Virus record (IMG/VR): IMGVR_UViG_3300025168_000235
Location: 1-37,492 of that record
DNA length: 37,492 nt
Reading direction: 5' to 3' (one strand)
Source of the DNA: a virus
The notes under the pieces: model-generated
Told to the model about the DNA's origin: nothing
The model's input: only the letters and a program-made list of their open reading frames with translations
The model's database searches: none
Program-made: the position numbers and the translations under genes
In this document: piece by piece, positions 1 to 37,492 of the stretch
Numbering within the stretch: the stretch's first letter is position 1
Layout of the letters: each line of letters begins with the position of its first letter

Positions 1-457
1 TACCCTTCAGGGTAATTCCACCTCCGTCTGCTGTTGTATCCGTAGGAGAAGCAACCTTCCCCATTTCAATGTTCTTGTCCTCTACAGTTAAAGTCTGAGT
101 ATTAACTATTGTCTCAGTACCATTGACTGTGAGGTTGCCAGACATGATGACATTACCTGTGAACGTGCCACCTGTTGCAGGGACTGTATCTGCTGGACTG
201 AAGGTTGACAGGGCAATCACCTCAACGACATCACTTGCTGTTAGTGCTGACAGACCTGTGATGGTGCTTCCGTTAGTTGCAATGCAGTCAGTACCTACGA
301 CTAGCTTGACTCCGTTTAGGTAAACTGAGACTTGATTTTCGGTATAGCCTAATGAAAGACCATCGTCATCTGCTGTGATTGTAGTCTCACCACCGCTTGC
401 CGTGAAGATAAACCTCTCTGCTTGCCCTTGTCCGGGTTCCTGTCCTATGTATGCCAT
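1..457 (-). CDS. Tail fibre, N-terminal part (third fibre of the array; cut by window edge)
   Basis: The reading frame is open from an ATG at 457 to the window edge, giving 152 residues with no stop. It begins MAYIGQEPGQGQAER, then a beta-rich, Thr/Gly/Ser-rich region. Near the cut end is the motif VNGTETIVNTQTLTVEDKN, typical of fibres and host-receptor proteins of marine phages. The N-terminal part probably anchors to the tail. The receptor-binding C-terminus is missing. It is the third fibre in transcription order of a cassette array (fibre at 1753-2676, fibre at 786-1439, this one), each followed by a short partner gene. Its own partner is most likely the partial gene at 37204-37492, across the contig break. 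Confidence 0.75.
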   Translation of the reverse strand, partial: MAYIGQEPGQGQAERFIFTASGGETTITADDDGLSLGYTENQVSVYLNGVKLVVGTDCIATNGSTITGLSALTASDVVEVIALSTFSPADTVPATGGTFTGNVIMSGNLTVNGTETIVNTQTLTVEDKNIEMGKVASPTDTTADGGGITLKG

Positions 458-469
458 GTTTTCAGTTAG

Positions 470-784
470 TTAGGGTTTTGGATACTTAGCTTTAATTGGA
501 TCGACCATTTCTGATTTCCACTTGGCTAGGCCATCGTCATAAATTTTATTGAGCTGCGTACCCCAATCTGGGTATTCGTCTTGTCTTGCTCTGGAATATG
601 CTAATGAATCGTACTCAGCTTGCATTGAAATTACTTTAGCATCTATGTCTGCTTTAAGAGGTGGTGTCTGTCCATCATGATATATTGTATTTGAACCATC
701 TGAAGAACCACTAATTTGCCCTCCTACTAATGCTGTAATTGCATCACCTCGTCTAACTTTTCCGTCTTTACCTAAAGTTACCAT
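470..784 (-). CDS. Short fibre-partner protein B (104 aa), possible tail-fibre assembly chaperone
   Basis: This 104-residue protein has a polar N-terminal half and a C-terminal half with the pattern EYDSLAYSRARQDEYP, ending KAKYPKP. The same C-terminal pattern (EYDxxAYxRxRxxEYP, about 35 residues, then KxKYPK) recurs in the genes at 1443-1751 and 37204-37492. The three are therefore paralogs. Each sits directly downstream of a fibre gene, which resembles the arrangement of fibre and assembly-chaperone genes in other phages. That role is inferred from position only. No catalytic motif, signal peptide or membrane segment is visible. It is translated in tandem with the fibre ending at 786. Confidence 0.7.
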   Translation of the reverse strand: MVTLGKDGKVRRGDAITALVGGQISGSSDGSNTIYHDGQTPPLKADIDAKVISMQAEYDSLAYSRARQDEYPDWGTQLNKIYDDGLAKWKSEMVDPIKAKYPKP

Positions 785-785
785 A

Positions 786-1439
786 TTATCCTTTTATTTC
801 TTGTGCTATTATTGTTGATCCTCCATTTGCCCCAGAACCAATATAAAAATTTCCTGAACCGCTATTTCGCAAAGAAGGTCTATAAGAAACAACCACACCA
901 TTCACATTAGGAGAATCTAAGTAGCTGTATGAAACTATATATCTACCCGAAGCAGAAGAAACACGATTTTGCCCAAAACCCTCACCAGTAAGAGAATTAG
1001 ATATAATAAATTGAACAGTTGCTCCTCCAGCTATAGAACGATAAAAGTCTGCACATCCATGTGTGCCAGTAGCTGAAAATTCTGCTTCCCATGAAGTTGA
1101 TACAAGTATATAATTACTTGAGGAAGAAGGAGTTATTTGTACCTCTAAATCAGACCCCATTGGAGTATTAAAATTACCACTTGTTGTGTGGGCTTCACTC
1201 TTATGAACATCTTGAACAGTTTGTAGTATATGTCCGACTGGAAATGTTGTTGCACTTGTGATAGCACCTCCTGCTATTGAACCAGCAGTCACAGTCCCAA
1301 CATTGTTTGCTGTTCCAGACAGGGTTGCATTCTCTGCAAATGTCGTTGTACCAGTTGCTCCAACTGTTATAGCCGGTGAAGCATCTGACCCCTGCAAAAC
1401 TAAATTATCTGCTGAGGATTTTATTATTAAGTTTGCCAT
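786..1439 (-). CDS. Tail fibre B (217 aa)
   Basis: The N-terminal 60 residues are low-complexity and repetitive (GSDASPAITVGATGTTTFAE, then SGTANN), a style typical of trimeric fibre shafts. The C-terminal domain starts near FPVGHILQTVQDVHKS, continues through GSDLEVQITPSSSSN and ends IIAQEIKG. The same domain closes the fibre at 1753-2676 (FPSGHVIETVTDTHVS, GSDLQVTITPTSTSN, TVQEIKA), so the two are paralogous over about 150 residues. Its likely role is host recognition at the virion surface. It starts at an ATG four bases after the upstream partner gene and is followed two bases later by its own small partner. Confidence 0.75.
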   Translation of the reverse strand: MANLIIKSSADNLVLQGSDASPAITVGATGTTTFAENATLSGTANNVGTVTAGSIAGGAITSATTFPVGHILQTVQDVHKSEAHTTSGNFNTPMGSDLEVQITPSSSSNYILVSTSWEAEFSATGTHGCADFYRSIAGGATVQFIISNSLTGEGFGQNRVSSASGRYIVSYSYLDSPNVNGVVVSYRPSLRNSGSGNFYIGSGANGGSTIIAQEIKG

Positions 1440-1442
1440 AAG

Positions 1443-1751
1443 TTATCCTCCTTTTGGATATTTAGTTTTAATCTCTGCACGTTTGGCCTGAAGTGCATCG
1501 AGGGTATCGTCCAAAATCGCATGGACACATTCTTGTAAAGAGGGGTATTCTGCTTCACGTTTTCTTGAATAGGCTTGAGCATCGTATTTTACTAATAACT
1601 CAACAAGTTTTTTTTGAATTGCTTCTTCAGTTGGAGGTGTCTGCTCATCGAATAGTCTTATTTTAGATATTGGGCCTTCAGAATATCCACCTACTTCCCC
1701 TCCGACTAAACTTTCTACTGCATTAATGTATTTAGGTTTATCTAATTCCAT
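1443..1751 (-). CDS. Short fibre-partner protein A (102 aa), possible tail-fibre assembly chaperone
   Basis: A 102-residue soluble protein with the family signature KYDAQAYSRKREAEYPSL near residue 58 and a C-terminal KTKYPKGG. It is a paralog of the products of 470-784 and 37204-37492. The N-terminal halves share the pattern (A)xxxLVGGxxxGxSxG and TPP near residue 40 with the 470-784 product. It lies between fibre A (ends 1753) and fibre B (starts 1439) with spacings of 1-3 bp, so the pairs are almost certainly co-translated. A fibre-folding role is inferred from gene order. It could equally be a minor virion protein. Confidence 0.7.
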   Translation of the reverse strand: MELDKPKYINAVESLVGGEVGGYSEGPISKIRLFDEQTPPTEEAIQKKLVELLVKYDAQAYSRKREAEYPSLQECVHAILDDTLDALQAKRAEIKTKYPKGG

Positions 1752-1752
1752 A

Positions 1753-2676
1753 TTAAGCCTTTATTTCCTGTACGGTTAAAGAACCAACACTAAAAGCGGT
1801 ATTACTACTGTTTGCAAAACAGTTATAACTGCCATTTATTGCTCTAAACCATGGGCGTATTTTTATTGAAGTTGTAGCCGGAGCATTAACCACCGTGTGA
1901 TAAAATAAATGTGATAATAAAGCTGTGGCAGCTCCGAAATAGTTATAGTGATCACTAATAAATTCTCTTTCACCTAAAATAGTTCCATCAGTTCCAGAAA
2001 AATTTGCATGGTAACGAAACCCAGCATGAAGTCCTGCATTTGTGGTTGCGTTATTATAAAGGCCCGGTATAAAACAACTTATTAATAGTTTATTACTTGT
2101 TGAAGTAGGTGTAATAGTAACTTGTAAATCACTCCCTAAAACATCGGCTCCTGTTGTTGTTACCTGAATAGAAGCATTAGAAACATGGGTGTCAGTCACA
2201 GTTTCTATCACATGACCACTAGGGAACGTAGCATTTCCAAGATTAAGATTTGGACTACCAGTAACAACACTACCCAAAACACCTGTCATATCTGTCAGGC
2301 TAGTTCTATGTGTATCCTGTAAAACATTGCCAGCCTCAAGTGTACCTGAACCTGTTATTGTTCTTTCTGTACTGTCCTGAGTAATTACTATGTCTTCATC
2401 GGCTATTGATCCTAGTGCTAAGTGTCCTGTTACGTTTACATCTCCTGTCAGTTGGTATGAATCGTTGAAATACAACCTCTCTGTAGAGTATGTGCCAGAA
2501 AGGGTTTGGGTTGATGTATTGTTCTCAAGATAAACCACATCACTTGTGACTGCTCCAGCAGGTATCTTTGCAGCCGTTACATTATCATCAACAATCTTAG
2601 CTGTCGTTATGCTATTGTCAGGTATGTCTGCCGATGTTAAGGCTGCTGCCCCACCTCGTCTTCCTAAGTATGCCAT
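1753..2676 (-). CDS. Tail fibre A (307 aa)
   Basis: The start MAYLGRRGGAAALTSADIPD is followed by repeats of the ITTAKIVDDNVTAAKIP type, which are common in phage fibres just after the attachment peptide. A beta-rich shaft follows, then a C-terminal domain (about residues 150-307) homologous to that of the 786-1439 product: FPSGH, GSDLQVTITP and a terminal QEIKA. Several aromatic and Asn/His-rich stretches (HYNYFGAA, YNCFANSSN) lie in this head domain, where receptor contact would be expected. It is the first fibre of the cassette array and is followed by partner protein A after one base. Confidence 0.75.
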   Translation of the reverse strand: MAYLGRRGGAAALTSADIPDNSITTAKIVDDNVTAAKIPAGAVTSDVVYLENNTSTQTLSGTYSTERLYFNDSYQLTGDVNVTGHLALGSIADEDIVITQDSTERTITGSGTLEAGNVLQDTHRTSLTDMTGVLGSVVTGSPNLNLGNATFPSGHVIETVTDTHVSNASIQVTTTGADVLGSDLQVTITPTSTSNKLLISCFIPGLYNNATTNAGLHAGFRYHANFSGTDGTILGEREFISDHYNYFGAATALLSHLFYHTVVNAPATTSIKIRPWFRAINGSYNCFANSSNTAFSVGSLTVQEIKA

Positions 2677-2684
2677 CTATTCTC

Positions 2685-3029
2685 CTATGTTATATCGAGC
2701 ATTGACATGACTACATCGGCACTCGTTGCCGTGTTGCTTTTCACTTGGATTACATCTCCAGTGTCCAACACCACTTTTTGATCACCTCCGACAACCACTA
2801 AAGCACCTCCTGTTGGAATCGGGGCATCTTTAACTAGATACGTCCTTGTAGAACCATTTAAAATAACAACATTTACAGAGATTACTGAACTAACTGTATT
2901 TGCTACTGTCAGTCCTATGATTGCTCGTTGCTGGGAACCTACTGCTGAACCTATAGATGACCATCCTAAAGTTACATCCGCATTAGTCGTTACGTTTCTA
3001 ACTTGTTCATTTAAAAATGTATTTGCCAT
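2685..3029 (-). CDS. Small conserved virion protein (114 aa)
   Basis: An all-beta-looking protein: MANTFLNEQVRNVTTNADVT, then alternating hydrophobic strands around residues 35-75 and a closing segment with DTGDVIQVKSNT. Proteins of this size and style occur in the tail regions of many environmental phages beside fibre genes, without a known function. There is no catalytic motif, membrane segment or coiled coil. It lies in the run of tightly packed tail genes between the degenerate cupredoxin-like gene and fibre A. A minor tail or fibre-decorating role is inferred from context alone. Confidence 0.6.
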   Translation of the reverse strand: MANTFLNEQVRNVTTNADVTLGWSSIGSAVGSQQRAIIGLTVANTVSSVISVNVVILNGSTRTYLVKDAPIPTGGALVVVGGDQKVVLDTGDVIQVKSNTATSADVVMSMLDIT

Positions 3030-3050
3030 ATTTATCCTTTAATATCAGTG

Positions 3051-3539
3051 CTATCCGAGTGCTATTGCCATTGCCACACCTCCGGCATCAGTGGCAGTTA
3101 ATGCTTGATCTATTTGATCGTAAGAATGATTGATAATTGGCCCCCATTTTTCAAGAGAACTTTCATCTCCCACTTTTGGTTTTAAAATATTGTATGCAGT
3201 TGAAGTTACGTATCCAGTATTGCTAAACTCCGATCCGTAGGTGCCACCCCCAGAGGAGTAATAATATAATGTGTCAGTCGTGCTAGCACTTGTGATAATT
3301 GTGGTTTTTGCTCCAGCGTTTCCGGGTGTTCCCGTTTTTGTGACCCCACTGGTGTATTCACTCGATCCTGAGTTATTCGATGTTGCACTGAACTGCAATA
3401 TGTGCCCTGCATTGCTAGAATGACTCTGGTCAAAAATGTATGTATCTCCGTCCCTGAATGTGAGTTTTGTTGTTGGCCCGGAAGCATCAATTAAGAACTT
3501 GGATGATACAATAGTGACTGAATATGTTATGGTTGCCAT
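3051..3539 (-). CDS. Cupredoxin-like virion protein lacking copper ligands (162 aa)
   Basis: Residues 1-105 follow the fold pattern of the plastocyanin-like domains found in marine phage fibres: an early strand, a GDTYIFDQS strand, a SNAGH turn, LQFSATS, a SGVTKTGTPGNAG stretch and a final LYYYSSGGGTYG. In the phage relatives as I remember them, the last motif is LYYYCSxHSGM, carrying the Cys and His ligands. Here those residues are replaced by Ser and Gly, so copper binding is unlikely. The C-terminal 40 residues (KVGDESSLEKWGPIINHSYD onward) look like a fibre-tip or assembly segment. A structural role is inferred. Confidence 0.6.
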   Translation of the reverse strand: MATITYSVTIVSSKFLIDASGPTTKLTFRDGDTYIFDQSHSSNAGHILQFSATSNNSGSSEYTSGVTKTGTPGNAGAKTTIITSASTTDTLYYYSSGGGTYGSEFSNTGYVTSTAYNILKPKVGDESSLEKWGPIINHSYDQIDQALTATDAGGVAMAIALG

Positions 3540-3540
3540 A

Positions 3541-4395
3541 TCAAAAACTCGGATGTTTTGCTAAGATTATGTAATTAAGCACCAAATAGGGTGGCATGTT
3601 ATTATGAGGTGAACTTGAACCCTTATTACCAGTTTCTGTTATATTTATTAGCCCAGCATCGGTTACTGAAAGTCCTGTTCCTACAGCAGTTGTTGTTAAA
3701 GAATGAGAGTGATCTGGTATAGTAATGCCTGTTGTCTTTGTGTCTGTGGACCAAGTATTATTATCGTCAGGGTTTGCATCAAATGCAATGTCATACGATG
3801 GCCCCCCCTGATATTCCGGCCCTGTATCAAATTGGTGAAAATGCCCCGGATCAGTAATTGAAAGAGAGGCATTCCCAGTATTTCCACTAGCACTCCCAGT
3901 ATGCACATGGGTTGTATCAGTAATTCCGTGGGTGTGGGTTGTGGATGGAATTGAGTGAGTATGATCCTCAAGTTCTCCTTCAGAAAGTATATGAGTTTCT
4001 TCCCCAGCAACTCCGGCTATTGCTTTTGGTGTTCTCTGAGTTGGGCCTGACCCAAGTGTGGCAGCACTGTAACCTACTGGAACTCTTGTCCTCATATCTG
4101 GCAGCAGGAAGGTTGTGCCCGAAGGGTATGTCCCGTATGTGTTAGTTATCAGAGTGTGTAAATCTGGGTAGTCAGTCCTTATCAGTGAAGCACCATCACA
4201 GACCAACCAAGTACCTCCGTTTGGGGTTGCAGTTGGTGCAGATGACTTTGGATACATCTGGATAGTTCCAATAGGCATTGCAAGTGCCAGCAGTTCATCA
4301 ATTTTTGATAACCCCGTATTCAGGGTTCCTCCCCATGTGTTACGGTATCCTCCGACAGTAGGGGTCTCGATTGCAAAATTAGTTGTGTTTGCCAT
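3541..4395 (-). CDS. Tail-collar / receptor-binding fibre protein with HxH repeats (284 aa)
   Basis: Residues 38-110 match the phage tail collar domain: MPIGTIQMYPKSSAP, then NGGTWLVCDGASLIRTDYPD and a FLLPDMRTRVPVGY segment. The C-terminal half is rich in HxH pairs (DHTHS, THTHG, THVHT, GHFHQ, DHSHS) and ends in SSSPHNNMPPYLVLNYII, the classic terminus of collar-domain short-tail-fibre proteins. In T4-type fibres HxH pairs bind metal ions inside trimeric needles. The same is likely here but not shown. The protein probably contacts the host surface. The N-terminal 35 residues (ETPTVGGYRNTWGG) are a recurrent marine-phage attachment segment. Confidence 0.85.
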   Translation of the reverse strand: MANTTNFAIETPTVGGYRNTWGGTLNTGLSKIDELLALAMPIGTIQMYPKSSAPTATPNGGTWLVCDGASLIRTDYPDLHTLITNTYGTYPSGTTFLLPDMRTRVPVGYSAATLGSGPTQRTPKAIAGVAGEETHILSEGELEDHTHSIPSTTHTHGITDTTHVHTGSASGNTGNASLSITDPGHFHQFDTGPEYQGGPSYDIAFDANPDDNNTWSTDTKTTGITIPDHSHSLTTTAVGTGLSVTDAGLINITETGNKGSSSPHNNMPPYLVLNYIILAKHPSF

Positions 4396-4398
4396 TTT

Positions 4399-4758
4399 TT
4401 AATCTACGGTTTGTGTTGTCCAAGTTGCATCAGGTGTTATTTGTGAATCCCATGCTATGTATCCAGATGCTTGGGCCGTTACAGTCCCTTGCCCCAAATT
4501 GGTCCATGCTTGCCACTGCATTTGAATCCCGGATGCAATTACAGTTGCTGTTGGTTGAACATGAAGGAAACCCATTCTTTGTATGCCAGCAGCAATATCA
4601 ACATTGACTGTAGCCACAGGGTCGATCCCACAATCTTCAATCAGCCGATAACCTGCAACCTGCATTGTTGATGTGGTCAGGGTCTCGTCAACTGCTGTAG
4701 TTATTAACCCTTTACCAAAATTTGCCTGACCAAAATTCCTAGAACCGAAATATAGCAT
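4399..4758 (-). CDS. Small virion protein of unknown function (119 aa)
   Basis: It begins MLYFGSRNFGQANFGKG and continues with Ala/Thr/Val-rich strands (ATVNVDIAAGIQRMGFLHVQ, TATVIASGIQ) ending QTVD, an all-beta, secreted-like composition without a signal peptide. No named family is recognised. Its neighbours are the GTEVSGG-type tail protein upstream and the tail-collar gene downstream, with 2-3 bp spacing. The ribosome-binding site is poor and translation probably depends on coupling to the upstream gene. A tail decoration role is inferred. Confidence 0.6.
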   Translation of the reverse strand: MLYFGSRNFGQANFGKGLITTAVDETLTTSTMQVAGYRLIEDCGIDPVATVNVDIAAGIQRMGFLHVQPTATVIASGIQMQWQAWTNLGQGTVTAQASGYIAWDSQITPDATWTTQTVD

Positions 4759-4760
4759 AA

Positions 4761-5195
4761 TCAGTCAAGTTGTATCTTCAGGTTCCCTGCATCAATTTTG
4801 AAAATGTCACCCGTGTTCACAACCTTTGGATTTGCAGTTGTAAAGTCTGTTTTAGTTAGGGTTTCAAATGCCACCAGATTACCTGATGTAAGAGCATCGT
4901 AAACTCCAGCATGGGTACAAGTGCCCCAGTCCGTAGTAGCAGCAGGAAAAGTCAAGGCTGCAGTATTAGATGCCTGTGCAACCCCCCCTGATGCAATAGT
5001 CCATGCCACCGATTGTCTAGCATAAGCACCCCCAGAAACTTCGGTGCCAGCAGCACTATCGGATGGAGATGCTGTCTGCAACCCGACGTACCATGTTGTA
5101 GGTGCAGTATAGTGGTCTGCCCCCGATGCCCCTGTATCATCACCAAATAAGTGATTTATTATTTTGTCTTCAAGATAATTTGTGAATCCTGCCAC
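4761..5195 (-). CDS. Phage tail protein of the 'TEVSGGxYAR' family (144 aa, GTG start)
   Basis: It starts at GTG preceded by AAAGGA. The sequence carries the markers of a very common phage structural family: an N-terminal LEDKIINHLFG, then YTAPTTWYVGLQTASPSD, GTEVSGGAYARQSV, a FPAATTDWGTCTHAGVYDA block and a C-terminal GDIFKIDAGNLKIQLD. Family members are usually annotated as tail or tail-fibre proteins, with no enzymatic activity known. It lies directly downstream of the adaptor gene, where podoviruses often place tail-nozzle or tail-associated proteins. The exact position in the particle is unknown. Confidence 0.7.
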   Translation of the reverse strand: MAGFTNYLEDKIINHLFGDDTGASGADHYTAPTTWYVGLQTASPSDSAAGTEVSGGAYARQSVAWTIASGGVAQASNTAALTFPAATTDWGTCTHAGVYDALTSGNLVAFETLTKTDFTTANPKVVNTGDIFKIDAGNLKIQLD

Positions 5196-5204
5196 GTTGT
5201 TCCT

Positions 5205-5819
5205 TTATCCAAATGGTGTAAATGAGACCGAAGGAGTGCTGCCAGAAAATTTAGCGTTCTCGTCCGATGTTTTTATCTGCTGAATGATCTGTTGGTATTT
5301 TCCGGCCCATAGCCCTACTCTTTCATCAGCATGAAGGTAGGGTGCAGAGTGCATCAAACTACCGTACAAATAGGCATCCGGGTGATTATCCAAAAGCCAG
5401 TTTGTTGAGTTAACTGCTAGTGCCGGAACCTTTTGGTAGTACACGATCTCAACCGTATAATCTCCATCTGGCACAGGTGCAAACTCGATATTATTCTGCA
5501 TAATTGAGTAGTAGAGAGGTTTGCCTGTTCCATCTGCTGCCCTGTGAATATCCAAGTTTTGCAAGTTTTTGTAGGAAAGAGGAGTCACAGGATCGGTAAG
5601 TAGTTCGATGTTCCTCATTTCCAGAAAATCAGGAGGTAGTTGTACATACTGACCATCAATCGGACCTTGTGTACGAACAGACATTTCCCGTGCCCTTATT
5701 GAACGGTTAAAATCTGCTTCTGCTAATGTGATGAAATCTGGAATTACGGAAGTAAGATCGGACCTATTTAAAAAATCTCCAACTGATGCTTGTAGTTCCG
5801 TGTAATTAGTTAATGCCAT
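5205..5819 (-). CDS. Head-tail adaptor protein, SU10-adaptor-like (204 aa)
   Basis: A mostly helical N-terminal part (LTNYTELQASVGDFLNRSD, then IPDFITLAEADFNRSIRARE) is followed by a beta region beginning LPPDFLEMRNIELL and a helical end (GLWAGKYQQIIQQIKTSDEN). This order is characteristic of the adaptor family typified by phage SU10, which forms the ring under the portal that joins head to tail. The length is normal for the family. It lies between the glycosyltransferase-like gene, whose 3' end overlaps it by 10 bp, and the tail genes, as expected for a connector component. Confidence 0.75.
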   Translation of the reverse strand: MALTNYTELQASVGDFLNRSDLTSVIPDFITLAEADFNRSIRAREMSVRTQGPIDGQYVQLPPDFLEMRNIELLTDPVTPLSYKNLQNLDIHRAADGTGKPLYYSIMQNNIEFAPVPDGDYTVEIVYYQKVPALAVNSTNWLLDNHPDAYLYGSLMHSAPYLHADERVGLWAGKYQQIIQQIKTSDENAKFSGSTPSVSFTPFG

Positions 5820-6487
5820 GTTTCACCATAATTTAATGCCTTTACATCGTGTGATAGAACGTGGTCGATAACACAGGGGATGCCTTTTTCTTTACACTTT
5901 TCCCAGAAATGCACATGGTCCTCATTAAAGCCCGGTGTGTCTTCAATTTGTTTGTGGTCAAAAAACGGTATATCTAAAACATCGAATACGGGCATATTAA
6001 ACATAATCATGCCAAGTGCCACCCCATCAACTTCTTCGACTTCAGGTGAGGATGGATCAGGAATAACCGTTCCCTTACCCCGGTAAGCAGCAAATTCTCC
6101 AACCGAAGGATTCCGTAAATAGTTTACCCCGATTGCTGCTCTTCCTCGTGCTAGCATCCTGTGTATTGAATCTTCTGGGAATACTAATCCTGCTGACAAA
6201 AAAAGAACATGTGTTGCTTCCCATCCGATTGCATCACCAAGTAAGTGATGTCTTATTTCTGGCATGACCCTGCCACATTGGGCAAAGACCTTAATTTCGT
6301 GTTCTCCCTCAAAATCACTTCCCCGAAAGTGTTGCACCATGTTAGCTAGACTCTCACCAAACTTAGCAGGCCAAAATCCAGAAAATGACGGGACTAGAAC
6401 TGCAACCTTTAGAGTCTTCCGGGCCACGTCCGAAACATCTTGTTTGCCGGATCGTTTGCCCATACCTTCCAGTCTTTTGGTGACCAT
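5810..6487 (-). CDS. Glycosyltransferase-like protein (GT-A fold) with altered DXD motif (225 aa)
   Basis: The fold pattern is that of small GT2-like transferases. A KVAVLVPSFSGFWP strand lies near residues 27-40, then a THVLFLSAGLVFPEDSI block at 92-108, RAAIGVNYLRNPS at about 115, EVDGVALGMIMFNMPVFDVL, and FNEDHVHFWEKCKEKGI ahead of a final VIDHVLSHDVKALNYG. In active enzymes the second block normally reads D-S-D before the FP turn. Here it reads LSAG, so the metal-binding acidic pair is gone while the rest is kept. The ATG at 6487 has GGGAG just upstream. The next ATG, at 6463, is also possible. The gene overlaps the upstream gene by 79 bp. It may modify virion or host glycans, or be a binding-only relic. 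Confidence 0.55.
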   Translation of the reverse strand: MVTKRLEGMGKRSGKQDVSDVARKTLKVAVLVPSFSGFWPAKFGESLANMVQHFRGSDFEGEHEIKVFAQCGRVMPEIRHHLLGDAIGWEATHVLFLSAGLVFPEDSIHRMLARGRAAIGVNYLRNPSVGEFAAYRGKGTVIPDPSSPEVEEVDGVALGMIMFNMPVFDVLDIPFFDHKQIEDTPGFNEDHVHFWEKCKEKGIPCVIDHVLSHDVKALNYGETWH

Positions 6488-6705
6488 TTCTCCCGTAATG
6501 ATTGATCTAATACAAATTTAGGGATACATGCTGAGTGCCGTAAATCTTTTTCCGGGTGTAGCTCAGACATATCTTTTGCCATCTTTATAATCGGCTCAAC
6601 ATCTTCTGTTGATTCAATTGTAAAGGTTTTATCGTGTTGATCCCAGTGGAAGACTTCTGTCCTCCCCTGAGACCAATCGAGCAGAGTTTTCCTGCTTGCA
6701 GACAT
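6409..6705 (-). CDS. Conserved phage protein of unknown function (98 aa)
   Basis: The pattern RKTLLDWSQGRTEVFHWDQ, then FTIESTEDVEPIIKMAKDM, HSACIPKFVLDQ and KDWKVWANDPANKMFRT matches a small family I recognise from the capsid/adaptor region of many podovirus-like genomes (a HWD...T.E.T.DVEPI core and a W..P..K..R end). No function is known. It starts two bases after the major capsid gene ends and overlaps the glycosyltransferase-like gene by 79 bp in another frame. Position suggests a virion assembly or minor head protein. Confidence 0.65.
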   Translation of the reverse strand: MSASRKTLLDWSQGRTEVFHWDQHDKTFTIESTEDVEPIIKMAKDMSELHPEKDLRHSACIPKFVLDQSLREKWSPKDWKVWANDPANKMFRTWPGRL

Positions 6706-6706
6706 A

Positions 6707-7654
6707 TTACGAAACGGTTAAATCGGCACAAATGCCGGAAGCAGCTTCGTTTTTGGCAATCAGTGCATATTCCACCAAAAGTGCCTTTTTAGTTGCATCA
6801 GAAGTTTTTGCTACGTCTTCCTGCTTAAAATCTCTGTAATATGCTACAGACCAAAATTCAGGGTCCAGAACAAATGCAGAAGTTTCACGCTGGAAACGAT
6901 TTGGGATAACTTTTAAATCTCCAAAGTCAGAAGCATATAAATCTGCTGCTGCTTGGATTTTTGTTGCCCCAATCATCTGACGTGCGGAAGTCCTACCTCC
7001 GAATCCGCTAACGACACCCTTATTGAATGGACCTACCATCAGAACTGACGGATCACCACCACTTGAGTATGTAGCTTGAATTACTGCTTTCAGAATAGTT
7101 TCTGTGAAAGCTCTCTTCGTGCCAGCATCCACCGGGGCTGCTCCTGCTCCTCCTCCTGAACCAACTGGGGAACCAGAACCACGACTTACGTTAGAAGAAG
7201 TCCAAGTTTCCAACCCACCTGTTTTACGTGCTGCTGATGCTGTGCCAGCAGTCCCAGCTACGTTTTGGGTGAGTACAGTTTCCATATCCCTCTTAAGGCT
7301 TTTGGAATTTTTTGCAAGTTGCAGGGCCATTTCTGAATCTCTTCCAGCATTATTAGCTGCTTGCTGAGAACCAGAAATCATCACTGTTTTGGATGATATT
7401 TGGGTATGGTTTGAGAGCCTCGTTGTTGGAGACACTGTTGAAAAAGTGTACTCATTTCCTTCGATCTGTGCATTATGTGCTGCTGCAGAAAGTGAGTCAA
7501 TTTGCCACTCTACTAAAGTGTTAGTTGCCTTCGACCTGCCGATCATTGACATAAAAGGCACATCTGAAGGGGAAATATTATAAATTGTGTTACTCAAATC
7601 TTCACGACGACCAGCTGCCGTATAGGTTTGATATGTTCCTGTTAGGGCTGCCAT
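6707..7654 (-). CDS. Major capsid protein, SU10 type (315 aa)
   Basis: The N-terminal segment (TYQTYTAAGRREDLSNTIYN, ISPSDVPFMSMIG) and the NHTQISSKTVMISGSQQAAN block are diagnostic of the SU10-type major capsid family, an HK97-fold group. A Gly/Ser-rich insert (RGSGSPVGSGGGAGAAP, near residues 158-175) separates the two halves. The C-terminal half has VLMVGPFNKGVVSGFGGRT and FWSVAYYRDFKQED, typical of the A-domain end. An ideal AAGGAG site lies ahead of its ATG. It follows the scaffold gene by 15 bp, the standard order. Confidence 0.92.
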   Translation of the reverse strand: MAALTGTYQTYTAAGRREDLSNTIYNISPSDVPFMSMIGRSKATNTLVEWQIDSLSAAAHNAQIEGNEYTFSTVSPTTRLSNHTQISSKTVMISGSQQAANNAGRDSEMALQLAKNSKSLKRDMETVLTQNVAGTAGTASAARKTGGLETWTSSNVSRGSGSPVGSGGGAGAAPVDAGTKRAFTETILKAVIQATYSSGGDPSVLMVGPFNKGVVSGFGGRTSARQMIGATKIQAAADLYASDFGDLKVIPNRFQRETSAFVLDPEFWSVAYYRDFKQEDVAKTSDATKKALLVEYALIAKNEAASGICADLTVS

Positions 7655-7669
7655 AATTACTCCTTATTG

Positions 7670-8629
7670 TTATTTTGAACGAATCATATTATAGAATACT
7701 CCGGCTGCATCCTCGACACTGCCAGATTTTTTTAGTCTCTGTGCTGCCTTTCCAGCTTTCATTTTACTGGGTTCCCCAGACTGTGACCCTGCTCTTAAAT
7801 TTTGACGTTGTACGGGTTTAAGGCTTTTACGTTTTTCTTTCAGTTGGTCATAAAGCATTGCTTTTCTCATTGTAGCAACTGCTCTGGCATCATAGGCATT
7901 ATCCAACTCATCTTTTGTGAATTTGCCTGTTGTGCTTGCCCACTCAAGGACCAACTTCTTTTCTGCATCAGCCACTTTTGTATCATCCCACTCAGGAACG
8001 AGGGATTTAAGCTCGTTATGTTGTGAAGATACAAATTGCTCTTTTTCAAGTTGTCTTTCTGCAGCCTCCTGTACCCTCAACTGTTCTAGTTGAATAGACC
8101 GTTGGTGTTCCTGCATCTGACTTTCTCTTAGAGCATCCCGTTCCATCATCCATTGCATCGGATCGGTGTCTTTAAGATTTTCCCAATAAGCATTATCATG
8201 CTGTTCAGGTTGAGTTTGTGCTTTGGCTGCCTCAAGGATGGAGATTGCTTGTTCCCTCATTTGTCTTGATTCTGCCTGTTCCTGCTCAAAAGCCTTTCGA
8301 TCTGCTGCTAGGCTTTGGCTTTTCTGAGTATAATTCTCACCTTTGGAAAAATTATCTTTCAGTTCCTGTAAGGTGGCAGATTTAGTTTCACCATCGGATT
8401 TTACATCAAAAAGCTGCTCCTCTGGTTCTTCCTCATCTTCCTCATACTCTTCTTCTTGCACATCCTCTAAGTCTGGTTCTTCTTCAGACTCTGACATCAA
8501 CTGGTTATCTTCGTCCTCTGGCAATTCCTCACCATTTTCTAAAGCCAGTTCGTTGCCCCATACTTTTGCTGCCTCGTCAAGTTCAGACCCTGTTTGAAGG
8601 TTATTGCCATCAACGATTTCTTCAGCCAT
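7670..8629 (-). CDS. Capsid scaffolding protein (319 aa)
   Basis: The first 90 residues after the start are extremely acidic (stretches such as EEEPDLEDVQEEEYEEDEEE). A long charged coiled-coil follows, rich in Gln, Glu and Lys (about residues 95-230), and then a basic C-terminus (KEKRKSLKPVQRQNL, KSGSVEDAAGVFYNMIRSK). This acidic-coil-basic layout and the position between portal and major capsid gene are typical of scaffolds, which bind capsid subunits through the basic tail and leave the head before packaging. The ATG at 8629, with AAAGGAAAT ahead of it, is preferred over an upstream TTG at 8650. Confidence 0.8.
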   Translation of the reverse strand: MAEEIVDGNNLQTGSELDEAAKVWGNELALENGEELPEDEDNQLMSESEEEPDLEDVQEEEYEEDEEEPEEQLFDVKSDGETKSATLQELKDNFSKGENYTQKSQSLAADRKAFEQEQAESRQMREQAISILEAAKAQTQPEQHDNAYWENLKDTDPMQWMMERDALRESQMQEHQRSIQLEQLRVQEAAERQLEKEQFVSSQHNELKSLVPEWDDTKVADAEKKLVLEWASTTGKFTKDELDNAYDARAVATMRKAMLYDQLKEKRKSLKPVQRQNLRAGSQSGEPSKMKAGKAAQRLKKSGSVEDAAGVFYNMIRSK

Positions 8630-8687
8630 ATTTCCTTTCTTGTGAGCCAAAGGGTTTATTCAGTAGACTGATTACCCACTCACGTTG

Positions 8688-8933
8688 TTATTCTTTTTGG
8701 GCTAATTTGCCCCCCATAATCAAGGACTCCAACTCAAGTTTAAATTCTCCCAAAGCACGGAGAGCTAAAAACATAGTCTCCCTTTTCTGGGTGTCGTCTA
8801 AACCTGAAGAGACCCAAGCGTTGTTATACCGAGATTCCAATTTTTCAAATATTTCCTGAGTTATTGGATCGTTTAGCAGACGTTCTGCATCTGCACCCTT
8901 TTTTACCCGTTTGTCTTTTGGTGTACGTGTCAT
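8688..8933 (-). CDS. Small conserved phage protein between portal and scaffold (81 aa)
   Basis: It starts at the ATG immediately after the portal stop codon (TAGATG). The protein is helical and charged: GADAERLLNDPITQEIFEKL, then NNAWVSSGLDDTQKRETMFL and ALRALGEFKLELESLIMGG. Small proteins with this D-P...W...D..RR...A...L pattern sit next to portal genes in many phages and have no assigned role. A head assembly function is inferred from position only. No motif suggests catalysis. Confidence 0.65.
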   Translation of the reverse strand: MTRTPKDKRVKKGADAERLLNDPITQEIFEKLESRYNNAWVSSGLDDTQKRETMFLALRALGEFKLELESLIMGGKLAQKE

Positions 8934-11219
8934 CTAATTTTGCATTGGTTCCATTGGTGGCCCCATCTGTTGTGGATTCATGTCACCCGGAGGCATCGGC
9001 ATAGGTGGTGCCATCTCTTGCTGTTGTTGTGCTAGCATCTGTTGTGCTTCAGCCTTTATCTGCTCCCGGTCACGTTCCATCATTCCTCTTATCTCTGTTT
9101 GATCGATGGTAGTCTGGTACTTATTCTCAAGTTCCTTAACCTTCATTTCCAAGTCAGATTCCATTTTGTCACGTGCCAGATCATCGTCACGTATCATCTT
9201 TTCCCGATCCAGTGTCAGTTTTGCCTGATCTACTTCCATATCTGCACGTACTTTATCTGCCTGTGCTTTGGCAAAAATTTCATCTGGTGTAGGTTCAGGT
9301 GGTTCTGGTTCTGGAGGTTGATATGTTGAAGGATCGGTCCAGAAACTCTGTGTGTCCTTATAGCCTGATAATTCTGTCATTTTAGTCAGGGTATTGTGAT
9401 ACTGCTGATTTGTTACCAAAGGATTTTCTACACCCTGCTCATTGAGGATTGTTGCCTGCTTCAACGAAATAGCCTCAAGCATCTGCATCCTCTCTTCTGT
9501 AGTACCAAGACCCAATGCCACATTTACTGAAACATCCATGTTTGAATCCCATACTTTTGGATTAATGGGCACCCATTGGTTCCTCAAACGAACCATCCTT
9601 GTTTTTTCCTGATGCTTATGCAGCAGCTTCAATATCTTCTTAAAGAGTGGCTTCATGCCAGTTTCAGCAAATACCCTGCATAAAAGCTCGATCTGGGCCT
9701 GAGATGCAGAAACGGTTGCCGATACTGCTGCTTTTGTTGATGATTGAAGAGCATCTGGATTTAAACCCATGCTGGCTTTGCTCATGCCAGTTCGGTCTTC
9801 TTTTATCTGGTCAAGGTAATCCATCATCGGAAATGCCTCTTTACCAGAAAAGTTCTTCATCAACTCACCGATCATTCCCGGTGCCCTTGTTCGTACTACC
9901 TTACCGACCTTGTTACTTAAAACATCATCACGGTTGACCTGTCCTTCAACTAGCCATGTGTCTGGATGGATGGATTTGGCTAACGAGTCCAGCATATTAC
10001 GAAGCACTGAACTCTTTATAAGCTGAATATCCATTGTCAAGTCTGCAACACTATGCCCCCTCCACATGTGAGGTTCTGGGTATCCGTTAAACAAGACAAA
10101 TGGTATTGAATTTACTGGAGAATGGTGCAGTAGTTCGTGATGTGTTCCTGCTGTGCAAAAACGTCTCAATTCTGCTATTCCGTCTCCGTCATAGTCCACA
10201 CGGCAAAAGGATTCTATGTATAAAACCTTCCTGTTGGCATCTCCTCCTGTTGAACTGTCTGCAAAGTTCCCTAGGGGGTGCCTTGAATTATATTCTGTGT
10301 TTGTTCCAAATTCGTCTTCTCCTCCTGCCAGTTTTAACATTTCGTCAAAATCGTAGCCCATTTGGACCAATTCTGACACTGAGAGGTATCGTCTATGTGC
10401 TACAATTTCACAGTCATCTACAGACTTTGCCCGTCTGTCAATCAAAAACTCTTCTGGAGGAATTGCTTCAATAAATATTTGTCCTTCTGTAGTCACCCTA
10501 CGAATCACCACATCATGCAGCATTGGTGTTTCCACCTCTTGAGGCATAGGTGGTGACCCGTTGGGAGAGACCTGTTGTGCTTGTTGTTGCTGTTGTGCTA
10601 GCACCTCTGGGGGAGGAGGCACAAAGTCTGGATCAGGATAACTCTCAACCTGTGACCCTTCTATATCGGGGTCTGATAAGAGTGCCTGCAAGCTGGCATC
10701 ATCAAGCTGTGTAAACTCCTCATGCTCTACTTCTTCCTTCTTCTCCCAGTCAATCTTTATAACTCCTATTCGTTTAACAAGAGCATCTTTAAAAGCACTG
10801 TAAAACACCGAAAATGCCGGGTTATCCTGCCCTAAAACGACCTGATTAACGTAATCCGTACTCTGTTCAGCATTTAAAACATCTTGAGCATCACGGGGAA
10901 CAAACTCGACAACTTTCTCTGAGCCAAAGAACGTCCTCATAATCTGGGGCAACATCAGTGAAACTGTGTCTCTGACATCAAAAGATACTACTTGGGAACG
11001 TCCGTCCTCCTCATTGCCAAAAGGCTTCCCCTGATAGTAGTCACTTGCCTTAACCCGGTCTGGTGCCTCAGACAAATCAATGTAATCTACTGCTTCTTCG
11101 ATCAAAGAGGATATTATACCTTCAAGCTCCTGCTCCTCCATTGCCTCTTTTCCAGACAACTTGATTTGCTCGTCCTCTAAATCATAGGACTGGGATAAAA
11201 GTTCTGCTTCAGTCTGCAT
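8934..11219 (-). CDS. Portal protein (761 aa)
   Basis: The N-terminal region resembles P22/SU10-type portals: VDYIDLSEAPDRVKASDYYQ, then PFGNEEDGRSQVVSFDVRDT and LMLPQIMRTFFGSEKVVEF, followed by YVNQVVLGQDNPAF. A Gln-rich, Pro-rich loop at about residues 205-235 (VLAQQQQQAQQV) interrupts the wing. The central part has FVLFNGYPEPHMWRGHSVAD and MGLNPDALQSSTKAAVSA, typical of the stem and clip. The last 150 residues are a charged coiled coil ending in a Met/Pro/Gln tail (the barrel). It forms the dodecameric DNA entry ring on which terminase docks. TerL lies about 100 bp upstream. Confidence 0.92.
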   Translation of the reverse strand: MQTEAELLSQSYDLEDEQIKLSGKEAMEEQELEGIISSLIEEAVDYIDLSEAPDRVKASDYYQGKPFGNEEDGRSQVVSFDVRDTVSLMLPQIMRTFFGSEKVVEFVPRDAQDVLNAEQSTDYVNQVVLGQDNPAFSVFYSAFKDALVKRIGVIKIDWEKKEEVEHEEFTQLDDASLQALLSDPDIEGSQVESYPDPDFVPPPPEVLAQQQQQAQQVSPNGSPPMPQEVETPMLHDVVIRRVTTEGQIFIEAIPPEEFLIDRRAKSVDDCEIVAHRRYLSVSELVQMGYDFDEMLKLAGGEDEFGTNTEYNSRHPLGNFADSSTGGDANRKVLYIESFCRVDYDGDGIAELRRFCTAGTHHELLHHSPVNSIPFVLFNGYPEPHMWRGHSVADLTMDIQLIKSSVLRNMLDSLAKSIHPDTWLVEGQVNRDDVLSNKVGKVVRTRAPGMIGELMKNFSGKEAFPMMDYLDQIKEDRTGMSKASMGLNPDALQSSTKAAVSATVSASQAQIELLCRVFAETGMKPLFKKILKLLHKHQEKTRMVRLRNQWVPINPKVWDSNMDVSVNVALGLGTTEERMQMLEAISLKQATILNEQGVENPLVTNQQYHNTLTKMTELSGYKDTQSFWTDPSTYQPPEPEPPEPTPDEIFAKAQADKVRADMEVDQAKLTLDREKMIRDDDLARDKMESDLEMKVKELENKYQTTIDQTEIRGMMERDREQIKAEAQQMLAQQQQEMAPPMPMPPGDMNPQQMGPPMEPMQN

Positions 11220-11321
11220 GGTCCATTAATTAACTTAACATAATATGGAATTTTTACTAAGATTAAACACAAAATCCAGTAAAGTCAAGCAAATAAGTAA
11301 TCAGCATCAAATTAGTGCTAT

Positions 11322-12725
11322 TTAAACAATACCCGGCATTTCCCTCACAAGAGGTTTCTTCCAGCTAATTCTCTCCTGTGACGTGCTAGCATAGCTTGCA
11401 AAAGTCAGTACGAAAGCATCTGCCCGGTCTGGGGATGCTCCCCGATCTAAGTTCCTCCGTGTCTTCTCCTTTGACTCCACTTTTAGCTTATCTGAGTTAT
11501 AATCCTGCTGAACTGCAACTAATTCTTCAATTAACTTCTCATCATTCGGTATTAAACAATCCCTCCTCTCAAACCAGTCCCTGCACCTCCACCATAATTC
11601 ACTTCTAAGGTTAAAATACTCACTTCCGACACTTGGAGACTCAGAAACATTGATTCCACGGACATCAACACCTTTTTCGATCAAACGGTCCACCACCCCG
11701 GCTCCGAGGCCGATGCTATCAATTAAAACCTCCCCTATTTCGTACCCTGAAGACGTTAAATTCTTCATTTCAGACTCAACCCAACCAACAACTTGCATTG
11801 TATCCAGCTTTTTCCGTATCAAAACCTCCCTGCCAAGGACATGGTTACCCTGACGTATGCAAATTGCAGAAGCATCCTTTCCTCTACGGGCCACGTCAAC
11901 CCCCAGCACGACTGCACCCCCTGTTACCTTAACTTGCCTGTCTATTGCCGACTCAATCATCTCTCTGGGGATGATAGTGTCATCATCTGAGACAGGGAAC
12001 TCACCTAAAACACGAACCCTGAAAGCATTGCTTGACTCAGAATATCTGAGTTTCATATCGGCAACATAATCGTCTGAAACCCTTGGAGAATCAAGGCACG
12101 AAACCCTTAGTGTCCTCCAATATGCCCCCAATTTAGTGTGTGTATTGTAAAACATACCTGTACTACGTACAGGGTTACCCAATAAAATGGTGCAGGCCGA
12201 CTCTCCACTCATTGACCCCGATGCAGCCTCAAAAACACCCTCTGGAACACCTGATGCCTCATCTGCAATTAGCAAAACATGGTCACTATGCACCCCAGCC
12301 AGTGCTTCTGGAGTTTCGGCCCTGCTCACGGAAAACGAAATGAAACTTTCTGCTGGGGCTGCTTTTAAACGGATCGTCTCTACCAAAACCTCAATCTGAT
12401 CCTTCAAAACATCCGGCAACTCATTTACCCATCTTTTGCACTCTGCTGCTAAAGCATTCTGTAATTGATTTACCGTTGGGGCCGTTACAACTGCCTTTTG
12501 AGGATACCTAGTCAGCAAATGCCATATCATAATCCATGATGCACATGAACTTTTGCCCACCCCGTGTCCCGACCGAACACTTATCCTACGTTCACCCTCT
12601 CCAACCCATTTTAACACCTGCTCCTGCCACGGGTCTGGTTCCAACTTCAATACCTCTCGGACAAATAAAACCGGGTTGTTGCCGTACCTGTCAAAAAAAC
12701 CCTTGATTATCTCTTCAAATTCCAT
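11322..12725 (-). CDS. terL: Terminase large subunit (467 aa)
   Basis: The ATPase part has the Q-motif-like LEPDPWQEQVLKW, Walker A SGHGVGKS at residues 52-59 and a Walker B/catalytic block LLIADEASG. The RNase H-like nuclease follows, with VLGVDVARRGKDAS near 270 carrying the first acidic residue, EVLIDSIGLGAGVVDRL and a C-terminal DRGASPDRADAFVLTF carrying the last. The length is normal. This protein cuts concatemeric DNA and pumps it through the portal. A 46-codon ORF lies between it and TerS, and 100 bp separate it from the portal gene. Confidence 0.95.
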   Translation of the reverse strand: MEFEEIIKGFFDRYGNNPVLFVREVLKLEPDPWQEQVLKWVGEGERRISVRSGHGVGKSSCASWIMIWHLLTRYPQKAVVTAPTVNQLQNALAAECKRWVNELPDVLKDQIEVLVETIRLKAAPAESFISFSVSRAETPEALAGVHSDHVLLIADEASGVPEGVFEAASGSMSGESACTILLGNPVRSTGMFYNTHTKLGAYWRTLRVSCLDSPRVSDDYVADMKLRYSESSNAFRVRVLGEFPVSDDDTIIPREMIESAIDRQVKVTGGAVVLGVDVARRGKDASAICIRQGNHVLGREVLIRKKLDTMQVVGWVESEMKNLTSSGYEIGEVLIDSIGLGAGVVDRLIEKGVDVRGINVSESPSVGSEYFNLRSELWWRCRDWFERRDCLIPNDEKLIEELVAVQQDYNSDKLKVESKEKTRRNLDRGASPDRADAFVLTFASYASTSQERISWKKPLVREMPGIV

Positions 12726-12777
12726 ACTTATTTTCTTGCAATATGCCTATAGTGGTCACTGACAAAACTGACAGAAC

Positions 12778-12918
12778 TCATTCCCTAGCCTGTTTATGTA
12801 ATGCTTTCAATCTCTCCCGATGCTCCTTCCTCCTATTTTCCTTCTCCTCCCTTCCAAACATTACTACCAGTCTTACTATCCTCCTGATATTCTCCATATC
12901 GTTGATTTCTTCACCCAT
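12778..12918 (-). CDS. Small charged ORF between terminase subunits (46 aa)
   Basis: An ATG at 12918 overlaps the TerS stop codon (ATGGGTGA) and is preceded by AAAGGAGG at ideal distance, one of the strongest ribosome-binding sites in the window. The 46-residue product is very basic and charged, with clusters such as FGREEKENRRKEHRER and one hydrophobic stretch RIVRLVVMFG, and looks largely helical. No family is recognised. Its position between terS and terL suggests a packaging accessory protein or a translation-coupling peptide. The 52-bp gap to terL shows no other feature. Confidence 0.5.
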   Translation of the reverse strand: MGEEINDMENIRRIVRLVVMFGREEKENRRKEHRERLKALHKQARE

Positions 12919-13495
12919 TATCTTCCTCCTTTGCTATCATTTTAACCTCACTCTTTACCTCAATGGTCTTCATCCTCTGATCCTGATTCGACATTAATAT
13001 CTTCAACTGCTCAACATATACCTTCGTCATGTCAGTTGTTTTTAAATTGACCTCCTGCCTCTCTCCAAACATCCTTGGGTAATACTTCGTTGCTAACCAC
13101 TTCCGGGCATCTATAGAAACACGGGCGACATCACTCTCTACATCCCCACTCTCTAAACGGTCTATCATCCCCTCAATGCTCTGGGCATGATAAACAGCAC
13201 GTCCCTGATGGGCCTCAATAAACCTCTCATGCAACTCACCGTTACGTAACCTCCTCCTCAACGATTGGTTCGTCATGTTATGCTCTACTGCAAATCCGTG
13301 AAGAGTCTCTCCCATCTCAATCCTACTGAAAAAATCATCCCAGAACTTTACGTCATCCTCACCGGGTACTATCTCCGTACCCTTGAAATTCGACTCCTCT
13401 TCCTTTTCCCTTATTTGTTGCTTGCCTGATAATTTTACCTTTGCATACTCCCCTTTGTTACGTACCTTCCTCTCCTTACGACTCTCTGCTGACAT
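12911..13495 (-). CDS. terS: Terminase small subunit (194 aa)
   Basis: The first 40 residues are highly basic. A central helix-turn-helix-like region (FSRIEMGETLHGFAVEHNMT, then QSLRRRLRNGELHERFIEAH) would bind the packaging site. The segment ARVSIDARKWLATKYYPRMFGE matches the oligomerisation region of Sf6-like small terminases. The C-terminus is charged. It is the first gene after the late promoter, with AAAGGAG ahead of the ATG at 13495. Small-subunit genes usually lie just upstream of terL, as here. Confidence 0.8.
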   Translation of the reverse strand: MSAESRKERKVRNKGEYAKVKLSGKQQIREKEEESNFKGTEIVPGEDDVKFWDDFFSRIEMGETLHGFAVEHNMTNQSLRRRLRNGELHERFIEAHQGRAVYHAQSIEGMIDRLESGDVESDVARVSIDARKWLATKYYPRMFGERQEVNLKTTDMTKVYVEQLKILMSNQDQRMKTIEVKSEVKMIAKEEDNG

Positions 13496-13515
13496 ACATT
13501 TCTCCTTTGGGTTTG

Positions 13516-13544
13516 TTTATATTAGTTTTAATGTAAATTTTCAA
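13516..13544 (-). promoter_or_regulatory. Late sigma70-like promoter
   Basis: On the minus strand a -35 TTGAAA (13544-13539) and a -10 TATAAA (13521-13516) are separated by exactly 17 bp. Transcription would start about 13509, a few bases before the AAAGGAG of terS. No second promoter of this quality was seen in the late genes, so this may drive the whole structural and lysis unit. Confidence 0.65.
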
Positions 13545-13930
13545 GAAATGAAAGAAAAAAAATTGGGGTATGTTCGTTGTGGGCAGATAGGGAGGTACTG
13601 TATCAGCCCCCACTTCCCAGAAGCACGGGGGGTCAAAGTCAGCAATTGCAAGGCATTCCGGGGGTCTAGCCCATGCTAGCACTATCGAAACGGGACCAAA
13701 ACCATGCTAGAACGTTGGTACTGCTGCCTTTACGGGGGTTTGTCGGGCACAATGTGTCATGCTGGCTTGTACTGGCATTATCCCGCACACGTGAGGCCGT
13801 CCGGCTGGCATGCTCCGGCTGTCTTTTTTTTACACTTCCAACCTTGCCAATAATATTTCAAGTATGTAGCAAAGTATGTGTCAGAAAATGAGGGTCATTT
13901 TAGGGCCGTCCGTTTAGTAATATAAACTAC

Positions 13931-13964
13931 GTAAGTATAACCCCTTTAGGGGTTAAATACTTAC
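13931..13964. repeat. Strong hairpin / inverted repeat with ACTTAC arms
   Basis: The left arm GTAAGTATAACCCC and right arm GGGGTT(AA)ATACTTAC pair over 14 bp with a two-base bulge and a four-base loop. The outer GTAAGT/ACTTAC element is repeated once more directly at 13977-13982. There is no U-tract on either side, so this is not a standard terminator. A protein-binding site or replication-related structure is possible. Confidence 0.6.
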
Positions 13965-14274
13965 TTAGTATATATTACTTACACGTTAGGCTTTCCGGGT
14001 CCGGGTTTGGGTTTTATTGTTTGTGTAGTTTTACAGGCCGATATGGGCAATCGTCTTTAAATCGAGCTTTAACACAATGTATGCACACTGTATACAATCA
14101 GATAGGGTATCTTATCTTTTTGCTGTGGTGGACGTGTTAGTAGCCCCAAGTATGGGTTTTACACGGTCCGGGGTCTGCTGTGAATATATTCCGGGGTTTG
14201 GCTTGTTTTATGTAATTTGCAAGGGTCTCCGGCTGAAAATGCCGATAAAACAGACGGCTGGTGGTAACTTTGCC

Positions 14275-14299
14275 CGGCTGAAAATTAGCCGTGTTTTTT
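14275..14299 (+). terminator. Rho-independent terminator upstream of the early promoter
   Basis: CGGCT, a seven-base loop GAAAATT and AGCCG are followed by TG and six Ts. A weaker look-alike (CGGC-TGAAAAT-GCCG) lies 45 bp upstream, and two more T8 tracts lie at 14354 and 14387. They could stop plus-strand transcription arising in the control region. No gene upstream on this strand was identified. Confidence 0.5.
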
Positions 14300-14472
14300 A
14301 TTACGTTTTAATACTGTAATTTCAGCACTTTAAGCCTGTTTTGCTTCAACCGTGTTTTTTTTGCAGTTTTACGGTTAAATAATCGTGTTTTTTTTGCTTG
14401 TATTAAGTAGCTGAAATTATAGTGTTTAAATAGCATTATACTATTAATGGAATACAAACTGCATTATTTTAC

Positions 14473-14501
14473 TTGACACGTTTTTTTAGGTGTCGTATCT
14501 T
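14473..14501 (+). promoter_or_regulatory. Early sigma70-like promoter with internal inverted repeat
   Basis: A perfect -35 TTGACA (14473-14478), a 17-bp spacer and a -10 TATCTT (14496-14501). The sequence GACAC...GTGTC forms an inverted repeat running from the -35 element through the spacer, a natural place for a repressor. Transcription would begin near 14508, just where the structured leader of the AAA+ gene begins. Confidence 0.65.
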
Positions 14502-14506
14502 AATTA

Positions 14507-14557
14507 GGCCGGGGGGAAACTCCGGCCCCGGTCCACAAGGCCGGCTAATCTAACACT
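14507..14557 (+). promoter_or_regulatory. Structured 5' leader of the AAA+ gene with mutually exclusive stems
   Basis: Three segments, GGCCGG (14507-14512), CCGGCC (14522-14527) and GGCCGG (14539-14544), allow the middle one to pair with either neighbour. The second half contains the repeated early element CCGG-T-CC-ACAA-GG-CCGG (14528-14544). The motif TAACACT (14551-14557) and an AGGAG site follow before the ATG at 14572. An attenuator or RNA switch is plausible but unproven. Confidence 0.5.
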
Positions 14558-14571
14558 AATAGGAGTATACT

Positions 14572-15654
14572 ATGTTTAATAATATGACAGTTTCGGACCT
14601 CAGGAAGCATGCCCGGAACATGCAAACCCCCCCTGCATCGGGGGTATCAATAGCAGGTGCCAACAAAGAACAACTTCTAGCATGGTTAGCTGGTAGTGAC
14701 TATGTGGAGCCAACAACAACCACAACAACCACAACAACCCCCCCGGCCAATTTTAACGGCCAAGCAAACGATTATTTGGCCAACCTACAATCAGCACTCC
14801 AACCTTTAATTGGTAACCTTGAAACTAAGCAGGTTATTGATGAAAACCGTATCATTGACCTTATAAAAGAGTATCAGCCGGAAAGCAAAACAATTAAGGT
14901 CCAGTTTTTAGACCGCCCGGCTGTAGATGTAGGGGTCCAGCATAAAAACTTCTCCAAACTGCTAGATTGTTTTTCGGCTGGTATCCCGGCTTACTTGGCT
15001 GGACCGTCCGGGTCCGGCAAAACACATTCAGCCGAACAACTAGCCAAGTCTGTAGATTTACCGTTTGAGGCCATTTCTGTAGGGCCGATGACAAGTAAAA
15101 GTGATTTAATCGGCTTTATAGATGCCGGGGGCACTTATCATGAGACCGGGCTAATCCGATGTGTTAAAAATGGAGGTGTTTTTTTGATTGATGAAATCGA
15201 TGCAGGCAATGCCGGGGTTTTAACAATACTTAATATGGTCATGTCGAACGGTAGTATGGCAACACCCGAAGGCATGCTAAAAAAACATGATAACTTTTAT
15301 ATTTTAGCCGGGGGCAACACATACGGCACCGGGGCTGATAGACAGTATGTTGGCCGGACACAACTTGACGAAGCAACCTTGCAACGGTTTTATACTATTG
15401 AATGGGGTATCGATGAAAGCCTCGAAAACATTATATCCGGGGCCGATGATGATAAAAGCAAAGCCCTTGTATCTAAAATACAAGAACTTCGGGCTAATGC
15501 TAGCAGGGCAAAGTTGAGGGTTACAGTTTCCCCCCGGTCATCAATTTATGGGGTTAGGCTTCTTAAAGGGGGCATGTCAGAGAAAGACATTTTACAGGGT
15601 CTAATTTTTAAAGGTTTGGATACTTCAACTATCAGCAAGTTAAAGGGGGCATAA
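14572..15654 (+). CDS. MoxR/CobS-like AAA+ ATPase with SAP-like N-terminus (360 aa)
   Basis: Residues 5-41 (MTVSDLRKHARNMQ... KEQLLAWLAG) resemble a SAP-type helix pair. A run of nine Thr (48-56), encoded by a tandem ACAACAACC repeat, forms a linker. The AAA+ core has Walker A GPSGSGKT at 144-151, the family block MTSKSDLIGFIDAGGTYHET, Walker B VFLIDEID at 203-210, a sensor Asn in LAGGNT and an Arg in LDEATLQRF. The core is closest to phage CobS-like and MoxR ATPases, which remodel partner proteins or metal enzymes. It is first in the early operon and overlaps the next gene by one base (TAATG). The partner it works on is presumably that neighbour. Confidence 0.85.
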   Translation: MFNNMTVSDLRKHARNMQTPPASGVSIAGANKEQLLAWLAGSDYVEPTTTTTTTTTPPANFNGQANDYLANLQSALQPLIGNLETKQVIDENRIIDLIKEYQPESKTIKVQFLDRPAVDVGVQHKNFSKLLDCFSAGIPAYLAGPSGSGKTHSAEQLAKSVDLPFEAISVGPMTSKSDLIGFIDAGGTYHETGLIRCVKNGGVFLIDEIDAGNAGVLTILNMVMSNGSMATPEGMLKKHDNFYILAGGNTYGTGADRQYVGRTQLDEATLQRFYTIEWGIDESLENIISGADDDKSKALVSKIQELRANASRAKLRVTVSPRSSIYGVRLLKGGMSEKDILQGLIFKGLDTSTISKLKGA

Positions 15655-16436
15655 TGGCAAAACGTACAACCAAAAAAACAGTTGAAAAAACATTATCTTT
15701 CGATGAACTGCTGGACGTGTGCAAACATGATGAAAGTTGGAAGGATGCCCCCGGAAGGATTAAAGGAAGTGTTGACACGGGTGAAAACTTCCACGGAACT
15801 AAAACTTATGACAATGCTTTAGATATAGCATCGAACGGTTATCCTGAAGGGGTTAAAATGCTTACTGATGCAATGGGTGGCATCGGACATGCTCAAGGAC
15901 CAGTGATACAACCGTTTTTTGATGTTGCCGGTGACGAGCCAGACATTGACCGTTTTTTGAATAATGAACCAGACAACATGGTGACTTATGAAAACGTGAT
16001 ACAAGACGGCATCAATTTTATGGATGTATATTTTAGTTATGCTTACGGATGTGGCAAGGACCAACCCGAGATTATTGCAAGGGGCGTGCAGGTTTTATCT
16101 AATATTGATAACTTAGAGCAAGCCGGGTACCGGGTCCGGCTTATTGCTTACCATCATACCGCAGACCGGGCTTGTCCTATGAAATTAAATATCATTATAA
16201 AAGATTATAACGAACACGTAGAACTTGACCGTATGGCATTTATAATGATACATCCAAGCATGTTAAGACGGTTAGGTTTTCGGCTGGTTGAAATATACGG
16301 CCCGGCTTTATGTAATAGGGGTTATGGTTCATGTTCCAGCACTGGCATATCCGGGGCCATTGATATAGGACCGTCACAGTTTGAACCTGCCAGCATTGAC
16401 AGCAGTTTTGAACTTAACACGGCTTTTAATAACTGA
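15654..16436 (+). CDS. DUF7192-like partner of the AAA+ ATPase (260 aa)
   Basis: Recognisable family blocks are THGT-like FHGTKTYDNALDIASNGYPEG (the 'A...A.NGWPEG' motif), then VYFSYAYGCGKDQPEIIARG, LEQAGYRVRLIAYHH and LDRMAFIMIHPSMLRRLGFR. The last matches the 'AFALAHPAMLRRLGF' signature I recall for DUF7192, known from diverse phages and actinobacteria. The fold could be VWA-like, as expected for a MoxR partner, but no clear DxSxS metal site is visible. Its start shares one base with the ATPase stop, so the two are translationally coupled and probably work as a pair. The role in infection is unknown. Confidence 0.6.
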   Translation: MAKRTTKKTVEKTLSFDELLDVCKHDESWKDAPGRIKGSVDTGENFHGTKTYDNALDIASNGYPEGVKMLTDAMGGIGHAQGPVIQPFFDVAGDEPDIDRFLNNEPDNMVTYENVIQDGINFMDVYFSYAYGCGKDQPEIIARGVQVLSNIDNLEQAGYRVRLIAYHHTADRACPMKLNIIIKDYNEHVELDRMAFIMIHPSMLRRLGFRLVEIYGPALCNRGYGSCSSTGISGAIDIGPSQFEPASIDSSFELNTAFNN

Positions 16437-16554
16437 GCAAGCACCATTCAGGGCATGCTTAGCATGTCTTGAGTAGTGTTGGCATGGTGTCAATACTACC
16501 GGGTCCACAAGGCCCGGTTTTAGATGATTTAACACTCTTGTATATAGGGGTTTT
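16437..16554 (+). promoter_or_regulatory. Structured intergenic leader with stem-loop terminator/repeat
   Basis: Dense secondary structure follows the DUF7192-like gene. There is a GCATGC-TTA-GCATG hairpin and TAGTGTTG paired with CAATACTA (16474-16499 region). The repeated element CCGGGTCCACAAGGCCCGG at 16499-16517 follows, with TTTT after it. TTAACACT (16529-16536) and AGGGG then precede the ATG at 16555. The repeated stem can act as a terminator or attenuator. Its loop ACAA and bulged T are conserved in other copies. Confidence 0.55.
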
Positions 16555-16866
16555 ATGATGATGAATAAAGAGTTGGAATATTTAAATAATACTAACAGTG
16601 TTAGTAAAATAAAACGGCCAGCCGAACCGAGGTATAACGGCTGGGAAAACTACGAAACATGGAACATAGCCTTGTGGTTACAAAATGATTTTATTCTGTA
16701 CAGTATAGCTAAACACTTTATAGACTATGATCAATTTATACTTAAAGGTTTGCCAGCAACGAAACATCCAAAACAAACACCAGACGGGGTTAAATGGAAC
16801 GATGCTAAAATATCCAAACCTGAAATAAACCAGATGTTGATGGAATGGTTAGACGATAACCATTAA
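16555..16866 (+). CDS. DUF7249-like small phage protein (103 aa)
   Basis: The core NGWENYETWNIALWLQNDFI (residues 28-47) followed by YSIAKHF is the signature of a small phage family that I recall as DUF7249 ('GWxNYETWNVALWIxND'). Its function is unknown. The C-terminal third is charged and ends MEWLDDNH. The N-terminal 22 residues (MMMNKELEYLNNTNSVSKIK) are shared with the neighbouring 55-residue gene, as is the leader, so a local duplication occurred. The protein is soluble, with no membrane segment. Confidence 0.65.
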   Translation: MMMNKELEYLNNTNSVSKIKRPAEPRYNGWENYETWNIALWLQNDFILYSIAKHFIDYDQFILKGLPATKHPKQTPDGVKWNDAKISKPEINQMLMEWLDDNH

Positions 16867-16877
16867 AATCATGTTCA

Positions 16878-16910
16878 CCGGGTCCACAAGGCCCGGTAAA
16901 ATTTAACACT
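16878..16910 (+). promoter_or_regulatory. Repeated stem-loop plus TAACACT leader
   Basis: CCGGGTCCACAAGGCCCGG (16878-16896) is identical to the copies at 16499 and 17155. It is followed by AAAATT and TTAACACT (16903-16910), then GAGG ahead of the ATG at 16927. There is no T-run directly after the stem, which argues against a simple terminator for this copy. Confidence 0.6.
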
Positions 16911-16926
16911 AACAATGAGGTTTTTT

Positions 16927-17094
16927 ATGATGATAGATAAAAGTTTGAAATATTTAAACAACACTAAAAATATTAATAAAACTAAACAACCAATTATATC
17001 TAATCAAAATAACAAGACGGTTAAAAAGATTAAACCAGCCGTTTCAAGTTTTGACAAATTGCTAAAGCAAATTTTAAGTTTGCATCATGAGTAA
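16927..17094 (+). CDS. Small protein sharing the N-terminus of its neighbour (55 aa)
   Basis: The 55-residue ORF starts MMIDKSLKYLNNTKNINKTK, matching the first 20 residues of the 16555 product (MMMNKELEYLNNTNSVSKIK). The remainder is Lys/Asn-rich (KTVKKIKPAVSSFDKLLKQI) and lacks the ETWNIALW core. It has the standard leader (stem-loop, TAACACT, GAGG). It looks like a truncated or rebuilt duplicate of the upstream gene, or two genes sharing a leader-plus-signal cassette. The function is unknown. Confidence 0.55.
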   Translation: MMIDKSLKYLNNTKNINKTKQPIISNQNNKTVKKIKPAVSSFDKLLKQILSLHHE

Positions 17095-17102
17095 TACAGC
17101 AC

Positions 17103-17128
17103 CAAGGGTGTGTGCTAGCACACCCTTG
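17103..17128 (+). terminator. Perfect 10-bp hairpin after the 55-aa gene
   Basis: CAAGGGTGTG and CACACCCTTG pair perfectly around the loop TGCTAG, eight bases after the stop codon. The loop and its neighbours make up the palindrome TGCTAGCA, which is abundant elsewhere. The following sequence is only moderately T-rich (TTAGTGTATT), so termination would be partial. Confidence 0.5.
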
Positions 17129-17154
17129 TTAGTGTATTGCATTGTGCAAGCACT

Positions 17155-17179
17155 CCGGGTCCACAAGGCCCGGTTTTTT
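17155..17179 (+). terminator. Repeated stem-loop with T6 tail (intrinsic terminator)
   Basis: The third exact copy of CCGGGTCCACAAGGCCCGG (17155-17173) is directly followed by six Ts. Of all copies this is the best intrinsic terminator. No TAACACT follows. Instead AAAGAGG lies just ahead of the ATG at 17223. Confidence 0.65.
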
Positions 17180-17222
17180 GGTCCAAAAATGGATCATTTC
17201 ATACTTTTTAAAAGAGGTTAAT

Positions 17223-17705
17223 ATGAATACTACACACGGTAAAGCCGAAACACAAACACATAAAGGTAAAGCCGAAGCAATAGAGGACTTTTTCGGTCCT
17301 GTAATTTCAATGTATACACGGCAAGATGCCCTTGCTGATGGCATGTTGGTTGACGTGTCAGAGATGGCAAAGGAGGCCGGGTTTAGCATCCCGGTTGCAG
17401 TAACAACAGCAGTCTGGCATGACTGCATAGATTGGCCCAAAGATGAGGCAAACGGATACGGGCAAAGCATAGACGGCAGACAGTGGGACGTGTTGAAGAT
17501 GGCATATTTTAAGATAAGATCAACACGGGACCAGTCCGAAGATTTACATTATATATTAAATGTAATTCCGAGAGGCACAAAGCCCAAAAATTCCGGGGCT
17601 ATTGATGATTTTACAGGGGCCAAAAAAACGACCCTCAAAATCAACATTGGACCCGGTGATAACGGTGAACCCGTTTTAACTATTATGAAACCAGACGAGG
17701 ATTAA
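17223..17705 (+). CDS. DUF6573-like phage protein (160 aa)
   Basis: After a Lys/Thr-rich leader containing two KAE motifs (GKAETQ, GKAEAI), the core FFGPVISMYTRQDALADGML followed by VDVSEMAKEAGFSIPVAVTT and AVWHDC matches the family I recall as DUF6573, common in phages and plasmids and of unknown function. A later WDVLKMAYFKIR and a C-terminal beta part (TTLKINIGPGDNGEPVLTI) complete it. The ATG at 17223 with AAAGAGG upstream is preferred over an in-frame ATG at 17142, which would lie across the terminator hairpin. Confidence 0.65.
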   Translation: MNTTHGKAETQTHKGKAEAIEDFFGPVISMYTRQDALADGMLVDVSEMAKEAGFSIPVAVTTAVWHDCIDWPKDEANGYGQSIDGRQWDVLKMAYFKIRSTRDQSEDLHYILNVIPRGTKPKNSGAIDDFTGAKKTTLKINIGPGDNGEPVLTIMKPDED

Positions 17706-17714
17706 TTTCATCTT

Positions 17715-17746
17715 AGGGGGCATTTAAGGTGCCCCCTGCTAACACT
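17715..17746 (+). promoter_or_regulatory. Hairpin plus TAACACT leader
   Basis: AGGGGGCA and TGCCCCCT pair over 8 bp around TTTAAGG (17715-17737), ten bases after the preceding stop. The shared TAACACT (17740-17746) and AAAGGG follow, ahead of the ATG at 17759. The stem sequence differs from the CCGGG copies while the layout is the same. Confidence 0.55.
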
Positions 17747-17758
17747 AAAAAAGGGAAT

Positions 17759-18001
17759 ATGTATCAAGAAAATGAACAACTAACCAATTATTTTAAGGCT
17801 AGTGTTGACGAAATAGAATATCAAACCTTGTCAGTAAATGCTTTTAATGGTCGGACATATTGGCAAAAGCCTCACGGAACTATAAAGGGAGCAAGAGAGC
17901 ATGCTTTTAGGTACACGAAGAAACCGTCCGATTTTTTTATATATGCAGTTACTGGCAGGGAAATTAAGTTAGTAAAAACCATTAAACATAGGGGAATATG
18001 A
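17759..18001 (+). CDS. Small phage protein of unknown function (80 aa)
   Basis: The start at ATG 17759 is set by AAAGGGAAT directly upstream and the TAACACT leader. The product begins MYQENEQLTNYFKASVDEIE and has a basic segment GAREHAFRYTKKPSDFFIYA followed by VTGREIKLVKTI, a compact alpha/beta pattern. No family is recognised. Its stop overlaps the next ATG (ATGA), so it is co-translated with the 62-residue gene. It belongs to the run of small early proteins typical of host-takeover regions. Confidence 0.6.
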   Translation: MYQENEQLTNYFKASVDEIEYQTLSVNAFNGRTYWQKPHGTIKGAREHAFRYTKKPSDFFIYAVTGREIKLVKTIKHRGI

Positions 18002-18186
18002 AAGCCGAAACTAAAATACAAAACCTATTGAATGAATTTTATAAAATCCACACTGACTATGATAGGGACTTAAATAACCCTTCTGTCATGTTTGAAGATG
18101 ATTTTGACCACGGTCACGCTTTGGGGTGGAAATTAGCAATGGAGAAAGTAATTTTTGAGCTAGAGGAAATTCAAAAGCCAAGCTAG
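17998..18186 (+). CDS. Small acidic phage protein (62 aa)
   Basis: It starts MKAETKIQNLLNEFYKIHTD, carrying the KAET motif at its very N-terminus. The rest is acidic and helical (DDFDHGHALGWKLAMEKVIF, ELEEIQ). AGGGGAAT precedes the ATG, which overlaps the upstream stop by four bases. No family is recognised. Confidence 0.6.
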   Translation: MKAETKIQNLLNEFYKIHTDYDRDLNNPSVMFEDDFDHGHALGWKLAMEKVIFELEEIQKPS

Positions 18187-18323
18187 CATGCTGGCATGGT
18201 GGGTGGTCCGGCCCCCATCATACCACAAGCAAGACAAAGGCCGGTAACTAACACTACCAAGAGGTCATAGGTAGTATTTAATATTAGCATTTTGCTAATT
18301 TAATGTCAACGAAAAAGGTGAAT
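18187..18323 (+). promoter_or_regulatory. Leader-like intergenic region with degenerate stem and TAACACT
   Basis: It contains GGCATGGTG (also in the 16437-16554 leader), CCGGCC paired with GGCCGG (18208-18244) enclosing CCACAAG, and TAACACT (18249-18255). After these, ACTACC and GGTAGT enclose AAGAGGTCAT, but no gene starts after that apparent ribosome-binding site. A second small palindrome, TTAGCA-TTT-TGCTAA (18284-18298), precedes the next real start. Confidence 0.45.
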
Positions 18324-18602
18324 ATGAAAAAGCTAAAAAGTAAAGCCGAAACCCAAATTGCAAAAGAATGGGAAGTGCTAGGCAAAATCGGTAGGGCTAA
18401 AAACCCCGATAATTTAGGCCGAAGACTAAGGGAAATGGCTACCGATTTAGGTTGGGAAGGAAGGGATATTGTGGCAGGTAATCCCGAAGTCGAGATTGTT
18501 CTTCATACTTTAGTTTTAGAAGAACGTCTTGAAATTCTTGAAGGACAACACCAAGACTTGATAGATAATTTAAGGTTCTTTATAGATAAGGAGGAAGCAT
18601 AG
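18324..18602 (+). CDS. Small phage protein of unknown function (92 aa)
   Basis: ATG 18324 has AAAGGTGAAT ahead of it and is preferred over the ATG at 18303, which has no site. The product starts MKKLKSKAETQIAKEWEVLG (another KAETQ) and is helical. The pattern LGRRLREMATDLGWEGRDIV resembles a nucleic-acid-binding helical hairpin, and the C-terminus is leucine-rich (LHTLVLEERLEILEGQHQDL). No known family was recognised. Confidence 0.6.
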   Translation: MKKLKSKAETQIAKEWEVLGKIGRAKNPDNLGRRLREMATDLGWEGRDIVAGNPEVEIVLHTLVLEERLEILEGQHQDLIDNLRFFIDKEEA

Positions 18603-18614
18603 TACCATCCCTTC

Positions 18615-18658
18615 AAACCCCCATTAGGGTACCCTATATGGTACCCTGAAGGGGTTTT
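18615..18658 (+). terminator. Two-tier hairpin terminator
   Basis: The inner stem AGGGTACC/GGTACCCT is perfect (8 bp, loop CTATAT). The outer stem AAACCCC/GGGGTTT adds 7 bp and ends in TTTT. It lies 12 bp after the stop of the 92-residue gene and before an independent ribosome-binding site at 18700. Confidence 0.6.
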
Positions 18659-18714
18659 GTGGATGCTGGTAATGGTGCCATCATCATAAGTTAATTCCAT
18701 TAAAGAGGTTTATT

Positions 18715-19203
18715 ATGGGAAAAAGTACATACCAGAGGAAAACGACTAATCCAAAAATGGAGTGGTCGGAAGAAAGAAAAGCCAAGTGGTCAGCCCAGTG
18801 CAAAGAAGCACATGCTAACAAGACTTGGTACAAGCAGAGCAAACGGGCCATTAGTCTGGCCATTTCAAACGGCAAGAAGAAAGCTGTGGAGTTCCAAAAC
18901 CGTTCTGAGGCAATGAAAAAGTCTTGGAGGAGAAGACAGCAGACGGCTATTTTAAGCCACCCACCTGCCACACTTTCGGAAAACCTTTTAGATTCGGCAG
19001 TTCTACCTGCAGAGAAAAGGGTAAATATAAAGCCAAAGCCGAAATCAGACCTGCTAGCATTTGATCTGCCGATTAAAAGTATTGAAAAGATCGAAGCATT
19101 TTTTGATCTAATTGAGGAGGAGTTGGGAGTTCGGCCCAGCCTTCAGGAGTTCATCAATAATGCCATTGATGAAAAACTTTCTAAGTTTCGGGGGTCCGTA
19201 TGA
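18715..19203 (+). CDS. Basic protein with RHH-like C-terminus (162 aa)
   Basis: The N-terminal 75 residues are strongly basic and Trp/Lys-rich (EWSEERKAKWSAQCKEAHAN, AMKKSWRRRQQ), suggesting nucleic-acid contact. The C-terminal 50 residues (DLPIKSIEKIEAFFDLIEEE, GVRPSLQEFINNAIDEKLSK) resemble a ribbon-helix-helix or RHH-like dimer unit, and echo the small protein at 19673-19855. AAAGAGG precedes the ATG. The stop overlaps the next start by four bases. A DNA-binding regulator is a reasonable inference. Confidence 0.55.
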   Translation: MGKSTYQRKTTNPKMEWSEERKAKWSAQCKEAHANKTWYKQSKRAISLAISNGKKKAVEFQNRSEAMKKSWRRRQQTAILSHPPATLSENLLDSAVLPAEKRVNIKPKPKSDLLAFDLPIKSIEKIEAFFDLIEEELGVRPSLQEFINNAIDEKLSKFRGSV

Positions 19204-19427
19204 AACCTAGAAAAGATGGCAACTATAATTGGGACTGTCCAAAATGCCAGAAAAGCACGGTTGATTTTCCGGCAATATCCCGAAGGGATAACAGGACAGA
19301 GATTTGTTCCCAATGTGGAGTCGATGAGGCAATGGCCGATCATTTTGGGAAATCGGATCAAGACTATCAGGCTCACTTTGATAACTTCTACAACAATGGT
19401 GAAAGGACTAGACAAGGCCAAAACTGA
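19200..19427 (+). CDS. Zinc-ribbon protein (75 aa)
   Basis: Two CxxC pairs, CPKC (residues 13-16) and CSQC (36-39), flank the segment DFPAISRRDNRTEI. This matches small phage zinc ribbons of the 'C..C......PALSR.D..T.IC..CG..EA' type, whose function is unknown. The C-terminus is acidic and polar. The ATG overlaps the upstream stop (ATGA), coupling it to the basic protein. Confidence 0.7.
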   Translation: MKPRKDGNYNWDCPKCQKSTVDFPAISRRDNRTEICSQCGVDEAMADHFGKSDQDYQAHFDNFYNNGERTRQGQN

Positions 19428-19458
19428 AGTCTCAGAACGTCCGTAGGGACAAAAAGCC

Positions 19459-19498
19459 GGGGTGTTATATCGTGTAGCACCCCTTTAAATCTAACATT
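19459..19498 (+). promoter_or_regulatory. Hairpin plus TAACATT leader
   Basis: GGGGTGTTA and TAGCACCCC pair over 9 bp (one G-T) around TATCGTG (19459-19483), followed by TTTAAA. The TAACACT-like TAACATT (19492-19498) then precedes AAAGGAGAG and the ATG at 19510. The layout matches the other early leaders. Confidence 0.55.
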
Positions 19499-19509
19499 AA
19501 AGGAGAGTA

Positions 19510-19683
19510 ATGGGAAATGACAAACTGGACGTAGACGAACTGGTCGAAGACTTGACCGAAATATTTGGCAATGACCGTGTTTTTTATATTGATGAGAATA
19601 CGGATTTTACCAAATTACCTAACCCATTTACCGATAGTATAAAAGGTAAAGCCGAAACCAAAAAGGAGAAACATGGAAATTAA
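19510..19683 (+). CDS. Small acidic phage protein (57 aa)
   Basis: The start ATG has a strong AAAGGAG site. The product MGNDKLDVDELVEDLTEIFG is acidic and helical at first, then ends FTDSIKGKAETKKEKHGN. This carries the KAET motif at the C-terminus instead of the N-terminus. Its end overlaps the next gene by 11 bp, and the AAGGAG used by that gene lies inside this one. No family is recognised. Confidence 0.55.
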   Translation: MGNDKLDVDELVEDLTEIFGNDRVFYIDENTDFTKLPNPFTDSIKGKAETKKEKHGN

Positions 19684-19855
19684 AAAAGGATATAGTCAAG
19701 TTAGAGTACAGGCAGAGTTAGCCCAAGAAGTAAAAAACATTCTTCCTGCCTATGAGAAAAAGGTAGGGTTCCAAGTGTCGTTTCAAAAGTTTATTGAAAA
19801 GGCTGTCAGAGAATGTGTCAATAGGGAAAAAACTTCTATTGCCCCACCGTTTTAA
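19673..19855 (+). CDS. Small RHH-like regulator (60 aa)
   Basis: After an N-terminal beta-like strand (YSQVRVQAELAQEVKNIL), the chain has PAYEKKVGFQVSFQKFIEKA and VRECVN, the strand-helix-helix order of small RHH proteins. It resembles the C-terminal unit of the 18715-19203 product. It starts at ATG 19673 with an excellent AAGGAG. It is the last gene before the second early promoter and could regulate it. Target and function are inferred. Confidence 0.55.
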   Translation: MEIKKGYSQVRVQAELAQEVKNILPAYEKKVGFQVSFQKFIEKAVRECVNREKTSIAPPF

Positions 19856-19897
19856 ATAACGGATTATTAATTTATTTAAAAAAAGTTAAAAAAAGGT

Positions 19898-19938
19898 TTG
19901 ATGTTTGATTATTTATATAGTATAATAGGCTACTATAT
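19898..19938 (+). promoter_or_regulatory. Second early promoter with overlapping palindromic operator
   Basis: The -35 TTGATG (19898-19903), a 17-bp spacer and a perfect -10 TATAAT (19921-19926). The palindrome ATATAGTA-N8-TACTATAT (19915-19938) covers the -10 and the expected start site. The first gene downstream encodes a small HTH protein, so autoregulation is likely. Confidence 0.7.
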
Positions 19939-19968
19939 TAAAATTGTTCAATAAATTTACGGAGAATC

Positions 19969-20196
19969 ATGGATGATCTCAGACAACAGATTCGGAAGTC
20001 TGGAGTAAAGTTGAGGGAAATAGCCGAAATATCAGGTGAATCCCAATCCACAATTTCACGTGTTCTTGACTTGAAACTCAGGGCCAAAATTGAGGATGCA
20101 GCAAAAAGTTTAATAGTCACCCGGAATTTTGAGGTGAATACATGGGCCGAAAGATATTCGGACGTTGTTTCAAACATCAAGCCTACCCTACAATGA
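19969..20196 (+). CDS. Small HTH regulator, Cro-like (75 aa)
   Basis: Residues 12-35 (VKLREIAEISGESQSTISRV) form a textbook helix-turn-helix with the invariant S-x-S-T-I-S-R recognition helix. The rest is a short helical dimerisation segment ending in DVVSNIKPTLQ. It is the first gene after a promoter whose -10 is covered by a 24-bp palindrome. It probably represses its own promoter and so times the replication genes. A CII-like activator is less likely given the operator position. The stop overlaps the next ATG by four bases. Confidence 0.7.
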   Translation: MDDLRQQIRKSGVKLREIAEISGESQSTISRVLDLKLRAKIEDAAKSLIVTRNFEVNTWAERYSDVVSNIKPTLQ

Positions 20197-20354
20197 TTTG
20201 CAAAGAGTGTGGGGCTGAAATAATAAACCCACCAGAGAAACAACAGAAGAGAAAGAAGTTTTGCTCTACGAACTGTTATCTTGCAAGCATGAAGGAATAC
20301 CAACATTTCTATTGGCACAGTCATGGGAAATGGGTACCAAGAAATTACAACTGA
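20193..20354 (+). CDS. Single zinc-finger protein, C-x2-C...C-x3-C (53 aa)
   Basis: The ATG at 20193 overlaps the HTH stop (ATGA) and is preferred to the ATG at 20142, which would overlap it by 55 bp. The product has Cys at 3, 6, 24 and 28 (MICKECG, KKFCSTNCY), a treble-clef-like finger, and an aromatic/His-rich end (EYQHFYWHSHGKW). Equivalent fingers occur in the genes at 20323, 22255 and 22403. A nucleic-acid-binding role is inferred. Confidence 0.6.
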   Translation: MICKECGAEIINPPEKQQKRKKFCSTNCYLASMKEYQHFYWHSHGKWVPRNYN

Positions 20355-20775
20355 TTTTACTGGCATGCCAGATAAAAAAGTTTGTGAATACTGCGGAAAT
20401 AAATATTACCCGGCTGGGAACCAATGGACGACCCAAAAGTTTTGCTCGTTATCCTGTAAGGGCAAAAAAAAGTACCACAGGGATAAATCCACAGGAAACG
20501 TCAGGTCTTTTAAAGGAGGCTACCCTAGAGGGGTAGTAATACGAAAATGGATAGAAGCACAACGGCAGGACATAGGTACAGTAGGTTGTCATTACTGTCA
20601 AAAGAGGGTAACCCCAGACAATTTTGTACTGGACCACAAACTGCCCCTCATGTCATTAACAAGGGAGCAGGTAAAAGAGGAGAGTAATTTAGTCGTATGT
20701 TGCAGGGAATGCAACGTTGAAAAAGGTAGTCAAATATCTTATGAAGATTTCTTGGAGAGAAAACAACATGGATGA
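20323..20775 (+). CDS. HNH endonuclease with N-terminal zinc finger (150 aa)
   Basis: A C-x2-C...C-x3-C finger (Cys 21, 24, 41, 45) precedes an HNH unit: CHYCQKRV (89-96), the catalytic DH at 104-105 in FVLDHKLPL, Asn 122 in ESNLVVCC, and CRECNVEKG. All key HNH residues are present, so the enzyme should be active. Phage HNH enzymes nick DNA for packaging, homing or origin activation. Here it lies immediately before the initiator gene, which suggests a replication link or a homing element. Its end overlaps the next start by 8 bp. The ATG at 20365 is an alternative start. Confidence 0.8.
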   Translation: MGNGYQEITTDFTGMPDKKVCEYCGNKYYPAGNQWTTQKFCSLSCKGKKKYHRDKSTGNVRSFKGGYPRGVVIRKWIEAQRQDIGTVGCHYCQKRVTPDNFVLDHKLPLMSLTREQVKEESNLVVCCRECNVEKGSQISYEDFLERKQHG

Positions 20776-21556
20776 TAAACAAACTGAGGGTAATTTTATA
20801 TTTTGCTCAAGGGAACTAATAGAGGATAGTAGACTTACCCTGTTACAAATAAAGGTACTGCTGGCATTGTTCAGTTTTAGGAATAAAAACACTCACCTTT
20901 GCTTCCCATCCCGTGAGGCAATATCAAAACGAACAGGTATTAGAACCACATCAATATCACGGACCACATCTCAACTGGTTGGGTTGGGTTGGTTGCTTAA
21001 ATTCTGGGACGTTGATACTAAGAAGTACAACTATAAGATAACTGTACCAGAACTGGGGGGGGTACACGAATCATGTACCATACCTGAATCAGGTACTATG
21101 GGGGTACACGAATCAAGTACCTTGGGGGTACACGAATCAGGTACCCATAACTATAAAGGGAACTATAAAGAGAACTTAATACCCTTACCCGAAGAAATTC
21201 CAGATTGGCTTGAAGTAGATGTATGGGATCAATTTAAAATCCACAGGAAGCATATAAGAAAGCCGATGTCTAAATATGCAGAAAAGTTAATGCTGAAAAA
21301 ACTTGGCAAGGCAGAGCAGGATGGTCACGATCCAAACGACCTGCTCAGTAATGCAATATGTGCTGGATGGCAGGGTGTTGTTATACCCGTTAAGGCATTA
21401 TCAAAATCACTGACTAAGTTCCCAACTGCCGATGAGAGAATAAGGGACGAAAACTCATGGCTTAAACCAGCAATAATTGAAAAGGGAGAGCATGGAAAAA
21501 ACGAAGGAGCAAGCAATTCTGCTAGCACTGGCAGGGTTCTCAGAGAACTTCCGTAA
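20768..21556 (+). CDS. Replication initiator, O-protein-like, with internal iterons (262 aa)
   Basis: Residues 1-100 form a winged-helix unit common in phage initiators: DSRLTLLQIKVLLALFSFRN, then CFPSREAISKRTGIRTTSIS and TTSQLVGLGWLLKF. A repeat segment of GVHESxT units (about residues 98-126) is encoded by the DNA iterons at 21058-21145. The C-terminal part (IHRKHIRKPMSKYAEKLMLK, NAICAGWQGVV) resembles the helicase-recruiting regions of such proteins. The start at 20768 has GGAGAG upstream. The helicase-loader-like gene overlaps its 3' end by 65 bp, as O and P genes often sit together. Confidence 0.75.
   Translation: MDDKQTEGNFIFCSRELIEDSRLTLLQIKVLLALFSFRNKNTHLCFPSREAISKRTGIRTTSISRTTSQLVGLGWLLKFWDVDTKKYNYKITVPELGGVHESCTIPESGTMGVHESSTLGVHESGTHNYKGNYKENLIPLPEEIPDWLEVDVWDQFKIHRKHIRKPMSKYAEKLMLKKLGKAEQDGHDPNDLLSNAICAGWQGVVIPVKALSKSLTKFPTADERIRDENSWLKPAIIEKGEHGKNEGASNSASTGRVLRELP
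21058..21145 (+). repeat. Iterons inside the initiator gene; probable replication origin
   Basis: Three copies of GGTACACGAATCANGTACC, each preceded by GGG, start at 21058, 21100 and 21124. A diverged copy at about 21080 contains the perfect palindrome ACCTGAATCAGGT. The period is 21, 21 and 24 bp, in frame with the protein. Each full copy has GGTAC/GTACC arms. The arrangement parallels the lambda origin inside gene O. Confidence 0.65.
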
Positions 21557-21935
21557 GGTAACAACTAAAGAGTTATCCGTACTATGGTTTAGCTCATTAA
21601 AAGACTTGAGCATGGAGGCTATACTAAAGGGCACAAGGAGGTGCCTGTCCGAATGTGAATTTTACCCCACTATTGCTGTTTTTCTGGAAAAAGCAAAGGG
21701 TTCAGAACGTACAGGGCAATGGACTGACGTTCCTCAAATCGAACATGCCAGAACTGGGGTGCCGATGCCAGACAACTTCAAGAATATTATAAAGGACTTG
21801 ATGAACTCTGCAAAGGCAACCCCCGAACATGGCATGCTTTGTTCCCTCCCTGTGCATGGTGTTTCTGAGCATGGGTTGGAATTTAAGATGACCCGTGATG
21901 CTTATGGGAGGGATTACGTTTTTTACAAAAACTAA
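21492..21935 (+). CDS. Helicase-loader-like protein, G39P/DnaI N-domain type (147 aa)
   Basis: The N-terminal 65 residues (ALAGFSENFRKVTTKELSVL, then WFSSLKDLSMEAILKGTRRC and LSECEFYPTIAVFLEKA) show the W...L.D...E....A...C.....F.PTIA spacing of G39P-type loaders, which deliver host DnaB-like helicase to the origin. The second half is less ordered and ends GRDYVFYKN. ATG 21492 has AAGGGAGAG ahead of it. It overlaps the initiator gene, matching an initiator/loader pair. No helicase gene is visible, so the host helicase must be used. Confidence 0.6.
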   Translation: MEKTKEQAILLALAGFSENFRKVTTKELSVLWFSSLKDLSMEAILKGTRRCLSECEFYPTIAVFLEKAKGSERTGQWTDVPQIEHARTGVPMPDNFKNIIKDLMNSAKATPEHGMLCSLPVHGVSEHGLEFKMTRDAYGRDYVFYKN

Positions 21936-21946
21936 AAAGGAGGAAT

Positions 21947-22105
21947 ATGCTTTCACGAATCAAGGAATATTTTTTATATAACAAGCTGAAAAAAGAATGT
22001 CAGGAAAACGAAATTGTTAGAAAAGGACATTGGAGATATTTCAGGAACAACAAACATACTCGTATCACCCCTTGTATTGTTAAGAGGGATAATGAACATA
22101 TATGA
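21947..22105 (+). CDS. Small basic protein (52 aa)
   Basis: An excellent AAAAAGGAGG site precedes the ATG at 21947. The 52-residue product is basic and aromatic (MLSRIKEYFLYNKLKKECQE, GHWRYFRNNKHTR). No family is recognised. The downstream zinc-ribbon gene starts inside its last codons at 22092, with AGAGGG in this gene as the ribosome-binding site. Translation coupling and nucleic-acid binding are inferred from charge and context. Confidence 0.55.
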   Translation: MLSRIKEYFLYNKLKKECQENEIVRKGHWRYFRNNKHTRITPCIVKRDNEHI

Positions 22106-22271
22106 AGATTGTGTGCCCTGCCATATTTGTGGGCACCCTTTTTTACCCTTTTATGACGAGAAAATCTGTGAAGAATGTCAAGAATTTGATGAAATACGAA
22201 ATCCAGAAGCAGGAACAAATAAATGCAAGACGAACCGAGGCAAAAATAAAATGGATGAGGACAAAAATTAA
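22092..22271 (+). CDS. Zinc-ribbon protein (59 aa)
   Basis: It starts MNIYEDCVPCHICGHPFLPF and carries CxxC (Cys 10 and 13, plus Cys 7) and CEEC (26-29), spaced as in zinc ribbons. The remainder is polar and charged. AAGAGGG precedes the ATG. A longer in-frame start exists at 22014 but lacks a site and would overlap the previous gene. The next finger-coding ORF overlaps its end in another frame. Confidence 0.55.
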   Translation: MNIYEDCVPCHICGHPFLPFYDEKICEECQEFDEIRNPEAGTNKCKTNRGKNKMDEDKN

Positions 22272-22371
22272 AGTTTGCATTGTCTGTGATAATAAATTTC
22301 CCACTCAGGATTATGAGGATCTGGCATGCTCGTTAGATTGTTACAGGGAGTTGAGAAGGTGGCAAAAATAA
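22255..22371 (+). CDS. Minimal zinc-finger peptide (38 aa)
   Basis: From ATG 22255 the 38-residue peptide MRTKIKVCIVCDNKFPTQDY... has Cys at 8, 11, 25 and 29, the same C-x2-C...C-x3-C pattern as other genes here. The ribosome-binding site is weak (AAAATGG). The frame stays open to 22102, so a longer product is possible, but that upstream part overlaps the zinc-ribbon gene and looks like shadow sequence. Coding status rests mainly on the conserved finger. Confidence 0.4.
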   Translation: MRTKIKVCIVCDNKFPTQDYEDLACSLDCYRELRRWQK

Positions 22372-22402
22372 ATTCCGGGTAAACGACTAAGAAAGGAAAA
22401 GT

Positions 22403-23014
22403 ATGACAAAAAGAATACACATCCCAAGGAAAAAGTGTTCAATTTGTAAAATTGAGTTTCAGCCAATTCGATCAAACAGCAATAAGTGTTCACCGAAATG
22501 CAGAACAGAGTGGTATCGAATTTCAACTGAAAAACGAGTTAAAGATCAAGTGGAACGGAACAAGAAAAAGCACACTATTAAAAAATGCAGAACTTGTAGC
22601 AAAGATTTTATGGGTGCGAAATCACGAATAAATTGTAGCCCCGAATGTTCGACTAGGTACATACAGGAAGGGTTGGGGTTTAGGCATTACTATTTAAAGA
22701 ATTTAAAAAAGAAGCCTGAACCGATAATCCCATCTTCAACAGAACGTGAAGTAGGGTATGATCTTAAAATTTTAAAGAACGATGAACGCTACAGTGAACG
22801 ACTATCCATTCATTTGGCAATGGAGAAGTACCGGGACGAGGGAGGTAAAATTACAGTGCTAGCAGCCGAACCCAACCAACCGCTGCCAAGTGTTAATTTT
22901 GATAATGGTTGGGACTGGTATGCCACGCATGGTGCTGGCATCTACACCGGGGTTAAGGAATATACCGAGACTCCAGTGCAACAGCAAACTGAAACTAACT
23001 ACTATGACCTCTAA
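22403..23014 (+). CDS. Double zinc-finger protein (203 aa)
   Basis: Two C-x2-C...C-x3-C fingers lie in tandem, with Cys 12, 15, 29, 33 (KCSICKIEFQ ... KCSPKCR) and Cys 62, 65, 78, 82 (KCRTCSKDF ... NCSPECS). They are separated by a basic linker (EKRVKDQVERNKKKH). The C-terminal half has no recognised family: a helical stretch ERLSIHLAMEKYRDEGGKIT, then a polar end NYYDL. It lies just ahead of ssb in the replication operon. DNA or RNA binding is likely. The AAGGAAAAG site supports the start. Confidence 0.6.
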   Translation: MTKRIHIPRKKCSICKIEFQPIRSNSNKCSPKCRTEWYRISTEKRVKDQVERNKKKHTIKKCRTCSKDFMGAKSRINCSPECSTRYIQEGLGFRHYYLKNLKKKPEPIIPSSTEREVGYDLKILKNDERYSERLSIHLAMEKYRDEGGKITVLAAEPNQPLPSVNFDNGWDWYATHGAGIYTGVKEYTETPVQQQTETNYYDL

Positions 23015-23023
23015 GGAGATAAT

Positions 23024-23434
23024 ATGGCAAATGTAAATAAAGTAATTCTAGTCGGTAGACTGGGGGGTGACCCCGTTGTACGTGAAACAGCAGGGGGATC
23101 AGTTGCAAATTTTTCTATTGCAACAAATGAATACTGGACAGATAAGCAGGGGGATAAGGCCGAAAAAACAGAGTGGCATAATATTGTGGCATGGGGTAAA
23201 CAGGCAGAACTTTGCCGGGATTATTTGTCAAAAGGATCGAATATATTTTGCGAGGGGAAACTTCAGACATCAAAATGGGATACTCCTGAAGGTGAAACAA
23301 AATACAAGACTGAGATTGTTATGAACAACCTACAGTTTCTCGATCCAAAAAAAGAAGAAAGTACGATGAAAACCATTCTTGAGTATGCACCGAAGCCAGA
23401 AGCAAAACCTGTGCTTGACGATATTCCTTTTTAA
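23024..23434 (+). CDS. ssb: Single-stranded DNA-binding protein (136 aa)
   Basis: A standard bacterial-type OB fold: VNKVILVGRLGGDPVVRETA, then VANFSIATNEYW, KTEWHNIVAWGKQAELCRDY, GSNIFCEGKLQTSKWD and YKTEIVMNNLQFLD. The acidic tail ends DDIPF, the motif that recruits recombination and repair partners. The linker is short. It lies upstream of the exonuclease and annealing genes, the usual recombination set. An AAGGAG site lies ahead of the ATG. Confidence 0.95.
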   Translation: MANVNKVILVGRLGGDPVVRETAGGSVANFSIATNEYWTDKQGDKAEKTEWHNIVAWGKQAELCRDYLSKGSNIFCEGKLQTSKWDTPEGETKYKTEIVMNNLQFLDPKKEESTMKTILEYAPKPEAKPVLDDIPF

Positions 23435-23544
23435 AAATGGGGAAGGGGATTCTCAATAGGGGCACTCAGGTCCACAAGAGTAAACTCAAATACAGCAGAT
23501 TAGCTGTTGGTAAAAAATTTAATTGTGACGATGAAGGGAGAGAC

Positions 23545-24351
23545 ATGATTGATATTAGGTATGATTTAACAAACGAGGAGTACCATGCTAGGCCGGAAAT
23601 TTCTAAATCCAGCCTAGATCAGATTCATAAAAGCATGGATCATTTCTATGCTCCGAGAAAACCTGCAACGGATAAAATGAAATTCGGGACTGCATTTCAT
23701 ACACTTATCTTGGAACCAGAGAATTTTGACAAAGACTACATCCGTGGAACTGGGCTAGATGGCAGGACTGCAGAGGGCAAAAAGGAGAAGAAGGAAATTG
23801 AGGAGGGGAAAGAGGAAGGTCAGGAAGTCTTAAAATTTCAAGACTATGAAAACCTGATGAGGATGAAAGAAAAGACTGAGAATCACCCCCGTTTTAAATC
23901 CTACTTTGAAGAAGGAAAACCAGAAGTTTCGTTCTTCTGGGAAATGCAGGGAGTGAGTTGCAAGTGTCGTCCTGACTGGTTGATCGGAGGTGGAGAATAT
24001 ATTATTGATTTAAAAACCTCCAACGATGCTTCTGAAGAAGGGTTTGCAAAAAGCATAGCAAACTTCAGGTACCATGTCCAAGATGCGTGGTACACAAAAG
24101 GGGTGCAGGTTGCCACTAGAAAGCATCCCACATTTGTTTTTTTAGTGGTTGAAAATGTCCTACCGTTTTCTATTGCAATCTATGTGCTAGATAGCAGGTC
24201 TAAAGATGAGGGTTGGATGGTGGCAGATAATGATTTACGTAAATATGTAAATTATCAAGAGATGCCAGAAGAAGATCGGTATGCCGGGTATTCTCCCGAT
24301 GCCGTGGAAATATCCCTGCCACGGTGGGGATTCAAAGAAATCTATCACTAG
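23545..24351 (+). CDS. PD-(D/E)XK exonuclease, RecE/Exo VIII-like (268 aa)
   Basis: The N-terminal block LTNEEYHARPEISKSSLDQI, then DKMKFGTAFHTLILEP, is characteristic of the PD-(D/E)XK exonuclease family used with annealing proteins. The catalytic core is visible as CKCRPDWLIGGGEYIIDLKTSN, where RPD gives the first acid and DLK the last acid-Lys pair. The enzyme would chew one strand of double-stranded ends. The ATG at 23545 with GAAGGGAG upstream is preferred over ATG 23437, which has no site. The 110 bp between ssb and this start contain GGTCCACAAG, part of the repeated early stem. Confidence 0.8.
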   Translation: MIDIRYDLTNEEYHARPEISKSSLDQIHKSMDHFYAPRKPATDKMKFGTAFHTLILEPENFDKDYIRGTGLDGRTAEGKKEKKEIEEGKEEGQEVLKFQDYENLMRMKEKTENHPRFKSYFEEGKPEVSFFWEMQGVSCKCRPDWLIGGGEYIIDLKTSNDASEEGFAKSIANFRYHVQDAWYTKGVQVATRKHPTFVFLVVENVLPFSIAIYVLDSRSKDEGWMVADNDLRKYVNYQEMPEEDRYAGYSPDAVEISLPRWGFKEIYH

Positions 24352-24360
24352 GAGAGAGAT

Positions 24361-24954
24361 ATGAAAATAAAAACAACGAATATACACGGGAAAGACTACG
24401 TTGAAGTCCCAGAAAGGATTCACCATTTTTGGTTGCAGAATCCTAATTGGTCCTTAAAATCAGAGGTTCTGAATATTTGTTTTGAGACTGGGAACGTTTT
24501 AATGAAAGCATGGGTTGAAGATGAGAATGGAGTTGTAAAGGCAGTTGGTCATGCTCACGAATTTCAGGCCAACAAAAAAGCCACTGTTAACTCAACATCT
24601 TATGTAGAAAACTGTGAAACCTCTGCTTATGGTAGGGCACTTGGTATAAAGGGGGTTGGGTCACGGGAAGGTATAGCATCTGCAGAAGAAGTAAACGGTG
24701 CCATCTCGATGAAAAAGGAAATAGATAAAGCACCTATGTCCGAACCTGTTGATGACCGTGTAACTAAAATGGTCAAAGCATTTGCTAAAATTGGGGTCAC
24801 TGAAGAAGAGTTAGAAGAGTGGTTAGGACACCCGATTAAATATGTTACTGATGCAGAAATAAACAGTTTGCAAGGGCATTACCGAACACTGATGGTTGCC
24901 TCAGAACCTGAAGGTGCAGGAGAGTTAAACCAGAAATTCCCAAAAGTAGCATGA
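24361..24954 (+). CDS. Single-strand annealing protein, Rad52-like candidate (197 aa)
   Basis: The core has VLMKAWVEDENGVVKAVGHA, then NSTSYVENCETSAYGRALGI and a GVGSREGIASAEEV block. The 'YVENCETSA.GRALG' and 'ASAEEV' motifs mark a phage family related to Rad52/Erf-type annealing proteins. The C-terminal 60 residues form a helical domain (EEELEEWLGHPIKYVTDAEI). It directly follows the exonuclease, the classic synaptase/exonuclease pairing. GGAGAG lies ahead of the start, and the next gene overlaps by four bases. Confidence 0.65.
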   Translation: MKIKTTNIHGKDYVEVPERIHHFWLQNPNWSLKSEVLNICFETGNVLMKAWVEDENGVVKAVGHAHEFQANKKATVNSTSYVENCETSAYGRALGIKGVGSREGIASAEEVNGAISMKKEIDKAPMSEPVDDRVTKMVKAFAKIGVTEEELEEWLGHPIKYVTDAEINSLQGHYRTLMVASEPEGAGELNQKFPKVA

Positions 24955-25418
24955 ACTACTGTGGGATCGATGTGGGTTTTTCTGGTGCCATTGCTGTTTT
25001 AAATGATGCCGGGAAAATCCTACTGCAGACGGATATGCCAATAATTATGGTTGGTAAAAAACGTGAGTTAAATGAACCAAAAATCCGTGTAATTCTGGAA
25101 GACTTCAGACCTCTCTGTGTGGGCATAGAAAAAGCACAGACAATGCCAAGTCAGGGTATTTCATCTACGGGCCGTTACATGGCTTCTTATGGCTTTTTAC
25201 GAGGTGTTTGTGCTGGATTAAAGCTGGAATATCAGCTTATCCATCCAAAAACGTGGAAAAAGGTAATGATGCACGATATGCCGAAAGAAAAAGAAGCATC
25301 CATAATGAGAGTTGGGCAACTATACCCAGACCTAGTATTAGGTAGGAAAAAAGATCATGGAATTGCTGATGCTATCTTGATCGCAAAATATCTAATCGGA
25401 GTTAAAAATGTCGTTTAA
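24951..25418 (+). CDS. RuvC-like Holliday-junction resolvase (155 aa)
   Basis: An RNase H-fold nuclease: GIDVGFSGAIAVL with Asp 7, VGIEKAQTMPSQG with Glu 60, and KKDHGIADAILIAKY with Asp 135 and Asp 140. All four acidic catalytic positions are in place and the length is typical. It would resolve recombination or replication branches before packaging. The start overlaps the annealing gene stop (ATGA) and the next gene overlaps its end by 11 bp. Confidence 0.85.
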   Translation: MNYCGIDVGFSGAIAVLNDAGKILLQTDMPIIMVGKKRELNEPKIRVILEDFRPLCVGIEKAQTMPSQGISSTGRYMASYGFLRGVCAGLKLEYQLIHPKTWKKVMMHDMPKEKEASIMRVGQLYPDLVLGRKKDHGIADAILIAKYLIGVKNVV

Positions 25419-25836
25419 CAAAGAGGAATATGCAGAGAGTGACCCAAAAGGTAAGCAAGCACTTAGAGACTATTTAGATAGCAAAGGTATCCCGACAGTT
25501 ATTGTGGAAGATTATGGCCCTGATATAAAAGCATTTCAGGAAGTTTTTCACGAAGTGGAGATTAAAAAAATCTGGAAGGGTAAGTGGAATGCTAGCTGGG
25601 ATGTTATTAGGATTCCAGCACGGAAAAAAAGATTAATAGAGGGAGGGAAGAGAGTTGTTTTTTGGGTGATGAACTGTGACTGTTCAAAAGCCTTTTGTGT
25701 ACATTCTCAGGATATGAAAGATGAATATATTAAAGATTTCCCAAACTCACGGAACCCCGATGGAGAAATGTTCTATCACCTGCCTGTAAGTGTTGGCAAG
25801 TTCATTGATATTACTACTGAAGCAGGGAATTTATAA
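25408..25836 (+). CDS. Putative PD-(D/E)XK nuclease-like protein (142 aa)
   Basis: A conserved-looking core KAFQEVFHEVEIKKIWKGKW followed by WDVIRIPARKKRLIEGGK and VVFWVMNCDCSKAFCV matches phage proteins with a restriction-enzyme-like layout. Asp 39, Glu 51 and Lys 53 give the D...ExK pattern. Activity is inferred, as the sequence is too diverged to be certain. It is the last early gene and its 3' end overlaps the convergent late gene by 23 bp. Confidence 0.5.
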   Translation: MSFNKEEYAESDPKGKQALRDYLDSKGIPTVIVEDYGPDIKAFQEVFHEVEIKKIWKGKWNASWDVIRIPARKKRLIEGGKRVVFWVMNCDCSKAFCVHSQDMKDEYIKDFPNSRNPDGEMFYHLPVSVGKFIDITTEAGNL

Positions 25837-27955
25837 GAGAAGCCCCACCTCCAGCACCTCCACTATCAAGTAAAGTTTTACCCCTCATTTGTTTCTTCAA
25901 TAACGCATTTGTAAGTAAGCTGTCCTCATGGGCTGCCTGTATCTTGGGAGATTGCTGCTGATACATCTTTGAACCTGCTGCATCCATTCTGCTAGCACGT
26001 CTAGCACCACCTCCAAGTTCCTGTGCTTGTAATGCTAAACCTGCAGGATTACGGTTCATAACATTTGATACTGCCCGGAGTCCCTGATTCATTTCTTCTT
26101 CTGCTGCATCTGCTGCTAGCTTTTCTGCAGTTTGTGAATTTCCAAGTATCTTGTGTTTTACATCAACAAAACCAGACAACAACTCATTCTGTCTTATAAA
26201 AATTCCCCGTTTTTCTGGATCAGGTATTAATATTTCCAGCTTTCTCATGTTCTCCTTCGTCATAAAAAACTGGGCCATACCTTTAGGATTTGCACTTGAG
26301 CTTTCTATCTTTTTGGCAAGCACATTAAAAGCAGCATTACGGAACTCTCTTTTTTCTCCGAGGGTTTTTAATTTAGTTGAATGCTCGTAAATCTTATCGA
26401 AGGAATCTCCACTGTCAAATAACTTTTTACCCAGATCATTTGCGTCTTTAAGTTCCATACTGCCAGCAAAAATTTCACGGGCTTGTTTATACTCATCGTT
26501 AAATTTTGCAACTATGTCCAGCATATCATTATTATGTGCCCTCATTGAAGACGACATTGCCGTAACATTTGAGTCTGGACTCAAAAAACCACGTCCAAAT
26601 TTTGTGTTGATTGCTTTCTTTACTTTATCAAGTGCATAAACAGGGAACTGGTGCCCCTCCTTAAACCCCCCTTTAGGTATAGGGGGCAGTATTACTGGGG
26701 GTTTATCATTTGCAGCTATTTTTACGGCCCTCTTGTATGCTGACTTAAATTCTGGCATTTTAAATAGTTTATTTAAGCCTGTGTCGGACACTTTTCTCAT
26801 TGTGCCCCCACTTTTACCCTCCACATAAAAAGCAGCATCATAAACAGTAGAGGACTCTTCTTTTGCTGCTGCCCTAAAAGTATCACCTGCCTCTTTCATT
26901 GAACCACGTGTTCCACCCGAAGCATCTTGTAGGAAGTCATAAATATGCTGACGTACTTTGCCAGCACGTTTAACCAGTGCTGTCTCCGCTTTATCAGGTA
27001 CTTTGTCTCCTTGTCTCATTATCGTGCCAGCTAAGTTCTGACCCTTCTTGCCCAAAAGGTCAACCTCCATTACATCATCACCTAGTCCAAGTTTTTTATA
27101 TTCTGCCAGTTTCATCTCTTTCTGAATTACTGTGAGACCATCCTTCTGGTCAACTTCCTCCAGCATCTGCTCACCCTTTATCTCTGCTTTGGTGAGGTCT
27201 TTCTTGGGGGTTTTACCAAACAATTTTTGAATTGGAGAAACAAGTTTTTTGACAACCCATTTGGCTACTGGGACTGCCACTACTCCAGCAGCACCACCGA
27301 CTCCACCAACCGTCATACCTTTAAGTGTGTTTTCATCTTTGGCTGCTGCCACTCCTCCTCCTTCTGCTACTCCGATCCCAGACCCCGTGCCAACACCTTT
27401 AATTACATTCTTTGCCGTTTGTCCTGCCACTGGAGCAAGTGCAGGGATTGTAGTTGCTATTGCTTTTCCTGCTCCCATTCCTCCTGTCACCCCTCCTGCT
27501 ATCTCTGTAGCCATAGCTGCTTTTGGGTTCTCATCTCTCCACTGCTTATCTCCGGCTTGTATGGCATCAACAGATTCCGAAAAAGACTCTGCTGGTTCTG
27601 CATCCAGAAACGGTACAACATCTAAACTTCGTACCCCTTTATTTGCCCATCTTCCTAATGCACGTGCTGGCACTGCTAGCCCAAATGTGGCACCTGACAT
27701 AAAACTGTCCCCGGCCTTGTTAAAATACTCTACACCATCCATGACAGTATTCCAAAAACCACCACCCTGCTCTAATTCTTCAGAGGATAGCTTACCGTCT
27801 TTCTTGCCCTGTCTTTCAGAAGCCATTTTTAAGGAGGCAGGAGTATAACCGTGCTGGTCTAAAAACCAACTTATTGTCTCTTTAGGTGTCCCGTTAGACT
27901 TAGCCTTTAAATAGTTAGCCGTGACATCTTCCAAACTCCATTTTTCTTCAGCCAT
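25814..27955 (-). CDS. Large internal-virion/ejection protein candidate (713 aa)
   Basis: The N-terminus is polar (EEKWSLEDVTANYLKAKSNG). A long Ala/Gly-rich hydrophobic region follows (about residues 85-240, with GGVTGGMGAGKAIATTIPAL and VGGVGGAAGVVAVPVAKWVV), then a charged helical half and a Gly-rich end. Alternating amphipathic and hydrophobic helices are typical of podovirus ejection proteins that form a conduit through the cell envelope. It closes the late unit, after three similar large proteins. No lytic transglycosylase motif was seen. Its start overlaps the upstream gene by 8 bp (ATGGCTGA). Confidence 0.55.
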   Translation of the reverse strand: MAEEKWSLEDVTANYLKAKSNGTPKETISWFLDQHGYTPASLKMASERQGKKDGKLSSEELEQGGGFWNTVMDGVEYFNKAGDSFMSGATFGLAVPARALGRWANKGVRSLDVVPFLDAEPAESFSESVDAIQAGDKQWRDENPKAAMATEIAGGVTGGMGAGKAIATTIPALAPVAGQTAKNVIKGVGTGSGIGVAEGGGVAAAKDENTLKGMTVGGVGGAAGVVAVPVAKWVVKKLVSPIQKLFGKTPKKDLTKAEIKGEQMLEEVDQKDGLTVIQKEMKLAEYKKLGLGDDVMEVDLLGKKGQNLAGTIMRQGDKVPDKAETALVKRAGKVRQHIYDFLQDASGGTRGSMKEAGDTFRAAAKEESSTVYDAAFYVEGKSGGTMRKVSDTGLNKLFKMPEFKSAYKRAVKIAANDKPPVILPPIPKGGFKEGHQFPVYALDKVKKAINTKFGRGFLSPDSNVTAMSSSMRAHNNDMLDIVAKFNDEYKQAREIFAGSMELKDANDLGKKLFDSGDSFDKIYEHSTKLKTLGEKREFRNAAFNVLAKKIESSSANPKGMAQFFMTKENMRKLEILIPDPEKRGIFIRQNELLSGFVDVKHKILGNSQTAEKLAADAAEEEMNQGLRAVSNVMNRNPAGLALQAQELGGGARRASRMDAAGSKMYQQQSPKIQAAHEDSLLTNALLKKQMRGKTLLDSGGAGGGASLINSLLQ

Positions 27956-30077
27956 TAGAGATCCTCACTGGTTTCTTCATTATGGTTTCTTTATTGTATG
28001 GTCCTGCACCACTAGGTGTAGGGTCGTCCTCACTGCCGGCTTTCCTTGTACCATCCTCGTTCCACCACTTAGTAGCATCATCACCCCATACTGCATCGTT
28101 GTACCCTGCTCCTTTTGAGAACATATTTCTAGTTAGGCCGAGGTTAAAATTGGCATCCGTGAGCAATGTTTGTAATTTAACTTTTAAAGAGGTTGCGGTG
28201 TCTTTATCGGAAACAAAAAGTGGTTCAGTAAATTTCAATTCCCCATCTGTCATCTGGGAACCAATTAACTCGTGTCTCTTGGTTAAGTTAGCCATTGTTG
28301 CAATAGCCTTAAACTTCTGGAATAAAGGATGCTTTGCTTTTTCAGTAACTTGCCCGTAGAAAAACCCAACCTCTTTTTCAATTATTGCCATTTGCTTGGG
28401 GTCGTTAATCATGGCAAGTGCTTCTTCAGCAGCACGTCTTACCCCCATGTCACTCTGATACTTTTTCAGGATTGATGCTGGTGCTTGTATTAGTTTCTTC
28501 CCCTCTTTCTGCATATAGTCATGGGCCTGTTTAAGTGCTGCCATCGGATCATCCTTGTCAATCCTCAACCCACGAATAATATCTTTTTGCTCCTGAGTAA
28601 ATTCATGGTCTGCATATAGCTTTTTCAGTTCCTTGCCTATTTCATCATCTGCATCACTGTTTAAAGGTTCAACCCATGTGCTAAAATCCTTCTCCACCAT
28701 TTTTGTTACTTTGCCGTCTGTAACCTCTAAAAAAGCAACTCCTTTTGGCAGCCTTGCAGTCTCATTATCTTCAAGAAATTCTTCGGCAGAAATATATTGT
28801 GTCCTATCCTCATAGTTTTTTGCCATCTGTGACATCTTGGCAGTATGGGCATATTTTTCCCTATTTAATTTCTCTTGAGTCCATTTATTATCTTTTGCCC
28901 GTTGAAGCATCTCCTGAGTTTTATCTGATTCGTAATTATCTTGTTGTTGTTGAAAGTCTGTTTCTTTAAGCTCAAGTGTATTTTGTGCTATATCTATCCT
29001 GTCCTGTGCTTGCTCTAATTCAATACCTTTTGTTCCTGTAGGTATAAAAGCATTCTCTGCTGTATAAAACCCTTTAAGTTCACCAGACCCATCAACGGCA
29101 GCAGCATGTGCTTCAACCGGCCAATTTAAGTTTTTTAATTTAGGGTGGGCTAAAAAATCTGTTTTATTGAAATAATCATAAGTCTCGTCTTTCGGTGGTG
29201 CTGCCTGTAGCTCCGATGGACCTAAATCAATTTCGGTTTTCCCGTCTGCACTGAAAAGAATTTTTCTCATCTGGTATTTACCGTTAGGCTGCAGCTTTGA
29301 TATGTTCTCACGGAAAGTATCTTTCTTTTTAGGAGCATCCTCAAATTTTGCTCGTTTTATTTCCCCACCTTCACTTATCTGCCATACTTGGTCGATGGGG
29401 AGACCTTCGTCTTTCTTTTGGGTTTTAGTCATAAATTTCCACGTCCCATCTTTTTTTGGAGAAGGTAACACAGAAATCGTTCCGTCTGGTTTACGTTGAT
29501 ACATCTGCCCTTCGTCCAACCCCTCTAATTTTATCTCGGCAAGAGTAAGCATCTTAGTTTTCTCCGTTGTCTTACCCTTATCCATGATCTGCTTGGCAAG
29601 GTAAGCTGATGCTTCTTTAGGATTTTTCATATAAAATCTGAGCATGGTTTTTTGCTCCGTTACAGATAATCCCAACTCATTCATCATTTGGCTGAAGGAC
29701 TCCTGATCCTGCTCCTGTATCTTTATATCATCCTCTGCCTTTTGCTTGGCATCGAGTACAGTCTGCTCTGCCTGCTGTCTCTCGTAAAGTGCTGCTTGTT
29801 CGTTTTGGTTGAGGGCATCTTGATTGTAGTATGCTTGCATGCCATGTGGGATAGCATGACCAATAGACTCACCCAGAGACATAGGGTTCCGACTCCACCC
29901 AGAATTTCTCAGCAGTGAAGCTCCAGCAGATAAAGCTGCTGCATGGAGAGGATTAAAGCCCGTTTCTTCCTCTTCCTCTTCTTTTTCTATTTCAGCTTTA
30001 GCATCGTCTGACAAAGGATACTTATACCCTTTCACTGGTCCTTCAGTGTCAGAATATGCTAATAAAGAATTTGCCAT
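27948..30077 (-). CDS. Large coiled-coil internal-virion protein candidate (709 aa)
   Basis: A small Ala/Leu-rich hydrophobic patch near residue 45 (HAAALSAGASLLRN) is followed by long charged, Gln/Lys/Glu-rich helical stretches (QAALYERQQAEQTVLDAKQK and others) predicted to form coiled coils. There are no catalytic motifs. Its size and place between the 367- and 713-residue genes suggest part of an ejection or internal core complex, like the multi-protein cores of podoviruses. Direct homology was not recognised. Confidence 0.55.
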   Translation of the reverse strand: MANSLLAYSDTEGPVKGYKYPLSDDAKAEIEKEEEEEETGFNPLHAAALSAGASLLRNSGWSRNPMSLGESIGHAIPHGMQAYYNQDALNQNEQAALYERQQAEQTVLDAKQKAEDDIKIQEQDQESFSQMMNELGLSVTEQKTMLRFYMKNPKEASAYLAKQIMDKGKTTEKTKMLTLAEIKLEGLDEGQMYQRKPDGTISVLPSPKKDGTWKFMTKTQKKDEGLPIDQVWQISEGGEIKRAKFEDAPKKKDTFRENISKLQPNGKYQMRKILFSADGKTEIDLGPSELQAAPPKDETYDYFNKTDFLAHPKLKNLNWPVEAHAAAVDGSGELKGFYTAENAFIPTGTKGIELEQAQDRIDIAQNTLELKETDFQQQQDNYESDKTQEMLQRAKDNKWTQEKLNREKYAHTAKMSQMAKNYEDRTQYISAEEFLEDNETARLPKGVAFLEVTDGKVTKMVEKDFSTWVEPLNSDADDEIGKELKKLYADHEFTQEQKDIIRGLRIDKDDPMAALKQAHDYMQKEGKKLIQAPASILKKYQSDMGVRRAAEEALAMINDPKQMAIIEKEVGFFYGQVTEKAKHPLFQKFKAIATMANLTKRHELIGSQMTDGELKFTEPLFVSDKDTATSLKVKLQTLLTDANFNLGLTRNMFSKGAGYNDAVWGDDATKWWNEDGTRKAGSEDDPTPSGAGPYNKETIMKKPVRISNG

Positions 30078-30078
30078 A

Positions 30079-31182
30079 TTATCCTAATCCTTTAGGTGTG
30101 TATCTTTGGTTTACAGGTCTTTGTGAAGCAGCAAGCAGGCCCGGAAATGCAGCTCTCCCCATTTTTACTCCCGATGATGGAGCTAGCACAGGTGCATCCC
30201 TGTTGCCCCCAGTAAGTAAATCTGTTGCTATCTTGATGCCAGCTTGTTTGCTCTTTGAAAGAGGTTTGGTTTTAGGAGAATCACTAGACATTAGGTTACC
30301 TAATTTTGCCATTAGACCCTCACCCTCTTCTGGGTCAACTCCTACGTGGTCTCCTGTTCCAGTTTGGGCTGCCAACAATGATGGTGTTGGTGCTGTCCCG
30401 TCATGTGGAGAACCAGTAACTTGTTCGGCTGCTGATCCACCTTCAAGTACGGTTAAACTTTCCCACGGCTTTTTTTCTTTACTACCATACCCTAACATTC
30501 CGTGCATGTTTTTCTTTCCCCCATCGTGTCCTCTTCCGTAACTTTTAGCTAATCCCCGGCCTTCCTCCTCGGCTTTTACACGCTCCGAAATCCCTGCTAA
30601 ATCCAATGAGGGGAATCGGTTCTGTAGTGTATTTGGATCGTCACCCACTTCTGCCATCCCCCCTCCTGCCAAAGCAAGTCCTGAGTCTTTGTCCTGCCCC
30701 AATAGACTTGCCAGCATACCAGCTTCGGGAGGAGCAAGTGAAGGGGTCTGTTGGGCTAATGCTTTTTCGGCAGCAATCCTTTTCTCCTCTAATTCCATTC
30801 CACCAAATTCGGGATCACTGTAAGACTTCTGATCTGCCATCTGAGATGAGATAAATTCCGGCACCTCATGGGGATTAAGTGGGTTGTTTTCAACTGTCAG
30901 TTTTTCATCAGGATAGGTTGGGCCTTTTCCCCCGTATGCCATCCCTTCAAGACCTTCTGCATCTCCTCCTGCTTGGGCATAATGCCTAACCAGAGAATCA
31001 TCTTCATCCGAACCCCAAGCATCTTTTATATTTTGCCAAGTTTGAGAAGGAGTTGACCCCCTATCCCCCCCTAACCACTTAGAGTTTAATGGATTTAATT
31101 GACTCCAATCGAAGTCCTTTTTCCCACCAGACAGTTTAGATGCCAGCAGACCATCCTGTGACTTGTTTCCTCTTCTAATCAT
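30079..31182 (-). CDS. Gly/Ser-rich virion protein of unknown function (367 aa)
   Basis: A low-complexity, mostly disordered-looking protein rich in Gly, Ser, Pro and Lys (RRGNKSQDGLLASKLSGGKK at the start, GSPHDGTAPTPSLLAAQTGT later), with no membrane segment or known motif. AAAGG precedes the ATG. It lies between two internal-virion candidates with 1-8 bp spacing. A core or scaffold-like virion role is inferred from position. Confidence 0.5.
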   Translation of the reverse strand: MIRRGNKSQDGLLASKLSGGKKDFDWSQLNPLNSKWLGGDRGSTPSQTWQNIKDAWGSDEDDSLVRHYAQAGGDAEGLEGMAYGGKGPTYPDEKLTVENNPLNPHEVPEFISSQMADQKSYSDPEFGGMELEEKRIAAEKALAQQTPSLAPPEAGMLASLLGQDKDSGLALAGGGMAEVGDDPNTLQNRFPSLDLAGISERVKAEEEGRGLAKSYGRGHDGGKKNMHGMLGYGSKEKKPWESLTVLEGGSAAEQVTGSPHDGTAPTPSLLAAQTGTGDHVGVDPEEGEGLMAKLGNLMSSDSPKTKPLSKSKQAGIKIATDLLTGGNRDAPVLAPSSGVKMGRAAFPGLLAASQRPVNQRYTPKGLG

Positions 31183-31190
31183 AATTACCT

Positions 31191-32321
31191 TTAACTAAGT
31201 AGTGAAGCCCCACCAGCAGCAAGACCAATATAAGGGTTGCCAGTGGAAGCCCATCCTGTTAGACCTGCTCCGATAGCACCTCCTAGTTTACTGCCTTTTC
31301 CCATTCCTCCGGCTGCAGTGGTTTGTGTACCCGAAGGGGCACCCCCTAAAACATTTGATGCAAACATAGTGTTGTTTTTATCCCAATCTCGTTCCTCAAC
31401 AAAATCTCCGTAATCTACATCCATCTGGTTCTGTGCCCGACCCTCAATGTCGGCACCCACCTGAGAAAGCATCTGTGAATCTTGTGCGGTAGCACCACGA
31501 GACCTATCTGCCATCCCAGCCATTTGATCTGCTCCTGCCATCTTTATTCTCTGCTCCTCCATCCCTGCCTGCTGATTGTATTTTTGTGCATCCTGATCCA
31601 TCGTCATATCCTGACGTTTCTGCTGTGAAGCATCTCGGAAACTCTGGTTCAGCATTTCACCAGTCTGACGATTTAGGTTGGACATAACCTCACCTGCCAT
31701 TGCACCTTTCTCTAATGCACTCCGAGAACCCATGCCAGCACCTGCCATCTGGCTTTGTGCCCCGATCTGGTTTCTCCCCGTTTGCATTGCCTTCATTGCC
31801 TGACCTTGCATGCCCTGAATTACGTTGGCAGTGTGTGGATTCATGTACTGGTCAACTCCCTGACCTCCTAAAAAATTTCCACCACCGACTTGCTTTGCAT
31901 TATATCCTGTAGCATCTTGACCAACTTTGCCAGCAGCACCGTATGCTTCCTGACCCTGACCCTGCATACCACGGACACCTTCGTGAGCAGCAGCAGTGTC
32001 TCCAGACATTTCAGCCACTCTGTCACCTTCGTATCCTTCGTATTCCCGGTTCATTACATCTCCGGCCTTATCAAAAACTTCCCCCCGGAATTTCTTGACT
32101 GCTGGATCAAGTTCTGCTGATGTTGTTGAAGGAGGTGGAGGCTTGCTGCCACCTAAAAGGCCACTCAGGAAATACTGTTTTAACTTAGTCTTCCTGTTTA
32201 CTGTCCCTGATGCACCTAGATTGTCCTCCAAATATTTGCCTTCTGCTGGAGTTATATGTGCTAGTATGTGGTCTTTTGGGCCGTTTGCCTGAAGCCAACT
32301 CCTTGATGGATTTTTATTCAT
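31191..32321 (-). CDS. Met/Gln-rich internal-virion protein candidate (376 aa)
   Basis: It contains YMNPHTANVIQGMQGQAMKA and SQMAGAGMGSRSALEKGAM, a signature (YMNP.T..V........, A.G.GSR) shared by many marine podovirus structural proteins. A long helical middle section is exceptionally rich in Met, Gln and Ala. The C-terminus is Gly/Ala-rich and hydrophobic (LGGAIGAGLTGWASTGNPYI, GLAAGGASLLS), suited to membrane insertion after ejection. It follows the 87-residue gene by 7 bp. Confidence 0.6.
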   Translation of the reverse strand: MNKNPSRSWLQANGPKDHILAHITPAEGKYLEDNLGASGTVNRKTKLKQYFLSGLLGGSKPPPPSTTSAELDPAVKKFRGEVFDKAGDVMNREYEGYEGDRVAEMSGDTAAAHEGVRGMQGQGQEAYGAAGKVGQDATGYNAKQVGGGNFLGGQGVDQYMNPHTANVIQGMQGQAMKAMQTGRNQIGAQSQMAGAGMGSRSALEKGAMAGEVMSNLNRQTGEMLNQSFRDASQQKRQDMTMDQDAQKYNQQAGMEEQRIKMAGADQMAGMADRSRGATAQDSQMLSQVGADIEGRAQNQMDVDYGDFVEERDWDKNNTMFASNVLGGAPSGTQTTAAGGMGKGSKLGGAIGAGLTGWASTGNPYIGLAAGGASLLS

Positions 32322-32328
32322 AGTTCCT

Positions 32329-32592
32329 TTATACGTATGGATTTGTACTTGTAATTGGTCTACTGTCTACCGTTGTAACTGCAGTAGTGCTGAGTGCCCC
32401 GGCATTTGATACTACAACCTTAAAATAATTTCCGTTTGCTGATCTGAGAATTATTGACCCAGTATCAAAAATATTATCCCTATCAACTTTTACTGTGACT
32501 GCTTCCTCACCAATTATTAATGAAGACAAGTCATACATGTATTCTGGCTCATACTCTGTCGGAGGATTCGGTAAAGGCTTCTGGGTTTTCAT
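32329..32592 (-). CDS. Small beta-rich virion protein (87 aa)
   Basis: It begins MKTQKPLPNPPTEYEPEYMY, then forms a beta-rich unit (GEEAVTVKVDRDNIFDTGSI, FKVVVSNAGALSTTAV) with no catalytic residues. Its ATG overlaps the stop of the 850-residue tail gene by four bases (ATGA), so it is made in ratio with it. It is probably a small tail or head-completion component. No family was recognised. Confidence 0.55.
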   Translation of the reverse strand: MKTQKPLPNPPTEYEPEYMYDLSSLIIGEEAVTVKVDRDNIFDTGSIILRSANGNYFKVVVSNAGALSTTAVTTVDSRPITSTNPYV

Positions 32593-35141
32593 CTTGAACC
32601 TGAAGCTGCTGCATCAAAACGAACTTCACCAAATCTCCACTCTTGATCGAAAGGTGATTCCACCCGTAGAAATGTTTGCCTCCCCACAAACCTAGTGTCT
32701 GTGTATCCATCAGACTCCAGAGTGTATGGGCCTTTCTCTATCCCGGCTTTGTCGGGAGTATCTGCAACTGTAACTTTCATTCTTAACCCATTGGTCCCAG
32801 CATCTGTATCCGTTATGATTTGTGAGACTGACATCATTTTGTTACCACCAGCAATTTCTACTGCTCCCGTTTCTGCAAAGCACAAATGACTCTCTGTGGC
32901 AACGTTAGGGTGCAGAGAAGCATTAACACCTTTTGCAACAACTCTATTAGCTTTAGCAGACAAAGCACTAACGTCAGCAGGGGCAACAACCGTGTTGTCC
33001 CTTGGGATTGGTGTGGACTGTGTATCTGGGTCCATTTCGTGACGATAAAGGTACCCATCACTTCCGGCCCAAACTGGATAACCAAGAGCATCTGACGGTT
33101 CAAGAGCAGTTCTCTCAAGCTCTCCTGTAACCCAGTGCTGTTCCCTATAAGAATAAGTCACATACCGGGTACACACATCATCTCCTTCTTTTGGATAAAA
33201 CCATGTAATTTCACCAAACTCAGGATTATGCCCTGCTGCTATAAGACCTTCCACGTCTAGGTTTATATCCCTAAAAACAAAGTCTGCAACATCACAGGAT
33301 AACTCTTTTATATATCCTCCAGTGTAACTCCAAAAACGGCCCCTTGACATCCATGCCACGAAATCAGCCGAACCTGCTATACACTTCATTCCTACTGGAC
33401 CACCCCCTTCCGTAAGACGTTCTACTCCATATACGTAAGGAGGCCCAAGATAGTTTGTCCTCCATACATCTGATGTTGTAAAAACCAATATGCCATAACG
33501 AGTCTTAAAACCACCAACAATCCTACCCTTAGTCTGAAGGTCTAAATCCCCTGCTGTATTTGTTAGTGCAGGTGTCCAGTTTGCAGTCCCAGTTAATCCT
33601 TCTTGGTGTGCCCACTGGATACGTCTTTGGTTGCCTCCTGCACCTAAAACTAAGATGTGCCTCTCAGGTGTTACTAGCACAGCAACATTTGAAACTGGTG
33701 CATTTGCTAACTGGACAGGAGGAGAGGCAGTTTGTGTGGCATTATTAAATGCTATTGACCCTCCTGTTCTGTGGACCCAAGTATGTGACCCAGAACCTAA
33801 ATCAAACGTCATTGCAGTTCCCCCAGAACTGGTCGCTAACCTAAATGTATCAGCCGTTTTGTCCCTAACAAATAAATCTGTATAGGCTGGAAGTCCTGAC
33901 GGTAAATCACCGACTGAAGATACTTGAACAATATCAGTATCAGACAATCCATGTGCAGTAGACGTAACTGTTGCTACTCCTATGCTTGTGACTATAATAT
34001 TTGCTGTAGACGATGTATTTCCGGGATCAGTAACAACAATAGTATCTCCAACTTCATACCCGATCCCTGCTGTTGTGACAGTAATTGTATCTATTTCGTA
34101 TGCATCATTTACGACAATCGTAAGCTTGACTCCTGTCCCTGAACCTGAAGTACTGGTCTGAGCAACATTTGTGTGTGTCTGTAACAATTGCCAGTTACCT
34201 GAATGATCTGCCTCAGCAGGTTGATTTACTCCAGTAACTTCACCATAAGTTGTAACAGTAAACGTCCCGTCAGTAGTTCCTCCTGTTGCCAAGGACCAAT
34301 GCCAAATAGTACCCTCTCCAGAATGGCATGCTAGCAGGTCATCCCCGAAATTATCCATGGACCAACAACTAGCAAAATTATCTCTAAAGGCATCAATATC
34401 AGTAACATCGGGGTCTGTGGAAGGGAACCTTGGTCCTCCATAAATGTCTCCCCCCACTCCTGTTCCCGTAGAAGTGTCGAAGTTAGTCCTTCCTAAATCC
34501 CCCCCGTATTCTAATGCCCCGTAACCAAGTCCCGGTATTAAGAAATCTTCTTGGGAATTAAAATCTATTGATCCTGTTGGCCCTGCTCCTGCTAATGGAG
34601 TAATATCATAAATGGGTGCGTTGGTACCAGAAGATTGACTTCCATCCCACAACCTTAGTGACTGGACACTCCCGACTGCAAGGTATCTTGCTCCTGTGCT
34701 TAATCTCCATGAATGTAGTCCTCTAATTGGATCAACTAGAGTACCGTGAGTTTCTGCCGTGATGCTAGCATTGCTGTTCCCTGCATGAGAAATAACAATC
34801 GTTGGGGCACTGCTGTATCCACTTCCAAAGTTGGTAATCGTTGTTGTTAATATTGCACCTGCACCACTCACAGTATAAGTCCCAGCAAAGCCTGAACCTC
34901 CTCCTCCTGTTGCTGAAAGTGTCCCGGCAGAATATCCTGTTCCAGCAGCAACAATAGTAAGTGGTTTAATTGCACCCTTTTTAAGAATCTGGGTATCAGC
35001 TAACCGTTGCCAACCACCAATCGGTCTTAGCCGACCTTCTGAAAACCTAACTAAGTTTCCGTCATACCAACGGTTCTTTGCTTGGTATTGGGTGGCATTT
35101 CTGAAAAAGCCAGGTGGTATCTGTATTGGTAGCAATGCCAT
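32589..35141 (-). CDS. Large tail protein with two inserted beta domains (850 aa)
   Basis: The N-terminal signature LLPIQIPPGFFRNATQYQAK, then RWYDGNLVRFSEGRLRPIGG, and later WAHQEGLTGTANW and YWSxGGYIKEL-type blocks mark a common podovirus tail-protein family, probably part of the tail hub or nozzle. Two stretches interrupt it. Residues about 57-137 are Gly-rich (TGYSAGTL, FGSGYSSAPTI). Residues about 289-476 include AGIGYEVGDTI and a TSTAHGLSDTDIVQVS ... DTFRLATSSGGTAM domain seen in other phage fibres. These inserts are probably surface binding modules. The gene shares one base with the upstream stop (TAATG). Confidence 0.65.
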   Translation of the reverse strand: MALLPIQIPPGFFRNATQYQAKNRWYDGNLVRFSEGRLRPIGGWQRLADTQILKKGAIKPLTIVAAGTGYSAGTLSATGGGGSGFAGTYTVSGAGAILTTTITNFGSGYSSAPTIVISHAGNSNASITAETHGTLVDPIRGLHSWRLSTGARYLAVGSVQSLRLWDGSQSSGTNAPIYDITPLAGAGPTGSIDFNSQEDFLIPGLGYGALEYGGDLGRTNFDTSTGTGVGGDIYGGPRFPSTDPDVTDIDAFRDNFASCWSMDNFGDDLLACHSGEGTIWHWSLATGGTTDGTFTVTTYGEVTGVNQPAEADHSGNWQLLQTHTNVAQTSTSGSGTGVKLTIVVNDAYEIDTITVTTAGIGYEVGDTIVVTDPGNTSSTANIIVTSIGVATVTSTAHGLSDTDIVQVSSVGDLPSGLPAYTDLFVRDKTADTFRLATSSGGTAMTFDLGSGSHTWVHRTGGSIAFNNATQTASPPVQLANAPVSNVAVLVTPERHILVLGAGGNQRRIQWAHQEGLTGTANWTPALTNTAGDLDLQTKGRIVGGFKTRYGILVFTTSDVWRTNYLGPPYVYGVERLTEGGGPVGMKCIAGSADFVAWMSRGRFWSYTGGYIKELSCDVADFVFRDINLDVEGLIAAGHNPEFGEITWFYPKEGDDVCTRYVTYSYREQHWVTGELERTALEPSDALGYPVWAGSDGYLYRHEMDPDTQSTPIPRDNTVVAPADVSALSAKANRVVAKGVNASLHPNVATESHLCFAETGAVEIAGGNKMMSVSQIITDTDAGTNGLRMKVTVADTPDKAGIEKGPYTLESDGYTDTRFVGRQTFLRVESPFDQEWRFGEVRFDAAASGSR

Positions 35142-35473
35142 TACTTGTTTCGATACTTGTTACAGTTTAGTCTTATGACTACTGCTAATTGTTTAGAATC
35201 TTCCAAACTCATTTTTTGTACTCTCGTGACGTTATCGTAGTTGGTCCTAATAACATCTACTGCACAGTCACACAGACGGTAGTAGATATGCTGGGGGGTA
35301 CTCATACTCTGATGAGCAGTCGAGCAGGCTTGCCACAGTTCCCGAATGATTCCCGTCTTGAAGTTCCCAATGTACTTCTCCGAAGACAGAGTAGTTTTCG
35401 GCATACTCAAAATCAGGTTCAAAGTCACAAACAAGCCCAGACTCCAACTCAAATTCAATTTCCATTTACCCAT
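35141..35473 (-). CDS. Secreted or membrane-anchored cysteine protein (110 aa)
   Basis: Residues 1-24 have the shape of a signal peptide or membrane anchor (KWKLNLSWSLGLFVTLNLIL). The remaining 85 residues contain four Cys (WQACS, RLCDC, LNCNK), suited to disulphides outside the cytoplasm. The pattern IGNFKTGIIRELWQ followed by Y..LCDC..D..R..Y occurs in a small family near lysis genes of marine phages. A role in envelope disruption or superinfection exclusion is possible. It overlaps the endolysin gene by 8 bp. Confidence 0.55.
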   Translation of the reverse strand: MGKWKLNLSWSLGLFVTLNLILSMPKTTLSSEKYIGNFKTGIIRELWQACSTAHQSMSTPQHIYYRLCDCAVDVIRTNYDNVTRVQKMSLEDSKQLAVVIRLNCNKYRNK

Positions 35474-35849
35474 ACGTCCAAACGGTTGGTCTTGGCCCCT
35501 CTTCAGGAGTCAGACTATCAATGTGGCAGAACCTTTTGTTGTGTGGTCCTTTTTGAGATAACCCAATGCCAGATATGCCATGTCTCTGAGCAATAGCAAA
35601 AAGTCTCATTGCATCTGCTCCACTAATTAAAATATCTACTGCCTTTGCATGGGTATGAGGACCAGTCTTGCCTGTTGTTGAAACCCTGCTGTTGTGCTTT
35701 TCACACCTGTACCCTGACGTAATCTTTAGTGGTCTTTTCATCTCGTCTCGTACAGATTGAAGTACCTTCATAAAATCTTCATCCATGTCACTCTTGCCAC
35801 AGCAAGCACAAGCAACCTCGCTAGTCGTAAAATTCTTTGTAATATACAT
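35466..35849 (-). CDS. Endolysin, M15 peptidase (127 aa)
   Basis: Peptidase M15-type D,D-/L,D-carboxypeptidase fold: FTTSEVACACCGKSDMDEDF with a small Cys cluster, ITSGYRCEKHNSRV, GPHTHAKAVDILI with the His and Asp 72 metal ligands, and RFCHIDSL with His 109. It would cleave peptidoglycan stem peptides. The start at ATG 35849 (AGGTGGGG upstream) is preferred to ATG 35903, which has no site and would add an odd 18-residue extension. No other muralytic gene was found, so this is the likely lysis enzyme. Confidence 0.8.
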   Translation of the reverse strand: MYITKNFTTSEVACACCGKSDMDEDFMKVLQSVRDEMKRPLKITSGYRCEKHNSRVSTTGKTGPHTHAKAVDILISGADAMRLFAIAQRHGISGIGLSQKGPHNKRFCHIDSLTPEEGPRPTVWTYG

Positions 35850-35920
35850 AGCTACCCCACCTATTATAAGCCCATTGAATTGTCGTCTAGTGCCAACCCA
35901 CATGGGATTAGTAAATCGGA

Positions 35921-36100
35921 CTACTTGTCCGACTTGCCCAATGATTCTTTTAGCAACTGGACCAATTTATCGTCAACGTCTGAATCAGTCTTTTTTGCTA
36001 ATGTTTCTAATAATAAAATAATAACTTTTTCGATTACTCCCGAATTACCTAGCATTGAAAAAGCCATACTCTTTACTACTCCTGCGATTATGAAAGGCAT
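35921..36100 (-). CDS. Small protein of the lysis cassette (59 aa)
   Basis: The ATG at 36100 directly follows the lipoprotein stop (TAGATG), with AGGAG inside that gene as its site. The product begins MPFIIAGVVKSMAFSMLGNS, has a hydrophobic/amphipathic stretch VIEKVIILLLETL and a charged C-terminal helix (DVDDKLVQLLKESLGK). Similar small proteins are common in marine podoviruses without a function. A hairpin TCGGAC-AAGTA-GTCCGA spans the stop codon. Confidence 0.55.
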   Translation of the reverse strand: MPFIIAGVVKSMAFSMLGNSGVIEKVIILLLETLAKKTDSDVDDKLVQLLKESLGKSDK

Positions 36101-36250
36101 CTAGCACTCCTCGTTTCTATATGGTGTAACTGGCTCAACACACTGCCAGATTGAGTATTCACTCGGATAGGTGTCTATCCAATGTCCTAATCTATTACTA
36201 CTAACTGCACTGCATCCTGATAATACTATAATCAATAATAGAATTTTCAT
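36101..36250 (-). CDS. Small lipoprotein, o-spanin candidate (49 aa)
   Basis: A classic lipoprotein signal: MKILLLIIVLSGC, where the lipobox LSGC places the lipidated Cys at residue 13. The mature 37 residues (SAVSSNRLGHWIDTY ... WQCVEPVTPYRNEEC) carry two further Cys. The size and the four-base overlap with a preceding single-span membrane protein resemble Rz/Rz1 spanin pairs that fuse the inner and outer membranes at lysis. The assignment to spanin is inferred; the lipoprotein nature is directly visible. Confidence 0.65.
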   Translation of the reverse strand: MKILLLIIVLSGCSAVSSNRLGHWIDTYPSEYSIWQCVEPVTPYRNEEC

Positions 36251-36420
36251 TCTTTAGCAGTAAGTATCTTTAAATCACCACTATTTTGATTCACTTGAAA
36301 TTTAATAACTTTAACATCTCCACTCAGTTCTGAGACTGTCACCAGTAGCCATGTAATTGAGGCTACTACTAAACTGCCCAATACTAATAAAATGTTGTTG
36401 ATAGACATGTGAGACTCCAT
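36247..36420 (-). CDS. Single-span membrane protein, possible i-spanin or holin accessory (57 aa)
   Basis: A hydrophobic segment at residues 8-29 (NNILLVLGSLVVASITWLLV) is followed by a short charged tail (ELSGDVKVIKFQVNQN). ATG 36420 shares a base with the upstream stop (TAATG) and its own stop overlaps the lipoprotein start (ATGA). It could be the inner-membrane partner of the lipoprotein, although it is short for an i-spanin. Confidence 0.55.
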   Translation of the reverse strand: MESHMSINNILLVLGSLVVASITWLLVTVSELSGDVKVIKFQVNQNSGDLKILTAKE

Positions 36421-36686
36421 TAGTGGACTAATCGACCTACGTTAATTCGTAGATCAGTTAATTTAGATTGGACTTGTTCGATTTGTTTACCAAAATCTTC
36501 TTCTGCCATGTGCAAGTGTTTAATATGGGTTGAATTTTCAAGAGCTACTTTTTCTACATCCATAACAGTTGAAAACAACCATCCTACAGTAGCCAGCAGA
36601 GCAGCAACGACAAGTGGGGTAAATGTTTTGACCAGCGTGTGTTCTGTAACTGCTTGTATAGCATTATTCCCATTTCCATTTGCCAT
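36420..36686 (-). CDS. Membrane protein with coiled-coil tail, spanin or holin candidate (88 aa)
   Basis: One membrane segment near residues 20-42 (LVKTFTPLVVAALLATVGWL) is followed by a coiled-coil-like C-terminus (HLHMAEEDFGKQIEQVQSKL, TDLRINVGRLV). An N-terminal anchor plus periplasmic coil is the i-spanin plan, but a pinholin or antiholin is also possible. Its start overlaps the upstream stop by one base (TGATG). Confidence 0.55.
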   Translation of the reverse strand: MANGNGNNAIQAVTEHTLVKTFTPLVVAALLATVGWLFSTVMDVEKVALENSTHIKHLHMAEEDFGKQIEQVQSKLTDLRINVGRLVH

Positions 36687-36859
36687 CAGAGATTACTGCT
36701 TAAAGTTTTATTTTTTTGTTTGTTAGTTTGGTTTGCACGTTCAAAATCCTCTAACCTGTCTGCTTGGTCGGATTCTTTTCTCCATTTTTCAATAATGAAG
36801 TGGTCATCATCATCTGGTAGTGTCAAAAAATCTATAAACCTCCCAATAAATTTAACCAT
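36686..36859 (-). CDS. Small charged protein of the lysis cassette (57 aa)
   Basis: The ATG at 36859 lies inside the end of the holin-like gene (8-bp overlap). The product has an amphipathic start MVKFIGRFIDFLTLPDDDDH, then a hydrophilic helix (EKWRKESDQADRLEDFERAN). No membrane span or known family is seen. Tight overlaps on both sides are the main reason to believe it is expressed. Confidence 0.5.
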   Translation of the reverse strand: MVKFIGRFIDFLTLPDDDDHFIIEKWRKESDQADRLEDFERANQTNKQKNKTLSSNL

Positions 36860-37136
36860 TTTTTACCCGATCCATTTCCTCTTCATGCTCATGGTCTTTT
36901 TTCTCACGAAACCAATAATCCGTACTTTTTGCAAGGACAGCAACGTATGCTCCAACAAGGATATTAACCAAGTCACGAGATGTCTCCTTGATGTCCGCAT
37001 AGAATAGTAGGTACAGAAGCACCAGAAACGTAATCGAATTAGCAACCGAAATAATAAATCTTGCCCAGAAATTAAGTAACTTTCGGTTTTCCAGTGCATT
37101 ACCTGCTCCCCCAAATAGTGACTTGTGGACTTTCAT
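36852..37136 (-). CDS. Holin candidate with two membrane segments (94 aa)
   Basis: Two hydrophobic segments are visible: ARFIISVANSITFLVLLYLL (about residues 25-44) and LVNILVGAYVAVLAKSTDYW (about 56-75), separated by a short charged loop. The C-terminus is highly charged (REKKDHEHEEEMDRVKNG), typical of class II holins. The 'GAYVAVL.K.TDYWF' motif recurs in marine phage holin-like proteins as I recall them. It is the first gene of the lysis cassette, about 67 bp after the last fibre-partner gene. Confidence 0.65.
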   Translation of the reverse strand: MKVHKSLFGGAGNALENRKLLNFWARFIISVANSITFLVLLYLLFYADIKETSRDLVNILVGAYVAVLAKSTDYWFREKKDHEHEEEMDRVKNG

Positions 37137-37183
37137 TCTTCATTGCAAATTAGGAGTTAAGGTTCTATATTTCAAGGTTGCAT

Positions 37184-37201
37184 ACGGACACTTTTGTCCG
37201 T
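37184..37201 (-). terminator. Hairpin between fibre array and lysis cassette
   Basis: ACGGACA and TGTCCGT pair around a four-base loop, two bases after the stop of the partner gene. There is no U-tract on the minus strand, so it may slow or process the transcript and not end it. It could set the ratio of tail to lysis products. Confidence 0.4.
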
Positions 37202-37203
37202 TA

Positions 37204-37492
37204 TTATGGTTTTGGGTACTTCAGTTTTACTGCGGCTCTCTTAGCTTCAACGGCTGATTTATCGTCTGTGTCGTAGAGTGCTACTGTCAACTCAAGTAGA
37301 CTTGGGTATTCTGCTTGCCTGTTTCTGGCATAGGCTTGGGCATCGTATTCAGTTTGGAGACGAGTTATTTCTGCTGTTAATTCAGATTCCGTAAATACTA
37401 ATTCCTTGCCGGGTGTTAAGTCTATTGATGAAAATATATTTTCTTTCCAACCTGCAACTGCTTTATTTGTATCTAAATTAACTAATGCGGTT
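37204..37492 (-). CDS. Short fibre-partner protein C (C-terminal 96 residues; cut by window edge)
   Basis: The frame is open from the window edge to TAA at 37204. The visible part carries the family pattern EYDAQAYARNRQAEYPSLLE and ends KLKYPKP, so it is a paralog of the products of 470-784 and 1443-1751. The start codon lies outside the window. Directly joining 37492 to 1 would place a stop just upstream of this frame, so real sequence is missing between the ends. Its fibre is most probably the truncated gene at 1-457. Confidence 0.7.
   Translation of the reverse strand, partial: TALVNLDTNKAVAGWKENIFSSIDLTPGKELVFTESELTAEITRLQTEYDAQAYARNRQAEYPSLLELTVALYDTDDKSAVEAKRAAVKLKYPKP

Follow-up and report, generated by a model that had tools for sequence, protein, structure and literature searches.

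What do the small open reading frames that follow the tail-fibre genes of virus record IMGVR_UViG_3300025168_000235 do? The window, by which we mean the whole 37,492-nucleotide stretch analysed, is a linear contig of a marine phage, and all genes discussed here lie on its minus strand. In transcription order its tail region reads fibre A, partner A, fibre B, partner B and fibre C, the last cut by the contig end. Fibre A (1753..2676, 307 aa) joins a MAYLGR-type anchor to a tip and has homologs in the same slot in L005, L006, L007 and L009 (L numbers denote loci used for comparison); the conserved 114-aa gene directly upstream (2685..3029) occupies the same place before slot-A fibres in relatives. 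Partner A (1443..1751, 102 aa) follows after a gap of 1 nt, as partner B (470..784, 104 aa) follows fibre B (786..1439, 217 aa). Fibre B consists of a MANLIIKSSAD anchor (1290..1439), 89-91% identical in nucleotides to those of L004 and L007, and a tip (786..1244) that is predicted to be TNF-like. An earlier note on this DNA had proposed a C-terminal domain common to fibres A and B, and this was borne out: the tip region of fibre A (1753..2226, from FPSGH to ..LTVQEIKA) resembles that of fibre B in its first part, with 51% identity over 53 aa of the tip motif (E = 1e-11). Scans of Pfam and NCBIfam gave no match above cut-off for fibres A-C.

A third cassette, made up of fibre C and, across the contig break, partner C, had also been read in the earlier note. 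Fibre C is present with its first 152 codons (2..457) and runs off one contig end; partner C (37204..37491, 95 aa, cut at its 5' end) lies at the other and is followed by a holin-like small protein (36852..37136), a small ORF and an M15 peptidase. The holin-like gene also comes after the last partner in L014, L021, L053 and L056. Closing the contig to a circle was rejected, since joining the ends yields no intact partner gene, and the third cassette was rejected on synteny in relatives. The gene that follows was a partner in 0/17 distinct fibre-C homologs where it was visible; in most it was of the MAIPSG/MAIARG/MPLPSG type. These homologs are mostly 135-230 aa long (one has 472 aa), with a typical end resembling QKGAFMQ..HQALxLGG. 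In L014, L056 and L165, the partner before the same holin homolog comes instead after a fibre of the MTRAR/MTKAR/MSRAR type. Taken together, the two synteny patterns make it very probable that the fibre of partner C is not fibre C but one that fell into the gap, probably of the MTRAR type; its absence here is probably explained by the contig being a linear fragment. Fibre-plus-partner cassettes thus stand for A and B (470-2676) and fall for the third pair, and the window very probably holds two complete cassettes and the partner of another one. A search by DNA pattern for contigs close to the end of the window turned up none. Both contig ends, positions 1 and 37492, lie inside a hypervariable host-recognition module, which is the likely reason for the assembly break. 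At L167:182-3385 and L173:5526-8719, an MTRAR-type fibre of ~880 aa is followed by a MFISHKSN gene (184-189 aa) and no partner.

That the three partners are paralogs, as had been claimed, is clear within the record: partner B as query finds partner A with E = 2e-15 and partner C with E = 1.6e-7. All three match the profile of phrog_9114 (E = 6.6e-17, 2.4e-16 and 1.8e-11), a family without annotated function, and YD..AY.R.R..EYP and K.KYPK are invariant in their alignment (n = 3). For the window partners, no Pfam or NCBIfam family scored above cut-off, and this includes, at the curated cut-offs, Phage_tail_APC (PF16778), Caudo_TAP / Tfa (PF02413) and XkdW (PF09636). Relatives do match two of these: PF16778 in L028, L043, L244, L040, L004 and phage S-B05, and PF09636 in L028:2527-2877, L085:2706-3035 and L244:6913-7275; PF02413 reached only E = 0.069 against L244:6913-7275, below cut-off. 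An AlphaFold2 model of partner B (pLDDT 91) predicts a two-domain protein of ~100 aa, more than half of it helical, in which a short helix and a β-hairpin (N-domain, 668..784) precede three C-terminal helices (C-domain, 470..667, carrying EYD..AY.R.R..EYP..KYPK). The corresponding N-domain of partner A (1641..1751) was delimited by an alignment-based cut at TPP, and its boundary is approximate. Partner profiles found zero relatives among PDB sequences, and a fold search of the PDB with the partner model gave zero matches at E <= 0.001; the single match at that threshold in a viral fold library was an uncharacterized P-SSP3 protein of the same family. The fibre B tip was modelled as a TNF-like jelly roll, in a fibre model of moderate quality (pLDDT 78) that matched TNF-like lectins and Pgp3 in Foldseek (E = 3e-5 to 1e-3), and the tip profile matches the tip of orf22 in PDB 9efk (E = 9e-24).

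The pairing of a fibre with a downstream partner extends far beyond the window. A profile built from the window partners and one built from the divergent partner of L107 converge on 273/276 homologs in 240 loci. The earlier note had named partners standing away from fibres as evidence that would count against its proposal; a same-strand ORF of >=60 aa ends within 60 nt upstream of 221 of the 237 non-identical partner homologs, a rate that is biased upwards because the loci were mostly fetched through partners. Eleven of the remaining 16 lie at contig edges, and the commonest fibre-partner gaps are +1, -4 and -1 nt. Counted from the fibre side, 25/194 tip ORFs in the same loci have no detected adjacent partner. 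Isolates were also searched by tip alone, with the 9efk orf22 tip as query, and seven were examined. In four of them (Limnohabitans phage DC33, Kolga, HTVC024P and MedDCM-OCT-S30-C28) the tip gene is immediately followed by a partner homolog. S-B05 has a Phage_tail_APC protein in that position, Melnitz has a partner after its second tip gene, and ctn9Y15 has neither type of protein downstream. Relatives found through TerL were mostly short contigs and carried a partner in 1/13. A scan of genome contigs returned two loci only, both phage-like gene arrays filed under MAGs. The cassette contigs L243 and L244, from Red Sea metagenomes, are filed under archaeal and Dehalococcoidia genomes and are probably misbinned phage DNA.

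A dedicated partner for every fibre, as the earlier note had it, describes cassettes A and B but is not a general rule. P-SSP7, S-WAM2 and Lederberg (L083, L087, L092) have several tip genes in a row and a single common partner. Cassette B has its closest relative in L004, where fibre A bears another tip and no partner follows it. Other arrangements were seen as well. At L028:2165-2877 and L043:2063-2770, one fibre is followed by two adjacent partner homologs, the first with a Phage_tail_APC C-domain and the second with an XkdW N-domain. At L051:659-1387 a partner (residues 2-96) lies in frame with a ..MEIAG-type tip within one ORF of 242 aa, behind which stands another partner; the ORF is either a fusion of natural origin or the result of a lost stop codon. 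Behind a fibre-B allele at L007:6940-7104, the partner is shortened by in-frame stops and may be decaying, or may reflect a sequence error.

Partners were cut at the TPP/KPT linker into N- and C-domains, and N-domains and tips were clustered separately. Across 203 non-identical cassettes, tip class and partner N class agree with an AMI of 0.63 (permuted maximum 0.07). The table of tips against N-domains is nearly diagonal, and small classes pair together: ..MEIAG-type tips occur with three N classes (N0, N3, N4) in 86/87 cases, ..FIRLGDT-type tips with the QWFGW class in 60/66 and ..FGGFKLIE-type tips with the XkdW-like class in 18/24. The match also holds inside single contigs. In 40 contigs with >=2 tip classes, partner classes predicted from other contigs were correct in 72/86 cases against 37.6 expected, with a maximum of 57 in 5000 within-contig permutations. 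With cassettes merged where tip and partner both reached 50% identity, the count was 63/72 against 36.0 expected (p = 1e-4). Under a stricter collapse, at >=60% identity in either tip or partner, only five contigs were left and the agreement (8/10, p = 0.13) was not significant; the overall AMI under this collapse was 0.46, against a permuted maximum of 0.22. Single comparisons agree with this picture. Between the cassettes B of the window and L004, nucleotide identity is 89% in the anchor, 61% in the tip, 67% in the partner N-domain and 84% in the partner C-domain, and the sister phage L107 has kept the fibre-A anchor while its tip and partner N-domain are both different. At the level of sequence classes, the front half of the partner is thus matched to the receptor-binding tip of its fibre, as would be expected of a folding chaperone.

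The rear half of the partner is exchangeable. Where the window partners have the KYPK C-domain, relatives may carry a KLKxLGL-type segment or Phage_tail_APC; the N-domains of KYPK-type and Phage_tail_APC-type partners align in hhalign with a probability of 96%, and in the third cassette of L244 a single protein has XkdW as its N-domain and Phage_tail_APC as its C-domain. We consider it likely that the partners are intermolecular tail-fibre chaperones (or transient tip caps) resembling gp25 of phage Pam3, whose N-domain is matched to the tip and whose helical oligomerization domain can be exchanged. Each cassette would then encode a short trimeric tail fibre, in which a conserved N-terminal anchor carries an exchangeable TNF/C1q-like tip for receptor binding, and the next gene would encode the intermolecular chaperone of that fibre. 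The N-terminal domain of the partner, the predicted short helix and β-hairpin, would recognize the tip of the preceding fibre, and the C-terminal helical domain, of KYPK type here, would oligomerize the chaperone and thereby keep three tips in register during folding. Afterwards the partner may be released or remain as a transient cap; binding, trimerization and release are put forward by analogy. The earlier suggestion of a fibre-specific assembly factor is in this way strengthened, by the matching of tip and partner N-domain, by the swap of the C-domain for Phage_tail_APC and by the Pam3-like two-domain layout that the model predicts.

The strongest competitor, which we nevertheless regard as unlikely, is that the partner is a virion component, either a small adhesin or a permanent tip cap that itself contacts the receptor, much as Mu Tfa or S16-type gp38 do. 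An N-domain that varies with the tip is what an adhesin would show, Mu Tfa stays on the virion, and V22 gp27 and A5 gp9 have been proposed as transient caps (PMC7289586, PMC10579305). However, Pam3 gp25 was undetected in virions (PMC9608196), the partner is a protein of only ~100 aa and more than half helical by prediction, and no partner-like chain was found in the PDB, including in 9efk, whose fibre carries this tip family (that phage may lack a partner).

For the matching itself, co-transfer of neighbouring DNA is the main alternative: tip and partner N-domain, being contiguous, could be swapped as a block between conserved flanks although the two proteins never interact. The succession of a conserved anchor, a variable tip plus N-domain and a conserved C-domain is indeed the product expected from recombination in conserved flanks. 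Two within-gene controls argue against this explanation. The fibre anchor and tip, neighbours in one gene, gave an AMI of 0.06-0.13 and the partner N- and C-domains 0.12-0.20, whereas tip and partner N-domain, compared in the same way across the gene border, gave 0.59-0.60; overall, the equally contiguous anchor and C-domain assort far more freely (AMI 0.05-0.23). Moreover, similar N-domain types occur with unrelated C-domains, Phage_tail_APC among them, and linkage alone leaves unexplained why a separate gene should carry a tip-specific domain. We therefore judge linkage as the sole cause to be improbable. That the small ORFs merely ride along with fibre genes in another role, for instance as a regulator or a lysis factor, could be argued from the holin/endolysin genes beside the last partner and from the missing Pfam matches in the window, but is very improbable given that partners stand behind fibres at varied genome positions in varied phage types and that related proteins carry curated tail-chaperone domains.

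The earlier note had invoked cassette duplication, with which the paralogy of the partners and the varying number of cassettes among relatives agree; allelic replacement of tip and partner N-domain at fixed slots is, however, at least as important. Having two or more tips would plausibly widen the choice of receptors and give a multi-receptor host range, as had been suggested. Extending the argument with somewhat less assurance, we favour a general scheme for marine tailed phages in which at least five tip classes each have their matched chaperone N class(es), anchors and at least three C-domains are freely combined, and blocks of tip and chaperone N-domain move across unrelated phages. Small unannotated ORFs of the phrog_9114 family are common beside the tail fibres of pelagiphages, cyanophages and OM43 phages. 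Read as tip-matched chaperones, they would give phrog_9114 a function, allow receptor-binding tips to be located and classed from sequence, explain how tip modules are swapped without loss of foldability and show which partner should be co-expressed when folded fibres are wanted.

The closest parallel among known systems is Pam3 gp24-gp25, where the chaperone gene adjoins the fibre gene. The variable N-domain of gp25 binds the TNF-like fibre tip and its helical C-domain trimerizes (PMC9608196). The window partners likewise lie immediately downstream of their fibres and combine a variable, fibre-matched N-terminal domain with a conserved or generic helical C-terminal domain; the tip of the client fibre B is TNF-like by predicted model only. 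They differ in size (95-104 aa vs 162 aa for gp25), in the N-domain (a predicted helix and β-hairpin vs a β-sandwich), in the KYPK-type C-domain and in the tandem cassettes, and searches of the PDB with the partners gave no sequence match and no fold match at E <= 0.001. Phage_tail_APC proteins (PF16778; the PHROG tail fibre assembly families phrog_4912, 8746 and 4697) take the same place behind the same tip families, and in L028, L043, L244 and S-B05 this domain is joined to related N-domains; the window partners have the KYPK C-domain instead. XkdW (PF09636; from PBSX, NMR structure 2hg7) supplies one N class, paired with FGGFKLIE-type tips; the window partners belong to other N classes. In Sam46/Sam112, mutation of the C-terminal helix of an XkdW-like protein encoded beside tail genes changes the plaque type (PMC8190038), and XkdW, C1q-like and tail-fibre-assembly genes are listed in variable host-recognition islands of marine phages (PMC3909814). 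V22 gp26/gp27 and A5 gp8/gp9 are marine examples of a fibre with a downstream intermolecular chaperone, here a β-hairpin with a helical body (PMC7289586, PMC10579305). The V22 and A5 chaperones are larger (195-240 aa) and come as a single cassette, in contrast to the ~100-aa partners and tandem cassettes of the window. More than one fibre-chaperone pair in a genome is also found in Mu and P1, whose S-U and S'-U' fibre-Tfa pairs are switched by an invertible segment. The cassettes of the window would accordingly be an unannotated version of an already known kind of fibre-chaperone system.
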